Assembly: GCA_004296885.1 (NCBI GenBank)
Contig: SCVN01000015.1
Coordinates: forward strand, 62,001 to 126,000
DNA from: Nitrospirota bacterium
GTDB taxonomy: Bacteria; Nitrospirota; Nitrospiria; Nitrospirales; Nitrospiraceae
Length of the DNA: 64,000 nucleotides
Direction: 5' to 3'
Shown here: in pieces, positions 1-64,000 of the stretch
Position numbering within the stretch: position 1 is the stretch's first letter
How the letters are laid out: each line of letters opens with the position of its first letter
The notes under the pieces: model-generated
The model's input: the letters and a program-made list of their open reading frames with translations, nothing else
What the model was told of the DNA's origin: nothing
The model's database searches: none
Made by a program: the position numbers and the translations under genes

Positions 1-1
1 T

Positions 2-3000
2 GTTCCTAAACAAACAAGTTACTGGGAAATCGGTCGTGGCGCCAATGCTCAGGGAAAAGCGACGGACGACTATACGAAGCGCACCCAAAGCACGCCTCAA
101 GCAGAACGAGCGAGGGCAACATTTGTTTTCGTAACACCAAGGAGTAGGGATTGGGATCAACCAGCCCAAGCCGCATGGATCGACAAGCGAAAGGGTGACG
201 GCTGGAAAGAAATTAAGGTTATTGACGGAGTGCAGCTGTGTGAGTGGTTACGGGAATTCCCAGCTTTAGGCAAATGGTTGCTTCAGCGTATTGGACTAGT
301 CAAAGCTCCTACAGGGTTCCAAACTCCCGCAGAGCACTGGTCAAATCTTGCGCAGATGGTTGGACCAGCCGATCCTCCGTTGCCGCCAAAGGTCTTCCTC
401 GTAGGACGAGAAACTGCTTGCCAGCAGCTTGAGCGCCTATTCCGTCATGAAGCTCAGGAATTGATCCTTGCTATAGAGAGTGAACACGATGCAGAGGACT
501 TTGTAGCCGCATTCCTGGAGTCACTGGATGAAGCCACGCGTCGTGGATATAGCAATCGGTGCATATTCATTTCCGATCCTAACGCTTGGCATACCTTTGC
601 GAATTTGCGCTTCTCGCATGTCCTAGTAGCTAGTCCTAGGCTTGACCTAGCTGATACAAATGAACAGCTGCATCTTGCGGCTCGCACACGTGGTCATGCG
701 ATCATCTTTCCGATTTCTGGTGCCTGGTCTCATGGGGCTGAACAGCTTGTTCCAATTAGGAGCCCTTCTCACAGTCAGCTTGAAAAAACTCTCCTGGATA
801 GCGGCTTTTCGCGGGAGCGGGCCGCTGAACTGGCCAGCGCCGGAGCACAGAGCCTAGCAGCACTGAAACGGTTCCTTCGCGGGTTGGGACAACTGCCGCC
901 TTATGCAACGTGGGAAAACGCACGCCTCTTGGCCCAAGCGTCTCTAGTAGGCAAATGGAAAGGCAACAGTGAGGCGGACAAAAGAGCCCTGGAGATTCTC
1001 GTGGGAAAATCCTATGGGGAGTGGATCGAGGCGGCCCGAGCTGAAACATTGCGCGCGGACACTCCCCTTATCCAGAGAAATGAAGCATGGAAAGTGATCT
1101 CCCGTGGCGAGGCATGGGCCGCTCTCGGACCACGGATTAGCGATGAGGATCTAGATCGTTTTCAAAAGATGGCGCTTCAGATATTAGGCGAGAAAGATCC
1201 ACAGTTCGAGCTAGAAAAGGAGGAACGATATGCCGCGTCTATTCATGGAAAGACGCTCACACACTCGCGTTCCATTCGAGAAGGGGTAGCTGAGTCGCTC
1301 GCCCTGCTAGGCGCAAAGGGAAATGCTTTATCAAGCACTTCGGACAGCAAGGCCGAAGGAACTGCAAGAATTGTGGTAAGGAGGTTGCTGGACCGCGCGG
1401 ACTGGATAACCTGGGCAAGTCTCAATAATGAAATGCCATTGCTTGCCGAGGCTGCTCCTGATGAATTTCTTAACTCTGTCGAAGAAGCAGTTGAAGATTT
1501 AGCAGCTAGCCCTTTTATTGATGTGTTCCGACAGGAAGGCAGTGGTGGGGTTGGAGGCTGGAACTACATTACTGGAATTCTGTGGGCCTTAGAGACCCTT
1601 GCGTGGCATCCGAATTATTTAGGGCGTGTAACCATTTTACTAGGCGACCTAGCCGCTATTGATCCAGGCGGAAGTTGGGCCAATCGCCCTCTCAATTCGT
1701 TGGTAGATATCTTTCTTCCCTGGATATCCCATAGCCTTGCAGATTTGCCCACGCGAAGAACTGCTCTGGAGTCACTGCTGCGAGAACATCCAGGCGTTGC
1801 ATGGAAGGTACTGCTTGGCCTCTTGCCTAGTTCACATGGAGTAACATCCGGCACACGCAAGCCAGTTTGGCGATCATTTATCACGCCCGGATGGAAGGAA
1901 ACGGTGACAGTAGATCAATATTGGGAACAAGTTCGGACCTATGCTGAGATGTGCACCCAAGTTGCCGCGGGCCAACCGAACAAGCTCGTCGAACTCATTG
2001 ACCGTTTAGCAGACTTGCCTGATCCAGCACACTCTCAGGTATTACGCCATCTCTCGTCACCAGCCGTAACATCTCTCTCGGATATAGATCGTGTGCGTCT
2101 CTGGGAAGCCTTGAAAGACATTGTCTTGAAACACAGAAGGTTTGCCGATGCTGAATGGGCGATGCCCGCAGAGCGGGTCGCAAAGATTGAGGAAGTGGCT
2201 AACACCCTAGCCCCTGCATCATTCGAAGTAGCCAGTCGACGCCTTTTTACGGAGCGCGATTTCGATTTATACGAAGAAAAAGGAAACTTTGAGGAAGAAC
2301 AGAAACGGCTAGAGACCATTCGACACAATGCCATTAAAGACATACTAGCAGCTAGCGGCATGGATGGAGTCGTTCGATTTGCACGGGAAGTGGAATCACC
2401 GCGTAAGGTGGGGGATGCGTTAGGAACGATAGAAGATAGAAACATAGATGCGTTTCTTTTGCCAGCCTTTCTACAGACCGAAGACAGGTCACTGATTCAT
2501 CTTCTTGGAAGCTTTGTATGGCGTCGCTATTGGAAGGCCAAACTGACCTGGCTTGACGAACAAATCAACAAGGGCTGGACAAAGGGTCAGCTCTTGGCGT
2601 TTCTTTTGCTAGTCCCTTCCGAGGAACAAGTGTGGCGTCGGGCAGAAGCTATCTTTGGGAACGAGGTCGATAACTACTGGAAGAAGGTTCGGTTTAATCC
2701 TTGGGGCATGGAGGCAGCAAATCTTCTAGAAGCTGCCGAGAAGTTGGCCTCCAATGGACAGCCAGCCGCTGCTATAGATTGCCTTTATGTGCTAGCTCAC
2801 AAGAAAGTGCCCATTCCAATGGCTCTTGCATCAGCGGCATTGCTGGGTACCTTAAATACAGAAGACCAACAGAAACAAATTGATAGCCACCATATTATCG
2901 AGGTCATTACCTGGCTTCAGGAGCATGAAACCATGGACTCCGACGACCTCTTTAAGATTGAGTGGTACTATCTACCGATACTAAATCGGCTGCATGACGG

Positions 3001-3598
3001 CGAACCAAAGGTCCTTGAACATAAACTGGCTTCGTCACCAGCGTTTTTCTGCGAAGTTATTGGAGCTGCATTCAGATCAGATAAAGAAGACAAGGATAAC
3101 AAAGGTGAATTCAGCGAGGTCCAGAAGCGAATTGCTCGGAATGCATATTCGTTGCTGCACGGGTGGCGCATTCTTCCAGGCACTGTCACCGACGGAACCT
3201 TCGACGGTGAAAGATTTACTGTCTGGCTGGAAGATGTAAAGAATCGCTGCAGAGAATCTGGTCATTTTCGAGTCGCCATGAGCCAGTTGGGGCAAGCGCT
3301 CGCTTATGCACCGCAAGACCCAGGAGGTCTTTGGATACATAAATCTATTGCAGCCGCTTTAGATTCAAGAGATGTAGCAGAGATGCGGCGAGCCTTCACA
3401 ACTGGCCTGTTTAACAAGCGGGGAGTCCACGGCTTTTCCCATGGAGAAGAGGAAAAACAGATTGCCGCAGATTACCGACTAAAAGCTAAGGCACTGTCGG
3501 ACAATGGGTTTCATAGGGTCGCCGACGCAGTTCGTAGCTTGGCCGAGGCATATGAACGTGATGCTGAGGCAGAGTCCCAAAGGGATCCCTTCGAATGA
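2..3598 (+). CDS. Large uncharacterised protein, possible nuclease-like N-terminus (5' end missing)
   Basis: The frame is open from base 2, so the true start lies left of the window; 1198 residues are visible. A GTG at 230 is only an internal codon of this frame. I do not recognise a named family with confidence. Visible residues 7-85 (YWEIGRG, a KA..DY.KR segment, TFVFVTPR, LCEWL) resemble an N-terminal restriction-endonuclease-like module seen in large unannotated bacterial proteins. Around residue 132 FLVGRE looks like the start of a STAND-type NTPase, but no GxxxxGK[ST] P-loop follows, so any NTPase would be degenerate. The remaining ~900 residues look helical and repeat-like. Codons are visibly richer in A/T than in the genes after 4200. 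It lies beside tRNA-Leu, which suggests island cargo. A defence role is inference only. Confidence 0.75.
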   Translation, partial: VPKQTSYWEIGRGANAQGKATDDYTKRTQSTPQAERARATFVFVTPRSRDWDQPAQAAWIDKRKGDGWKEIKVIDGVQLCEWLREFPALGKWLLQRIGLVKAPTGFQTPAEHWSNLAQMVGPADPPLPPKVFLVGRETACQQLERLFRHEAQELILAIESEHDAEDFVAAFLESLDEATRRGYSNRCIFISDPNAWHTFANLRFSHVLVASPRLDLADTNEQLHLAARTRGHAIIFPISGAWSHGAEQLVPIRSPSHSQLEKTLLDSGFSRERAAELASAGAQSLAALKRFLRGLGQLPPYATWENARLLAQASLVGKWKGNSEADKRALEILVGKSYGEWIEAARAETLRADTPLIQRNEAWKVISRGEAWAALGPRISDEDLDRFQKMALQILGEKDPQFELEKEERYAASIHGKTLTHSRSIREGVAESLALLGAKGNALSSTSDSKAEGTARIVVRRLLDRADWITWASLNNEMPLLAEAAPDEFLNSVEEAVEDLAASPFIDVFRQEGSGGVGGWNYITGILWALETLAWHPNYLGRVTILLGDLAAIDPGGSWANRPLNSLVDIFLPWISHSLADLPTRRTALESLLREHPGVAWKVLLGLLPSSHGVTSGTRKPVWRSFITPGWKETVTVDQYWEQVRTYAEMCTQVAAGQPNKLVELIDRLADLPDPAHSQVLRHLSSPAVTSLSDIDRVRLWEALKDIVLKHRRFADAEWAMPAERVAKIEEVANTLAPASFEVASRRLFTERDFDLYEEKGNFEEEQKRLETIRHNAIKDILAASGMDGVVRFAREVESPRKVGDALGTIEDRNIDAFLLPAFLQTEDRSLIHLLGSFVWRRYWKAKLTWLDEQINKGWTKGQLLAFLLLVPSEEQVWRRAEAIFGNEVDNYWKKVRFNPWGMEAANLLEAAEKLASNGQPAAAIDCLYVLAHKKVPIPMALASAALLGTLNTEDQQKQIDSHHIIEVITWLQEHETMDSDDLFKIEWYYLPILNRLHDGEPKVLEHKLASSPAFFCEVIGAAFRSDKEDKDNKGEFSEVQKRIARNAYSLLHGWRILPGTVTDGTFDGERFTVWLEDVKNRCRESGHFRVAMSQLGQALAYAPQDPGGLWIHKSIAAALDSRDVAEMRRAFTTGLFNKRGVHGFSHGEEEKQIAADYRLKAKALSDNGFHRVADAVRSLAEAYERDAEAESQRDPFE

Positions 3599-3600
3599 AT

Positions 3601-3623
3601 AGTCTCCTTCCTGGAGGCTTTCA
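3601..3623 (+). terminator. Possible weak terminator after the large unknown gene
   Basis: A 7-bp stem (AGTCTCC with GGAGGCT, one G-U pair, 5-base loop) starts two bases after the stop codon and is followed by a short T-containing run. The stem is short and the T-tract poor, so this is a weak call. Confidence 0.3.
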
Positions 3624-3707
3624 TACACCCACCCTGCCGCTCTATCCCCTATATTATCCCGCTGAAATGGGAGCTTTCTTCCAAACAACAGTCCTTGATC
3701 AATGCAT

Positions 3708-3740
3708 AACTGTCCGTACATTCTAACCGTCCGTACAGTT
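3708..3740. repeat. Paired GTCCGTACA repeats within an imperfect palindrome
   Basis: GTCCGTACA occurs at 3712-3720 and again at 3729-3737, 17 bases apart. The whole stretch from AACTGT to ACAGTT is also an imperfect inverted repeat with 12-base arms (10 matches). It lies between the large unknown gene and the tRNA-Leu 3' end. It could be a protein-binding site or part of an integration region; nothing else in this 210-base gap is recognisable. Confidence 0.4.
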
Positions 3741-3810
3741 GTGAGGATAGCGGGCGATAAGGAGAAGCACCAGATGGATTATCGACCCTATTTCCTACCT
3801 GCGCGGAAGT

Positions 3811-3898
3811 TGGTGCCGGAGCCCGGACTCGAACCGGGACGCCCCTTTCGGAGCAAGGGATTTTAAGTCCCTGGCGTCTACCATTCCGCCACTCCGGC
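3811..3898 (-). tRNA. tRNA-Leu (anticodon UAA)
   Basis: The minus strand folds as a class II tRNA. The acceptor stem is GCCGGAG with CTCCGGC, discriminator A, and an encoded CCA at 3811-3813. The anticodon stem AGGGA/TCCCT closes a 7-base loop with TAA at positions 34-36. There is a long variable arm (GCTCC GAAA GGGGC) as expected for leucine tRNA, and a T-arm with loop TTCGAGT. The 3' end faces the large unknown gene on the left; tRNA 3' ends are common targets for tyrosine integrases. Confidence 0.97.
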
Positions 3899-3944
3899 AC
3901 TGCTCATGCCCAAGGAGCCCTTCAGTGCGGCATCGAACGTGGTG

Positions 3945-3973
3945 AGGATACAGGACAGGCCTACCCCTTTCAA
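3945..3973 (-). promoter_or_regulatory. Probable promoter of tRNA-Leu
   Basis: On the minus strand TTGAAA (3968-3973) is followed after 17 bases by TATCCT (3945-3950), a reasonable sigma-70 match about 45 bases upstream of the mature tRNA 5' end. I see no gene or other feature in the rest of the 308-base stretch 3899-4206. Confidence 0.5.
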
Positions 3974-4206
3974 CAAGTTGCCGCCCCGGGATCACTCCAG
4001 GCAGAAACAGGGAGCCTTCTCAGCGCATTGGACAGAAATCTCATACGAGTGTCGAGTCGGGAGATAATATCGAAGCCTTGTGGCGATGCGCGGGGCACAA
4101 AGCAGGAACGGCCTGGGCCGGGGATGGCCACAGGCCGCTCGGTCGGAGGGCGTCGGTCGGAACCGGACGCGGCGGGAAGGGAACTCCTGTGGGAGAACCC
4201 GTTCGC

Positions 4207-4467
4207 TTAGGCCGCTTCCACCACCCGCGGGGTGTCCTTCTTGGCCACCAGCGCCTTGCCGCGCTCGATGGCCCGCTCCACCCCATCCTTCAGGTCACGG
4301 CCGATGCGGGTCGCCTGCACCTGCGTCTTCTTGGCATAGTGCCGCAGCTGCCGCCTGGTCTCTGTGCCGGACTGAGGCGCATAAAGCAACGCTAGCCCGG
4401 CTCCGACCGCCGCTCCGCCCGCAATCAAGGCCGCAATCTTCGCTGCTTGTCGTCCATTGGTCGTCAT
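4207..4467 (-). CDS. YtxH-like small membrane protein
   Basis: 86 residues. A short polar start is followed by one membrane segment (about residues 9-28, alternating Ala/Gly/Ile/Leu), the typical YtxH 'LLYAPQSGTETR' junction, then a charged, probably coiled-coil tail rich in Lys and Arg. YtxH-domain proteins are small stress-associated envelope proteins of unknown biochemical role. The ATG at 4467 has a clear AGGAGG eight bases upstream. The 268-base gap to the next gene (4468-4735) contains an A/T-rich block around 4575-4610 that may hold its promoter, but I cannot define hexamers there with confidence. Confidence 0.8.
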   Translation of the reverse strand: MTTNGRQAAKIAALIAGGAAVGAGLALLYAPQSGTETRRQLRHYAKKTQVQATRIGRDLKDGVERAIERGKALVAKKDTPRVVEAA

Positions 4468-4735
4468 GGTCCGTCCTCCTTTGTGTATTGGTGGCGCCTG
4501 ACCCTGCTGTTCCGTCGCTTATCACCTTCTTGAGTCTGATCAACGCCTTCGTCATGTAGCAAAGCAGCATCCATGCCAAATTTATAATTTTAAAATAATG
4601 ATTTTTTAACAATTAGTTGCAGAATATACAAAAAGTCAACGTTGAACATAAGAACCGTGGATTTTCTACAACAAACCACAGTGCCCCGTTCCAAAAAGAA
4701 AACAGTTTTAGCTGGAGGACGATGGCTGGATGGGA

Positions 4736-5785
4736 CTACCGGGCCGACTGGAGGAGCAGAATGGCCTTGTGCTGGGTTTCGGTTGCGTCTTGCCGCAATC
4801 CCTGCGCTGCATAGATGAGCGATAGGTTCACCAAACTGGCCGCCTCTTTGTTCTGGTCGCGCAACGCCCGATAGAGCGTCAACGCCCGCTCATGCTGCTC
4901 GGCCGCTCGCGCGAACTGGCCCTCGGCTAACGACAGACTCCCGAGCATGGCCCAGGCCTCCGCCTCACGACTCCGATCCTTGAGTGTTTGATAGAGGACC
5001 AAGGCACGCCGAGCCATGGCCATGGCATCTACCGACCGTCCATTGCTCCCATGCAGCCTGGCCAGACTGGTACGCAGGCCCGCCTCCGCCCTGAGATCCT
5101 GCTGCACCTCGGTCAGTGCAAGCCCCTCCTCGAACAGGGGCCGCGCGGCCGCTTCCTCTCCCTCCGTGAGATACCAGTCGCCGATCGCGCCGAGCGCCGA
5201 TACTTGCTGTCGTCGATCGGCCCGCTCGCGCGCATCGGCCAAGGCGGCCTGCAACAATGCAAGCCCCGCGTCGGCCTGGCCTTGCCCGATCAGGAGCCGG
5301 CCCAGCCGGATGCGGGCCTCGCCTCTCCCGTCCCGATCGCGCGCCTGCTGAAAGAGCGTCTCCGCCTGCCCATAGGCCCGCTGCGCCTCACCCCCCTGCC
5401 CCGAGGCTTCGGAGACCCGTCCCACGCTCAGCAGCACCAGCCCCTGCGCCCGTGGTTCGGCCAAGGCCGCCCAGATCGTCACGGCTTCGCGCAACAGAGT
5501 GCCGGCTTCTTCATAGCGGCCCTGGCGCTCCAGCAGATCGGCCACGCTGCCCAACGCGGTTGCCTCCCCGCGCCGATTGCCGACGCGGCGGAAGGCCGCC
5601 AGGGCCCGTTGATAGTAGGGCATCGCTTCCTGGACATGATTCTGGATCGCGTGGAGGTCGCCGATGCGGAGCAGCTCCTGTCCGTCCAATGCGCGTGACG
5701 CGGGGGCGCGATCGTCTACCGGCAGCCCCGCCGCCGGCACAGGGTCGGTCGCAAGCAGGGCCGTGACGAGGGAAAGAACCAGCAT
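4736..5785 (-). CDS. Exported tetratricopeptide repeat protein
   Basis: 349 residues. The N-terminus (MLVLSLVTALLATDPVPAAG) reads as a signal peptide or membrane anchor. From about residue 35 there are roughly seven TPR units of 36-40 residues, recognised by A..Y..AL.....G....EA.AL spacing, with the R..R.GEA.AL variant common in Kinesin-light-chain/CHAT-associated TPRs. No catalytic domain is visible, so it is likely a periplasmic or outer-membrane scaffold. It is divergent from lgt with about 100 bases between the two starts, which must hold both promoters. An alternative ATG lies just upstream in another frame; no strong ribosome site decides the start. Confidence 0.75.
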   Translation of the reverse strand: MLVLSLVTALLATDPVPAAGLPVDDRAPASRALDGQELLRIGDLHAIQNHVQEAMPYYQRALAAFRRVGNRRGEATALGSVADLLERQGRYEEAGTLLREAVTIWAALAEPRAQGLVLLSVGRVSEASGQGGEAQRAYGQAETLFQQARDRDGRGEARIRLGRLLIGQGQADAGLALLQAALADARERADRRQQVSALGAIGDWYLTEGEEAAARPLFEEGLALTEVQQDLRAEAGLRTSLARLHGSNGRSVDAMAMARRALVLYQTLKDRSREAEAWAMLGSLSLAEGQFARAAEQHERALTLYRALRDQNKEAASLVNLSLIYAAQGLRQDATETQHKAILLLQSAR

Positions 5786-5886
5786 GGTCCATGATACAAC
5801 CGCCGCTCCCGCTTGGCTACATCTTGCAAAATGGGGCCGGCCTCCCTACTATGCGGGAACGAACGACGAAGGGAGCGCGCCTCGCC

Positions 5887-6690
5887 ATGCTCGAAGCAAT
5901 TCAATTTCCGAATCTGGACCCGGTCCTGCTCCGGCTCGGCCCCTTGCAGCTCCGGTGGTATGGGCTCATGTACCTGTTGGGCCTGACCGCCGCCTACTTC
6001 ATCATCAAGGCACGGGCTGCGGCGCGCAATTTGGATTTGTCCACCGAGCAGATCTACGACATGATCGTCTATGCGGCGGTCGGCGTCTTCGTGGGGGGGC
6101 GGCTGGGCTATACGCTCTTCTACAACCTGCCCTACTACCTACAGCATCCGACCAAGATCGTGGCCGTCTGGGAAGGCGGCATGTCTTTCCACGGAGGGCT
6201 GCTGGGCGTGATCGTCGCTCTCACGCTCTTTAGCCGCCGCAAAGGCATTCCGGCCATGGTGGTGGCGGACTTGGCCGCCGCCGGCACGCCGATCGGGCTC
6301 GGCCTCGGCCGCCTGGGGAATTTCATCAACGGCGAACTCTACGGCCGCCCCACCGATGTGGACTGGTGCATGGTCTTTCCCGGAGCCGGACCTGAATGTC
6401 GGCATCCCTCCCAGCTCTACGAAGCGGGACTGGAAGGCGGCTTGCTCTTCCTGGTGACCTGGCTGGTCGGGCGAAGACCGACGCCGCCGGGGACGGTTTT
6501 CTGGAGCTTCATCACCGGCTACGGCCTCTGCCGGATGGTGGTGGAGTTCTTTCGGGAGCCGGATTTCCACCTGGGGTTCATCCTGGGCCCCTTCTCCATG
6601 GGTCAGCTCTTGAGCCTCCCGATGGTCCTGCTCGGCGCCTTTATGTTGGCCTGGGGGTATCGGCAAGAAACGCACAATGCAAAACGATGA
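5887..6690 (+). CDS. lgt: Prolipoprotein diacylglyceryl transferase Lgt
   Basis: 267 residues, the usual Lgt length. The enzyme transfers diacylglycerol from phosphatidylglycerol to the lipobox cysteine of prelipoproteins at the inner membrane, the first step of lipoprotein maturation; lnt at 18623 encodes the last. About seven hydrophobic segments are visible. The Lgt signature GRLGNFINGELYGR is present near residue 140, and a conserved 'SFHGGLLG' containing an essential-type His is at about residue 98. The start at 5887 (MLEAIQFPNLDPV) fits family N-termini; ATGs further upstream in frame would add a hydrophilic extension. The stop codon overlaps the start of a heptad-repeat block. Confidence 0.95.
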   Translation: MLEAIQFPNLDPVLLRLGPLQLRWYGLMYLLGLTAAYFIIKARAAARNLDLSTEQIYDMIVYAAVGVFVGGRLGYTLFYNLPYYLQHPTKIVAVWEGGMSFHGGLLGVIVALTLFSRRKGIPAMVVADLAAAGTPIGLGLGRLGNFINGELYGRPTDVDWCMVFPGAGPECRHPSQLYEAGLEGGLLFLVTWLVGRRPTPPGTVFWSFITGYGLCRMVVEFFREPDFHLGFILGPFSMGQLLSLPMVLLGAFMLAWGYRQETHNAKR

Positions 6691-6748
6691 ATGATGAACG
6701 ACGATCTATCTCGCGTTTAGCATTCATCCTTCCCATTCATCATTGCCT
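6683..6748. repeat. Heptad-period repeat with inverted arms, after lgt
   Basis: The left arm contains GATGAATGATGAA and the right arm (from about 6712) contains CATTCATCATTG; both show a 7-base period with one or two changes per unit, and the arms are partly complementary. It begins at the lgt stop codon and ends at the stop codon of the metallopeptidase remnant. Same repeat style as at 15871, 21385, 34668 and 44621. Confidence 0.6.
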
Positions 6749-6847
6749 CAGTAGGGCATCTCCTCGTCATCCAGCCCGAAATAATGCCCGATCTCGTGAA
6801 TGACCGTGTCCCGCACTTCCCGCACCACTTCGTCGGCTGTACTGTGA
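6748..6847 (-). pseudogene. 3' remnant of a zincin metallopeptidase gene
   Basis: On the minus strand these bases encode HSTADEVVREVRDTVIHEI and on through the HEIGH zinc-binding motif to EEMPY, then TGA. This matches the last ~32 residues of the intact gene at 8415-8810 almost exactly (VIHEIGH versus VVHEIGH). At nucleotide level I count about ten differences in 91 bases, so it is a diverged homologous copy and not a recent duplication. Upstream coding sequence is missing: homology stops at about 6845, where a more A/T-rich stretch with the sensor gene begins. Confidence 0.8.
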
Positions 6848-6874
6848 CTATTGGCACAGCCCTAGTCGAAATAG

Positions 6875-6890
6875 CGTCAATATTTTGACG
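6875..6890. promoter_or_regulatory. Perfect palindrome upstream of the haem/PAS sensor gene
   Basis: CGTCAA-TATT-TTGACG is a perfect 6-bp inverted repeat with a 4-base spacer, in an A/T-rich stretch about 170 bases before the sensor start. It could be an operator or a small hairpin; no promoter hexamers could be assigned confidently nearby. The stretch 6848-7056 otherwise contains no gene I can support. Confidence 0.3.
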
Positions 6891-7056
6891 ACGAAGTGAC
6901 CAATTTTGCTACAGAATAACTTCATACAAAAAACCATGAATCGTAATACATTGATTATATTTGAATAATAAATTGGCTGCGATATTGCTCTTCCTTTGCT
7001 CATCAAATAAACGATGGGGCCCGCTCCGTTGCCCGTTTAAATTGGATCGACATGCC

Positions 7057-8385
7057 ATGGTTACGAAGCCTTTCCGAAAATGGCACATTGCCTCTCAGTT
7101 CATTGGAGTTACCTTCCCAATCATTCTTCTGATTGTCGGGATCGCCGCATGGATGATCCATCAACACAACATTTCAAGATTACACGACAAACTTACCAAG
7201 AGAGCCCAAAGCATCAGCCTTCAGGTGATGGCGGACCGAAACTACTATACCAAGGTTATTGTCCCCCGCTTGATCGAGCTCGGAGGCAGCCTCGGCGCGA
7301 ATTATCACCAAACCCGCGGACAATTCCCGCTGCCGGTGACGTTCGTCCAAGAAGTATCGGAGCAGTTGGCAACCCAAGGCGCTATCTTTCAGTCCCGTCT
7401 CCTCAGTCCCTGGCCAATCAACCCCAACAAGGGCCTGAAAGACCAGTTTCATCGCGAGGCCTTTGACTACCTGCGGATGCATCCAACCGGACGGTTTTAC
7501 CGGTTGGACCAGTTGGAAGGTCGGACCGTCTTTCGGTACATGACAGCGGATATTGCCGTAGCCCAATCTTGCCTCGACTGCCATAATAACCACCCCCTCA
7601 GCACGAAACACGATTTCAAGCTGAACGACGTGATGGGAGGGTTAGAGGTCACCTTTCCGGCAGACCAATATCTTCAGGAAGATCGCGACGACTTGCTGAT
7701 GATGGTTGCCGGAGGAACTGGGCTCTGCTTGATTTTGATGGGACTGATCACCATAGCGGCTCATCGGATGATCACGCAGCCGCTCGCCCGGCTGTCGGCC
7801 CACATGGATAGGCATGCCAACAAAATCACCGGGGGGCTCGCCATCCCAGGCGCAGCGCATATTGGCGGCAATGAACTGCTGCGATTCGAGGTATTTTTCG
7901 AACAGATGCTGGCGAAAATCTTTTCGCATCAAGCCAAGATTCAGAAACACGAAGCCGCGCTGGAAGTCGGCAATGTGCGCTTGCAGGAACAGATCGAGCA
8001 ACAGGCTCAGGCCTGTCTCGACTGCGAGCAGCGGTTACGAACCGTGCTCGATTGCGCAAACGATGCCATTATCTATATCGACCTGGAAGGAACCATCCAG
8101 TGGTGCAATCAAAAAACAGAAATGCTCACGGGCCGGCCGGAAGCTGATTTGGTGGGACGGTCGGTTGAGGTTTTCCTCACGCCGGAATCCTTCGCCAGGG
8201 CCAGAGAGCGGCTGGCGTCGGTGAAACGCGGAGATACGGTCCCATCTCGCGTCGAATTCGATCTCATTAAGAAAACCGGCGAATTCGTGCGAGGGGAAGC
8301 CAACATTGCCAGCGTGCTGGAAGAAGGAACGGTCATCGGGCGAGTGCTGGTGCTGCGGGATATCGCCGAACAGAAAGTTGGATGA
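7057..8385 (+). CDS. Membrane sensor with Tll0287-like haem domain and PAS domain, no output domain
   Basis: 442 residues from ATG 7057; a longer reading from 6961 would add an unlikely 32-residue leader. A membrane segment near residues 15-37 is followed by a periplasmic domain of the Tll0287/DUF3365 type ending in SCLDCHNNHP, a CxxCH c-type haem attachment motif, then '...DVMGGLEVTFP'. A second membrane segment (about 215-235), a HAMP-like linker, a short coiled coil (about 300-330) and one PAS domain (about 330-440) follow. The protein stops right after 'LRDIAEQK', where a histidine-kinase or GGDEF domain normally begins. It may be a truncated kinase or a true sensor-only protein. Base composition is lower in G/C than the flanks, and it sits between two copies of a metallopeptidase tail. 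Confidence 0.8.
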   Translation: MVTKPFRKWHIASQFIGVTFPIILLIVGIAAWMIHQHNISRLHDKLTKRAQSISLQVMADRNYYTKVIVPRLIELGGSLGANYHQTRGQFPLPVTFVQEVSEQLATQGAIFQSRLLSPWPINPNKGLKDQFHREAFDYLRMHPTGRFYRLDQLEGRTVFRYMTADIAVAQSCLDCHNNHPLSTKHDFKLNDVMGGLEVTFPADQYLQEDRDDLLMMVAGGTGLCLILMGLITIAAHRMITQPLARLSAHMDRHANKITGGLAIPGAAHIGGNELLRFEVFFEQMLAKIFSHQAKIQKHEAALEVGNVRLQEQIEQQAQACLDCEQRLRTVLDCANDAIIYIDLEGTIQWCNQKTEMLTGRPEADLVGRSVEVFLTPESFARARERLASVKRGDTVPSRVEFDLIKKTGEFVRGEANIASVLEEGTVIGRVLVLRDIAEQKVG

Positions 8386-8401
8386 CGAGGCCGGGGGCCT
8401 G

Positions 8402-8417
8402 TTTCAGCATCCTGCTA
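8402..8417. repeat. Solo copy of the stop-codon repeat motif
   Basis: TTTCAGCATCCTGCTA; on the minus strand it reads TAGCAGGATGCTGAAA, and its first three bases are the TAG stop of the metallopeptidase gene. The same motif, with its TAA, overlaps the stop codons at 17160 and 49987. Confidence 0.65.
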
Positions 8418-8810
8418 ATAGGGCATCTCCTCGTCGTCCAGCCCAAAATAATGCCCGATCTCGTGGACAACCGTGTCCCGCACTTCCCGCACCACCTCGT
8501 CCGCCGTGTGACAGAGGCGCAGGATCGGCCCGCGGTATATCGCAATGCGCGCCGGAAGCTGGCCGCCCGGATCGAAGAAGGTCTCGTCATCCGCACCAGC
8601 GCCGGAATAAAGTCCTAACAGATCGTCTTCCGACTCCAGGCCCAACTCATCCAGCACATCCCGCGCCGGCTCTTCCTCCACCATGACCGCCACGTTCTTC
8701 ATGATCCTGGCATAGTCCCGGGGCAACCCGTCCAGCGCTTGACGGACCAGACCGGAGAACTCTTCAGTCGTGACGGTCAACGCCGAACGTCGGCGGCGGG
8801 CCCGAGGCAT
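8415..8810 (-). CDS. Zincin-like metallopeptidase family protein
   Basis: 131 residues. The C-terminus carries HEIGHYFGLDDEEMPY, the HExxH zinc-binding motif with the downstream D-D-E typical of the small 'possible zinc metallo-peptidase' family (Zincin_1/PF06262). The mid-region 'NVAVMVEEEP' and 'LLGLYSG' also fit that family. Such proteins are predicted soluble metalloproteases; substrates are not established. The N-terminus is strongly basic (MPRARRRRSAL). It lies 9 bases downstream of the TPR lipoprotein gene and is probably co-transcribed with it. The stop codon is embedded in a repeat motif, and a second, broken copy of its 3' end lies at 6748-6847. Confidence 0.85.
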   Translation of the reverse strand: MPRARRRRSALTVTTEEFSGLVRQALDGLPRDYARIMKNVAVMVEEEPARDVLDELGLESEDDLLGLYSGAGADDETFFDPGGQLPARIAIYRGPILRLCHTADEVVREVRDTVVHEIGHYFGLDDEEMPY

Positions 8811-8819
8811 AGAGTCTCT

Positions 8820-9251
8820 CTAGTATGTTTTGGGATCCATATACGCTTTGTCTTTCGACAGGAGCCCGTTCTTTTCGACCTGATTGCCATATTTGCGGAA
8901 TGGAGGGGCATTCCAAATGACTTGGTTGCCGGGAGCCAGATTCGCCGCCTCTTTATAATGGGCGGTCGCCTCCTTCTTGTTGCCCAGCCGTTCCAGCGTC
9001 AAGGCCAGGTCATAGTGGGCCTCGGCCAACTCCGGCTGGACCTTGATCGCCGCTTCATATTGCGCTTGAGCCTGCGCCCACTGACCTTGCGTAAATAATT
9101 TGTTCCCCTCCTCCACGGCCGCGACCGCGGCGGCCGGCGTTCCTGCCGGAGCCTTCAGGGTCAGCACCGCCACGGCTGTCTTCTTCTCCGGCCCCGCGCA
9201 GCCGGCGACCACGAGGACAAGACCCAGCAACACCAGCACGTTCTTCATCAT
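8820..9251 (-). CDS. TPR-containing lipoprotein
   Basis: 143 residues. The signal peptide ends in a lipobox (LVVAGC) with the predicted lipidated Cys at about residue 18. About residues 48-115 form two TPR units (A.EEGNKLFTQGQWAQA, then AEAHYDLALTLERLG). The tail is short and polar (ending DPKTY). It is probably an outer-membrane-tethered scaffold. It follows addA on the same strand with a 28-base gap, so it may be the distal end of the addB-addA transcript or have its own promoter. Confidence 0.85.
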   Translation of the reverse strand: MMKNVLVLLGLVLVVAGCAGPEKKTAVAVLTLKAPAGTPAAAVAAVEEGNKLFTQGQWAQAQAQYEAAIKVQPELAEAHYDLALTLERLGNKKEATAHYKEAANLAPGNQVIWNAPPFRKYGNQVEKNGLLSKDKAYMDPKTY

Positions 9252-9279
9252 TTGCCTCCGCCGTTTCGGTTGGTGAGCT

Positions 9280-12200
9280 TCACACTTTCACGCCGACTCC
9301 GCTCCGCATAAAGATAAACTGGAAGCGGACCGGCCTGATCCCCAGACATGCGGCGGCCGCGTCCCGATAGACCTGGGCCTGGACCCGATAGTCCGCAGCC
9401 TTGGCTTCCGCCTCGCCGGCCGCCACTCGATCCGTCTTATAATCTGCAATCCAAACCTCTCCGTCAAGCCGGTACAGCAAATCCATCGCCCCATGCATCA
9501 CGCAAGACCGAGGGCTGACGGCTGATGGCTGATGGCCGCCCCCATTCCATGGAATCGCAAAGGGCACTTCACGGCCCAGAATCTCGGCCCGCCTGAGCTC
9601 TGCAAAAGGCGCGGAGGCGGCAAACCCGGCAAAGAGTTCCTGCAACTCGACTCGAATCCGCTCTGCGTCCCCCGCCTGCTCCGCCGGAATATGCGCCCGG
9701 CAGAGGCGATCAATGTGGGCCGGGAGCCTCGCCGGATCAACGGCAAAGTCCCATGCCTGCACCACCAAATGGGCCAGGGTGCCGATCAACCGGGACCGCT
9801 CGGCCTCGCCCGGCTCACGACCGGTCGTCCCGGCTACGCCATGCGCCTGGCGCTGGAGCACTTGCGTCGGCGTCAGCTCGTCCGGCCGCAGACGCGCCGC
9901 AGCCCAGGCTTCATCGCGTTGCGCCCAGCGCCGCACCAACTCGGTCCCTGCCGCCTCAGCGCCGCGCAAGACGCCGAGCGGCTTCTTCTTCCGGGATACC
10001 GGATCGGCCGCCGCCATCACGCGCTGCGCGAGTTGCACGGACCCGACCCGACAGGTGCGATCCTCCGCCCGGCCCACCTCGCCATCCACCGCCTCGCGCA
10101 GCAGCGCCAGCAACGAATCGCGAGACGGCCGTCCGGGGAGCCCGCCGGACAGGATCAACCGTTCCTTGGCGCGAGTCATCCCCACATAAAGCAGGCGCCG
10201 CCGCTCCACCGCCTCCCTCGCCTCTCCTTTTTCCTTCGTGACCACCGCCCCCAGGCTGCACCGGTCGCCTTGCACCAGCCCGACCAGCCCGGTGGACCAG
10301 TCCTGCGACAGGAGCGGCGCCCGCCGGCTCGGCCCGGTCCCGTGGTGCAGCCCGGCCAGGATCACCACCGGGAATTCCAACCCCTTGGCTTTGTGGATCG
10401 TCAAGACCCGCACGGCCTCCAGCGACTCTTCGGCCAGCGCGCTCTCCGCTTCCTCCGGTTGTTCATCCAGCCGGCTCACCATCATATCCACGAATCCTCC
10501 CAGGCCCAGATGAGGCCGGTCGGCCAACTCCTCGGCCATGTGACGGACCTTGAGCAGATTGGCCGACGCCTGCTCCCCATGGAGCGACGAAGCGGCGATC
10601 TCCAGCAGCGGCAACCGTTCGAACAGCACGTGGATCGCCTCCGGGAGCGGGCGCAGGGGAAGGGCCAGGGCCAGCTCGGCCAACTGTGCGTATAGACGGA
10701 GAAGGATGGGCGCCCGCGGGCTGTCCCAGCCGTCCAGACGCAGGCCGGCGCGATAGTCCAATGCCCGGCGCTCGTGGAGTGCGACCAGCTCCCGATCGGT
10801 GACGCCGCCGAGGGGCGAGCGCAGCAGACCCACCAAGGCGATCCGGTCCAGCGGATTCTCCAGCACCCGCACGAGGTTGACCAGGTCAATGACTTCCTGC
10901 CGCCGGTAATAATGCTTCTCCCCGTCCGTCACGTAGGGAATGTCGTGGCGCCGCAAGGCATCCAGATAATCCTGCGCCTGGGTGAGCTTGCGGAACAACA
11001 ACGCCACCTGCCCCGGCTTGAGCGGCTGCTGCCGGCCCTGCGCATCGGTCAGGACTTCATGCGCGAGCAGCTCCTCTTTGATCCACCGGGCCAGGGTCTC
11101 CGCTTCCGCACGGGTCGTCGCCGCCGCGTCCAGTGCATGCTCGTCCTCCGTCCCGCCCACCAGCAGGAGCGACGCGCCCGGCGCGGAAACGCCGCCCCGA
11201 CGGCCCGGCTGGACGAGCAGGGGCACGTTCGGCGGCTGCAGGTGTTCCTGTTGCGTGAGCAACCGGTCGAACACCGCGTTGACCACGTCCAGGACCGCCC
11301 CGTGGCTGCGGAAGTTGGTCTCCAGCTTCAAGACCGACCCACCCCCCGACTCGATCTTCTCCACCACGCGCTCGAACGCCTCGATGTCCGCCCGCCGAAA
11401 GGCGTAGATGGATTGCTTGGGGTCGCCCACGATGAAGAGCTTTCCCGGCTCGAGCGCCACCGTCTGCCAGGTCACGGCGCAGGAGCCGGACCGTTCGGAT
11501 AAGAAGAGCACGATTTCGTACTGCACCGGGTCCGTGTCCTGGAACTCATCCACCAGGATGGCGCGATAGTCCTGCTTGAGACGCTCGCGAATGCGGGGAT
11601 GCTCGCGCAGCAACGTGCGCGCCCGCGCCAGCAGCCCGTCGAACGACAACCAGCCTTCCGCGACGAAGCCGGCCCTGACCCTTTCGACGAACGGCCGCAA
11701 CAACCGCAGGAGATTTGTCATCAGAGGCTGGTCGACGGTCAGCAGGAGTTGAGCCCCTTCGATCAGGCGGCGGACCTCGGCGAAGTCCTGATCGGACCAG
11801 CCGGCCGGCGCCGCGCCGAGGTCCTTGCCCAAAATCTCGCGGCCGGCGCTATCGAGTTCGCCGAGACCTTCGATCCCCCGCTCGACGAGCAAACCGAACA
11901 GATCCCCGGCTGCGGCCAGCATGAACTCGACCTTGCGCCGCTTCGGCCGGTCGTGGGCCGACAGCAACGCCGCCGCCCGCGTGCACCGAGCCGCAAACCA
12001 GTCATGCAGCGGCGGACTGAGGTCGCCTCTCTCCACCTGGTCGGTCAGATCCGGGAGCGAGATCAACTCGCCGGACAGGGCTTGAGCCAGCTCGCGCAGC
12101 TCGTCCAGTCCCACCGCCCGCAGCACCAGCCGCCAGCGGGCATGGTCCGCCCCGGCCCGCCCCAACTCCCCGTCCAGCCAGGCGTCCCATTGCGCGGCAA

Positions 12201-12702
12201 AATACTCGGCGAAGCGATCCCCCTCGTCTTCCTGGAACGACGGGTCCACCCCGCTCTCGATCGGATGCAGACGCAGGAGATGGGCGGCGAAACTGTGCAA
12301 GGTCCCGATCTGCGCCTTCTCCAAGTCCCGCAGGGCGTCGGTCGCCCGCTCGACGATGCGGTCGGTGGTGAGCCCGTAGCGCTCGCGCAAGTCCGCCGTC
12401 GTGACCGCACCGGAGGCCGCCGGCTGCGCCTGCGCTGCCTCCGCCGCCGCCAGCAACGTGTGCAACCGCTCCCGCAGGCGGATTTTCATTTCGGCGGCCG
12501 CCTTGTTCGTGAACGTGAGCGCGACCAGCTGGGTGATAGGCACCGGCGCCGGCTCGCGCATCAACACATTGAGCATCCGGTTCACGAGCAAGGTGGTCTT
12601 GCCCGTGCCGGCGCCGGCGATCACCACGACATTGCGGTCGAACGTGGTCTCCGCCAACCGGCGAACGGCTCTATCCGCTATGGCTTCGTCCTGACGCCTC
12701 AC
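9280..12702 (-). CDS. addA: AddA/RexA-type UvrD helicase-nuclease subunit
   Basis: 1140 residues from a GTG at 12702 that overlaps the addB stop in a GTGA junction; longer in-frame readings run into addB and are rejected. Motifs in order: Walker A AGAGTGKTT (about residue 25), LTFTNKAAAEMK, VDEFQDTDPVQYE (motif II), GDPKQSIYAFRRAD, ETNFRSH, TIHKAKGLEFPVV (motif V), YVGMTRAKERL (motif VI), and near the C-terminus WIADYKTD, the core of the RecB-family nuclease. With AddB it should process double-strand DNA ends to load RecA. The nuclease domain contains an unusual short insert (GGGHQPSAVSPRSC) encoded by a heptad repeat; family members normally pass straight from the PW.. strand to the GAIDLLY-like segment. 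Confidence 0.92.
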   Translation of the reverse strand: MRRQDEAIADRAVRRLAETTFDRNVVVIAGAGTGKTTLLVNRMLNVLMREPAPVPITQLVALTFTNKAAAEMKIRLRERLHTLLAAAEAAQAQPAASGAVTTADLRERYGLTTDRIVERATDALRDLEKAQIGTLHSFAAHLLRLHPIESGVDPSFQEDEGDRFAEYFAAQWDAWLDGELGRAGADHARWRLVLRAVGLDELRELAQALSGELISLPDLTDQVERGDLSPPLHDWFAARCTRAAALLSAHDRPKRRKVEFMLAAAGDLFGLLVERGIEGLGELDSAGREILGKDLGAAPAGWSDQDFAEVRRLIEGAQLLLTVDQPLMTNLLRLLRPFVERVRAGFVAEGWLSFDGLLARARTLLREHPRIRERLKQDYRAILVDEFQDTDPVQYEIVLFLSERSGSCAVTWQTVALEPGKLFIVGDPKQSIYAFRRADIEAFERVVEKIESGGGSVLKLETNFRSHGAVLDVVNAVFDRLLTQQEHLQPPNVPLLVQPGRRGGVSAPGASLLLVGGTEDEHALDAAATTRAEAETLARWIKEELLAHEVLTDAQGRQQPLKPGQVALLFRKLTQAQDYLDALRRHDIPYVTDGEKHYYRRQEVIDLVNLVRVLENPLDRIALVGLLRSPLGGVTDRELVALHERRALDYRAGLRLDGWDSPRAPILLRLYAQLAELALALPLRPLPEAIHVLFERLPLLEIAASSLHGEQASANLLKVRHMAEELADRPHLGLGGFVDMMVSRLDEQPEEAESALAEESLEAVRVLTIHKAKGLEFPVVILAGLHHGTGPSRRAPLLSQDWSTGLVGLVQGDRCSLGAVVTKEKGEAREAVERRRLLYVGMTRAKERLILSGGLPGRPSRDSLLALLREAVDGEVGRAEDRTCRVGSVQLAQRVMAAADPVSRKKKPLGVLRGAEAAGTELVRRWAQRDEAWAAARLRPDELTPTQVLQRQAHGVAGTTGREPGEAERSRLIGTLAHLVVQAWDFAVDPARLPAHIDRLCRAHIPAEQAGDAERIRVELQELFAGFAASAPFAELRRAEILGREVPFAIPWNGGGHQPSAVSPRSCVMHGAMDLLYRLDGEVWIADYKTDRVAAGEAEAKAADYRVQAQVYRDAAAACLGIRPVRFQFIFMRSGVGVKV
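9514..9541. repeat. Heptad repeat (GGCTGAT units) inside addA
   Basis: Three consecutive near-identical 7-mers (GGCTGAC, then GGCTGAT twice) followed by a degenerate fourth. They lie in frame within addA and encode HQPSAVS on the minus strand. The same unit occurs in intergenic hairpins at 21385, 34668 and 44621. Confidence 0.8.
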
Positions 12703-15700
12703 GTCTCTTGCACCTTCTGCTTGCGCAACTGGCGCAGCTCGCGCGCAGGCGCGGACCGATATGCGCGCCGCCAGGTCGGCCCGTGATAGCGACGGCAGGC
12801 CGCCGCATAGTCGCAATAATCGCAATATCCGTCCGGCACAATCACAAACTGGCCGGCCTGGATGCCGTTCAACAACCGCGCCAACGTCTGCCGGATCTGC
12901 GGACCGGCCGGCCCCTGCCAAGCCGAGGCCTCAAAGGTCGCCCGGTCCACGGACTGGTCCCACCCGGGCGCGAGAAACAGGAACTCCACCCGCTCTGGGC
13001 CGAGGGAACGGACCGGGCCGGCCAGGACATCCGGCCCTTTCAGCCGCGCATACAAGGGCGGCTGCACACGCTGCCCCCGCACGGCCGCCTGCAACAGATT
13101 CCGGTCCTCGCCTTTCATGTCCCGGCCCTGTTTGAACTTATAGTCCACGATCCGCCAGCCCGGCGGCTGGCGCCGCTCGTCCACCCGATCCAGCCGGCCC
13201 CTGATGTGCACCGGCTTGAACTGAAGGCCCAGATCATCCAGGCTGCCCGACGCCTCGACCTCGAAGGCGACGGGTCGGAACCCGCCGGCCAGACAGTTCT
13301 CTCGATCCTGCGCGACCAGGACGGCAACGAGTCCCGCGACCGACTCCTGCGCCAACTCCCACAGCAGGGGATAGCCGGTCCCCTGGCGCGCCGCAATTGC
13401 GGCAAAGACATCCTGCACGGCCGACCGGACCAGGGTCTGTTCCCCATCTTGGCTCAGCCCGCCCTCCGGCCAGCCGGACTCGCGCAATCGGACATAGACC
13501 AGATTCAGCGCGGCATGGCACAACTCGCCCAGCATCTGAGCGGATAGGACTCCCGGCTCGATCGGCCGGATGGACTCCAGCCCCAACACCTGATCGGAAA
13601 AATATTGGAACGGGCAGCGGGCATACTGCTCCAGCGGCGTCGGAGCGATACCCCGGGCGGCCAGTCTGGTCCAATATCCCTCCAACGGACCGGCGAACCC
13701 GTCATAGGAACCGGCCTCCTCGCCTTCGATCCCCCGAAGCGCGACCAGGCTGTTGCGGAACAGGTCCGCATCGCGGCCCGTGGCGGCGAGGAACGATGTG
13801 ACGTCGAGCCCCTCGCCCGCTTGATAGAGCGCCCACTCCGTCCTCGTCAGGAGGGTCGGCAGAAACGGCGCCGTGCCCGCCCTCGCCGCCAATCGCCGGG
13901 GCACATGCAGCACCGGATCGGACAGGCCTCCCTCGTCAGGTTCCGCGATCCCCTCCTGCACGAACGGCGACGGGGCCAGCACCCGCCCCTCCGCATCGGC
14001 ACGCTGATACAACAGATAGAGCCGCTCTCTGGCGGCCTGCCGAAGCAGGGCCATCAGAAGTTGCTCTTCGTCATAGCCGGCCAGCTTTTCATCGATTTTG
14101 TAGCCCAGGGTTTCGGCGAGGGCCCGGCGGTCTCGGTCACGCAGGAAGGCATCCTCCCGAATCACGCGGGGAAAGATTTTCTCGTTCAACCCGATCACGA
14201 ACAGGGCGCGGAAGGACAGACCGCGCGCCGCCATGGCATCCATCACCGTCACGCCTTGGCACCGGTCGTCCGTCGTCGGCAGAGTGGTCCGCTCCATCGC
14301 CCCGGCGAAGGTCCGCGCCCACTCCTCCCAGGAAACGACGACACCCAGCCGATCCAGCTGACGGAGTTGAGCCAGGACCGGCTCGACCGCCGACATCACC
14401 CGACCTCGGTCCGGGTCTTGCTCCCCCGTCTTCGGTCCCGACAGATTCACGTGCTGCTCCACCAACGAAGCGAAAGCGCCGGTCAGCTCTGCAAAGCCGC
14501 CCCGCTCCGGAAGAGCCCGGCAGTGCCGGATGAGTCGGGCAACCAATGTCCAGAGGATGTTCGCCTGGCCGTCACCCTCTCCTCCCCGTCCGTCCTCCGT
14601 CTGCGTCACGGCCAGCCGCTTCCAGTCCTCTTCCCCCCGCATGATCCCTGCCTCCCCGGCCAACCGTTTCCAGCAATCGGGCCTGGGTTCGCCGACTCCG
14701 TCCGATTCCGGCTCCGGCCCGACGCGATAGAAAGGCGACGTCAACAGATCGAGCACCGCCTGTCTCGTGAATCCGGAGACAGGCAGCCAGGCCAATTGCA
14801 GCAGGACCTTGGCCAGCGGCTCTCTGGTCACCGACGTCCCCCCTGTGGCGTTGAACGGGATGCGATGCTCGTCGAAAAGCCGGCGGAGCGATACCTGGTA
14901 GGGAGTCAGGGTCCTGGCCACCAACCCGATCTCATCGAAGCGATAGCCGTGCGTCTCGACCAGATTGAGCATCTCCTTGCAGACCGTCGTCAATTCGTCC
15001 TCGACTCCGACCGTGCTCAACACGTGAACCGGACAGGCCGGCCGGCGCGCCGCCGCATCCGCTCCGGCGGCTTCGCGGGAAATCTCGGTCGCCGAGAGGT
15101 GCCGATCGAGGAATCGCCGGGCGAACGCGAAACCCTGATGTCGGCCTTGCGGAAAGTACAGGGTGGCTGCAACATGAGCGGTAACCGCCTCGAAGAACGA
15201 GAGCTGCACCTGCGTGAGATCGTAGAACCCGTAGTAGCAGGCCCGGCGAAGCCCGGACAGAAAGGGGGATCGGGCAACCCATGGACACACCGCGGCGGTC
15301 AGATCGTCGGCCGTTCCCACTCCCAACGCCCGGCCGCTTTCCAACATCGCGGCCTGGAGCGTGAACAGCGCCCTCAGCATCGGACGTTCTTCCGCCTCAA
15401 AGAGGCCCTCGCTGAGCGCGCGCAAGGCCACAGCCGGCTCCACCGCGGCATCCTGTAAGTCGCGGACCGTCGCCCAAAGGGCGGCGACCGCGCCGGGGGT
15501 GGACCCGGCTCGAGCCAGGGGTTCCAGCTCCGGCAGCTCCCGCTTCAAAATGTGACTCAGGAGCTGCTCACAGAAAAAGTCCTGCACGATCTCGAGTTGC
15601 GGGGAAACCGTGCCCGGTTCGGCTGCGGCGCGCCATTCGCCGGCCAGCCGCAAGGCCAATTGGTAGAAAGTCAGGAAGTGGACGTTGAGCAGGGGGAGGC

Positions 15701-15863
15701 CGGACTCGACCACCAGCAGTCGTCGCAGGTACGTAACCAGGGACGAGGAGGGCACGATGAGGGCGAGGGAGGCCAGGGGGTCGGCCGCTTTGAGCCGCCG
15801 CACCTCCTCAACCAGCGCCAGCTCAAGGTCGGGAGCAAAGGGGCCGGTGACGATACGGAGCAT
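12699..15863 (-). CDS. addB: AddB-type helicase-like nuclease subunit
   Basis: 1054 residues. The N-terminal half is a degenerate UvrD-like fold (MLRIVTGPF, ALIVPSSSLVTYLRR). The C-terminal quarter holds a PD-(D/E)XK nuclease (WRIVDYKFKQGRD) and the cysteines of an iron-sulphur staple: one in EQYARCPFQYF at about residue 750 and three in CDYCDYAAAC near the end. This arrangement is characteristic of AddB. The Walker A region is not a clear GxGKT, consistent with AddB acting mainly as nuclease and Chi reader and not as a motor. The gene is translationally coupled to addA through a GTGA overlap. Upstream lies an inverted heptad repeat in the 84-base gap to the zinc-ribbon gene. Confidence 0.88.
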   Translation of the reverse strand: MLRIVTGPFAPDLELALVEEVRRLKAADPLASLALIVPSSSLVTYLRRLLVVESGLPLLNVHFLTFYQLALRLAGEWRAAAEPGTVSPQLEIVQDFFCEQLLSHILKRELPELEPLARAGSTPGAVAALWATVRDLQDAAVEPAVALRALSEGLFEAEERPMLRALFTLQAAMLESGRALGVGTADDLTAAVCPWVARSPFLSGLRRACYYGFYDLTQVQLSFFEAVTAHVAATLYFPQGRHQGFAFARRFLDRHLSATEISREAAGADAAARRPACPVHVLSTVGVEDELTTVCKEMLNLVETHGYRFDEIGLVARTLTPYQVSLRRLFDEHRIPFNATGGTSVTREPLAKVLLQLAWLPVSGFTRQAVLDLLTSPFYRVGPEPESDGVGEPRPDCWKRLAGEAGIMRGEEDWKRLAVTQTEDGRGGEGDGQANILWTLVARLIRHCRALPERGGFAELTGAFASLVEQHVNLSGPKTGEQDPDRGRVMSAVEPVLAQLRQLDRLGVVVSWEEWARTFAGAMERTTLPTTDDRCQGVTVMDAMAARGLSFRALFVIGLNEKIFPRVIREDAFLRDRDRRALAETLGYKIDEKLAGYDEEQLLMALLRQAARERLYLLYQRADAEGRVLAPSPFVQEGIAEPDEGGLSDPVLHVPRRLAARAGTAPFLPTLLTRTEWALYQAGEGLDVTSFLAATGRDADLFRNSLVALRGIEGEEAGSYDGFAGPLEGYWTRLAARGIAPTPLEQYARCPFQYFSDQVLGLESIRPIEPGVLSAQMLGELCHAALNLVYVRLRESGWPEGGLSQDGEQTLVRSAVQDVFAAIAARQGTGYPLLWELAQESVAGLVAVLVAQDRENCLAGGFRPVAFEVEASGSLDDLGLQFKPVHIRGRLDRVDERRQPPGWRIVDYKFKQGRDMKGEDRNLLQAAVRGQRVQPPLYARLKGPDVLAGPVRSLGPERVEFLFLAPGWDQSVDRATFEASAWQGPAGPQIRQTLARLLNGIQAGQFVIVPDGYCDYCDYAAACRRYHGPTWRRAYRSAPARELRQLRKQKVQET

Positions 15864-15870
15864 GGGGGAC

Positions 15871-15950
15871 TAACGATGATTGCAGAGTGATGAATGATAA
15901 ATGTCGGAATCCACACTGTTCAGCATTCCGCGTTCATCATGCATCATTTA
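15871..15950. repeat. Heptad-period repeat with inverted arms, upstream of addB
   Basis: The left arm (15871-15907) carries GATGAATGATAAATG-type 7-base units and the right arm (15921-15950) carries CATCATGCATCATT; the arms are inversely related. The right arm runs over the TAA stop (15948-15950) of the zinc-ribbon gene. addB starts only 8 bases away. Confidence 0.65.
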
Positions 15951-16118
15951 CCCGGTCTCAGGGCCCATCAATTCGCCGTTGCAATCCTGGCAGGCCCAGT
16001 CTCCGTCCACGAAGGCCATGGGGTCGCCGCAGAGGGGACAATCCGGAGGAGGTCCCTTGTCGATGCTGGGCAAGGGAGGAAGCTCGATATCTAGCTCATC
16101 GTCCTCAGCAGCCATCAT
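15948..16118 (-). CDS. Small zinc-ribbon protein
   Basis: 56 residues. An acidic N-terminus (DDELDIELPPLPSID) is followed by CPLC at about residues 27-30 and CQDC at 43-46, spaced as in a rubredoxin-like or zinc-ribbon knuckle pair; 'FVDGDWACQDCNGEL' is typical of short ribbon domains. Function unknown; small ribbons of this kind often bind nucleic acid or a protein partner. Two adjacent ATGs (16118 and 16115) could start it, with GGGAAGA just upstream. It sits 56 bases after the thioredoxin-like gene on the same strand. Confidence 0.65.
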   Translation of the reverse strand: MMAAEDDELDIELPPLPSIDKGPPPDCPLCGDPMAFVDGDWACQDCNGELMGPETG

Positions 16119-16174
16119 GCATTCTTCCCACGCCCAGCCATCAGCGATCCGCCGTTCGCTCCCAGCCTGACCAC

Positions 16175-16429
16175 CTAGGTCGGTCTCGGCGCGAGCGCCT
16201 TCTCGACGCTCTGCCTGGTGGGCACGCCGATAAAGGTCAGCCGGCCGTTGATGATCGTGGCCGGCACGGCCCGGATCGAATGTCGCTCGGCCAATTCCTG
16301 CCCGTCCGGCGAATTGATGTCCACTTCGCGATAGCTGAAGCTGTGTTTCACCCGCATTTCCTTGAACAGGCTCTTGGCCGACGGACAGGCCCCGCACGTG
16401 GACGAGACCAACAGCACGACGTTCGCCAT
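16175..16429 (-). CDS. Thioredoxin/glutaredoxin-fold small protein
   Basis: 84 residues. CGAC redox motif at about residues 12-15 after a beta strand (MANVVLLVSST), and a cis-proline loop (AVPATII) followed by NGRLTFIGVPT, matching the minimal thioredoxin fold. It probably acts as a small cytoplasmic disulfide reductase or redox carrier; no signal peptide is present. It diverges from the ACT-domain gene at 16614, with 184 bases between the two starts for both promoters. Confidence 0.85.
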   Translation of the reverse strand: MANVVLLVSSTCGACPSAKSLFKEMRVKHSFSYREVDINSPDGQELAERHSIRAVPATIINGRLTFIGVPTRQSVEKALAPRPT

Positions 16430-16613
16430 AGATACACTCCTTCACCTAACAGATGGTGCATCTTAACACCGCATGAAAAGAGCGCGCAAGGCCGAGCGAG
16501 ACCGCTTGGGCTGTGCGTGAGTGATCCTCTCCCCGGCCGGCAATCGTTCGCAAACATTGAAAATCCTCCGCCGGTCCCGCATAGTAGCCTGGCGTGTCAC
16601 AAGGAAGGCCTGC

Positions 16614-17162
16614 ATGAACTCGTACGCGATGCTGACGGCATTCGGGCAAGACCGTCCCGGAATCGTGGCGGCTCTGGCCGAGGGCCTCTCTCAGCTGGGC
16701 TGCAATATCGAAGACACCTGCATGACCAGGCTGCGCGGGGAATTTACCATGATGGTCATGGTGCGTTTGCCGACGCATCTGCCCGCAGAGGCCTTGGGCG
16801 AACGACTGACGCCGTTCACCTCCCCCCACGGACTCACGGTTCTCTGCCGCGAAGTTCCCACGCAGGCAGCCGAACGTGGGGCCGAACCGGACCTGCCGAT
16901 CTTCATGCTGTCCGTGTACGGCGCCGACCACCCCGGAATCGTCGCGCAGGTCGCTCGCGTGGTGGCGGATCACGGGGGCAACATCACGGACATGAACACC
17001 CGCGTCATTGGAGCGATGGACCGGCCCGTCTATATCATGATCCTGGAAGTCCAGATGCCGGCGGGGTCCCACCCGGAGGCCTTAGGGCAGGCGCTCGATC
17101 GTCTCAAGCCGTCGCTCGGCGTGGACCTGACCTTCCGGCCCCTGGAACAGGTTCGCCTCTAA
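16614..17162 (+). CDS. Two-ACT-domain protein, GcvR-like
   Basis: 182 residues from ATG 16614, which has AAGGAAGG just upstream; an earlier in-frame start would add 31 arginine-rich residues without family support. Two ACT domains are visible: residues 4-80 (AFGQDRPGIVAALAEGLSQLGCNIED) and 97-175 (VYGADHPGIVAQVARVVADHGGNITDMNT). This tandem matches the GcvR family, which modulates the glycine-cleavage regulator in enterobacteria; in other phyla the role is not shown. No DNA-binding domain is present. The TAA stop is the first codon of the 320-base repeat element that separates it from def. Confidence 0.85.
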   Translation: MNSYAMLTAFGQDRPGIVAALAEGLSQLGCNIEDTCMTRLRGEFTMMVMVRLPTHLPAEALGERLTPFTSPHGLTVLCREVPTQAAERGAEPDLPIFMLSVYGADHPGIVAQVARVVADHGGNITDMNTRVIGAMDRPVYIMILEVQMPAGSHPEALGQALDRLKPSLGVDLTFRPLEQVRL

Positions 17163-17479
17163 CAGGATGTTGAAAAAGTCTGCCAGCTTTGTTCTCGCGT
17201 CGCTCGGAGGCTCACCGTATGGGAGAGCGAGAGGCAACGTACCTCTCCGCTCGTACATGATCGAAGCGAGCGGTTCAAGCGAAGCTCGGTATGTACCTCC
17301 TCGCCCCTCTCGTTCGCTGCGGCCGACCCCGTGGAAGAGGCGCGTCTTGGCGCGCCTGGGGTGGGAGGGTGAAACGTTGGTCTTTTTGACCATCCTGCTG
17401 GGTGCTCTGATACCTTCAGCGCCAGCCTTAGCCACGGCTCCGGCACTGGCCAACAATAGTCTTTCAGCAGCCTGCTAAT
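17160..17479. mobile_element. About 320-base repeat element with imperfect terminal inverted repeats (MITE-like)
   Basis: The left end TAACAGGATGTTGAAA (17160-17175) and right end TTTCAGCAGCCTGCTA (17462-17477) are imperfect inverted repeats. An internal degenerate copy, CTTTTTGACCATCCTGC, lies near 17385-17400. The left TAA is the stop codon of the preceding gene; the right end is 3 bases before the def start codon. A 103-codon frame starting MLKKSASFVLASLGG runs through the element; it has no recognisable domain and I regard it as a by-product. Solo copies of the end motif occur at 8402 and 49974. Confidence 0.6.
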
Positions 17480-17480
17480 C

Positions 17481-17972
17481 GTGCCGGTCCGACCCATCCT
17501 TCTGTATCCCGATCCGGCGCTCAAAGCCAAAACCACGCGAGTCGACCCGGCCAACCCGGAGGTCGCGGCCATCGTCCAGGACATGCTCGATACCTTGCAG
17601 GCATCTCCTGGCGTGGCGCTCGCCGCCCCGCAAATCGGACACTTGATTCAACTGATCGTCGTCGATGTGTCGCGCAAGAAAGGAGAACGAGGACACGGAC
17701 TCGTGGTCCTCCTGAATCCTCACATTCTCCAGCAAGACGGGCCGCGGATCATCCGGGAGGGCTGCCTCAGCGTGCCCGACTACACCGGCAATGTCCTGCG
17801 GTACGAACGCACCCTCGTGCAAGGCCTCTCACCGGACGGACTGCCTGTCATGCTGGCCACCTCGGGCTTCGAGGCCCTGGCGTTTCAACATGAGCTGGAC
17901 CACCTGGACGGGATGCTCTTTTTGGATCGCATCGCATCGCTCAGCACGGACCTGTTTCGAAGAAAGAGATAA
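17481..17972 (+). CDS. def: Peptide deformylase
   Basis: 163 residues from a GTG. The enzyme removes the formyl group from nascent N-terminal methionine, using a metal bound by Cys and two His. All three motifs are visible: GVALAAPQIG (motif 1, Ala where most enzymes have the second Gly), EGCLSVPDY (motif 2, metal-ligand Cys) and QHELDHLDG (motif 3, HExxH). No ribosome-binding site is visible because a repeat element abuts the start codon, so the element may have replaced the native leader. It converges with the TIGR04073 gene; the 37-base gap contains two near-copies of ACGAGAWTCCGG. Confidence 0.93.
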   Translation: MPVRPILLYPDPALKAKTTRVDPANPEVAAIVQDMLDTLQASPGVALAAPQIGHLIQLIVVDVSRKKGERGHGLVVLLNPHILQQDGPRIIREGCLSVPDYTGNVLRYERTLVQGLSPDGLPVMLATSGFEALAFQHELDHLDGMLFLDRIASLSTDLFRRKR

Positions 17973-18009
17973 CGAGAATCCGGTCTCCGTCGGGACAACG
18001 AGATTCCGG

Positions 18010-18480
18010 CTACTTCCCTGGAAGCGGCGAAGCCGGCAATGGGGCCGCATCCTCACGGGAAGAGGCTGAGCGCGTTGCAGAGAGACTCGACGGTGGCAGG
18101 GCCGACGCAGCCGGGTCCGGCTGCCAGACGAATTCCGGCTGCATGAGGGGCTGGTAGTGCGGAGGGATCGGAAAGGGAAAGGAAAAGATTTCATACATGC
18201 CGGCGATCGTCCTGGCCCCAAACATGCCGAGCCCATCCACAGGGCCACGGAACGTGCCGGCCAGCCAGCCTTCATTCCGGCCGACCAGATAGATTTGCTT
18301 CGGCACTTCAACCCAGCCGAGGCCGAAGTTGGCGATACCCCGCGCGAGCTTGAGACCGATCAGCACATCCAGCCCCGGCTCTTCGGCCGTCTGTTCCGGC
18401 GGCCGAGATTCGTCCGCCCAGGCCGGCGCCGTGGCCACCACCAGGAAACCCATCAGCATCACTCTCACCAACCCTTGCAT
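18010..18480 (-). CDS. Exosortase system-associated protein, TIGR04073 family
   Basis: 156 residues from ATG 18480, which has GGGAGGG directly upstream. A signal peptide (VRVMLMGFLVVATAPAWA) is followed by the family core: KLARGIANFGLGWVEVPKQI, GMFGARTIAGMYEI, FPIPPHYQPLMQPEFVW. TIGR04073 proteins occur with exosortase/PEP-CTERM systems and are predicted exported; the biochemical role is unknown. No exosortase or PEP-CTERM gene is visible in this window. The C-terminal ~35 residues are low-complexity Pro/Ser/Ala. It diverges from lnt with 142 bases between starts. Confidence 0.82.
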   Translation of the reverse strand: MQGLVRVMLMGFLVVATAPAWADESRPPEQTAEEPGLDVLIGLKLARGIANFGLGWVEVPKQIYLVGRNEGWLAGTFRGPVDGLGMFGARTIAGMYEIFSFPFPIPPHYQPLMQPEFVWQPDPAASALPPSSLSATRSASSREDAAPLPASPLPGK

Positions 18481-18622
18481 GAGCCCTCCCTCTGCATCAG
18501 GGTCGCCATCATAACCGAATCTTCGCTTGACCGCCACTTGAACGGGGGTGGGCCTTTTTCCTCCTCGTCACGTCTCCCCAGCCTTGCAAGTCTCTTCCCG
18601 GTTCCGCTAAGGTACGCCGTCG

Positions 18623-20257
18623 ATGCCGCAGCCGCCAGCCATTCGCTCCGTGATCGTTGCCGCGATCACGGGTCTCCTCTACCCCCTCTGCTTTCCCGAT
18701 TTCGACCTGGGCTCCCTGGCCTGGATGGTCCTGGTCCCGCTCCACCTGGCACTGGCCCAACCGGCTCCACCGCGCCGCTCCTTCTGGCTGGGATGGCTGG
18801 CCGGCACGCTCGCCTTCGCCGGCATCATGTTCTGGGTCATCACGGCCATGCACCAGTACGGCAAGGTGCCCTTGGCGATTAGCGTCCTCCTGATGCTGCT
18901 GCTCGCAACCTATCTCGGTCTGTTTCTGGCTGTGTATGCCCTCGGTTGGGTTTGGTTCAAACGCCGCCTCCCCGCCTTGGCGTTCCTCGCAGCCCCCTGC
19001 TTGTGGGTCACCTTGGAATGGCTCCGGACCTATCTCTTTTCCGGTTTGCCCTGGGCCTTGCTGGGCTATTCCCAATATCAATGGCTGCCGGTCATTCAAA
19101 TCGCCGACATCACGAGCGTCTACGGCCTGTCGTTTTTGGTGATCTTGGTCAATGTTTCCATCGCGGAACTCATCCTCTGGGGCCTGGCCAAGCGACAGGC
19201 CCAGAGCGATCCCCTCCCCTGGCCGGCCCTGGCGGCCACGGTGGCGGCCATGGCCGTAACTCTGGCTTATGGCCACTGGCGACTGGCTAGTCCGGCACCA
19301 GCGACGCAGGACCGGCGCTCGATCGCCGTCGGACTCGTGCAAGCCAACATCGACCAGGCGCAGAAATGGGATGCCGCCTACCGGCAAGCGACGATCGACC
19401 GATACGCCAGACTGACCGTCCAAGCGGCCAGCGGGGTTGACTTGGTTATCTGGCCGGAAGCAGCCACGCCGTTCCTGTTCGAGCGTGAAAAAGATTACAA
19501 GCTGGAAGTCATGGATCTGGTCCGTTCCCGCCGGGTTCCGCTCCTGTTCGGCAGCCCGGCTCTCCGCTACTATCCCAACGGCCGCCCCTATTTGCTGAAC
19601 AGCGCCTATCTGTTGTCGCACGACGGCATTCTGCTCGGCCGGTACGACAAGCGGCACCTCGTGCCGTTCGGGGAATACATTCCCCTGCACTCGTCCCTCC
19701 TCTTTTTCCTGGACAAGCTGGTGGAAGGCATCGGGGATTTTGAAGCCGGCGCCCAGGCCACCGTGCTGTCCCTGCCCAGCCAACAGACGCAGTTCTCCAG
19801 CAATCCCTCCAATGGCAAGGCCGCATTCGGCGTCGTGATCTGCTACGAAGTCATCTTCCCGAACCTCGTGCGGGAATTTGCCGCCAACGGCGCCGATTTC
19901 ATGGTCACGATCACCAACGACGCCTGGTTCGGCAAATCCGCCGCCGCCTATCAGCACTTCGGCATGGTGGTCCTTCGGGCCGTGGAAAACCGCCGGGCCT
20001 TTGCCCGCGCGGCCAATACGGGCATTTCCGGGTTCATCGACCCGCAAGGCCGCATCTTGCGCGCCAGTCCCATCTTCGAAGAAGCGGCCTTCACGGGGAC
20101 GATTCCGCTCGACCGGACCCTCACGTTCTACACCAACTACGGTGATGTCTTTGCCTATGCCTGTGTTATAATCACCGGACTTTTCGCCTGGCTGTCCAGG
20201 CAGGGGACGCGAAGGCTCGGCCCATACGGCAGCACGAAACCGGCGACAGGGAGATAG
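18623..20257 (+). CDS. lnt: Apolipoprotein N-acyltransferase Lnt
   Basis: 544 residues. Six to seven membrane segments in residues 1-215 are followed by a periplasmic carbon-nitrogen hydrolase domain. The catalytic triad is visible: Glu in IWPEAATPF, Lys in RYDKRHLVPFGEY, Cys in VICYEVIFP. ITNDAWFG and AANTGISGFID are also typical. Lnt adds the third acyl chain to lipoproteins after Lgt and LspA. A last membrane segment lies near the C-terminus. The gene ends 8 bases before the prfB start, so the two are probably co-transcribed. Confidence 0.95.
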   Translation: MPQPPAIRSVIVAAITGLLYPLCFPDFDLGSLAWMVLVPLHLALAQPAPPRRSFWLGWLAGTLAFAGIMFWVITAMHQYGKVPLAISVLLMLLLATYLGLFLAVYALGWVWFKRRLPALAFLAAPCLWVTLEWLRTYLFSGLPWALLGYSQYQWLPVIQIADITSVYGLSFLVILVNVSIAELILWGLAKRQAQSDPLPWPALAATVAAMAVTLAYGHWRLASPAPATQDRRSIAVGLVQANIDQAQKWDAAYRQATIDRYARLTVQAASGVDLVIWPEAATPFLFEREKDYKLEVMDLVRSRRVPLLFGSPALRYYPNGRPYLLNSAYLLSHDGILLGRYDKRHLVPFGEYIPLHSSLLFFLDKLVEGIGDFEAGAQATVLSLPSQQTQFSSNPSNGKAAFGVVICYEVIFPNLVREFAANGADFMVTITNDAWFGKSAAAYQHFGMVVLRAVENRRAFARAANTGISGFIDPQGRILRASPIFEEAAFTGTIPLDRTLTFYTNYGDVFAYACVIITGLFAWLSRQGTRRLGPYGSTKPATGR

Positions 20258-20265
20258 CTATACCC

Positions 20266-21382
20266 ATGTTGGACGAACTGCGCGGCAGACTCAAAGCGAT
20301 CGGCGAACAGGTCACCGAACTTCGGAGGCATCTTTGACCTCCCTCACCTGACCACCCAACTCCAGACGCTGGAACAGACGACCACGCAGCCGGACTTCTG
20401 GAAAGACTCTCAGGCCGCCGCACGCGTCAGCCGCAAAAAAGCCACCCTCGAGCGTGAACTCCGCCGCTGGGACGAGATCGAGCGGCAGCAGGAGGACTTG
20501 CGTGCGATGCTGGAGCTGGCCGAGGAGAGCCAGGACGCAGCCCTGGCCGGCGAACTTCAAACCGAGCTGGGCCGGTTCGAAACGTCGGTCCGCCAACTGC
20601 GGATCGAACTCCTGCTCTCCGGAGAACGGGATGCGAGCAACGCGATCCTCGAAATTCACCCCGGCGCCGGCGGGACCGAATCGCAGGATTGGGCCCAGAT
20701 GTTGTTGCGCATGTACGTGCGCTGGGCCGAACGGAAGGGCTTTCAGGTCGAGACCCTAGACCTGCAGGCCGGCGACGAGGCCGGCATCAAGAGCGTGACG
20801 TTGGGCATCACCGGGCCCTACAGCTACGGGTATCTGAAGGCCGAGGCCGGGGTGCACCGGCTGGTCCGCATTTCCCCGTTCGATGCCAACAAACGGCGCC
20901 ATACGTCGTTCGCCTCGGTGTTCGTCTATCCCGAATTGGAGGACGATGCGGAAATTCCGATCGAAGACAAGGACCTGCGGATCGACACGTTCCGCGCCGG
21001 CGGCGCCGGCGGACAGAACGTGAACAAGGTGGAAACGGCGATCCGGATCACGCACCTTCCGACCGGCATCGTCGTCCAGTGTCAGAACGAACGGTCCCAG
21101 CTTCAAAACCGCATGGGCGCGATGAAGATCCTGAAGGCGCGGCTCTACGAGCTGGAGCTGAAAAAGAAAGAAGCGGAGTTCCAGTCCATCGTGGGCGAAA
21201 AAAAGGAGATCGGGTTCGGCAGCCAGATCCGCTCCTACGTCTTCCAGCCCTACCAGATGGTGAAGGACCACCGGACGGACCACGAAGTCGGCAACATCAG
21301 CTCGGTCATGGACGGAGAGATCACCGAGTTCATCGAGGCCTATTTGCAACAACAGATGGCCGACACCAAGGAGAAGCGCTAA
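20266..21382 (+). CDS. prfB: Peptide chain release factor 2, with programmed +1 frameshift
   Basis: ATG at 20266 opens a 23-codon frame ending CTT TGA (20332-20337). A +1 shift at this site (skipping T20335) enters the long frame that ends at 21382, giving about 371 residues, normal for RF2. The stop-codon recognition tripeptide SPF occurs in [12 protein letters not shown] and the catalytic GGQ in [15 protein letters not shown]2 reads UGA and UAA, so the in-frame UGA gives autoregulation. It is followed by a heptad-repeat hairpin and lysS. Confidence 0.97.
20324..20338 (+). promoter_or_regulatory. RF2 programmed frameshift site
   Basis: GGAGG at 20324-20328 acts as an internal Shine-Dalgarno-like stimulator, followed by a 3-base spacer and the slippery CTT TGA C. 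Spacing equals the well-studied E. coli prfB site. Confidence 0.95.
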
Positions 21383-21384
21383 CC

Positions 21385-21463
21385 GCGTATGGCTTATGGC
21401 AAGAGAAAGGACCGCGATTATCCTAGTTCCGGCCATCAGCCATCTGCTATAAGCCATTAGCTC
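21385..21463. repeat. Heptad-period hairpin between prfB and lysS
   Basis: The left arm (21385-21400) has TATGGCTTATGGC; the right arm (21429-21463) has successive 7-base units ending in CAT or TAT (GGCCATCAGCCAT, then ATAAGCCATTAGC). The arms are complementary over much of their length. It occupies nearly all of the 90-base gap. Confidence 0.7.
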
Positions 21464-21472
21464 TCGTTCTGT

Positions 21473-22954
21473 ATGGATGAACTAAACGACCAACAGCAAC
21501 AGCGCATCAAGAAGCTGGACGCCCTCCGCGATCTGGGCGTCCAGCCCTACGGCACCCGGTTCGAGGCGACCGACCGGGCCGGCCGTTTGACCCAGCTCCA
21601 CGGCGAGAAGTCCAAGGAAGCCCTGGAATCGGAACGGGTCACCTGCCGGCTCGCCGGGCGGATCGTGGCCCTGCGCCGGTTCGGCAAGGCGGCCTTCGCG
21701 GTGCTGCAGGACGGAGCGGACCGGCTGCAAGTCTATTTGAAGAAAGACTTGCTCACCGAACAGGCCTACAAGGTCTGCGAGGGGCTGGACTTGGGCGACT
21801 GGATCGGCGTGAGCGGCCACCTGTTCCGCACCAAGACGAACGAATTGACGGTGGAAGTCGGCGAGCTCACCTTCCTCAGCAAGGCGCTGCGCCCCCTGCC
21901 CGAGAAATGGCACGGCCTCACCGACGTGGAGACCCGCTACCGGCAGCGGTATGTGGACCTGATCGCCAACCCTTCGGTGCATGCGATTTTCGCCGCGCGC
22001 AGCAAGATTATCGCCGGCATCCGTGCCTTCCTGATCGAAAAAGGCTTCCTGGAAGTCGAGACGCCGATGATGCACCCCATCCCCGGCGGCGCCACGGCCA
22101 AGCCCTTCGTGACACACCACAATGCGCTGGGCGTGGATCTCTACCTGCGCATCGCGCCGGAACTCTACCTCAAGCGATTGATCGTCGGGGGTTTCCCGCG
22201 CGTGTTCGAGATCAACCGCAATTTCCGGAACGAGGGGATTTCCACGATTCACAACCCCGAGTTCACGATGCTGGAATTCTACGTCGCCTACGCGGACTAT
22301 CACGACCTGATCGCGCTGACCGAGGAGATGTTCAGCCGCTTGGCCCGCGAGGTGGTGGGGAGCACCACGATCGAGTACCAGGGCAAGTCGATCAACCTGG
22401 CCGCCCCCTGGCGGCGCTGGTCCTACCGTCAGGCGATCCTGGAAGTGAACAAGCTGGATGAACGGGTCCTGACAGACCGAGCGGCGGCCCTGGCGGCGGC
22501 CAAGCAGCTCGGCATCCCGGTGGAGGAGAAGGCGTCGCATGTGGACGTCCTCAACGAGATCTTCGAAGAGACCGTCGAGCCCCAGCTGATCCAGCCGACG
22601 TTCATCACGGATTACCCGATCGAGATTTCGCCGCTGGCCAGGCGCAAAGACTCGGACCCCTCGCTCACCGACCGGTTCGAGCTCTACATCGCCGGGCGCG
22701 AGATCGCCAACGCCTTCTCCGAGTTGAACGACCCGTTGGATCAGCGCCAGCGTTTCGAGGCGCAGGATGCCCAACGGGAGGCGGGCGACGAGGAAGCCCA
22801 TCATCTGGACGAAGACTTCCTGCGCGCGCTGGAACACGGCATGCCGCCCACCGCGGGGGAAGGGATCGGCATCGACCGCCTGGTCATGCTCTTCACCAAC
22901 CAGGCTTCGATTCGGGACGTGATCCTGTTCCCTCAACTGCGTCCGGAGAAATGA
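21473..22954 (+). CDS. lysS: Lysyl-tRNA synthetase, class II
   Basis: 493 residues. An N-terminal OB-fold anticodon-binding domain (CRLAGRIVALRRFGKAAFAVLQD) precedes the class II catalytic core with motif 1 (RYRQRYVDLI...VETPMMHPIPGGA), motif 2 (FEINRNFRNEGIS) and motif 3 (GEGIGIDRLVMLFTN). It charges tRNA-Lys in the cytoplasm. The TGA stop overlaps the lolC start by 4 bases (ATGA), so lysS, lolC and lolD are very likely one transcript, and prfB may be part of it. Confidence 0.97.
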   Translation: MDELNDQQQQRIKKLDALRDLGVQPYGTRFEATDRAGRLTQLHGEKSKEALESERVTCRLAGRIVALRRFGKAAFAVLQDGADRLQVYLKKDLLTEQAYKVCEGLDLGDWIGVSGHLFRTKTNELTVEVGELTFLSKALRPLPEKWHGLTDVETRYRQRYVDLIANPSVHAIFAARSKIIAGIRAFLIEKGFLEVETPMMHPIPGGATAKPFVTHHNALGVDLYLRIAPELYLKRLIVGGFPRVFEINRNFRNEGISTIHNPEFTMLEFYVAYADYHDLIALTEEMFSRLAREVVGSTTIEYQGKSINLAAPWRRWSYRQAILEVNKLDERVLTDRAAALAAAKQLGIPVEEKASHVDVLNEIFEETVEPQLIQPTFITDYPIEISPLARRKDSDPSLTDRFELYIAGREIANAFSELNDPLDQRQRFEAQDAQREAGDEEAHHLDEDFLRALEHGMPPTAGEGIGIDRLVMLFTNQASIRDVILFPQLRPEK

Positions 22955-24264
22955 CCGTGCCTCTGCCCGCTCTGCCCTACGAGGTGTTCGTCGGTCTCCG
23001 CTACCTGCGCGCCAAGCGGCGCAACCGGACCATTTCGCTCAACACCTTCGTGTCGGTGGCGGGCATTACGATGGGCGTGGCGGCCTTGATCGGCACGTTG
23101 GGAATCATGACCGGCTTCAAGGAGGACCTGCAGGCCAAGATTCTCGGCACGACGTCTCACATCGTGATCCACGACCGCACGCACGACGGCATGCTGGACT
23201 ACGAAGCCCAAATCAAAAAAGTCGAGCAAGTCCCCCACGTTCTGGCGGCCACGCCATTCGTCTTCCGGCAGGTGCTGCTGACCTCGGAATCGGCGGTACA
23301 AGGCATCGTTCTGCGCGGGATCGATCCGCAACAGGAGGTGCGCGTCACCGAATTGGGGAAGAACATCAAGAGCGGCAGCCTGGACGGCCTGGATCGTCCC
23401 GAGCAACCGGCGCCCCAAGCCGCAAGCCCGTCCGCGGCCGGCGAAGCGGGGGCGACGCCCGAGCCGAAACATCCCGGCATCATCCTCGGCAAAGAGCTCT
23501 CGCTCCGCCTGAACGCCTTCGTGGGCGACCAGGTGAACGTGGTCTCTCCGGTCGGTCCTGCGTCCAGGATCGGCACTATCGCCATGACCCCCAAGATCCG
23601 CGTGTTCACCGTGGTGGCCGTGTTCGAGTCCGGGATGTACGAGTACGATTCCTCGCTGGCCTACATTGCGCTCCCGGAGGCCCAGAAGTTCTTCAACATG
23701 GGGACCACGGTGACCGGCATCGAAGTGAAAGTGGACGACATCTTCATGGCGGCCGACATCGCGCGTTCGATCGAGGCCGCCCTGGGCTTCCCCTTCTGGG
23801 CCCGCGACTGGATGCAGCTCAACCGGAACCTGTTCTCCGCGCTCAAGCTGGAGAAAATCATGATGTTCCTGCTGTTGGTGCTGATCACGATCGTCGCCTC
23901 CTTCAACATCGTGAGCACGCTCACCATGCTCGTGAACGAAAAGCAGCGGGAAATTGCGGTGCTCAAGGCCATGGGCGCCACCCGCAAGGCCATCATGCGC
24001 ATCTTTATGCTCAACGGACTCATCATCGGGCTGACCGGGACCGCGATCGGAGTCCCGCTCGGCTATACCTTCCTCTGGTTCATCCAAACCTATTGGACCT
24101 TCGATCCCACGGTCTACTACATCTCGCATGTTCCCGTGCACATTCAGGCCCTGGATGTGATTCTCGTGTCGTTGTCGGCGATCCTGATCAGTTTCGCCGC
24201 CACCCTCTACCCCTCCTGGCAAGCCGCCAAGCTGGACCCGGCCGCCGCACTCCGCTATGAGTAA
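22951..24264 (+). CDS. lolC: LolC/LolE-type lipoprotein-releasing ABC permease
   Basis: 437 residues. An N-terminal membrane segment (about 28-55), a large periplasmic domain (about 60-290) and three C-terminal membrane segments (about 300-325, 345-375, 400-425) follow the MacB/FtsX permease plan, with IAVLKAMGATRKAIMRIF before the second helix cluster. With LolD it extracts lipoproteins from the inner membrane. One permease gene and one ATPase gene suggest a LolF- or LolCC-type homodimeric arrangement; no separate lolE is seen here. A Pro/Ala-rich insert lies near residues 150-175. It overlaps both neighbours. Confidence 0.92.
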   Translation: MTVPLPALPYEVFVGLRYLRAKRRNRTISLNTFVSVAGITMGVAALIGTLGIMTGFKEDLQAKILGTTSHIVIHDRTHDGMLDYEAQIKKVEQVPHVLAATPFVFRQVLLTSESAVQGIVLRGIDPQQEVRVTELGKNIKSGSLDGLDRPEQPAPQAASPSAAGEAGATPEPKHPGIILGKELSLRLNAFVGDQVNVVSPVGPASRIGTIAMTPKIRVFTVVAVFESGMYEYDSSLAYIALPEAQKFFNMGTTVTGIEVKVDDIFMAADIARSIEAALGFPFWARDWMQLNRNLFSALKLEKIMMFLLLVLITIVASFNIVSTLTMLVNEKQREIAVLKAMGATRKAIMRIFMLNGLIIGLTGTAIGVPLGYTFLWFIQTYWTFDPTVYYISHVPVHIQALDVILVSLSAILISFAATLYPSWQAAKLDPAAALRYE

Positions 24265-24949
24265 CCCACAGACACAGCCATTGGTCAGGATCCTGGACCT
24301 GCACAAGTCCTTCCCCATGGGCGGGCAGCAAGTCACGGCCTTGAGGGGCGTCAGCTTCGACATCGGGCGGGGCGAATTCCTGGCCATCGTAGGAGCATCC
24401 GGCGCAGGCAAGAGCACCCTGTTGCAGATTCTCGGCACGCTGGACCAGCCGACCAGCGGCAACGTCCTATTCGACGGCCGTGACGTGTTCGGCCTGCCCG
24501 AAGACGAACAGGCCGAGTTCCGTAACAAGCAGATCGGCTTCGTGTTCCAGTTCCATCACCTCCTGCCGGAGTTCACCGCCCTGGAGAACGTCTGCCTCCC
24601 CGCCCTGATCCAGAACCGGCCCAGAGCGGACATCGAGGCGGAAGCCGCGTCACTCCTGAAAGACGTGGGCCTCGAACAGCGACTGCAGCACAAGCCCGGC
24701 GAACTGTCCGGCGGCGAACAGCAGCGGGTGGCGGTCGCCCGCGCGCTCATGCAACGGCCGGCGCTGGTGCTGGCCGACGAACCGACCGGCAATCTGGACA
24801 CCCATACGGGCGAAGCCCTCTTCGCGCTCCTGCGCAAGCTGAACCGCGAGCGCGGCACGACTTTTGTGATCGTCACGCACAACGACAAACTCTCCTCTCA
24901 AGCCGATCGCATCGTCCGGATGGAAGACGGAACGGTCGCCGGCTCGTAA
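24257..24949 (+). CDS. lolD: Lipoprotein-releasing ABC transporter ATPase LolD
   Basis: 230 residues. Walker A GASGAGKST (about residue 42), Q-loop in GFVFQFHHLLPEFTALENV (the LolD/MacB-type sequence), signature LSGGEQQRVAVARAL, Walker B LVLADEPTGNLD and the H-loop VTHN are all present. It energises the LolC permease. Its ATG lies 8 bases inside the end of lolC, indicating translational coupling. It converges with the HD-GYP gene; the 118-base gap has a weak GAGCC/GGCTC hairpin but no convincing terminator. Confidence 0.95.
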   Translation: MSNPQTQPLVRILDLHKSFPMGGQQVTALRGVSFDIGRGEFLAIVGASGAGKSTLLQILGTLDQPTSGNVLFDGRDVFGLPEDEQAEFRNKQIGFVFQFHHLLPEFTALENVCLPALIQNRPRADIEAEAASLLKDVGLEQRLQHKPGELSGGEQQRVAVARALMQRPALVLADEPTGNLDTHTGEALFALLRKLNRERGTTFVIVTHNDKLSSQADRIVRMEDGTVAGS

Positions 24950-25067
24950 TGTGGCGCCCCTGCTTCGGCAAGATTTTCGCGTGAGCCAGCCGATGAATAG
25001 GCTCGCGTGGGGATAAGGGACTGAGAGGCAGGCCAGCCATGCCGGCGGAACCGCGTCGCGGAACGAC

Positions 25068-27623
<2,556 letters not shown>

Positions 27624-27647
27624 GCGATGTCCTATCGCTCCGCGCGG

Positions 27648-28466
27648 CTATGCCGACGGTGCGGCCGAGCCGGCCATCGCGGATTTCAAGGATCGCGCAA
27701 ACTGCCCGATGCGTTCGGCCAGACGCGGGTCTTGCTGGTGCTCACCGATCTGCCGGACGATCGCGCTTCCGACAATGACCCCGTCTGCAATCCCCGCCAC
27801 CTGCGCCGCATCCTGCGGGGTCGCGATGCCGAACCCGACTGCCACGGGGACGTCGGTGGCGCGCCTGATCTTTTCGACATTGAGCCGGACCTCGCCCAGA
27901 TCCGTCAGTTTCGCGCCGGTAATGCCCGTGAGGGACACGTAGTAGACGAAGCCCCGGCTGCGGCGGGCAACCATCGTACGGCGGGCCGGCGTGCTCGTGG
28001 GGGCCAGGAGGTAGATCAGCCGGAGCCCGGACGCGGCCGCCGGCGCATCGAGCGGCCCCGCCTCCTCCGGCGGCATGTCCGGCACGATCAGCCCATCCAC
28101 GCCGGCCTCCGCGGCCTGGCGGCAGAAGGCCGCCTCCCCCATCGCGTGGATCGTGTTGTAGTAGGCCATGAGGACGAGGGGAATCTGCGTTCTCCTGCGC
28201 AGTGACGCGACGGTCCCGAGAATCTTCCGCAAGGAGGTTCCGCCCCGCAGGGCCCGTTCGGCCGCCGCCTGGATCACCGGCCCGTCGGCGATGGGATCGG
28301 AAAAAGGCACGCCCAGCTCAACGACGTCGGCGCCGGCCTTTTCCAACTCCAGCACCAACGTTTCCGTTTCCTGCAGCGACGGATCGCCGGCCATGATGTA
28401 GGTGACCAGGGCCTTCTGCCCTTTGGCCTTCAACCGTTCAAATGTGGCGTCGAGACGGTTGGTCAC
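27648..28466 (-). CDS. trpA: Tryptophan synthase alpha subunit
   Basis: 272 residues. It cleaves indole-3-glycerol phosphate to indole, which is tunnelled to TrpB. The catalytic Glu lies in [21 protein letters not shown], and the second acidic residue in [24 protein letters not shown] and [13 protein letters not shown] form the phosphate-binding region. The start overlaps the trpB stop by 4 bases (ATGA). The C-terminal 20 residues are Ala/Ser-rich and not conserved. Confidence 0.96.
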
Positions 28467-29656
28467 AGTGTCACACCTTTAATGCGCGCCACTTGCTGCA
28501 CGTCCTTGTCGCCACGCCCGGACAGGTTCACGATGACCACCTGGCGCTTCTTCAGCTTGGGAGCCAGCTTCACCACCTCGGCCACCGCATGGGCGCTCTC
28601 CAGCGCCGGCACGATGCCCTCCTCACGCGCCAACAGATCGAAGGCCGCCATGGCTTCGTCATCGGTCGCCGACGTGTATTGGATACGGCCGGCATCATGG
28701 TAATAGCTGTGCTCCGGTCCGACCGCCGCGTAATCCAACCCTGCCGACACCGAGTGCGTCAAGTTAATCTGCCCGTCGTCGTCCTGCAGCAAATAGGTCA
28801 TGGTCCCGTGCAACACCCCCGGCCTCCCGCCGGCAAAACGGGCCGCATGCTTGCCGCTCTCCACGCCCAGCCCCGCCGCTTCCACCCCGACCATCTTAAC
28901 CTTCTTGTCCTTCAAGAAGGCATGAAAGAGGCCGATCGAGTTGCTGCCCCCGCCGACGCAGGCCACCAGATAGTCCGGCAGTTTCCCTTCCAGCGCGAGG
29001 ATCTGCTTGCGGGCTTCCCGCCCGATCACGGATTGAAAATCGCGGATCATCATGGGATAGGGATGCGGCCCGAGCACGGACCCAAGGATGTAGTTGGTGG
29101 TTCGAACGTTCGTCGTCCAGTCGCGCATCGCCTCGTTGATCGCATCCTTGAGCGTCCGGCTCCCCGCTTCCACGCCCGTCACGATCGCGCCCAGCAGGCG
29201 CATGCGGAAGACGTTCAGCGCCTGGCGCTGCATGTCCTCCGTGCCCATGTAGATTTCGCAGGAGAGACCGAACATGGCGGCCGCCGTCGCCGTGGCGACG
29301 CCGTGCTGGCCGGCGCCGGTCTCGGCGATCACCCGCTTCTTCCTCATCCGGACGGCCAGCAGGGCCTGGCCGATCGAATTGTTGATCTTGTGGGCGCCGG
29401 TATGGCAGAGGTCTTCCCGCTTGAGGTAAATCCTGGCGCCGCCCAACCGTTTCGTGAGCCGTTCCGCAAAGTAGAGGGAGGTGGGGCGCCCGACGAACCG
29501 CTTCAGGTAGCCGGCAAATTCCGCCTGGAATTTTCGGTCCTGCCTGGCCCTGGCATAGGCCTGCTCTAATTCGAGGATGGCCGGCATGAGCGTTTCGGGG
29601 ACATAGCGGCCCCCAAAGTCGCCAAACCGGCCATGCGTATTAGGCAGTTGTTGCAT
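28463..29656 (-). CDS. trpB: Tryptophan synthase beta subunit
   Basis: 397 residues. A PLP enzyme joining indole and serine. The PLP lysine is in [18 protein letters not shown], the phosphate-binding glycine loop is [10 protein letters not shown], and the serine-substrate loop [12 protein letters not shown] is intact. The N-terminus ([19 protein letters not shown]) is that of the TrpB1 family. It lies 114 bases downstream of trpF; that gap holds an octad repeat, so translation is not coupled to trpF. Confidence 0.97.
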
Positions 29657-29664
29657 AACGCATT

Positions 29665-29723
29665 AGTCTAAAAGTCTGAAAGTCGACACGCCACATCTTC
29701 TTGAAAACTTCATGACTTGATGG
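29665..29723. repeat. Octad-period inverted repeat between trpF and trpB
   Basis: AGTC recurs at 29665, 29673 and 29681 (8-base period, units such as AGTCTGAA). The opposite arm, 29700-29723, has CTTGAAAA, CTTCATGA and CTTGATGG, also period 8, carrying the complementary GACTT. The arms could form a hairpin in the trp mRNA just before trpB. Confidence 0.55.
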
Positions 29724-29770
29724 ACGTTCCATCTTGATAACTCACGCGGAGTATAGCCCCGAGTCTCTTG

Positions 29771-30400
29771 CTACACAAGCTTTGCGGCTTGAATGAACGC
29801 CCGGATTTTCGCCTGGTCTTTTTTGCCCAGGCTTGCTTCCACCCCGCTGCTCACATCCACGCCGTAAGGCCTGACGTGTTGAATCGCATCACGGACGTTC
29901 TCCGCCGTCAGCCCGCCGGCCAGGAGCACCGGAGCATGCCTGGCCACTTCCGCCGCCAAGGTCCAGTCCGCCACTTCGCCCGTCCCGCCATAGGCAGCCG
30001 CGGAAAAGGCATCCACGACAAAGCCGCGCACCCCGGCCCGGCCTTTGAATTCCGCCAAGCTGAGCAAATCGGCCGGACCGCGGAGCCGGAAGGCCTTGAG
30101 CAGGGGCCGCCCAAGATTTTCGCAATAGGCCGCCGTTTCATCCCCGTGGAGCTGGGCCAGAGCCAAGCCGCATTCGTCCATGAGGTTGCGGACTTTTTGG
30201 GCTTCCTCATTGACGAAGACCCCGACCGGCAACACGAACGGAGGCAGGCCGGCGACGATACGCTTCACCAGCGGAGCGTCCACGCAACGGGGACTCTTGG
30301 CGTAGAACATGAACCCCAGCGCATCGGCCCCCGCCTCGACGGCGGCGGCCGCATCGTCGGCATTCGTGATCCCACAGATTTTGACTTTGACGGCGCTCAT
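29771..30400 (-). CDS. trpF: Phosphoribosylanthranilate isomerase
   Basis: 209 residues from ATG 30400; a longer in-frame reading extends into the methyltransferase gene and is rejected. The general base Cys is in VKICGIT at the N-terminus, the general acid Asp in VDAFSAAAYGGTG, and the phosphate loop in LLAGGLTAENV. GVDVSSGVEASLGKKD closes the barrel. It is a single-domain TrpF, not fused to TrpC. Its start overlaps the methyltransferase stop by 4 bases. Confidence 0.95.
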   Translation of the reverse strand: MSAVKVKICGITNADDAAAAVEAGADALGFMFYAKSPRCVDAPLVKRIVAGLPPFVLPVGVFVNEEAQKVRNLMDECGLALAQLHGDETAAYCENLGRPLLKAFRLRGPADLLSLAEFKGRAGVRGFVVDAFSAAAYGGTGEVADWTLAAEVARHAPVLLAGGLTAENVRDAIQHVRPYGVDVSSGVEASLGKKDQAKIRAFIQAAKLV

Positions 30401-31200
30401 GCGTCTGCGTACCCGATCGCATCCACGAAGGTTTGGGCGAACAAGACCGCCGGCTGCTTGGCCCACTGGCGTAACGCCCGGCAGAGATCCCCGACTTCGG
30501 CACGGCCCAGCCCAGGCCCGGCGACAATCTGTTTCCCGACTCCCTCTTCGATCCGTTGCGCCAACAGTTCGGCCACGAGCGGCACATCTTCGTAACAGTC
30601 GTAGATCGCCGACAGGCTGATGCGCGAGAATCCGGCCTCCTGCAAGAGGCATCCGAGTTCACGTCCCACATAGGGATTGCCCCCGTTCCGTTGCTGGATC
30701 GCCTTGTAGACCTGAACGGCCTGCTCGACGTCCGGATCGCGCGGCGCCATGAGGTTGCCGGACCAATCGGGGCTGGAAATCGCGGCGATCCCACCGGGAC
30801 GCAGCACCCGCTTGATCTCCTCCAGCGCGGCCAGCGGCTCGCCCAAATGTTCGAAGAGGGCGTGGGAAAACACCGCGTCGAAGGAACGATCCGGAAACGG
30901 AAGTTGATAAATGCTGCCGACCTTCCACTCGACGTTCTTCACCCCACGTTGCCGGGCCGTTGTTCGGGCCGCTTCGAGTTGCGATTCCGCAAGGTCCACA
31001 CCGATCACCTGACCTGGAGCCACGGCCTCGGCCAAGCCCACCGTAATCGTCCCAGGCCCGCAACCACAGTCCAGCACGGTCATGCCCGGCTTCAGATGCG
31101 GCAGCAGAAAGCCCGCGTCGCGCGACGCATGGCGGCGCCGCATATACCGTACCGCCACGTCGCTGTACCCGACCGTATAGGTCTCTCGTGTCTCCATCAT
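30397..31200 (-). CDS. Class I SAM-dependent methyltransferase within the trp operon
   Basis: 267 residues. Motif I VLDCGCGPGTITVGLA (about residues 42-57), motif II GVDLAESQLE with its acidic ribose-binding residue, and post-motif FSHALFEHLGEPLAALEEIKRVLRPGG are clear and UbiE/Coq5-like. The N-terminus TYTVGYSDVAVRYMRRR and a ~90-residue C-terminal region are less familiar. Substrate is unknown. It is locked into the operon by a 4-base overlap with trpF and an 18-base gap from the VOC gene, so it is co-expressed with tryptophan synthesis genes, but a tryptophan-pathway role is inference. Confidence 0.85.
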   Translation of the reverse strand: MMETRETYTVGYSDVAVRYMRRRHASRDAGFLLPHLKPGMTVLDCGCGPGTITVGLAEAVAPGQVIGVDLAESQLEAARTTARQRGVKNVEWKVGSIYQLPFPDRSFDAVFSHALFEHLGEPLAALEEIKRVLRPGGIAAISSPDWSGNLMAPRDPDVEQAVQVYKAIQQRNGGNPYVGRELGCLLQEAGFSRISLSAIYDCYEDVPLVAELLAQRIEEGVGKQIVAGPGLGRAEVGDLCRALRQWAKQPAVLFAQTFVDAIGYADA

Positions 31201-31218
31201 GCGCCAACCATCGAGGCC

Positions 31219-32007
31219 TTAACGAATCTGACAGAAGCTGATTCTGGCTCCGCCCGTGTCTCGCGGGACAAGGACCCGACCGTTCCCTCGGATGACCTCG
31301 TCGTAAAAAAGAACGCCTCGGGCCTCCCAATCACGCGCCAAGCCGGCCACATCTTGGGTCAGCAGCGCCGCCATCTGCGCTCCGTCTCCCGAAAAGCTCT
31401 GGGAAAGATGAATCGCCCCCCGCTGGAGCGAAAATTTCCCCTCCACAGGCCTCTCGCCCAGGAGTTGCGTGAACGATGTGGTCGCCGGCTGGAGGTCCGC
31501 CGCTCCGATTTCCACCCATCCCACCTGCGTCGAACCGTTCAGCCCGTCTGGGGAAGGCGGCACCCGGAGCGAACGCGGCGTCGTATCTTGAATGAGAAAC
31601 GGCAGCCGAGGATCTTCTGGATGGGCCGTCCGCCAGGACACCTGCTGTCCGTCTGGTCTGGCTCGTCCCCCGGGAGGCGCCTTGGCAATCGTCAGTCCCC
31701 GGTCCCGGATCGCCTGCACGTCGCCGTTCACATCCCCGCTCTCCAGCGCGAACCCGGCCAGCCGGTTCGGCCTGTCCAGGGCCTCCAGCACCTGCTGTCC
31801 GAAGGGAAACTGCTGCGCCAGCTCCGGTTTCTTGACGCCGATCAGCTCCAGATAAGTCCCGTCCGCCAGCGGCACCAAGGCATTGTGCGTCCCGACTGTG
31901 GGATGCTCCCCGCCGACCAGAACCTGAAACCCCAAGCGGCGATAGAGCTCCGTCGCCTTGTCGAGATCTTCCACTGCAATCAGGATATGGTCGATGCCGA
32001 GGATCAT
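31219..32007 (-). CDS. VOC-fold (glyoxalase-like) protein within the trp operon
   Basis: 262 residues. The N-terminal half begins GIDHILIAVEDLDKATELYRRLGF and contains LELIGV, the typical vicinal-oxygen-chelate half; the second half (VGWVEIGAADLQPATTSFTQLLG) repeats it. The overall form matches the glyoxalase-like (Glyoxalase_3) family. One His (residue 7) and Glu (about residue 55) could be metal ligands, but the full set in the second half is not obvious. Reaction unknown. It overlaps the trpC stop by 4 bases (ATGA), so it is firmly part of the operon. Confidence 0.8.
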   Translation of the reverse strand: MILGIDHILIAVEDLDKATELYRRLGFQVLVGGEHPTVGTHNALVPLADGTYLELIGVKKPELAQQFPFGQQVLEALDRPNRLAGFALESGDVNGDVQAIRDRGLTIAKAPPGGRARPDGQQVSWRTAHPEDPRLPFLIQDTTPRSLRVPPSPDGLNGSTQVGWVEIGAADLQPATTSFTQLLGERPVEGKFSLQRGAIHLSQSFSGDGAQMAALLTQDVAGLARDWEARGVLFYDEVIRGNGRVLVPRDTGGARISFCQIR

Positions 32008-32825
32008 ACAAGCGAGGCCTTGTCCGCGTTCAAAAGCTCTTTGATCTTTGCTTCCCTGTTCTCCGCCTTGATGAGGGACTCCCCGATCAGCATGGCCTGG
32101 CAGCCCGCGTCCATGATGCGCTTCACATCGTCCCGCTTGTGAATGCCGCTCTCGCTCACGATCATCTTGCCGGAAGGAATGCGCTTGGCCAGCCTCTCGG
32201 TCACGCCCAAATCGGTCGAGAAGGTCTTGAGGTCCCGGTTGTTGATCCCGATCAGCCTGGCCTCGGGCAACCGCTCCAACACCGTGTCCAATTCCCGTTC
32301 ATGGTGTGTTTCAATGAGCACATCCAACGAAAGTTCTTGCGCGAGCGCGAAAAAGTCGATCAACTGCCGTCGCTCCAGCGCCGCGACGATCAGCAACACG
32401 GCGTCGGCTCCATAGGCCCGCGCTTCGTAGAACTGGATGTCGTCCACCATGAATTCTTTGTTCAGACAGGGCAGTCCGATTTTTTCCTTGATCGCCTGGA
32501 GATAGTCCAGCTCCCCCTGAAAAAACTCCTTGTCCGTCAAAACCGACAAGGCCGAGGCCCCACATTCCTTGTACTGCTCGGCAATCTTCACCGGTTCGAA
32601 CAGGTCCTGAAACTCCGGCCGCAACAGGCCCAGGCTGGGCGAGGCCTTCTTCACTTCGGCAATCAATGATGGACTGTCCGGCGGACGGGTGGCCTTGAGG
32701 GCCTGGATGAACCCACGTGTCGCTCCCCGGTCGCTGATCCTGGACTTGAGCTCGACCAGATACCCGCGGCTCTGCTTATGCCGCACCTCGGCTTTTTTAT
32801 GCTCCAGGATTCGATCCAGGATCAT
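32004..32825 (-). CDS. trpC: Indole-3-glycerol phosphate synthase
   Basis: 273 residues. Catalytic residues appear in the expected places: LIAEVKKASPSLG (Lys and Glu of strand 1), LSVLTDKEFFQG, LNKEFMVDDIQ (catalytic Lys), LIGINNRDLKTF, and VSESGIHKRDDV. It closes the indole ring from CdRP. ATG at 32825. Upstream lies a 214-base gap to trpD occupied by a palindromic element. Confidence 0.96.
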   Translation of the reverse strand: MILDRILEHKKAEVRHKQSRGYLVELKSRISDRGATRGFIQALKATRPPDSPSLIAEVKKASPSLGLLRPEFQDLFEPVKIAEQYKECGASALSVLTDKEFFQGELDYLQAIKEKIGLPCLNKEFMVDDIQFYEARAYGADAVLLIVAALERRQLIDFFALAQELSLDVLIETHHERELDTVLERLPEARLIGINNRDLKTFSTDLGVTERLAKRIPSGKMIVSESGIHKRDDVKRIMDAGCQAMLIGESLIKAENREAKIKELLNADKASLV

Positions 32826-32857
32826 CTTCTACTCTCTCTTTCACCTTCCACCACCCC

Positions 32858-33037
32858 AAGGGCATGGTGAAACTCAGAGCGAACTTCGCCGGAGAAACGG
32901 GGTACCCACCGAGACTCTACTGGGAAGGAAAGCGGAAACTGACCAAGTCTTCGAGGGAATTTCCGAAGGCTTCCGCTCAGCAGAGTCCGGAAGGGTCGTT
33001 TCGAGAGATGCGGAAGCGATGAGTGCACCATGCCTTT
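32858..33037. repeat. About 180-base imperfect palindromic element between trpD and trpC
   Basis: The left end AAGGGCATGGTGAAACTCA and the right end, read on the minus strand, AAAGGCATGGTGCACTCA are near-perfect inverted repeats. The interior continues the symmetry: GAAACG, then GACTCT-CTG, then GGAAA recur in order on both strands. It can form one long imperfect hairpin in the trp mRNA. A 69-codon frame crosses it (32822-33031, minus) with no recognisable domain; I do not call it a gene. Confidence 0.6.
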
Positions 33038-33039
33038 AC

Positions 33040-34050
33040 TTACTTGTTCGTAAATGCGATCAACCGCTCCAGCTTCTCGTAGGCCGCGCCGCTTTTAATC
33101 ACCCGGCCCGCCAGCTCGTAGCCTTCCTGCAACGTCTTCACCTTGCGGCCCGCCACGAAGGCCGGCGCCGCGTTCATACAGACGATGTCCCGCTTGGGCC
33201 CGGTCCTGCCTTGCAGAATCTCCCGCAAGATGTGCGCGTTCTCCTCCGCCGTCCCCCCGGCCAGTTCCTTGGACCTGACCCGTTGCAGGCCGAAGTCGCT
33301 CGGCTCCACGAAGTAGGTCGACACCACCCCGCCCTTCCCTTCCGACACCTTCGTCCGATCCGTCAACGTGATTTCGTCCAGTCCATCCATCCCGTGGACG
33401 ATGAAACAATGTTGCGTGCCGAGCCCCAACAAGACCTTGGCCATCAGTTCCGTGAGATCGGCGGCATAGACCCCCAGCACCTGAAACCCGGCCCGAGCCG
33501 GATTGGACATGGGGCCCATGATGTTCAGGAGCGTGCGGATGCCCAACTCCTGACGGACCGGCGCACAATGCTTCATCGCCCCGTGGAACAAGGGCGCGAA
33601 GAGAAACCCGATGCCGACTTCGTTGATGCAGTCCGCCACCCGCTCGGGGGGAAGATCGATCTTCACGCCCAGCGCGCTCAACACATCGGCGCTGCCGGAT
33701 CGGGACGACACGGCCTTGCCTCCGTGCTTGGCCACGGTCAGTCCGCCGCCCGCCGCCACGAAGGCCACCGTCGTCGAGATATTGAAGGTATGCGCCCCGT
33801 CGCCGCCGGTGCCACAGGTGTCCACCACCAGCGGATCGGCGACCCGGATGCCGACCGCCTTCTCCCGCATGGCTCTGACGGAGCCGGAAATTTCCTCCGC
33901 CGTCTCGCCCTTGAGACGGAGCCCCATGAGGTAGGCGGCGATCTGGGCCTGCGTGGCAACCCCGCCCATGATCTCCGACATGACCTCCTCGGCTTCCTTC
34001 TCCGAGAGGTGCATCTTCTCCGCAAGTTTGGCGATGGCTTCTTTAATCAT
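33040..34050 (-). CDS. trpD: Anthranilate phosphoribosyltransferase
   Basis: 336 residues from ATG 34050; a TTG two codons upstream is an alternative. PRPP-binding motif VDTCGTGGDGAHTFNIST, the KHGGKAVSSRSGSADVLSALG anthranilate region (glycine-rich loop) and RTLLNIMGPMSNPA are intact. It transfers phosphoribose to anthranilate. It is a single-domain TrpD, separate from TrpG. No strong ribosome site is visible; a heptad repeat lies directly upstream. Confidence 0.96.
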   Translation of the reverse strand: MIKEAIAKLAEKMHLSEKEAEEVMSEIMGGVATQAQIAAYLMGLRLKGETAEEISGSVRAMREKAVGIRVADPLVVDTCGTGGDGAHTFNISTTVAFVAAGGGLTVAKHGGKAVSSRSGSADVLSALGVKIDLPPERVADCINEVGIGFLFAPLFHGAMKHCAPVRQELGIRTLLNIMGPMSNPARAGFQVLGVYAADLTELMAKVLLGLGTQHCFIVHGMDGLDEITLTDRTKVSEGKGGVVSTYFVEPSDFGLQRVRSKELAGGTAEENAHILREILQGRTGPKRDIVCMNAAPAFVAGRKVKTLQEGYELAGRVIKSGAAYEKLERLIAFTNK

Positions 34051-34053
34051 GAG

Positions 34054-34085
34054 CAAATGGCCGATAGCTGATGGCGCATGGCCGG
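34054..34085. repeat. Single heptad array between trpG and trpD
   Basis: Four consecutive 7-base units of the GGC-ending type (for example TGATGGC, GCATGGC) run from just upstream of the trpD start towards the trpG stop. No inverted partner arm is visible here. Confidence 0.55.
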
Positions 34086-34093
34086 AGAACCGA

Positions 34094-34657
34094 CTAGAGC
34101 TTCAGGAAATTCCTGAGCAGATCCATGCCGACTACGGTCAGGATGGATTCGGGGTGGAACTGGACACCTTCGACGCCCAGCTGTTTATGGCGCAGTCCCA
34201 TGATCTCCCCTTCGGCGGTTTCGGCCGAGACTTCCAGACAGTCCGGCAGGTTCGTCCGATTCACCAGCAGGGAATGATACCGGGTCGCCTCAAAGGGGTT
34301 GGCCAGGCCATGGAAAATGGTTTTGCCGTCGTGGTGGATCATCGAGGTTTTGCCGTGCATCAGCCGCCCGGCCCGGATCACTTCGCCCCCGAAGGCCGCG
34401 GCCAAGGACTGATGCCCCAGGCAGACGCCCAGGATCGGGAACTGACCGGCGAACCGCTGGATGGCGGCCACCGACACCCCCGCCTCGTTGGGCGTACAGG
34501 GGCCAGGCGAGATGACCATCCGCTGCGGCCTCAACGCGGCGATCTCATCCAACGTGAGTTTATCGTTCCGGTAGACCCGGACGTCCTCCCCCAGCTCGCC
34601 CAGATATTGCACCAGGTTGTAGGTGAAGGAATCGTAGTTGTCGATCATCAATAGCAT
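34094..34657 (-). CDS. trpG: Anthranilate synthase glutamine amidotransferase subunit
   Basis: 187 residues. Class I amidotransferase: nucleophile Cys in GVCLGHQ (about residue 79), His and Glu in [27 protein letters not shown] and [14 protein letters not shown] are typical of TrpG/PabA. It supplies ammonia to TrpE. It may also serve PabB in folate synthesis, as is common when only one copy exists. Confidence 0.96.
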
Positions 34658-34667
34658 AACAATAAGA

Positions 34668-34761
34668 GCCTATGGCTTATGGCGAATGGCTGATGGTTAA
34701 AGGCGAGAGAGCCGTTCGTCTCCGTTCCTTTCTTGCCATTGGCCATACGCCATTTGCTCTT
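34668..34761. repeat. Heptad-period hairpin between trpE and trpG
   Basis: The left arm (34668-34698) contains TATGGCTTATGGC and GAATGGCTGATGG; the right arm (34733-34761) contains GCCATTGGCCATACGCCAT. Both have a 7-base period and are mutually complementary. It fills the intergenic gap of the operon and could affect trpE/trpG mRNA processing or coupling. Confidence 0.75.
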
Positions 34762-34764
34762 CTC

Positions 34765-36273
34765 CTATTCGAGCCCCTGCTCCGCCAACTCGATCGCCTT
34801 CATCATGGCCTTGGCCTTGTTACAGGTCTCTTCATACTCGCGGGCGGGATCGGAATCGGCCACGATGCCGGCCCCGGCTTGGATATAGGCCTGCTTGCCT
34901 TTGATCACGATCGTGCGGATGTTGATGCAGGTATCCATGTTGCCGGAGAAGCTGAAGTAGCCGACCGCCCCCGCATAAGGCCCACGCCTGGCCGGCTCCA
35001 ACTCCTCGATAATCTGCATCGCCCGGATTTTCGGCGCACCGGACACGGTGCCGGCCGGAAAACAGGCCTGCATCACATCGTAGGCCGTCTTCGTCGGTTC
35101 CAATTCGCCCTGCACGTTGGAGACCAAGTGCATCACATGGGAATAGCGCTCGACGGTCATGAGCGCATCCACCCTGACGGTACCCTTCTTCGCCACCCGC
35201 CCGATGTCGTTTCGCCCCAGATCCACGAGCATCACATGCTCGGCCCGTTCCTTCGCATCCGCCAGCAGTTCCCGCTCCAGCATCCGGTCCTGCTCCTCCG
35301 TCTCCCCGCGCCTTCTGGTGCCGGCGATCGGCCGCACCGACACCTTGCCCTCTTCGCAATGCACCAGGATCTCCGGCGAGGAGCCCACGAGTTCGACGCC
35401 GCCGACCCGCAGATAGTACATATAGGGCGAGGGATTGACCAGCCGCAGCGCCCGGTAAATCTCGAACGGCGCGGTTTGGATGCGCGTTTCCCAACGCTGC
35501 GACAGCACGCCTTGGAAAATATCCCCGGCCTTGATGTACTCCTTGGTCTTCACGACCATCTTCTCGAAATCGGCGCGGCTCATGTTCGATGTAAAGGCGA
35601 TGGACTTGCGGCGCCTCTTCGGGCCGGTGCGGCGCAGCGGCCGCCTGAGACGCGCGATCATCCGCTCAATGCGGGCCGTGGCGTCGGCATAGGCCCGTTT
35701 CAGGTCCGACTCCTTGCCGGACGGCACGTGGGCGTTGGCTACGACTTTGATCTTCTGCGCCACGTTGTCGAAGATCAGCAACGTATCGGTGATCAGGAAC
35801 GCCAGGTCCGGCAGGCCCAGCGCATCCTTGCGGCGCGGCGGAATGTCTTCCAAATACCGGACAATGTCGTAGCCCAGGTACCCGACCGCCCCGCCCACGA
35901 AGCGCGGAAGCCCGGGCACCGTGACCGGATGGTACGCGGCCATGATGTCGCGCAGCCGATCCAGGGGCGTTTCCCCCGGCTTCGCCGAGATCGGCAGGCG
36001 CTGGACTTTTGTGCCCCGGACGATCAACAGCATGCCCCGCTCCTCGCGGATGACGATCGGCGAGCCGCTGCCGAGGAAGGAATACCGCGCCCAGTTCTCT
36101 CCCCCCTCCACGCTTTCCAGGAGGTAGGCGGAGGGGCCATGGTCGATCTTGGTAAAGGCGGAGACGGGAGTCTCGAAGTCGGCCAGGATCTCGCGGTACA
36201 AAGGGATGAGATTCCCCTGTGAGGCGAGGGCGCGGAACTCCTCGAAACTCAAAGAAAAGGAAGGGGTTTTCAT
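34765..36273 (-). CDS. trpE: Anthranilate synthase component I
   Basis: 502 residues. The feedback-inhibition element YLLESVEGG near residue 50 (LLES-type tryptophan site) is present, so inhibition by tryptophan is likely. The chorismate-binding core shows AGDIFQGVLSQR, PSPYMYYLRVGG, VRPIAGTRRRGET, VDLGRNDIGRV and FPAGTVSGAPKIRAM. It converts chorismate to anthranilate with TrpG. It is the first gene of the operon. A candidate promoter lies immediately upstream and would give almost no 5' leader, so no trp attenuator peptide is evident. Confidence 0.96.
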   Translation of the reverse strand: MKTPSFSLSFEEFRALASQGNLIPLYREILADFETPVSAFTKIDHGPSAYLLESVEGGENWARYSFLGSGSPIVIREERGMLLIVRGTKVQRLPISAKPGETPLDRLRDIMAAYHPVTVPGLPRFVGGAVGYLGYDIVRYLEDIPPRRKDALGLPDLAFLITDTLLIFDNVAQKIKVVANAHVPSGKESDLKRAYADATARIERMIARLRRPLRRTGPKRRRKSIAFTSNMSRADFEKMVVKTKEYIKAGDIFQGVLSQRWETRIQTAPFEIYRALRLVNPSPYMYYLRVGGVELVGSSPEILVHCEEGKVSVRPIAGTRRRGETEEQDRMLERELLADAKERAEHVMLVDLGRNDIGRVAKKGTVRVDALMTVERYSHVMHLVSNVQGELEPTKTAYDVMQACFPAGTVSGAPKIRAMQIIEELEPARRGPYAGAVGYFSFSGNMDTCINIRTIVIKGKQAYIQAGAGIVADSDPAREYEETCNKAKAMMKAIELAEQGLE

Positions 36274-36279
36274 CCTCGA

Positions 36280-36308
36280 AAACTAGCACGCACCCTGCGC
36301 AAAGTCAA
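36280..36308 (-). promoter_or_regulatory. Candidate trp operon promoter
   Basis: On the minus strand TTGACT (36303-36308) and TAGTTT (36280-36285) are separated by 17 bases. The predicted transcript start would fall at or next to the trpE ATG (36273). The -10 is a poor match, so this is tentative. No terminator-like leader or Trp-rich short frame is visible in the 134-base gap. Confidence 0.3.
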
Positions 36309-36407
36309 CGAGTGGAACCGGCCTCAGAGAGCCCGAAGGAACGTACCGGAATGTGCGCCAGAGGGGAACGGATCCGGAGTGACCAGCAGGGCGTAAAGGG
36401 AAGAGCC

Positions 36408-38222
36408 TTAGATTTTCTTCAGCGCGCCGCCTCGCCAAGAGGAGATCTGCCAGGCGTGGACGATCCGCTCGCGATCCTCGTCCGTACAGCGGGTAAATTC
36501 GATCCCGAGCTTGCTGTACTCCTTGCCCTTATCGTCGGTGAGCTGCTGGACATGCGTCACCCTGCCGCCCACTTCGGTGAGCTTCTGGCCGTTCGGCAGA
36601 CTGAACGAGAGGGTCACGTCGGTCCCCAGGGGAAAGATTTCCCTGGTGCTGAGTTGGACCCCACCCCGGCTGATGTTCTTGATGGACCCCTGGTACATGC
36701 GGCTGCTCGTGGCGCCCCGGTAGATTGCGAACAGCGTGACGTCCAGCCGGTCGTGACGGCGGAGATTCTTCTTGTCGTCACTCACCTGTTCCTGTTCCAG
36801 CAGGTCAAGCACTTCGTAGGGCTCGACCATGCCGGTCCGCCCCTTGATCTTCACCGGCGGAAGCTTGTCGGCCCGGACCAACCCTTTCACCTGCTGATAG
36901 GTCGCGTCGCTGATGACGATGCCGTCGGTGGACGCCAGCGGTTCCAGGCGCGATGCCACATTGACCGTATCGCCGATCACGGTATAGTCCAGGCGCGACG
37001 GCGACCCGATATTCCCGGCGATGACCGGGCCGCTGTTAATCCCGATGCGCAAATGGAAGCCCGTTCGACCTTTCTTTTCAGCCTCCTCCTGCAAACGTTT
37101 CGCCTCCCGCTGCATCTCGATGGCCGCCGTCACCGCCTTGCAGGCATGGTCGGACATGGCCATCGGCGCCCCGAACACGGCCATGATCGCATCGCCGATG
37201 AACTTGTCCAACGTCCCATGATGGCGGAACACGATGTCCGTCATGGCGGTGAAGTACTCGTTCAGAAACCGCACGACATGCTCCGGGTCCAGGCTCTCGG
37301 ACAAAGGGGTGAAGCCGCAGATGTCGGCAAAGAGCACCGAACAGTCCAGTTTGGCCCCCCCCAGTTTCAGCGTTCCCTCTTTGCCTTTCATCAAGTCCTC
37401 CACCACGCTGGGCGACAGGTAGCGTTGGAGGCTCATGCGAACATTGGTTTCTTTCTGGATGCTCTCGTAAAGCCAGGCATTCTCGATCGCGACAGCCGCC
37501 TGGTTGGCGATATTCGTGAGCAACTCCACGCTGTCTTCGTTGAAGGCGCCGGACACGATCCGGTTGTCCACGTAAATGACCCCGATGACCTCCCCGCTCT
37601 TGGTCTTCATCGGCACGCACACCAGCGAAGCCAGGTTGTAGGCCATCACGCTGTGCATGCCGTGGAACTGGTCCTCGTTCTGCGCGTCTGTGGCCAGGAT
37701 AGGCTTGCCCTCACTCGCCACCCTGCTGCAGATATTGGTGCTGATCGTCAATCGCGATTTCGTCTCGCTCTCGGATTCCATCGTCATGTTGCGGGCCGCC
37801 TGCACGGTCAGGTCGCCGGTCACCGCATCCTTGAGCATCAGCAGCCCGCGCTCGGCGAACATGGCGTTGATCACCATGTCCATGATCAGATTGAGGAGCT
37901 TGTCCATCGTCAGGACGGAGTTGATCATGCGGCCCACTTGAGCCAGCGTGGTCATCTCGCGCTGAGACCGGCTCAACCGCTCCACGTTCACCTTGAGACC
38001 AAGCAAGGCCTCTCCGAGGCTGCGGAGGGCATCGAGGGCGGGCTGATAGGTCGGCGCAGCGGCCTGCACGTGGGTGCGCATCTGTCCGAGGTCGGCTTCG
38101 AAACGAGCGATGGCGCTCTTGACGCCGCCGTAGTGCTGGATATGCACCCGGCAGCGGCCGCAATAGACCGCGGCCGGCTGTTTGTGGTTACAGTACGGGC
38201 AAACTACGTGTTCGTCGGCCAT
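36408..38222 (-). CDS. Zinc-ribbon/GAF/class III nucleotide cyclase/PilZ protein
   Basis: 604 residues. A zinc ribbon (CPYC..CGRC, residues 8-24) leads to a helical linker, a GAF domain (about 85-245), a class III cyclase (about 285-455) and a PilZ domain (about 495-595). In the cyclase, LFADICGFTPLSE and FIGDAIMAVFGAP carry the two metal-binding Asp; the Lys in DKFIGD and Asp in DYTVIGDTVNVASRLE fit adenine specificity. In PilZ, RRHDR (RxxxR) and NISRGG ([D/N]xSxxG) are intact, so c-di-GMP binding is expected. It probably makes cAMP under c-di-GMP and GAF-ligand control. It lies 13 bases after the kinase gene. Confidence 0.88.
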   Translation of the reverse strand: MADEHVVCPYCNHKQPAAVYCGRCRVHIQHYGGVKSAIARFEADLGQMRTHVQAAAPTYQPALDALRSLGEALLGLKVNVERLSRSQREMTTLAQVGRMINSVLTMDKLLNLIMDMVINAMFAERGLLMLKDAVTGDLTVQAARNMTMESESETKSRLTISTNICSRVASEGKPILATDAQNEDQFHGMHSVMAYNLASLVCVPMKTKSGEVIGVIYVDNRIVSGAFNEDSVELLTNIANQAAVAIENAWLYESIQKETNVRMSLQRYLSPSVVEDLMKGKEGTLKLGGAKLDCSVLFADICGFTPLSESLDPEHVVRFLNEYFTAMTDIVFRHHGTLDKFIGDAIMAVFGAPMAMSDHACKAVTAAIEMQREAKRLQEEAEKKGRTGFHLRIGINSGPVIAGNIGSPSRLDYTVIGDTVNVASRLEPLASTDGIVISDATYQQVKGLVRADKLPPVKIKGRTGMVEPYEVLDLLEQEQVSDDKKNLRRHDRLDVTLFAIYRGATSSRMYQGSIKNISRGGVQLSTREIFPLGTDVTLSFSLPNGQKLTEVGGRVTHVQQLTDDKGKEYSKLGIEFTRCTDEDRERIVHAWQISSWRGGALKKI

Positions 38223-38235
38223 TTCACATGCACCC

Positions 38236-40659
38236 TTAGCTCAGCGCTTGCAGGTCTCGCCCCATGGCATCCATGCTCGGGTAACGGTCCTCGGGTCGTT
38301 TCTCGAGCGCCCGCATCACGATCGCTCCCAACGGCGCTGGCACGGCGGGATTGAACACGCCCGGCAACGTGGGGGTTTCATGAATGTGCCGGTACGCGAT
38401 ATCCCCATCCTTGAACGGCACGGACCCGGTGAGCAGCTCGTAGAGCATGACCCCCACCGCATACTGATCGCTCCGCCCATCCACCGTCTTGCCCAAAATC
38501 TGTTCCGGGGCCATGTACCGGGGCGTGCCCATGACCTGGCCCGTCTTGGTCATCCCGCCGCCTTCTTCGATCCGCGCCAGGCCGAAGTCGGCGATCTTGA
38601 TCCCCCCGCCCTTGACCGTCAGGATATTGTCCGGCTTGATGTCCCGGTGCACGATTCCCTGTCGGTGCGCGTAGCCCAACGCGTCGCAGATCTGCACGGC
38701 GAGGGCTTGCACCAGCTTCACCGGGCAGGGCCCCTTCTTGAGTTCATCCCGCAAGCTCCCCCCCTCGACGAATTCCATCGCGATGTAGATCGGCTCTTTC
38801 ACATGGATGTCATAGATCGCCACGATGCCGTCATGCCGCAGATGGCTGGCGGCTTGCGCTTCGCGAATGAACCGCGCCACGGCCTCGTTGTCGTACTGAA
38901 AATCCTTCTTGATGAACTTCAACGCCACGTCACGCCTGAGCACCCGATCCAGCGCGCGAAAGACCGAGCCCATTCCGCCTTCCCCGATTTTTTCGATTCG
39001 GTCGTAACGCTCCCGGACCACCGCCATCGGATCGCTTTGGGGAGGCGGCCACGCGATGGGGGTCTGGCTCTGCGTTTGCGCCTGGGTCGCGGGCTGGGGT
39101 TGGACCGGCAGCTGCCTGAGACGCTGGGCCACGTCGCGATAATTCACATCGATTTCCATCGTCCGCATGTAATAGTCCCGCGCCTTGTCCGGCCGGCCGA
39201 TTCGCTCGAAGGTCATGCCGATTTCATACCAAAACTGCGCTTGCACGCTCTCGGGAAGAGCCAGACGGCCCAGCTTTTCGAAATGGTTTTCCGCCAGATC
39301 GACCAGGCCCTGCCGCAAAAAGATGAAGCCCAACCGGAACAGCGCGTCCGGCTGGTACGGGGACGTCGGCTTGGCCAGTTGCTGGTAGACCGCAATGATT
39401 TTTTCATCCGGTCTGCCCAGCTTGACGTAGCGCTCGCCCAACTCGCTCAGCAAAATGAAGGCTTCCTGTTCGGAGAGCATGCCGCTGCTCAGTCGCTCCT
39501 CCATCTCGCAGATCTGCTGGGGTCCCATGACCGAATCCAGCTGATCCAGCTGGCTTCGATAGCCCTGGCCGCTGGGATTGAGCAGCAAGAGCAGTTCGAG
39601 CAAGGCGTGGGTGGCGTCCAGCTCGCCCGTGTCGGCATGCTCCTGCATCGCCTTGACAAGGATGCGCTCCAACTCCACCCGCAGCGGCTGGGACGCGCGG
39701 GCCGTCGGGAGCGCGGCCTGCACCCGCGCCCGCGCCGCCTCCACCCCTCCGCGCCGCAAGGCGAGCGAGAGGAGCTCCGCCTGGAGCGGCACATTATCCG
39801 GCCGCTGGATGGCGACCCGTTCGAGTCGGGCCTGGATGAGATCCGGGTTCTCCGGCCACTTTTCCATCAATTGCCGGTACTGCGCAAGCGCCTTGTCCCA
39901 CTGGCCCCGTTCCAGCTGAAGGTCGGCCAGGAACCAGTGCAAACCGTCGTCCTCGGGATGGCTCAGCGCATAGCCCTCGAACAGCTCCATGGCCTTGGCA
40001 TCCTGCCCCTCGATTTGATAGTAGAATCCGAGCCGGAAGATGTCGGCCTGGTCCTTGGCGCCGGCCCGCACGGACTGCTCCCACCCGTTCACCGTGTCGT
40101 TGAGCTGCCCCCGCTTCTTCAGTACCTCGACGGCGAGACGGTGGGCCTTGGCAGTGCGGGGAAACTTCTCGGTGACGGCGTGCAGGCCCTTCAGCACGAC
40201 ATCCCCCCGCTCCGGCCGCCATTTCCAGAGTTGCTCGTATTCGCTGACCGCCTGATCGGCATGGCCGCGGGACAGGTGGATCTGTGCCGCACGGTGAAAC
40301 TTATCGGAGAGATTGCCCTTCAGGAATCGGAGCCGCTCGAAGACCCGCAATGCCTCGTCGTAATTGCCCCGGGCATAGTAGGTTTCCCCCTGCACCAGAT
40401 GATAGCGCATGTACCTGACGCCCAGCTCGGCGACCTGCCGGGACAAGTCCTGGATCGGGTTGACCTCGTTGATCTTCTGGCAGATCTGATGCGCTTCGGT
40501 GAGCATCTTCTTATGGTAGTAGGCGACGGCCAGATCGTTGAGCGCCTTGACGTCCTGCGGGTCGCTCTGCACCTGCTTGCGCGCGACGGAGATCACCGTG
40601 TCCCAGTCCCGCTGGTTGTAAGCCTTGTCCCGTTTTTCAGACAGTCCTAGTCCGAACAT
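38236..40659 (-). CDS. TPR-containing Ser/Thr protein kinase
   Basis: 807 residues. Residues 1-520 are TPR and solenoid repeats (for example AYYHKKMLTEA, YARGNYDEALRVFERL, LERGQWDKALAQYRQL). A Pro/Gln-rich linker (about 520-545) precedes a complete Hanks-type kinase domain to the C-terminus: glycine loop IGEGGMGSVF, VALKFI lysine, HRDIKPDN, DFGLARIEE, and GTPRYMAPEQ. No membrane segment is visible, so it is likely cytoplasmic. The TPR-first order is the reverse of many bacterial PknB-type kinases. It is in one transcription unit with the cyclase-PilZ gene, which may be a substrate or effector. Confidence 0.9.
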   Translation of the reverse strand: MFGLGLSEKRDKAYNQRDWDTVISVARKQVQSDPQDVKALNDLAVAYYHKKMLTEAHQICQKINEVNPIQDLSRQVAELGVRYMRYHLVQGETYYARGNYDEALRVFERLRFLKGNLSDKFHRAAQIHLSRGHADQAVSEYEQLWKWRPERGDVVLKGLHAVTEKFPRTAKAHRLAVEVLKKRGQLNDTVNGWEQSVRAGAKDQADIFRLGFYYQIEGQDAKAMELFEGYALSHPEDDGLHWFLADLQLERGQWDKALAQYRQLMEKWPENPDLIQARLERVAIQRPDNVPLQAELLSLALRRGGVEAARARVQAALPTARASQPLRVELERILVKAMQEHADTGELDATHALLELLLLLNPSGQGYRSQLDQLDSVMGPQQICEMEERLSSGMLSEQEAFILLSELGERYVKLGRPDEKIIAVYQQLAKPTSPYQPDALFRLGFIFLRQGLVDLAENHFEKLGRLALPESVQAQFWYEIGMTFERIGRPDKARDYYMRTMEIDVNYRDVAQRLRQLPVQPQPATQAQTQSQTPIAWPPPQSDPMAVVRERYDRIEKIGEGGMGSVFRALDRVLRRDVALKFIKKDFQYDNEAVARFIREAQAASHLRHDGIVAIYDIHVKEPIYIAMEFVEGGSLRDELKKGPCPVKLVQALAVQICDALGYAHRQGIVHRDIKPDNILTVKGGGIKIADFGLARIEEGGGMTKTGQVMGTPRYMAPEQILGKTVDGRSDQYAVGVMLYELLTGSVPFKDGDIAYRHIHETPTLPGVFNPAVPAPLGAIVMRALEKRPEDRYPSMDAMGRDLQALS

Positions 40660-40810
40660 GGGATGGTGTCCGTACCCCGGTGCGCGATAGCGGCGTCGGA
40701 TGCGGCCCCGCAGGAAACCGTGGCAATCTCGTTGGCAGGAAACCGGCGCTGGACCATGGTCAGAGGGACGTGTTACCGGGTCGGAGCGGACCGCACGGAC
40801 GACGTCCGGA

Positions 40811-41398
40811 TCATTGACGTCCGACTACCAGACGCTGGCCGACGTGGATCGTATTGTCTTGCAAGTTGTTCAGCAGCTTGAGCGTATTGACGTCGACCCC
40901 GTATAGACGGCTGAGCGCCATCAGCGTATCGCCCGGTTTGACCTGGTGATACCGGGGTGTCGCCGCGGCGGCCGGGGCCGGATCCTGCATCGGAGCCGTG
41001 GCCATGGCGCCCGGATCCATGCTGCCGGGTTGCATCTTGTCGGGCCGCTTCCCCTTGGCCGGAGCCTTGCGCGCCCGCCCCTGCGCGTCTTGTTCTTTCA
41101 GCAGGGCCGCATCCCGCATGGCCGCTGCTTCCTCCTGCATCCGTCCCAACTGCTCGCGGACCGCTTGCACCTGGGCGGTCAATTCACGATTGCGCGCTTC
41201 CAGCTCGGACGAGTCCCGCTTGAGCCGTTTGAGCTCGCTGTCCATCTCGCCGGTCCGCTTTTCCTCCTGGGCCAGCAACCGCTGGAAATTCATCGCGCGG
41301 GCTTTTTCCGCCTCGTATTTTTCCCCCATCACGCAGCCGGCCAGCATCACCGTGCCGATCGCCAGCGCCACGAGACGTCCTGCATGTCTACCCATCAT
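40811..41398 (-). CDS. Coiled-coil LysM lipoprotein
   Basis: 195 residues from ATG 41398, which has AAGAGG upstream; an ATG at 41419 is possible. Signal peptide with lipobox MLAGC (Cys about residue 22), then a coiled coil (about 30-90; [26 protein letters not shown]), a Lys/Pro/Ala-rich low-complexity part, and a C-terminal LysM domain ([19 protein letters not shown]...[11 protein letters not shown]). It probably sits in the outer membrane and binds peptidoglycan. A long frame continues upstream into the divergent ATPase gene on the other strand and is rejected. It diverges from the MoxR gene with 237 bases between starts. Confidence 0.85.
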
Positions 41399-41460
41399 AA
41401 ATTGCCTCTTCCCCTCCATCTCTCCACGCCAGTGAACCCCAATGCGAACGCACAAAGCAT

Positions 41461-41497
41461 AGAGCCTAAGAGACTGAAAGTCAAAGCACAAGGCTCT
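41461..41497. repeat. Hairpin with octad units between LysM and MoxR genes
   Basis: AGAGCCT (41461-41467) and AGGCTCT (41491-41497) form a perfect 7-bp stem. The loop contains AGACTGAA followed by AGTCAAAG, the same 8-base unit style as at 29665. It lies in the divergent intergenic region. Confidence 0.4.
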
Positions 41498-41635
41498 TCG
41501 CAACTCGGACGGAAGCGCGTAAGGAGGCGACTCTCGGCCCCATCCGCTGGTTTGACCCCTCTCCGAGGGTATGTTACGGTTTGGGCCGGATCGCACCCGC
41601 GTCGGCTGGGGGCGGCCGGGCACCGAGGAGCAGCC

Positions 41636-42616
41636 ATGCACCAGCCTGATAGTCACGGAAAGAAGGGGCCTCTTGGCGCGGCCAGAGCCGGCCGATCGGT
41701 GCTGTTGGACGGGATCGCCATCCACCTCGCCCAGCCCATGGACTCCTCGCAGGAATGGATCGGCGAGCGCGAGATCCTCCGGCAGTTGCTGGCCTGCTGG
41801 CTCGTGATCGACGAACGGGACCTGCCCCTGGCCCCCCGCATCTCCGGCCAGCCCGGCATCGGCAAAACCTCGCTGGCCATGGCCGGAGCCAAGGAGCGCA
41901 AGCAGGACTTGTACATCTTCCAATGCACCGCGGATACCAGGCCCGAAGACCTGCTGATCACGCCCGTGCTGGCGGAATCCGGCACGATCGCCTACCATGC
42001 CTCCCCCCTCGTCACGGCCATGCTGACCGGCAGCGTGTGCGTGCTGGACGAGGGCAACCGGATGAACGAGAAGAGCTGGGCCTCGCTGGCCTCCCTGCTG
42101 GACCACCGGCGCTGCGTGGAGTCCATCGTGGCGGGCCTGCTGATCAAGGCCCAGGACGATTTCCGCTGTTGCGTGACCATGAACGAGGATGCCTCGACCT
42201 ACGAGGTCCCCGATTACATCCTGTCCCGCTTGCAACCGACCTTGAGCATGGGCTTCCCGCGACGGGACGACGAGCTGGCGATTCTGCGCTACCACATGCC
42301 CTTCGCGCCGGGTGAAATGCTGGGGCTGACCGTGGACTTCCTGCAAGCCGCGCATCAGCTGAACCTGGAGTTCTCGGTTCGGGACGGGATTCACCTGCTG
42401 CAATATGCGCTCAAGCGGCTGGCGCAAGACCCGACCCACCCCCTGTCGAAAGACAACGCCTGGCGGGAATCGCTGGTCAAGGTGCTGGGCGAAGAGGCGC
42501 TGGACCTGGAAGGACTCTCGCGGCGACGGAAGCGGGCGCTGGGAAACCAAACCTTGCCCCAGGGGCTGGGCGATTTTTTCTTCGAAGGGGACGATCCGCT
42601 GCACCCGGAACGGTAA
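41636..42616 (+). CDS. MoxR-type AAA+ ATPase
   Basis: 326 residues from ATG 41636 with GAGGAG eight bases upstream; the longer in-frame reading overlaps the LysM gene and is rejected. Walker A is GQPGIGKTS (about residue 72), Walker [11 protein letters not shown], with DRRLCR-like sensor region in [27 protein letters not shown]. The placement of N-E after Walker B and the R-finger region fit the MoxR group of AAA+ proteins, which act as chaperone-like activators of metal or VWA proteins. No VWA gene is present; instead the next gene, 74 bases on, is an uncharacterised partner. Confidence 0.85.
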
Positions 42617-42661
42617 ACCATCGTCCGAACGTCTTCAAGGCGTCACGTCTTCGCGCGGCCG

Positions 42662-42693
42662 ACTAGGCGACTTTCGGACTGTGCAACTGTATG
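42662..42693. repeat. Octad array running into a start codon
   Basis: ACT recurs every 8 bases at 42662, 42670, 42678 and 42686 (units such as ACTTTCGG). The last unit, ACTGTATG, contains the ATG start of the next gene. This leaves no room for a normal ribosome-binding site. Confidence 0.55.
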
Positions 42694-44607
42694 ACCGACC
42701 CAACCGATGCGATCCTGCGCCTCTCTCCGCGAATTCAGGTCCTGCCGATCCTCCATGGAAGCGGCGACCTGGCGCAGGAGGTCCGCGAGGCCCTGATTTC
42801 ACGCCCCGTCGATTGTCTCGCGGTTCCCCTGCCGCCCTCGGTTGAACCGGCGCTGGAACAGGCCGTCGGGTCTCTGCCCCGCATCCACCTGGTGGTGCTC
42901 CCGGAGCCGGACCGGGATGGAACTCCACGGGCCAGCTACGTGCCGGTCGATCCCTGCCAGGCGGTCATCATGGGTATTCGGGTCGCCATGGGCGAGGGCA
43001 TCCCGCGCGCCTACATCGATCGGGACGTGACCGCCTTCGAGCCGACGCCCTTCACCGCCCCGGACCCCTACGCGCTCAAACGGATCTCGCTGGCGGCTTA
43101 TGCGGCGGCGCTGCTCCCCTCTCTCCCGGCGCCGCCCCCTCATAGCCAACGCGAGCGGCGCATTGCTTGGATGGCCTTTCGCCTCCACGAACTGGAGCTG
43201 GATTCTGCGTCCATTCTCTGTCTCTGCCATGTGGCCGACTGGCCCTGGCTGCGGGAGGCCTATCGGGAACGCAGTCCTTACGTCGATCCGGAGCCGATCG
43301 CCCAACGTCCGTCCGCCGCGCCGGTTTCTTCCTCGACCTTGTACTTTGCGCTGGGCGAGCTGCCGTTTCTGACGGAATTGTACGAACGGCGGCGCGCCGA
43401 GGTCCGCTCGGACCGCCACCTCTCGGTCGACGGCATCAAGGAACTGCTGCTGAGCGCCCGAACCCGCTGGACCGACAGACGCCACGCCGAGAATCGGTCG
43501 ATCGCCAACTGGGTCACGCCCCACCTGTTGCAGCGATACCTCCAGTACGTTCGGAACCTGGCCCTGCTGGATCGCCGTCTGACTCCTGATCTCTACACCT
43601 TGGTCCTGGCCGCCAAGCAGATGGCGGGAGACGACTTCGCCATCACGCTGCTGGAAACCGCCAGGAGTTACGCCTTTCAAGAAGACACAGAGGACTGGGC
43701 CGGCTCCTCCCTGTCCATCGGCATCGGCAAACTGGAATTGCCGGACGGTCGGGTGGCAACCGCAAAGAACCGACTGCCAGGACCGGTCCTGGCCTGGCGG
43801 GCTCTTTCCCTCCGCCCCGCCCCGGAACCCATCACCAGCCGCCGCTGGACCCTGCAATGGAATCCGTTCCGGCAATGTTCCTGGCCGCCAGAGGACAACC
43901 GGATCGAAAGCTTCACGCAGCATGTGCGGGAACAGGCCAGGGCCATTCTGGGCGCAGACCTGGCCCGCGCGGAGAAGTTCACGAGCTCCATCAAGGACGG
44001 AGTGGACGTGCGCGAGACCCTTCGCCACTGGCACCGGACGCGGAGGCATCCGGGCCACGGTGCCGATAGCCAGACCGCCAGGCTGCGCATGGACATCTAT
44101 GTCAAAGATATCCCGCCGGCCCGCGGCCAGGTCGAAGTGGTCCTGTTCCTGTTCGACACCCCGGCCGATCCGGCCCGTTATTCCTGGCAAGCCACTTGGT
44201 ATGCCGAGCATCAGGAAGAGTCCACCCTCTGCTTCTATGCCAGCCCTTTCCAGGCGCAGATGGTCGGGCCGGGCATCGCCCAGTCCTGCTACGGCGGCGC
44301 CCTGTTCCTGTTTCCACCCAGACCGATCCCCGACATCTGGCAGGATCCCCGGCTGAACGCCGCCCGGACGTTAGAGGAACGGCTCATCGCCGCCGGAGCG
44401 CTGCACTCGCAGGAGCCGCATATCGTGCTGGTGACGCCAGTTCCGCCGCTGGCCCGCTGGCGAAGGATCGCCCGGTCGTTCAACCGCCGGCTGGTCCCGA
44501 TTCCATTGAGCCGGTTCTCTGGACAGACCGTGGACCGGTTGCGCCGGTTCCACGTCCTGAACGGACACGAGATCCGGAGCTACGCCACGAAGTTTATCCG
44601 GGAATGA
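42691..44607 (+). CDS. Uncharacterised protein paired with MoxR-type ATPase
   Basis: 638 residues; I do not recognise a named family. The N-terminus (VLPILHGSGDLAQEVREAL, then DCLAVPLPPS) is loosely reminiscent of ChaN/TraB-like domains (an HG.G followed by a 'DC..VP' strand). Further conserved-looking blocks are YVPVDPCQAVIMGIRVA, DPYALKRISLAAYAAALLP, ALGELPFLTELYERRR, DGIKELLLSAR and LTPDLYTLVLAAKQMAGDDF. The C-terminal 200 residues look alpha/beta and end in a basic FNRRL...SYATKFIRE. No signal peptide or membrane segment. It is soluble and probably works with the ATPase, because the two are adjacent and codirectional. Its start lies inside an octad repeat. Confidence 0.8.
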   Translation: MTDPTDAILRLSPRIQVLPILHGSGDLAQEVREALISRPVDCLAVPLPPSVEPALEQAVGSLPRIHLVVLPEPDRDGTPRASYVPVDPCQAVIMGIRVAMGEGIPRAYIDRDVTAFEPTPFTAPDPYALKRISLAAYAAALLPSLPAPPPHSQRERRIAWMAFRLHELELDSASILCLCHVADWPWLREAYRERSPYVDPEPIAQRPSAAPVSSSTLYFALGELPFLTELYERRRAEVRSDRHLSVDGIKELLLSARTRWTDRRHAENRSIANWVTPHLLQRYLQYVRNLALLDRRLTPDLYTLVLAAKQMAGDDFAITLLETARSYAFQEDTEDWAGSSLSIGIGKLELPDGRVATAKNRLPGPVLAWRALSLRPAPEPITSRRWTLQWNPFRQCSWPPEDNRIESFTQHVREQARAILGADLARAEKFTSSIKDGVDVRETLRHWHRTRRHPGHGADSQTARLRMDIYVKDIPPARGQVEVVLFLFDTPADPARYSWQATWYAEHQEESTLCFYASPFQAQMVGPGIAQSCYGGALFLFPPRPIPDIWQDPRLNAARTLEERLIAAGALHSQEPHIVLVTPVPPLARWRRIARSFNRRLVPIPLSRFSGQTVDRLRRFHVLNGHEIRSYATKFIRE

Positions 44608-47771
<3,164 letters not shown>

Positions 47772-47786
<15 letters not shown>

Positions 47787-49025
47787 CTCGGCCGACGCCC
47801 CGGCCTTCTCTTCCTTGACGATCTGCACGCTCTTGATGGACTTGGGGTCCGCTTCGTGCACGATGAGGCGGCAGGACCCGGCGCGCACCTCTTCGCCGGC
47901 CGCCGGGATGCGGCCCAACTGTTCCTGAATCAGGCCGCTGATCGTGTTCGCCTCCTCGTCCAGCGTGACCTTCAGAAACTCGTTGATCCGGCGCACCTCG
48001 GTCCGCCCATGCACCAGGATCTGATTCTTGCCGATGCGCTTGATCAATTCCACGGCCAGGTCGGTCTCGTCCATAATTTCGCCGACGACTTCCTCCAACA
48101 GGTCCTCCAGCGTGATCAGGCCCATCATGCCGCCAAATTCGTTCACGACGATGGCCATGTGCCGCTTCTCCCGCTGGAACTGCTTCATCAGATCGTCCGC
48201 CGGTTTCCCCGCCGGCACGAAGAGAGCCGGATTCGCGATCGCCTTGAGCTGGACGCCGTCATGCCCCTTGGCCAGCTCCATCAACGCCTTGGTCTTGTAG
48301 AGGATACCGATGATGTTGTCCAGGCTCCCCTCAAACAACGGAATGCGGGAGTACTTGGACGCGAACAGCTGTTCCCGCGCCTCCTTCAACGTCAGATTGC
48401 CGTCGAGCGCAAACACATAGATGCGCGGGGTCATCGAATCTTCGGCCGTCAGGTCGTTCAAATGGAAGACGTTCTTGATCATCTTGACCTCTTCGGACTC
48501 GATGACCCCCGCCTTGCCCCCCACGTCCAGCATGATCTTGAGCTCTTCCTCGGTCACGAATGGCACGGTGAGTCCCTTCCCGCCCGTAATCGCGGAGATC
48601 ATCGGCTCCAACGCGAACAGGATCGGCGAGAGGCCCTGCTCGATCCAGTAGACCGGATAGGCCATCGTCAGCACCACGGACACCGCATGCTTGGCGGCCA
48701 GCGTCTTGGGCACGATGTCGCCGAAGATCAGCAGGAGAAAGGTCAGGATGCCGGTCGCGATCGCCACGGCTTCCGATCCGAACATACGGATCGTCAGGAT
48801 CGTGGCCCAGGAAGCCGCCCCGATGTTGACCAGATTGTCCCCGATCATGATGGTGGAGAGGAGCCGCTGGGGATGGGCCCGCAAATGCAACGCCAGCGTC
48901 GCCCGCTTGCCGCCGGCCTCCGCCAAGGCTTTCAGCCGCGTTTCGTTCACGGAAAAAAATCCGATCTCGGCCGCCGAGATCACGGCTGACAGGAAAATCA
49001 AAACCAGCAGGATCAGAAAGTCCAT
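47772..49025 (-). CDS. CNNM/DUF21-CBS (CorC/HlyC-like) membrane protein
   Basis: 417 residues from ATG 49025; a GTG 45 bases upstream would add a hydrophilic leader before the first membrane helix. DUF21 domain with three to four helices (about 1-190: LILLVLIFLSAVISAAEIGFFS; LSTIMIGDNLVNIGAAS; FGDIVPKTLAAKHA), a CBS pair (about 205-330; MTPRIYVFALDG, EFGGMMGLITLEDLLEEVVGEI) and a CorC_HlyC C-terminal domain (about 345-410). The family is linked to Mg/Co efflux or tolerance. The 255-base region upstream (49026-49280) contains no gene I can support. Confidence 0.9.
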
Positions 49026-49280
49026 GGGGAAATCAGGCGAAGACCAGTGCCGTGAGCGCTTCCCTGTCACCGACTCCGACGAACAGACGAGTCATGGCGG
49101 AGAGAGAGGCAGAAGCGGCGAGACGCAGAAAGACCGGCTGAATGCCTATGGGGCCACCGTCATCCATAAGGGCATGATCGTAACACAGCCGGCAGAGCCT
49201 GGCAACGAACGTCGAAAGACGGCCAGCAAAAGCAATGACTTGCACATCAACGAAGGGATTGTGGAGGCGGCAGGAAGGCC

Positions 49281-49982
49281 CTAGGTGTCGTCGCGCAGGA
49301 CCAACGGCTCGACCTGAAATTGAGATCCCAGCCTCTCCGCTACGGCTTCCGCCTGCTGTTCCGAGGCAAAGCGGCCGACCAGCACACGATATCGGATGCC
49401 CATGGGAAGCTCGACTTGCGCGACGCGCACATCGTGGTATTGAGCTTTGAGCCTCCCCGCCAGCGATTGCGCATTGGCTTGCTCGGCAAACGACGCCACC
49501 TGGATCTGGAGATAGCCCATGGCGCCTGGACGGCCCTGGTAGGCGGTAACGCGCAACTCGATCTGGTCGGTGCCCGCCCCGGTCATGCCGAGGCTCTGGG
49601 CCGCCCCCAACGACAGGTCGAGGATTCGATTCTTGGCGAAGGGCCCCCGGTCGTTGACGCGCACCGTCACCATCCGGCCGTTGCTCAACGACTTCACCTG
49701 CAGGACGGAGCCCAGCGGAAGCGTCCGGTGCGCGGCCGTGAACCGGTGCATGTCGTATCGTTCGCCGTTGGCGGTCTTATGTCCGTGGAACCCCGGTCCA
49801 TACCAGGAAGCCACACCCCGTTCCACATGGCCGATTGGGTATCCAGCCGGATAGCCGGCCGGGGAAACGGTCCTCTGTGGCCCGCCCCCGCAGCCCGGCA
49901 TCAGGCAAATCAGCAGCCACAACGAGAGACAGGAACGGGTGAGGAGGGGCGGAAGAGCGATGCCGTAAGCCTCTTTCAGCAT
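49281..49982 (-). CDS. rlpA: RlpA-like septal ring lipoprotein with SPOR domain
   Basis: 233 residues from ATG 49982. Signal peptide with lipobox ICLMPGC (Cys about residue 31). Double-psi beta-barrel (about 50-145: GVASWYGPGFHGHKTANGERYD ... VRVNDRGPFAKNRILDLS) as in RlpA lytic transglycosylases, then a C-terminal SPOR domain (about 155-230: YLQIQVASFAEQANAQSLA, RVLVGRFASEQQAEAVAERL) that binds denuded septal peptidoglycan. The ATG lies within a repeat motif 4 bases after the stop of the ACT gene. A longer in-frame reading overlaps that gene and is rejected. Confidence 0.9.
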   Translation of the reverse strand: MLKEAYGIALPPLLTRSCLSLWLLICLMPGCGGGPQRTVSPAGYPAGYPIGHVERGVASWYGPGFHGHKTANGERYDMHRFTAAHRTLPLGSVLQVKSLSNGRMVTVRVNDRGPFAKNRILDLSLGAAQSLGMTGAGTDQIELRVTAYQGRPGAMGYLQIQVASFAEQANAQSLAGRLKAQYHDVRVAQVELPMGIRYRVLVGRFASEQQAEAVAERLGSQFQVEPLVLRDDT

Positions 49983-49989
49983 CCTGTTA
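49974..49989. repeat. Solo copy of the stop-codon repeat motif
   Basis: TTTCAGCATCCTGTTA; on the minus strand TAACAGGATGCTGAAA. Its TAA is the stop of the ACT-domain gene and its ATG is the start of rlpA. See 17160 and 8402. Confidence 0.65.
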
Positions 49990-50397
49990 GATTTCGTCCA
50001 AGGACTTGTCCCGGAGCATCGCCAACGCCTTCTGCTGATCGGACACGGTGAGCACCACGATCGCACGCTTCCCCTCGCGAGATGGGGTCAAGTAGGCACA
50101 TTCGATGTTGATCTTGGCCTGTTTGAGCAATTCGGCCACTTCGCTCAGCGCGCCAGGCTTGTTTTCCAGACTTAAGACCAAGGCCGCCTCTTCCCGAAAT
50201 TTGATCTTGCCCTCCGTGAGCGCAACTTTTGCCTTCTCCACATCGTTCACCAACAAGCGCAGGTGCCCGTGGCCTGTGACCTCAGGGGCCGAGAAGGCCT
50301 TGATGTTCACCCCTGCCGCGCCGAGCACCGACGCCACATGGGCCAGGGTGCCCGGTTTGCTTTCCTCGCTGATCACCAATTGCGTTATCGCCGGCAT
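49987..50397 (-). CDS. Tandem ACT-domain protein
   Basis: 136 residues, all of it two ACT domains: residues 1-65 (QLVISEESKPGTLAHVASVLGAAGVNIKAF) and 70-135 (ALVLSLENKPGALSEVAELLKQAKINIECAYL). No catalytic or DNA-binding domain is present. Similar stand-alone tandem ACT proteins are amino-acid-binding regulators; the ligand cannot be inferred. It follows the cupin gene by 48 bases and precedes rlpA by 4, suggesting one transcript. Confidence 0.88.
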   Translation of the reverse strand: MPAITQLVISEESKPGTLAHVASVLGAAGVNIKAFSAPEVTGHGHLRLLVNDVEKAKVALTEGKIKFREEAALVLSLENKPGALSEVAELLKQAKINIECAYLTPSREGKRAIVVLTVSDQQKALAMLRDKSLDEI

Positions 50398-50429
50398 AAT
50401 GTTCGCTCCGTGTTAAACAGGTCGTTTTT

Positions 50430-50457
50430 CTTCACGCTTCACGCTTCACGCTTCTTT
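50430..50457. repeat. Perfect heptad repeat (CTTCACG) at the cupin 3' end
   Basis: CTTCACG occurs three times in tandem, followed by CTTCTTT. The array overlaps the last codons and the stop of the cupin gene (stop at 50446-50448). No inverted arm is visible. Confidence 0.75.
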
Positions 50458-50775
50458 ATACCCATAGAGCCACCGGGCTGTGGCCCCGCCCACGTTGCGC
50501 ACCGAATGGGTGACGTGGGCCGGAATGAAGACTTCCTCTCCAATGTGTGGGCGGAACGTCGCGCCTTGCATCTCCAGCTCCAACTCCCCTTCCAACACTA
50601 TCACCAACTCGTCCGTGTCGTGCACATAGTCTTCCCACACTTGCCCCGGCTGGTCAACCCAGAGGCCGCAGGAGAAGCCGCGGGAGCGCCAGTCCTGCTC
50701 GATCTGCCTACGATCTGCACCCATCTGCTCCATCTTCCGTTCACAAGGGATTGTCGCAGCAACACCTTCTTTCAT
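50446..50775 (-). CDS. Small cupin-domain protein
   Basis: 109 residues. The cupin motif 1 region is TDELVIVLEGELELEMQGATF and motif 2 is IPAHVTHSVRNVGG. In motif 1 the usual HxH is replaced (EDYVHDTDE, with one His earlier), so metal binding may be weak or different. An N-terminal 25 residues with two Cys are not conserved. Probable small-molecule-binding or enzyme role; unknown. The last four residues lie in the heptad repeat, so the C-terminus may have been altered by it. Confidence 0.78.
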   Translation of the reverse strand: MKEGVAATIPCERKMEQMGADRRQIEQDWRSRGFSCGLWVDQPGQVWEDYVHDTDELVIVLEGELELEMQGATFRPHIGEEVFIPAHVTHSVRNVGGATARWLYGYKEA

Positions 50776-51112
50776 TTTTTCGGTCTCTGTGGGGCAATTT
50801 TAACGGCAATCTTCATAGAAGAACTGCGGCCGATAAAGCACAAAGGGGATGCGGCGAGTGGCCTGCATCCCCTCCATGACTGACACAAGCGCCACTGGCG
50901 CTTAGCACGGCTTGCCTAGGACTGAGGGCATCTCCATCGTCGACGGATGATCCTGGTGCGTGCCCTCATGGAGCGGCCGGCCCGATTTATGTCCCGGTCC
51001 TGCACCTGCCCTGACGCCCGCTCCATCCAGACCGTATCGCAGGCCCGTCGCAATCTGATCGCCCGGTGGCGCGCCATGAGTTCCCTCCTGTTCAACCCTG
51101 AATCAGGGCCCT
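50776..51112. other. Intergenic region with two hairpins
   Basis: This 337-base gap has no gene I can support. It contains a hairpin GGGGATGC...GCATCCCC (50845-50872, 8-bp stem, 12-base loop) and a perfect AAGCGCC-ACT-GGCGCTT hairpin (50887-50903). CCCTGA-A-TCAGGG lies near 51099-51111, just after the stop of the next minus-strand gene. None has a good T-tract. They may be transcript ends or processing sites for the minus-strand genes. Confidence 0.45.
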
Positions 51113-51499
51113 TTACGCCAACTGGAACGTCTCATTCAAAAACGCATATTCATAGATGCCGTTCAGGTCCACGCCGGCCATGACCGCCAGCTGCCGCACT
51201 TTCGACCGATAGCCCTTCGGCACGACCAGGTAAAACGGCACGCTCTTGTCGGCCAGCGTCTGCCACCGCTTGTACCGGTCCAGCTTGGTCAGCGAATCCT
51301 CGGTTTCGACCTCGGCGATCCACTCGACCTGGTTGCCGCTCGGGGTAAATTGCCAGCCGAGCACATCCGGCTCGTCGGTTTCCGAACCGGGGTTGATCGT
51401 GACCTTGCACTGGAACGACTTGGCCCAGCGCTGCGCCACCAGACTGACGACCTGGTCGTGGAGCGACGCGATCCTGATCTCCTGAATGATCGTATCCAT
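51113..51499 (-). CDS. Small protein with a possible degenerate PD-(D/E)XK core
   Basis: 128 residues from ATG 51499, with GGAGG eight bases upstream. I do not recognise a named family. The segment EPDVLGWQFT...QVEWIAEVETEDSLT has the layout of a restriction-endonuclease fold (D, then E-x-x-T instead of E-x-K), followed by a helix (KLDRYKRWQTLAD) and a strand FYLVVPKGY. The Thr in place of the catalytic Lys suggests an inactive or variant nuclease fold. No signal peptide. It is 43 bases downstream of the receiver gene, in the nrdJ transcription direction. Confidence 0.7.
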   Translation of the reverse strand: MDTIIQEIRIASLHDQVVSLVAQRWAKSFQCKVTINPGSETDEPDVLGWQFTPSGNQVEWIAEVETEDSLTKLDRYKRWQTLADKSVPFYLVVPKGYRSKVRQLAVMAGVDLNGIYEYAFLNETFQLA

Positions 51500-51542
51500 T
51501 GTCACTCACCTCCTCGCTGCGGACATCGGCGCGCCGTGGTGC

Positions 51543-52004
51543 TCAGGCCCGCGACGCGGCCGCACCGATGCCCAACACCGTCTGCACCGTGCTCAACAGG
51601 CTGTCCGGCAGAAACGGCTTCCGGATACAGACCGCGCCCAAGGTCTGCACGCCATACCGGAGCATGGTCTCATCCGCATAGCCGGTCATAAGGAGCACCT
51701 TGGTCTCCTTCCGAGCGGCTTTCACGACTTCGGCAAGCTGGCAGCCGTTCATCGCCGGCATCTGCACATCCGTCAGCAACAGATGGATCGGCCCCCGATG
51801 CCGTTCACACTGTCGCAACGCTTCGCCCGGACCAGCCGCCTCCAGCACCAGATACCCGGCTTCTTTGAGCATGTCCAGCACCAAGCTCCGCACCAGGGGG
51901 TCATCATCCACCAGCAGTACCGTTGCCGATTCGGCACCCGCAGCCGACGAGCCACACTGCTTCCGGTCACTCTCAAGAGCGGCGCTTTTGATTTTTTGAC
52001 GCAC
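51543..52004 (-). CDS. Stand-alone response-regulator receiver protein
   Basis: 153 residues from a GTG with GGGAG seven bases upstream. A ~28-residue leader is followed by one receiver domain: acidic pair VLLVDDDPLV, phospho-acceptor Asp in LLLTDVQMPAMNG, switch Thr in LLMTGYAD, and Lys in IRKPF. There is no output domain. The sequence style matches the receiver at the end of the hybrid kinase at 61764. It starts 27 bases after the nrdJ stop and is probably co-transcribed with it. Confidence 0.9.
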   Translation of the reverse strand: MRQKIKSAALESDRKQCGSSAAGAESATVLLVDDDPLVRSLVLDMLKEAGYLVLEAAGPGEALRQCERHRGPIHLLLTDVQMPAMNGCQLAEVVKAARKETKVLLMTGYADETMLRYGVQTLGAVCIRKPFLPDSLLSTVQTVLGIGAAASRA

Positions 52005-52031
52005 CTGTCGCTCCCTGACTCCTGATCTTCC

Positions 52032-55000
52032 TTACGAGCAGCCGCTCGTCGCGCCGCAGTTCATGCACTTGAGACAGGTCCCGTTGCGCACCAACGTAAA
52101 CTCCTTGCAGTTTTGACAGGGATCGCCTTCGTAACCTTTCAAGCGCGCCAGCTCGACGGTCGTATAGGTCAGCGTTTCGCGTTTCAGCTCCAGCTTATGC
52201 GCCACCGCGCCGTTGCCGCCGTTTTCGCCGTTGCCGTGTCCGTTGCTGCCGTTGCCGTTCCTGCGCCTGGCCGGAAAGACCTCCGGGCTGATCGAGGAGG
52301 AGGCGAGGGCTTGCGGGTCCGCTTCTTCGCTGTCCTTGCACTCAGGGTCTTGCTCGTCCTTCTTCACCGAATCCATGCGCAGATCTTCCGGTACCACTTG
52401 CGCCAAGTCGTGGCGGCCCAGGTAGGTGATGGCCAACTCGCGGAAGATGTAGTCGATGATCGAGGTGGACATCTTGATCCGGTCGTTCAGCTTGACCGGA
52501 CCGTTGGGCTCGAACCGGGTGAACACGAAGGCCTCGACGAACTCCTCCAGCGGCACCCCGTGCTGGAGTCCCAGCGAAATGGCGATCGCGAAGCAGTTCA
52601 TCAGGCTGCGGAAGGCCGCCCCTTCCTTGTGCATGTCCAGGAAGATCTCGCCCACGGTCCCGTCGCTGTATTCGCCGGTCCGCAGATAGATCTTGTGCCC
52701 GCCCACAATCGCCTTCTGCGTGTAGCCCAACCGCCGTTCCGGCATCCGCCGCCGCCTCGCCAGGTAGCGGACGAGCACCCGCTCGGTGATCTTTTCGGCG
52801 GTCGCCAGCACGTCCCCGCTGGCCGCCGCATCGGCCAGCTCGCCGGAATCCGAGGCCGAGTTGAGCGGCTGACTGAGCTTCGAGCCGTCCCGATAGAGGG
52901 CCACGGCCTTGACCATCGAATGCCAGGACAACAGATAGGAGGCCTTCACCTCCTCCACCGTCGCGTCCGCCGGCATGTTAATGGTCTTGCTGATCGCCCC
53001 GCTGATGAAAGGCTGCGCCGCCGCCATCATCCGGATATGGGCGTCTACGGCGATATACCGCTGGCCCGTGCGGCCGCACCGGTTGGCGCAGTCGAAGACC
53101 GGCAGGTGTTCCGGCAGCAGATGCGGCGCCCCCTCGACGGTCATGGTGCCGCAGCAATAGTCGTTGGCGACGACGATCTGCTCCTGGGTGAACCCGAGCG
53201 CCTTGAGCATGTTGAAGTTCGGCTCGTTGATCTGCGCGTCGGTCAGGCCCAGCTTTTCGCGGCAGAACTCCTCCCCCAGCGTCCACTTGTTGAACGCAAA
53301 CTGGATCTCGAAGGCCTGGCCCAGGCCCGCTTCCAGCCGGTCCAGCGCCGCCCCGTCGAAGCCCTTGGCTTGCAGGCTCTCATGGTTGATGAACGGCGCC
53401 CCCTTGAGCGTCCTGCGGCCGGTGCAGAAGGTGACGATCTCCTGGACCTGCGCCTCGTTGTACCCGAGGGTGACCAGCGCCGGCGGGATGCTTTGGTTGA
53501 TGATCTTGAAGTAACCGCCGCCGGCCAGCTTCTTGAATTTCACGAGTGCAAAGTCCGGCTCGATCCCGGTGGTGTCGCAGTCCATGACGAGGCCGATCGT
53601 GCCGGTGGGGGCAATGCACGTCACCTGCGCGTTGCGGAACCCATACGCCGTGCCCAGTTCCAGCGCCTTGTCCCAGGCCCGCCGCGCTCCGATCAACAGA
53701 TCCGGCGGGCAATATTCCGGCTGAATGCCCTGCGGCTTGATCGTCAGCCCTTCGTACTCCTCCGGCGCCGCATGGTAGGCGGCCCGCCGGTGGTTGCGGA
53801 TGACCCGGAGCATGGGTTCGCGGTTCCGCGCATACCCGTCGAAGGGGCCCAGCTCGGCCGCCATCTCCGCCGAAGCCGCATAGGACTCGCCGGTCAGGAT
53901 CGCCGTCAGCGCCCCGCAAATCGCCAGGGCTTTCGGGGAATCGTAGGGAATCCCCTGCCGCATGAGCACCGTGCCCAGGTTGGCATAGCCCAGCCCCAGC
54001 GTGCGGTAGATGAAGCTCTTTTCGGCAATGGCCTTGCTCGGGAACGAGGCCATCAGCACGCTGATTTCCAAGGCGATGGTCCAGAGCCGCACGGCATGGC
54101 GGAAATCATCCAGCCGCAACTGGCCGTCGGCTTCGTAGAATTCGCTCAGGTTCAGCGAGGCCAGGTTGCAGGCCGTGTCGTCCAGGAACATATATTCGCT
54201 GCAAGGGTTGGACGCATTGATGCGCCCGTCCTCCGGGCAGGTATGCCATTCGTTGATCGTCGTGTCGTACTGCGTGCCGGGATCGGCGCAGATCCAGGCG
54301 GCCCAGGCGATCTTGTCCCAGAGCTCGCGGGCCTTGATGGTCTTGGTGACCTTGCCGTCCGTGCGGCGCTTGAGCGCCCAGTCCCCGTCCTGCTCCAGGG
54401 CCTCGAAGAACCCGTTGGGAATGCGCACGCTGTTGTTGGAATTCTGTCCCGACACGGTCTGGTAGGCCTTACCGTCCCAGTTCGTGTCGTACTCGTGGAA
54501 GACGAAGTGGGTGAACCCTTCCTGGGCATAGGAGAACATCCGCTGGAGATAGGCTTCCGACACAGCCGACTGCCGCGCGGCCTTGATGGCCCGTTTGAGG
54601 GCTTCGTTCTTCGCCGGATCGATCTCGACTTTCATCGTGCCGTTGCCGTCCTGCACGTGACAGGCGCGGAGTACTTCGTTCAGCCGCTGCGCGCAGATCT
54701 TGGAGCCGGTGACCATGGCCGCCACCTTCTGCTCCTCGACCACCTTCCAGTCGACGAACTCTTCGATGTCGGGATGGTCCAGGTCCAGGCAGACCATCTT
54801 GGCCGCACGCCTCGTGGTTCCGCCGGACTTGATGGCGCCGGCCGCCCGGTCGCCGATCCGGAGGAAGGACATCAGGCCGGAGGAACGGCCTCCGCCCGAG
54901 AGGGGCTCGTTGTCCCCGCGCAGCTTGGAGAAGTTCGTGCCGGTGCCGGACCCGTATTTGAACAGCCGCGCCTCCCTGGTCCAGAGGTCCATGATCCCGC

Positions 55001-55586
55001 CCTCGTTGACCAGGTCGTCGTCCACCGCCTGAATGAAACAGGCGTGTGGCTGGGGATGTTCGAAGGCGTTCGTCGCCTTGACCATCTCCTTGCTCTTCGG
55101 ATCGACGTAATAGTGCCCCTGGGACGGGCCGGAGAGGCCGTAGGCGTAGTGCAGACCCGTATTGAACCATTGGGGCGAGTTGGGCGCCGCCATTTGGCGC
55201 GCCAGCATGTAGCACATTTCGTCGTAGAACGAGGACGCGTCTTCGTCCTTGGTGAAGTAACCGTAGCTTTTTCCCCAATAGGTCCAGCAACCGGCCAACC
55301 GATGGAAGACCTGCCGCGCATCCCGCTCGCCCCCCAGCACCGGCGTGCTCTCCTGGGTGAGCAGGGGCTTCCCGTCGGGACCGACCTGGGGCACTCCGGC
55401 CTTCCGGAAGTATTTCTGCGCCAGGATGTCAACGGCGAGTTGGGTCCATTTCTCTGGCACATCGATGTTGTCCAGCTTAAAGACCGTGGAGCCATCAGGA
55501 TTCTTGATCTCTGAGGAACGCTTGGCGAACGGCATGTCCTGATAGGGACTCTGCCCCCGTTGCGTAAATCGACGCTCGATCCTCAC
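52032..55586 (-). CDS. nrdJ: Class II (adenosylcobalamin-dependent) ribonucleotide reductase
   Basis: 1184 residues from GTG 55586, with AGGAGG nine bases upstream. NrdJ reduces ribonucleotides using AdoCbl to generate a thiyl radical and needs no oxygen. Visible: redox Cys in [31 protein letters not shown], the active-site [11 protein letters not shown] (radical Cys and Glu), [24 protein letters not shown], and a C-terminal region with CQNC...CMNC, a zinc-ribbon or reductant-accepting tail. A Gly/Asn-rich linker precedes the tail (about 1115-1135). Expression is probably set by the structured leader and terminator directly upstream. Confidence 0.96.
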
Positions 55587-55644
55587 AATGTCTCCCTCCT
55601 GCTGGTTATGGGACCCGACTCTGGCTCAACGGCCTGTGGGTGCC

Positions 55645-55684
55645 AAAAAGAAAAGCGAACACCGGGAGTCCGCAGTGTTCGCTT
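55645..55684 (-). terminator. Intrinsic terminator in the nrdJ leader
   Basis: On the minus strand a perfect 10-bp stem (AAGCGAACAC with GTGTTCGCTT, 12-base loop) is followed by TTTTCTTTTT. It lies between the nrdJ promoter and its start codon, so it would stop transcription before nrdJ unless disrupted. Confidence 0.85.
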
Positions 55685-55711
55685 CCGTTCAGGAAACCCC
55701 TGTTCTGGCTT

Positions 55712-55806
55712 GTTCGTCCGGCTGACCCTCGAGTCTGAGAGGTTCAGATCGCGTCATCTGAGGCCCTCGTTCGACATGTGCATCACCTCTAGGAAACCGG
55801 ACGAAC
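55712..55806 (-). ncRNA. Candidate riboswitch aptamer in the nrdJ leader
   Basis: A perfect 10-bp closing stem, GTTCGTCCGG (55806-55797) with CCGGACGAAC (55721-55712), encloses 75 bases. Inside, AGAGGT/ACCTCT and TCAGAT/ATCTGA can form nested helices; an alternative 9-base pairing (55722-55730 with 55739-55747) excludes both. A 9-codon frame (55754-55783) with AGAGGTG upstream also lies inside. It is followed 28 bases later by the terminator. I do not see a standard B12-box, so the class is not assigned; AdoCbl is the obvious candidate ligand. Confidence 0.6.
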
Positions 55807-55809
55807 CGC

Positions 55810-55838
55810 AATATATGGCGAAGCCAACTGTTTGTCAA
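55810..55838 (-). promoter_or_regulatory. Strong sigma-70-like promoter of nrdJ
   Basis: On the minus strand TTGACA (55833-55838), a 17-base spacer and TATATT (55810-55815). This is the best promoter match in the window. Transcription would start near 55803, at the 5' side of the closing stem, giving a leader of about 215 bases. The rest of the gap up to 55977 has no feature I can name. Confidence 0.8.
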
Positions 55839-55977
55839 TACCAAATGTTGTGGGGTCCTGTTGATCGGCAGGGAAAGGCTGTGGATAGAAAAAACGCCGC
55901 GTCCCGTGCGGTTGGGACCCAACTTGATCGTCAGATATCAACAGGCAACCGGGCTGCGGAATGCCCTTGGGAAGGAC

Positions 55978-56352
55978 TTAGTTCGCCTGCTTGAGTCCGA
56001 GCGCTCCGATTTTTTTCGTCACTTGCTCGACGCCTTGCACGGGCCAAAACACTCCTCCGGCTCCGAGCACCAGAACCCGCTCCCCCAGGAAGCTGGTTTC
56101 AAAGAGGCTGAAGAGTCCGTAGCTGCGGCGCACCGTATTCGGACGAACGACGGCCCCGATCACTTGCCGGCCCTGCGGCGTCGTCAGTAGCGCACCCGCC
56201 AGATCCGACTTGCCTTGCGGCCACTGCTCAAGCGCCAGGACCAGACGTTGTTCCAGGAAGGCGACATAGTCCTGCGTCGTCGGATTGGTCAGCGCAAGCC
56301 AGACGCTGATCCCCAGCAGCGCCACGACGAAGCCCAAACTCCGGTTACTCAT
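55978..56352 (-). CDS. Small exported protein, DUF4359-like
   Basis: 124 residues. One N-terminal membrane segment (MSNRSLGFVVALLGISVWLALTNP) precedes DYVAFLEQRL, then a C-terminal part RRSYGLFSLFETSFLGERVLVLGAGGVFWPV. 'TNP..DY..FL' and 'YGLFS' followed by a glycine-rich strand fit DUF4359, a family of unknown function. Probably anchored in the membrane with a periplasmic domain. It ends 140 bases before the nrdJ promoter. Confidence 0.65.
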   Translation of the reverse strand: MSNRSLGFVVALLGISVWLALTNPTTQDYVAFLEQRLVLALEQWPQGKSDLAGALLTTPQGRQVIGAVVRPNTVRRSYGLFSLFETSFLGERVLVLGAGGVFWPVQGVEQVTKKIGALGLKQAN

Positions 56353-56498
56353 GTCCGTTCGCCCCGGCCCATGCCGCCAGACGCCGATGCGACCAATGCG
56401 GCGCCGGCCGGTTTGACAATCGCCCGCTGCTCGCCTATCTTCCGTCCGATTCGCCGTTCATTGCGCGACATCGCATCACACCAGCCTCGGAGGTTGTC

Positions 56499-56792
56499 AT
56501 GTACGTCTGGAGCAAACGCCTTGTGATCGGATTGCTGGCCGCCTTCGGCCTGCTGCTCGTCATGTTTGTCATCGAGGGCCAGGCCGGCGGCACCAGCACG
56601 CTCAAGATGCATACGATACGCTGGATCACCCTGAACTACGCCGGCCTGGTGCTCTGGGTCTTCGTCTGGATGATCGACCAGGCGCGGGTGCGCGGGCAAA
56701 ACGTCTGGCTCTGGCTGCTGCCGTTTCTGTTCGCCCCCCTGCCGACGCTCATGGCCTTCGTCTTGTTCCTCCAGCGACCGATGAAAACCTGA
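56499..56792 (+). CDS. Small integral membrane protein
   Basis: 97 residues with three hydrophobic stretches (about 8-26, 42-60, 68-90) separated by short polar loops; RQNVW-type turn and 'FLQRPMKT' tail. I do not recognise a family. The ATG has GGAGG five bases upstream, which supports it as a real gene. It converges with ampG, the two stops being only a few bases apart. Confidence 0.7.
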   Translation: MYVWSKRLVIGLLAAFGLLLVMFVIEGQAGGTSTLKMHTIRWITLNYAGLVLWVFVWMIDQARVRGQNVWLWLLPFLFAPLPTLMAFVLFLQRPMKT

Positions 56793-56796
56793 TCTC

Positions 56797-58032
56797 TCAC
56801 GACGCCTCCCGCGCCGCCACCTGCCTGCGCAAGGACCAGATCAACCACAGGCCGGGGATGGCGGCCAGGGCGGACAACCCAAAGAACGACGTCCACCCCA
56901 ACAGCTCCACCAACTGAGCCGACGGCCGGCCCAAGAGCACCCGTCCCAACGCTTCCACCGAGGAGAGCGCGGCAAACTGCGTCGCCGTGTACCGGTGATC
57001 GCACAGCCCCATGACCAACGCCACAAACGCCGCGGTCCCCATGCCCCCCGAGAGATTTTCGATCATCACCGCCGCGATGAGCAGGACGTAGCTTTTTCCC
57101 GCCCAGGCCAGCGCCATGAATCCCAGGTTGGACACAGCCTGGAGTATCCCGAAGAGCAGCAGAGCCCGCACCAGCCCCAGCCGAGGCAGCAGCGCGCCCC
57201 CGATCATGGCGCCCCCCAAGGTGGCCCCCAGGCCCAACCCTTTCATCCCTCCCACATCGCTCGGGGAAAATCCGATGCCGGTGATCAAAAACGGGGTGTT
57301 CAAGGCCGCGGCCAGGGCGTCCCCCACCTTGTAGAGGGCCACCAGCAGAAGCAGCGCCCAAGCGGACGGCCGCCCCAGGAATTCCTTCACCGGCGCCCAC
57401 ACCGCTTCGGCGAGGGTGTGGGGCACATCGGGAGGAGTCGGCGGCTCCGGACTCACGACAATCGCGCCTAGTCCGACGGCCATGCACAAGACCATGAGCA
57501 GATAGGTATTCATCCACCCGACCCTGTCGGCCAGGATCAACGCCAATGATCCCGCCACCAGAAGGGCGAGCCGATACCCGGCTACCCACACCGCCGCCCC
57601 CCATCCCCGCTCCTTGGGTTCCAACACATCGGTGCGGTAGGCGTCGAAGACGATGTCCTGCGAGGCCGACAAAAAAGCCACCAACAGAGCCAGCGATCCG
57701 AACATCGGCAGGGCCGTCCGCGGCCCGGTGAGGGCCATGCCCGCCACCCCCGCCATCAAGCCGGCCTGGGTCAGAATCATCCATCCCCGGCGGCGCCCCA
57801 ACCAAGGGGGCACAAATCGGTCCATCACCGGCGCCCAGAGAAATTTGAGGGTATAGGGCAACCCGACCAGGCTGAACCAGCCGATCGTCGCCAAGTCTAC
57901 TCCCTCAACGGTCAGCCAGGCTTGGAGCGTGCCGGAGGTCAGGGCCAGCGGCAAGCCGGAAGCAAATCCGAGCGGTAGCATGACCCCGAGGCGACGATGG
58001 CTGAAGGTCTCGAGGAAGGAAGGCCGGCTCAC
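56797..58032 (-). CDS. ampG: AmpG-like muropeptide permease (MFS)
   Basis: 411 residues from a GTG. About twelve membrane segments. The N-terminus (RRLGVMLPLGFASGLPLALTSGTLQAWL) and the first-half loop (LKFLWAPVMDRFVPPWLGRRRGWM, then SASQDIVFDAYRTDVL) are characteristic of AmpG, which imports GlcNAc-anhydroMurNAc peptides from the periplasm for cell-wall recycling. No ampC- or ampR-like gene is nearby. Confidence 0.9.
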   Translation of the reverse strand: MSRPSFLETFSHRRLGVMLPLGFASGLPLALTSGTLQAWLTVEGVDLATIGWFSLVGLPYTLKFLWAPVMDRFVPPWLGRRRGWMILTQAGLMAGVAGMALTGPRTALPMFGSLALLVAFLSASQDIVFDAYRTDVLEPKERGWGAAVWVAGYRLALLVAGSLALILADRVGWMNTYLLMVLCMAVGLGAIVVSPEPPTPPDVPHTLAEAVWAPVKEFLGRPSAWALLLLVALYKVGDALAAALNTPFLITGIGFSPSDVGGMKGLGLGATLGGAMIGGALLPRLGLVRALLLFGILQAVSNLGFMALAWAGKSYVLLIAAVMIENLSGGMGTAAFVALVMGLCDHRYTATQFAALSSVEALGRVLLGRPSAQLVELLGWTSFFGLSALAAIPGLWLIWSLRRQVAAREAS

Positions 58033-58108
58033 CTGACCGGGGCCGACTGATGGCCGAGCAGGATCGGCAACGGAACGGTGGAGGTCCCTGTGTCATGGGA
58101 CACGGGCA

Positions 58109-58516
58109 TCAACAAGGCTGCCCGTTGAATACACAGGGTTTGAAGCGCGTCCGGTCGAAGTCGATGTTCTCTTGATAGACCTTTTCGTTCCCGTTCACCC
58201 CGTCCTGCTCCGGATCGTTCCACATCGTGTGGTTCCACCAATAGAAGAGCGGATGGGGCTCCGTATAATAGACCGGATTGCCGTAATGGCTCCGGGAATA
58301 CTCCTGCACCAGACGGCCGGTAACGTAATCCACTTCCCCGTTGCCCTTCAACGAATAGAGCATGAGGAACATGCGGGCTTCATGGTCGTACAGCTCGTCC
58401 ACGCGGGTGCTTTCGTCCGGTTCGACGGGCAGGGTTTCTTTCGGCCAGCCGGCAGGAGGGGCGCATAGCATCACGCCGACCACCGCAAGCGCAAACCAGG
58501 CTCTGAGTCCGTTCAT
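58109..58516 (-). CDS. Secreted protein of unknown function
   Basis: 135 residues. A signal peptide (AWFALAVVGVMLCAPPAGW) is followed by a mature region rich in aromatic and acidic residues: DHEARMFLMLYSLKGNGEVDYVTGRLVQEY, then YYTEPHPLFYWWNHTMWNDPEQDGVNG. The DPEQDGVNGNE stretch could bind calcium. The final NGQPC and an earlier Cys could form a disulfide. I do not recognise a family. A bulged hairpin (CCCTGTGTC with GACACGGG) lies just after the stop. Confidence 0.72.
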   Translation of the reverse strand: MNGLRAWFALAVVGVMLCAPPAGWPKETLPVEPDESTRVDELYDHEARMFLMLYSLKGNGEVDYVTGRLVQEYSRSHYGNPVYYTEPHPLFYWWNHTMWNDPEQDGVNGNEKVYQENIDFDRTRFKPCVFNGQPC

Positions 58517-58682
58517 TCCCGCACCTCCCTGTTCCCACTACACCGGTTCACGCCGCACGAGGCACCGGCCGGCCAACAGGATCCATGCGCAACCGCACGT
58601 TTTAAATAGTACCCAGCCGGACCGATCCTGTCAACGCTCCTTCAACCCGCTCGTGCATACGGCAGCCTCGCCCGGCGCCTCC

Positions 58683-58712
58683 TTGCCCCGCTCAGCTCCA
58701 CTCCCCTATAAT
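58683..58712 (+). promoter_or_regulatory. Candidate mtaB-miaB promoter
   Basis: TTGCCC (58683-58688), 18-base spacer, TATAAT (58707-58712, perfect -10). The predicted start is only a few bases before the mtaB ATG (58722) and there is no Shine-Dalgarno, which suggests a leaderless or nearly leaderless mRNA. The rest of 58517-58682 is featureless to me. Confidence 0.5.
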
Positions 58713-58721
58713 GGCAAACCT

Positions 58722-60083
58722 ATGCACCTCGATTCGCAGACGAAACAAGTCTTGGAACCGCGGCAAGCCCGTCCCAGGGCTTCGCTGCACACGATCGGCT
58801 GCCGGCTCAATCAGGCGGAGACCGCCCTGCTGGCGGACCGGCTCAAGCGGGACGGTTACGAGCTCGTGGCGCAGGGCGAGCCGACCGACCTATTCGTGTT
58901 GAACAGTTGTTCCGTCACCGAAGATGCGGAAAAGGACTGTCGCTACCAGATCCGCCGGACCTTGCGCCATTCTCCCCGCGCCTTTGTGGCCGTGACCGGA
59001 TGCTATGCGCAAACGGGCGTTGAGGCACTCCGTCGCCTCCCCGGCATCGACCTGATCGTCGGCGGTCAGTACAAGATGGAGCTGCCCGATTACCTGCCGG
59101 CGCCGTCGGGCCTCATGAAACAGCCGGCGCCTCGGGTGCTGCACACGAGAACCATCGAGCGAGCCGATTTCGTCCTGGACGGAACCGGCGACTGCGACTC
59201 CACGAGAGCCAACCTGAAAATCCAGGACGGCTGCGACTTCATGTGTTCGTTCTGCAACATTCCCTTCGCCCGGGGCCATGAACGGAGCCGGCAGCTGTCC
59301 GACGTCTTGCGCGAAGCGGAGGCGCTGATCGCGCGAGGACACAGAGAGCTGATTCTGACCGGCGTCAACATCGGACAGTACCGGCACGACGGGCGGTCCC
59401 TGCTGGATCTGATCAAGGAACTGGAGCAAGTCGACGGCGTGGCGCGGATCAGAATTTCCTCCATCGAGCCGACCACGATCCCCGATGCTTTGCTGGACCA
59501 TATGGCCGCCTCCGCGAAACTCTGTCACTACTTGCACATCCCGCTGCAGAGCGGCGACGACGGCATCCTGCGGGCCATGAACCGGCGGTACCGCGCCGGC
59601 GACTACGCCTCCTTCCTGAAAAAGGCCGCCGGCCTGATCCCGGACCTGTGCCTCGGCACCGATCTCATGGTCGGCTTCCCCGGCGAAGATGACCAAGCCT
59701 TTGCCAACACCTACCGGCTGGTCGCCGACTTGCCCCTGGCCTATTTTCACATCTTCAATTTTTCCGCCCGGCCAGGGACCGCCGCGGCCAAGCTGCCCGA
59801 TGCCATCCAACCGGCAGCCCTGAGCGCCCGCGCCAAAGCCCTGGCGTCGCTCTCGCGCGCCAAGCGGCTTGCGTTTTACCAGCGGTTCACGGGCCGGACC
59901 TTGCCCGTCCTCTTCGAGGCCAGGGAACCTGCCGGGCTCTGGACCGGCTGGACCGGCAACTATCTGCGCGTCGGCGTACGGAGCGACCGGGCACTGAGAA
60001 AACAGATCGAGCCGGTCGTCGTCACCGGCGCGATGGACGGGCTGGCCGTAGGACACCTGAGCGGGACCGGAGGTTCGGCATGA
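58722..60083 (+). CDS. mtaB: tRNA t6A37 methylthiotransferase MtaB
   Basis: 453 residues from ATG 58722. UPF0004 domain (IGCRLNQAET, LNSCSVTEDAEKDCR, VTGCYAQTG: three cluster Cys), radical SAM core with CDFMCSFC (CxxxCxxC) at about residue 170, and a C-terminal TRAM-like part. CRLNQ and NSCSVT..A are the MtaB (not MiaB or RimO) variants. It adds a methylthio group to t6A37. Its stop overlaps the miaB start by 4 bases, so two related tRNA-37 modification enzymes are coupled. Confidence 0.93.
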   Translation: MHLDSQTKQVLEPRQARPRASLHTIGCRLNQAETALLADRLKRDGYELVAQGEPTDLFVLNSCSVTEDAEKDCRYQIRRTLRHSPRAFVAVTGCYAQTGVEALRRLPGIDLIVGGQYKMELPDYLPAPSGLMKQPAPRVLHTRTIERADFVLDGTGDCDSTRANLKIQDGCDFMCSFCNIPFARGHERSRQLSDVLREAEALIARGHRELILTGVNIGQYRHDGRSLLDLIKELEQVDGVARIRISSIEPTTIPDALLDHMAASAKLCHYLHIPLQSGDDGILRAMNRRYRAGDYASFLKKAAGLIPDLCLGTDLMVGFPGEDDQAFANTYRLVADLPLAYFHIFNFSARPGTAAAKLPDAIQPAALSARAKALASLSRAKRLAFYQRFTGRTLPVLFEAREPAGLWTGWTGNYLRVGVRSDRALRKQIEPVVVTGAMDGLAVGHLSGTGGSA

Positions 60084-61435
60084 TCGCGCGCGGGCCGGCG
60101 GCCTATCAGGTCCATATCGAGACCTTCGGCTGCCAGATGAACGAGTACGACACGGAACTGGTCCGCTCCCTGCTCAAGGCCAAGGGCTTTGCCTTCACCG
60201 AGGATCGGGAACGGGCCGACGTGGTCCTCATGAATACCTGCGCCATCCGCGAGAACGCGCACAACAAGGTCTATGGGCATCTGGCGACGCTCAAGACCAT
60301 CAAGAAGCAGCGGAACCTCGTCGTCGGCGTCCTGGGCTGCATGGCCCAAAACCTGAAACAGGAATTGATGGAGCAGGCATCCATCGTGGACGTGCTGGCG
60401 GGGCCGGACGCCTATCGCAAACTGCCGGACCTGCTCACCCGGGCCATCGAGGCGCAGGAGCAGGGCCTCACCGCGAAGGGCCTTGCTGTCGACCTCTCCG
60501 AGTACGAGACCTACGAAGACATCCTACCGCAGCGGGCCGAGGGCCTCAACGCCTGGATCGCCGTCATGCGGGGCTGCGACAACTTCTGCACCTTCTGCGT
60601 GGTGCCCTATACCAGGGGCCGGGAACGTTCGCGGGACCCGCAAGGGATCATCCGCGAGGCCGAACACCTGGCGGCCCACGGCCACAAGCAAGTCACGCTC
60701 CTGGGACAGAACGTCAACTCTTACCGGCATGACGGATGGGATTTCGCGCGGCTGCTCACGGCCGTCGCGGAGGTGCCCGGGATCGCCAGGGTCCGCTTCA
60801 CCTCCCCCCACCCGAAGGACTTTCCCCCGGCCTTGTTGGACGCGGTCGCGGACCATCCGAAGATCTGCAAGCACATTCACCTGCCCCTGCAATCGGGCAA
60901 CGACCGTATCCTGCACCTGATGGACCGGACCTACAGCCGCAAGGAATATCTGGCCCTGGTGGAGGAGATCCGACGCCGGAACCAAAACATCGCGCTGACC
61001 ACGGATGTCATCTGCGGGTTTCCCGGCGAGACCGAGGAGGAATTCCTCGACACGTATCGGACGGTGCAGGAGGTTGGCTATCACCAGGTCTTCGTCTTTG
61101 TATACTCCGAGCGCAAGAACACGATCGCAGGCAGAAAATACCCGGACGATGTCCCGGATGCGATCAAATCCGACCGCGCCACCAGGCTTGTGGAAAGGCA
61201 AAAGCTCATTGCGCTTCGGAAGAACCAAGACCTGATCGGCTCAATCGTCGAGGTCCTCGTCGAAGGCGACGCGAAGAAAGCTTCCACCCAATGGATGGGC
61301 CATACGGACTCCAACGTGACGGTCGTCTGGGGAAAGCAGGGGGCCCACGCCCGCCTCGGCGACCTCGTACCGATTCGCATCACCGATGCCTCCGTGACCA
61401 CCCTCTATGGCCACGAGCTTTCGGCCCGTTCTTAG
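60080..61435 (+). CDS. miaB: tRNA i6A37 methylthiotransferase MiaB
   Basis: 451 residues. The N-terminal cluster Cys residues lie in ETFGCQMNEYDTE, MNTCAIRENA and LGCMAQ; the radical SAM motif is CDNFCTFC; the C-terminal TRAM domain ends in a VTTLYGHEL segment. QMNEYD..L and CAIRE.A are diagnostic of MiaB. It converts i6A37 to ms2i6A37. No miaA is visible in this window. Confidence 0.95.
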   Translation: MIARGPAAYQVHIETFGCQMNEYDTELVRSLLKAKGFAFTEDRERADVVLMNTCAIRENAHNKVYGHLATLKTIKKQRNLVVGVLGCMAQNLKQELMEQASIVDVLAGPDAYRKLPDLLTRAIEAQEQGLTAKGLAVDLSEYETYEDILPQRAEGLNAWIAVMRGCDNFCTFCVVPYTRGRERSRDPQGIIREAEHLAAHGHKQVTLLGQNVNSYRHDGWDFARLLTAVAEVPGIARVRFTSPHPKDFPPALLDAVADHPKICKHIHLPLQSGNDRILHLMDRTYSRKEYLALVEEIRRRNQNIALTTDVICGFPGETEEEFLDTYRTVQEVGYHQVFVFVYSERKNTIAGRKYPDDVPDAIKSDRATRLVERQKLIALRKNQDLIGSIVEVLVEGDAKKASTQWMGHTDSNVTVVWGKQGAHARLGDLVPIRITDASVTTLYGHELSARS

Positions 61436-61565
61436 TTTCACACAACCGTCCGCATGGAGACCCCGCGCCAATTTAGGCGGGCAGAGGACAAACTTTGCTC
61501 CTGCCACAGGCCGGACGCTTGGCAGACCAAAGCCCAAGCCATAATTTTTCCAATGAATTACCATG

Positions 61566-61605
61566 CCCGCGCCTCCTGCGGGAGCTGGCATCCTGTTTGC
61601 TTTTT
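61566..61605 (+). terminator. Possible terminator after miaB
   Basis: CCCGC (61566-61570) pairs with GCGGG (61578-61582), and ATGCC/GGCAT can extend the structure; TTTGCTTTTT follows about 15 bases later. The spacing to the T-tract is too long for a textbook terminator, so confidence is low. A bulged GGCAGAGGA/TCCTGCC hairpin lies upstream near 61483-61510. Confidence 0.25.
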
Positions 61606-61639
61606 CACAGGGCGGCGTCTTCCTGGCGAGGGAACCGGC

Positions 61640-61723
61640 ATGAGCGTCGAACGGATCATCTCGGTGGGGCTGCTGGGCTGGCTGGTCGTCGGCATCGTCC
61701 TGATGGGCCTGGACATTTGGTAG
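61640..61723 (+). CDS. 27-residue single-helix membrane peptide
   Basis: MSVERIISVGLLGWLVVGIV continues to a TAG after LMGLDIW. A charged N-terminus (E, R), one hydrophobic helix of about 18 residues and an aromatic end make a plausible small membrane protein. GAGGGA lies about eight bases upstream of the ATG. Longer in-frame readings upstream have no family support. Function unknown. Confidence 0.45.
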   Translation: MSVERIISVGLLGWLVVGIVLMGLDIW

Positions 61724-61763
61724 CCGGGGCCGCCGCACCGATGCAGGGTCGGGACGGCCTGAG

Positions 61764-64000
61764 TCAGGTGCTCGTCGAGAGGAGCGTCTCCCGCACCTTG
61801 CTGAGCAGCACCGAGGGCGTGAACGGCTTTTGCAGGAACACGTTTCCCTTGCCCGACAGGCCATGAGCCAACACATCTTCGCCGGCATAGCCCGACATAA
61901 AAAGAATCTTCATGTCCGGTCGGAGGGGTAACAGGCGGCGCACCACCTCCGGCCCGCTCATCAGGGGCATGACCACATCGGTCAGCAATAGGTGAATCGT
62001 CCCTTCGTGTTGCTGCGCGAGACGGACGGCTTCGTTGCCTCCGCGAGCTTCCAAGACCCGATATCCGTTCTGGTCGAGAACGGATCGGACCATATTGCGA
62101 ACGATGTCTTCGTCTTCCACCAACAACACCGTCCCTGTCCCTGCGGTGACCTCCGGCGCCTGTATGCCCTGAACGTCTCCGGCCGCCTCTTCCACGAAGG
62201 GCAGGTAGATCGTGAACTTCGTGCCGCGGCGAGGTTCGCTCTGCACCTCAAGACACCCGCCGCTCTGGATGACGATTCCGTACACGGTAGAGAGTCCCAG
62301 ACCCGTTCCCTTCCCGGTCTCCTTGGTCGTAAAGAACGGCTCGAAGATCCGCTCCAAGGTCCCCGCATCCATCCCGCAACCGGTGTCGGCAACCTCGACC
62401 ATCACGTACGGGCCAGGCTGCACGGAGCCATGCCGATTCGGTCCGATCCGACCGGCCTGGACGTTGGCCGTTTCGATCGTCAAGCGTCCGCCCTGGGGCA
62501 TGGCGTCCCGCGCGTTGAGCACCACGTTCATGAGAACCTGTTGCACCTGTCCCGGATCGGCCTTGACTTGTCCCAAGGCAGGAGCCAGCCGCGTGCCCAA
62601 TTCGATGTGCTCGCCGATCAGACGACGGAGCAGCCGCTCAAGATCGGCCACCACCAGGTTCAAATCCAGCACTTTGGGTTGCAGGACCTGGCGACGACCG
62701 AAGGCCAGCAACTGACGGGTCAAGGCCGCGGCCCGGTCCCCGGCTTTTTTGATCTCCCCCATGTCGGATCGCAGCGGATCCTGTTCGCCGATCCGTTCCA
62801 GGGCCAGGTCGCAATATCCGAGAATACCGGTCAGCAGGTTATTGAAGTCGTGGGCGACGCCCCCGGCAAGCTGCCCGACCGCCTCCATTTTTTGCGACTG
62901 ACGGAGCTGCTCTTCCAAATGCTTGCGGTCGGTGATGTCTTCCGAGAGGCCCAACAAATACCTGGGGCGCCCCTCCTGATCCAGGATCGGAACTTTCAGC
63001 GTGCGCAGATACCGCAGCCCCTTGTGCCGGGTCTGGATCGGCTCCTCCGGTATTTCGAGCAACCGTCCGCTGGCCAACACTTCCCGATCCTTGGCGGTAA
63101 AGAAATCGGCTTCGTCTTTGGGAAAGAAGTCATAGTCGTTCTTGCCGATCATCTCCTCCCGCTTGTACCCCACCAGTTCCTCGCCGGCTTTGTTGAACAG
63201 CACGAAGCGGAGATCCTGGGCATCCTTGACGAAGAACATGTTGGGGCTGTGTTCGACGATGGAGCCGAGCAGCGCCTGCACACGCCCCGCCTCCGCTTCA
63301 GCTTTTTTACGGGCGGTAATATCGCGGATGGCGGCCAGGCGGGCCTTTCGTCCCTGATATTCGTAGGTCCGGCTAATGACCTCGCAAAACAAAAGGGTGC
63401 CGTCTTTACGGACTTTCACCGCCTCATACGGGGCTTCCAGCGCTTCGCGGACGCTCTCACTAACCAGTGTCCTCGATTCGGGCGCCACAAAGTCGAGCAC
63501 ATGCTTCCCGATGACTTCGGGAACCGTATAGCCGAACATCTTGGCGTAGGCTTCGTTGGCTTCAAGTATCACTCCGTTCTCATGGATCGCGATCGCATCG
63601 AAGGTCGCTTCGATGATATTCCGGTAGCGGCTTTGAGTTTCCCGCAACCTGTCTTCCGCCAGCTTGCGTCCGGTGATATCTTGGATCTGGCCAATAAAAT
63701 GGACGGGCTGCCCCTGCGCATCCTGCACCAGCGACACGCTCAGGAGAATCCAGACGATGTGCCCTCCCTTATGGAAATACCGTTTCTCCATCTGATACGA
63801 ACGAATCTCCCCGGCCAACATCTGACGCACATGCGCAAGGTCGCGCTCGAGGTCCTCGGGGTGCGTAATGTCCTGGAACGTCGTCTGCGTCAATTCTTCC
63901 GCCGAGTACCCCGTGATCTCGCACAGGGATCGGTTCACTTTGAGAAAGCGGCCGGTCGGCGACACGAGCGCCATGCCGATCGCGGCATGCTCGAAGGCGC
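61764..64000 (-). CDS. PAS-PAS-PAS hybrid histidine kinase (5' end beyond window)
   Basis: 744 residues are visible; the frame continues past base 64000. Three PAS domains (about 1-115, 125-235, 250-370), each ending in a D.T.RK- or D.TDRK-type sequence, feed a HisKA domain with phospho-acceptor His in GGVAHDFNNLLTGILGY, an HATPase domain (NVVLNARDAMP, DTGCGM, FTTKETGKGTGLGLSTVYGI) and a C-terminal receiver (VLLVEDEDIV, LLTDVVMPLMSG, LQKPF). Kinases of this AHDFNNLL class often phosphorylate their own receiver or a partner. No membrane segment is seen in the visible part. The nearest stand-alone receiver is at 51543. Confidence 0.92.
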   Translation of the reverse strand, partial: AFEHAAIGMALVSPTGRFLKVNRSLCEITGYSAEELTQTTFQDITHPEDLERDLAHVRQMLAGEIRSYQMEKRYFHKGGHIVWILLSVSLVQDAQGQPVHFIGQIQDITGRKLAEDRLRETQSRYRNIIEATFDAIAIHENGVILEANEAYAKMFGYTVPEVIGKHVLDFVAPESRTLVSESVREALEAPYEAVKVRKDGTLLFCEVISRTYEYQGRKARLAAIRDITARKKAEAEAGRVQALLGSIVEHSPNMFFVKDAQDLRFVLFNKAGEELVGYKREEMIGKNDYDFFPKDEADFFTAKDREVLASGRLLEIPEEPIQTRHKGLRYLRTLKVPILDQEGRPRYLLGLSEDITDRKHLEEQLRQSQKMEAVGQLAGGVAHDFNNLLTGILGYCDLALERIGEQDPLRSDMGEIKKAGDRAAALTRQLLAFGRRQVLQPKVLDLNLVVADLERLLRRLIGEHIELGTRLAPALGQVKADPGQVQQVLMNVVLNARDAMPQGGRLTIETANVQAGRIGPNRHGSVQPGPYVMVEVADTGCGMDAGTLERIFEPFFTTKETGKGTGLGLSTVYGIVIQSGGCLEVQSEPRRGTKFTIYLPFVEEAAGDVQGIQAPEVTAGTGTVLLVEDEDIVRNMVRSVLDQNGYRVLEARGGNEAVRLAQQHEGTIHLLLTDVVMPLMSGPEVVRRLLPLRPDMKILFMSGYAGEDVLAHGLSGKGNVFLQKPFTPSVLLSKVRETLLSTST

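Follow-up and report, generated by a model that had tools for sequence, protein, structure and literature searches.

Ribonucleotide reductase is the source of all DNA precursors, and the transcriptional control known so far for its genes is exerted by NrdR, at initiation. Leader-peptide attenuation is itself long known. In the pyrBI operon of E. coli, an operon of nucleotide metabolism, a short leader frame reaches the terminator and regulatory amino-acid codons are unnecessary. The Nitrospira lineage, with which this work is concerned, includes nitrite oxidisers. At reductase promoters, NrdR boxes lie about three helical turns apart and contain conserved G-C pairs (PMC9110341). The effect of translation on a downstream terminator has been described in E. 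coli: termination at tR2 fell from ~90% to <10% when the stop codon ahead of it was shifted from 28 bp away to 5 bp, a loss that was abolished without translation, and a terminator located ≤100 bp from a start codon loses just ~10% of its efficiency, as the ribosome has not yet caught up (PMC4824070). Attenuators with short ORFs are also present in the mgtCBR leader of Salmonella, one of them responsive to ATP (PMC3641672), and the ilvB-II motif of Corynebacterium, a riboswitch-like candidate RNA, was recognized on comparison as a uORF used for attenuation (PMC10272879). The literature searched, with most subscription journals outside its scope, yielded no attenuator for nrdJ or other reductase genes, and an attenuator at nrdJ is apparently unreported.

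The window, a 64,000-nucleotide stretch of DNA from a genome of the Nitrospira family, carries nrdJ on its minus strand behind a promoter, a leader and an intrinsic terminator (Table 1). On balance, and with slightly better than even confidence, we read this control region as an NrdR-repressed promoter combined with a translation-coupled uORF attenuator. An attenuator downstream of this promoter would give an essential B12-dependent gene one more level of control, beyond NrdR. The sigma-70-type promoter, the perfectly complementary 10-bp stem, the strong terminator with its T tract and the identity of the downstream gene as B12-dependent nrdJ had all been proposed in the first-pass annotation and are borne out here; the uORF and the tandem NrdR-type boxes had been overlooked. 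The genome also encodes a second, shorter ribonucleotide reductase (G000:C23:67999-69405; NrdJ_Z, TIGR02504, 696 bits, 589-aa frame), and B12-dependence is common to the two reductases found.

Table 1. Features of the nrdJ control region, in window coordinates.
Feature	Position	Strand	Details
NrdR-type box 1	55838..55853	-	CCACAACATTTGGTAT; kept upstream of nrdJ throughout the Nitrospira family
Sigma-70-type promoter	55810..55838	-	TTGACA-17-TATATT; 11/12 matches, 0.1 such sites expected from shuffles
-35 element	55838-55833	-	TTGACA; spacer of 17 to the -10
-10 element	55815-55810	-	TATATT
NrdR-type box 2	55806..55821	-	TCGCCATATATTGCGG; overlaps the -10; 32 bp from box 1
Closing stem (P1), 5' arm	55797..55806	-	10 bp, perfectly complementary to the 3' arm; without covariation support
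Mini-frame	55754..55777	-	MSNEGLR, then stop; good Shine-Dalgarno (AGAGGTGA); stop overlaps uORF start as ATGA
Start hairpin	55739..55768	-	GAGGGCC-UCAGAU-GACGCG-AUCUGA-AC-CUC; holds Shine-Dalgarno-like GAGG and uORF AUG; stem almost unchanged across 9 genomes of 5 genera, loop variable
uORF	55689..55757	-	22 codons, MTRSEPLRLEGQPDEQARTGVS, then stop; stop 4-6 nt before the terminator stem
Closing stem (P1), 3' arm	55712..55721	-	within uORF codons 13-16
Intrinsic terminator hairpin	55653..55684	-	within the terminator span 55651-55686
Terminator T tract	55645..55654	-	TTTTCTTTTT
nrdJ	52032..55586	-	adenosylcobalamin-dependent ribonucleotide reductase, 1184 aa, GTG start; NCBIfam PRK07562 equivalog, 1946.6 bits

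Tandem 16-bp palindrome-like sites surround the -35 and -10 elements, 31-33 bp apart, in nearly all Nitrospira-family members with a readable promoter. In the window, box 1 has C..G at two positions termed highly conserved in the NrdR boxes of S. coelicolor (PMC9110341). A genome-wide search for the box-1/-35 pattern returned only two sites, the nrdJ promoter and one other, and the same genome encodes nrdR (TIGR00244, 199.7 bits). The features expected of an NrdR regulon member, namely a promoter with two palindromic boxes in tandem, spaced by about three helical turns, and an nrdR gene in the genome, are both found, and NrdR is predicted to bind the nrdJ boxes. The locus resembles NrdR-controlled reductase promoters in this spacing, in the overlap of the boxes with the polymerase site and in the presence of nrdR, and differs from them in having an extra attenuator between promoter and gene (PMC9110341). 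No further promoter was found between the terminator and nrdJ. Elsewhere in the genome, a second tandem NrdR-type site (L161, G000:C19:149691-149740; ATACAACATTTAGTATTGACA, then CCGCGATATATAGTTT 32 bp on) lies upstream of a 59-aa protein beginning MARRIYACPCGQ, with zinc-ribbon-like cysteines and weak Pfam zinc-finger matches only.

The comparison drew on nrdJ upstream regions from 26 whole-genome loci and 80 loci from GTDB genomes, including three further genomes of the window's genus. Within the Nitrospira family, leaders longer than 175 nt contain a terminator in 14 of 18 cases, with ~0.5 expected by shuffling; short leaders (59-153 nt) have one in 0 of 39. By the same criteria, none was found in g9, g11, g18 and g22a. 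The position of the terminator is kept among relatives even though its sequence differs completely from genus to genus; no other observation points as strongly to functional retention at this site. Conservation of the terminator in relatives, as expected of a leader-peptide attenuator, is thus observed among the long leaders. Given this order of promoter, leader and intrinsic terminator ahead of nrdJ, control of the gene after transcription initiation is likely. As a control for ordinary spacing, only seven terminators were found in the window's genome, with stop-to-terminator distances of 24-88 nt plus one at -2 (doubtful frame); so small a set carries little weight.

In about nine genera, an upstream frame of 22-31 codons, often beginning MxxSEP, has its stop only a few bases from the terminator, and its Shine-Dalgarno sequence usually lies inside a hairpin. 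Such frames read MGKSEPQEMSQGQQDKRPTQGHSTQRSPQE and MDKSEP... in g8, MAQSDPQDMHVGQSDNEPSNSL in g12, MKRSEPHNLTESQPGFQFIPVIPGLIQE in g20, MGRSESHTIPQCQPGGKSIPGKSAPGLFQV in g14 and MAVPGFHKLPDSKPDNQFSLENSMA in g16; those of g5, g7 and g22b are present and less similar. The stop codon is typically flush with the terminator stem (e.g., ...GAGTAAGCAGGCGCC, ...GTATAAGCAGGCGCC, ...GGATAAGCGAATATC). This arrangement was scored in 10 leaders from nine genera, with three requirements: a Shine-Dalgarno sequence of 4 nt or more, a length of 15 codons or more and a stop no more than 8 nt from the stem. Seven of the ten passed against 1.2 expected when the 8 nt beside the terminator were kept and the rest shuffled (P 1.6e-5, an optimistic value because the pattern was already known when the test was drawn up and the genera, treated as independent, are not fully so). 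The passing frame of g5a differs from the frame most like those of its relatives, and the frames of g7 and g22b have no clear Shine-Dalgarno sequence. A short ORF with a putative ribosome-binding site thus lies at a position from which it could affect the terminator, a further property of leader-peptide attenuators.

In the aligned lineages (g1, g8, g12, g20 and g14), the uORF is the only frame open in all six representatives. Its replacements are conservative beyond what column permutation yields (P 0.024), and the sole gap inside it is 3 nt long. Between g8a and g8b, 0, 3 and 7 differences fall at codon positions 1, 2 and 3. Within the window's genus (four genomes), the codon positions change about equally, with no third-position bias, and in g8a a 1-nt shift after codon 17 carries the main frame past the terminator. 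Taken together, these comparisons indicate that the reading frame seems to be kept and the peptide only loosely. A conserved functional small protein was rejected as a reading of the uORF, as there is no Pfam match and the C-terminal half is free to vary. The mini-frame that overlaps the uORF start is open throughout the window's genus (four genomes) and was not seen in other genera; its function is doubtful.

Weak conservation of the peptide is also compatible with a fixed attenuator, in which the promoter drives a short transcript that ends at a leaky terminator, nrdJ expression is reduced to a fixed degree, the uORF is either incidental or the relic of a small gene, and regulation falls entirely to NrdR. 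Two further points agree with it: the NrdR boxes account for regulation in the terminator-free relatives with short leaders, and the fold of the window lacks a mutually exclusive antiterminator. Against it, the frame and the position of its stop relative to the terminator have been kept through indels and full sequence turnover between genera. We hold it to be unlikely, though it is the main rival of the favoured reading.

The first-pass annotation had interpreted the leader as a transcriptional riboswitch, with a domain closed by the 10-bp stem and inner helices in competition with a 9-base alternative pairing. None of 200 shuffles folds as well as the full leader (z -4.8). The z-score is -2.9 for the domain without the terminator. 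For a shorter piece, which starts ~4 nt into the closing stem and runs as far as the uORF stop, it is -1.2 in the window and between -1.8 and +1.5 in relatives, most of which thus have an unexceptional fold once the terminator is left out. Much of the structural signal is therefore that of the terminator. With +1 placed ~7 nt after the -10 by the usual promoter spacing, the 5' arm of the stem, which starts just 4 nt after the -10, probably has its outer ~3 bases upstream of +1 and untranscribed. Of the three sister genomes, two (g1c and g1d) have a broken stem, and in other genera it is largely lost, with several pairs gone in g8b, g12, g20 and g14. A CCGG/CCGG core and a few flanking pairs persist in g1, g14 and g20, and some long-range pairing in the leader may therefore exist. 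The covariation score of the whole named structure was matched by 218 of 500 shuffles, and the RNAalifold covariation term was unfavourable (+1.66). All the named features are in place, but the competing pairing does not exclude the terminator: the closing stem P1 and the terminator coexist in the minimum-energy fold, and a mutually exclusive antiterminator in the window was rejected on this ground.

At gathering score, Rfam returned nothing over the whole window except a tRNA elsewhere. At E<=10, positions 55500-56000 gave no match to any family, including cobalamin (RF00174) and the related AdoCbl families; this negative may not extend to the nrdJ RNA motif, whose inclusion in Rfam 15 is unconfirmed. 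At 17 relatives' nrdJ loci no match fell over any leader, the lone weak one being Actino-pnp at L125 3108-3139, outside the leader. A cobalamin riboswitch would suit the cofactor of NrdJ, yet the nrdJ leader does not match RF00174 and two clear members are found elsewhere in the genome (G000:C19:82563-82801 and 86012-86285; 84 and 85 bits, ~3.4 kb apart). Since the model recognizes these two, its silence at the nrdJ leader is informative. A known riboswitch or other Rfam family was thus rejected for the leaders of the window and of these 17 relatives' loci.

In a metabolite riboswitch responding to adenosylcobalamin or a nucleotide, the P1 domain would be the aptamer and the terminator its output. 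The order of promoter, structured leader and terminator suits this idea, as do the z-score of the domain and the surviving CCGG/CCGG core with its flanking pairs. So does the leader of g22b (L120), whose 5' end, GGCCCGCTA, is complementary to TAGCGGGCC, a segment overlapping the 5' arm of the terminator (9 bp, by eye); this antiterminator-like arrangement is unlike that of the window and absent from the predicted best fold. The missing Rfam matches, covariation no better than in shuffles, the broken stem in g1c, g1d, g8b and g12, the want of a fixed aptamer core across genera and the coexistence of P1 with the terminator all count the other way. P1 as a conserved aptamer was rejected for the lack of covariation. 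The first-pass annotation had itself named such a lack across related nrdJ leaders as evidence against its proposal, and this outcome weakens the riboswitch reading, which we now regard as very unlikely. What stands of that interpretation is the promoter, leader and terminator with likely post-initiation control; the metabolite-binding aptamer is not supported, and a small frame that ends at the terminator accounts better for the region ahead of it. More generally, a promoter, a structured leader and a terminator may mimic a riboswitch while the signal is the translation of a tiny frame.

The start hairpin is the other structured element of the leader. Across g1, g8, g12 and g20 its stem, which includes untranslated bases, hardly changes although the loop codons vary, and it is altered in g14; such invariance provides no covariation evidence. 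A riboswitch or an RNA-binding protein acting on this hairpin, with a ligand setting uORF translation and hence termination, would fit the near-invariance of the stem down to its untranslated 5' arm UCAG, and a GAGG/CCUC pairing of this kind can be read in g9 and g22a as well. Nevertheless, the conserved stem never covaries in the alignment, its z-scores where present are just -0.4 to -2.2, and the change in g14 is a further point against this idea, to which we give even less credence than to the aptamer.

Under the favoured combination of NrdR repression and uORF-coupled attenuation, high dATP would lead NrdR to repress the nrdJ promoter through its two boxes three helical turns apart. Once initiated, the nrdJ transcript would carry the 22-codon uORF with its stop abutting the terminator. 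A ribosome on the uORF moving in step with RNA polymerase would cover the 5' arm of the terminator and block the hairpin, allowing read-through into nrdJ; with the uORF untranslated or the ribosome lagging, transcription would stop at the terminator. The start hairpin around the Shine-Dalgarno sequence and start codon would set how often the uORF is translated. Both the translation of the uORF and its effect on termination are inferred, the latter from the tR2 precedent: with a stop 4-6 nt before the stem, uORF translation should favour nrdJ transcription and its absence termination. A 22-codon frame lies within the ~100-bp range in which E. coli terminators are weakly affected, and regulation would consequently depend on pausing of the polymerase, as in pyrBI, or on fast initiation. 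Candidate signals are translation capacity, nucleotide-dependent polymerase pausing of the pyrBI kind, and a factor acting on the start hairpin. An attenuator acting in this way would in effect sense the tightness of coupling between ribosome and polymerase. A second nucleotide- or cofactor-sensing layer below NrdR, in which a ligand or the nucleotide supply alters the start hairpin or pausing and thereby ties nrdJ transcription to uORF translation, is conceivable but quite unlikely.

Among the described systems, the locus shares with pyrBI-type attenuation a leader frame that reaches the terminator, putative coupling to translation and a gene of nucleotide metabolism. The frame of the window stops at the 5' edge of the terminator, whereas that of pyrBI passes it; the pause site is hypothetical here, and the controlled gene is nrdJ instead of pyrBI (E. 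coli; named in PMC4824070). The ilvB-II peptides are rich in regulatory amino acids, a bias not seen in the nrdJ uORF (PMC10272879). The mgtCBR leader has two ORFs with known signals and is unrelated to the nrdJ leader in sequence and gene (PMC3641672).

A tree of NrdJ on 132 residues was poorly supported, one on 600 residues was distorted by an insertion in some of the proteins, and a single origin of the attenuator finds no clear support in these trees. An intein-like in-frame insertion follows FEHPQPHAC (QPY.ALVSTPQGPMPIG...) in NrdJ of several genera (e.g., L117, L119 and L123); the NrdJ of the window has none. In another Nitrospirales family (L060, L061 and L062), nrdJ leaders of ~290-320 nt lack an intrinsic terminator and contain, after an NrdR-type promoter, a conserved upstream frame of 61-71 codons starting MDQSR[VI]RLR. 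A CCTCC near the stop of this frame could pair with the Shine-Dalgarno sequence of nrdJ, and the frame is possibly a translational version of the same uORF attenuation idea.
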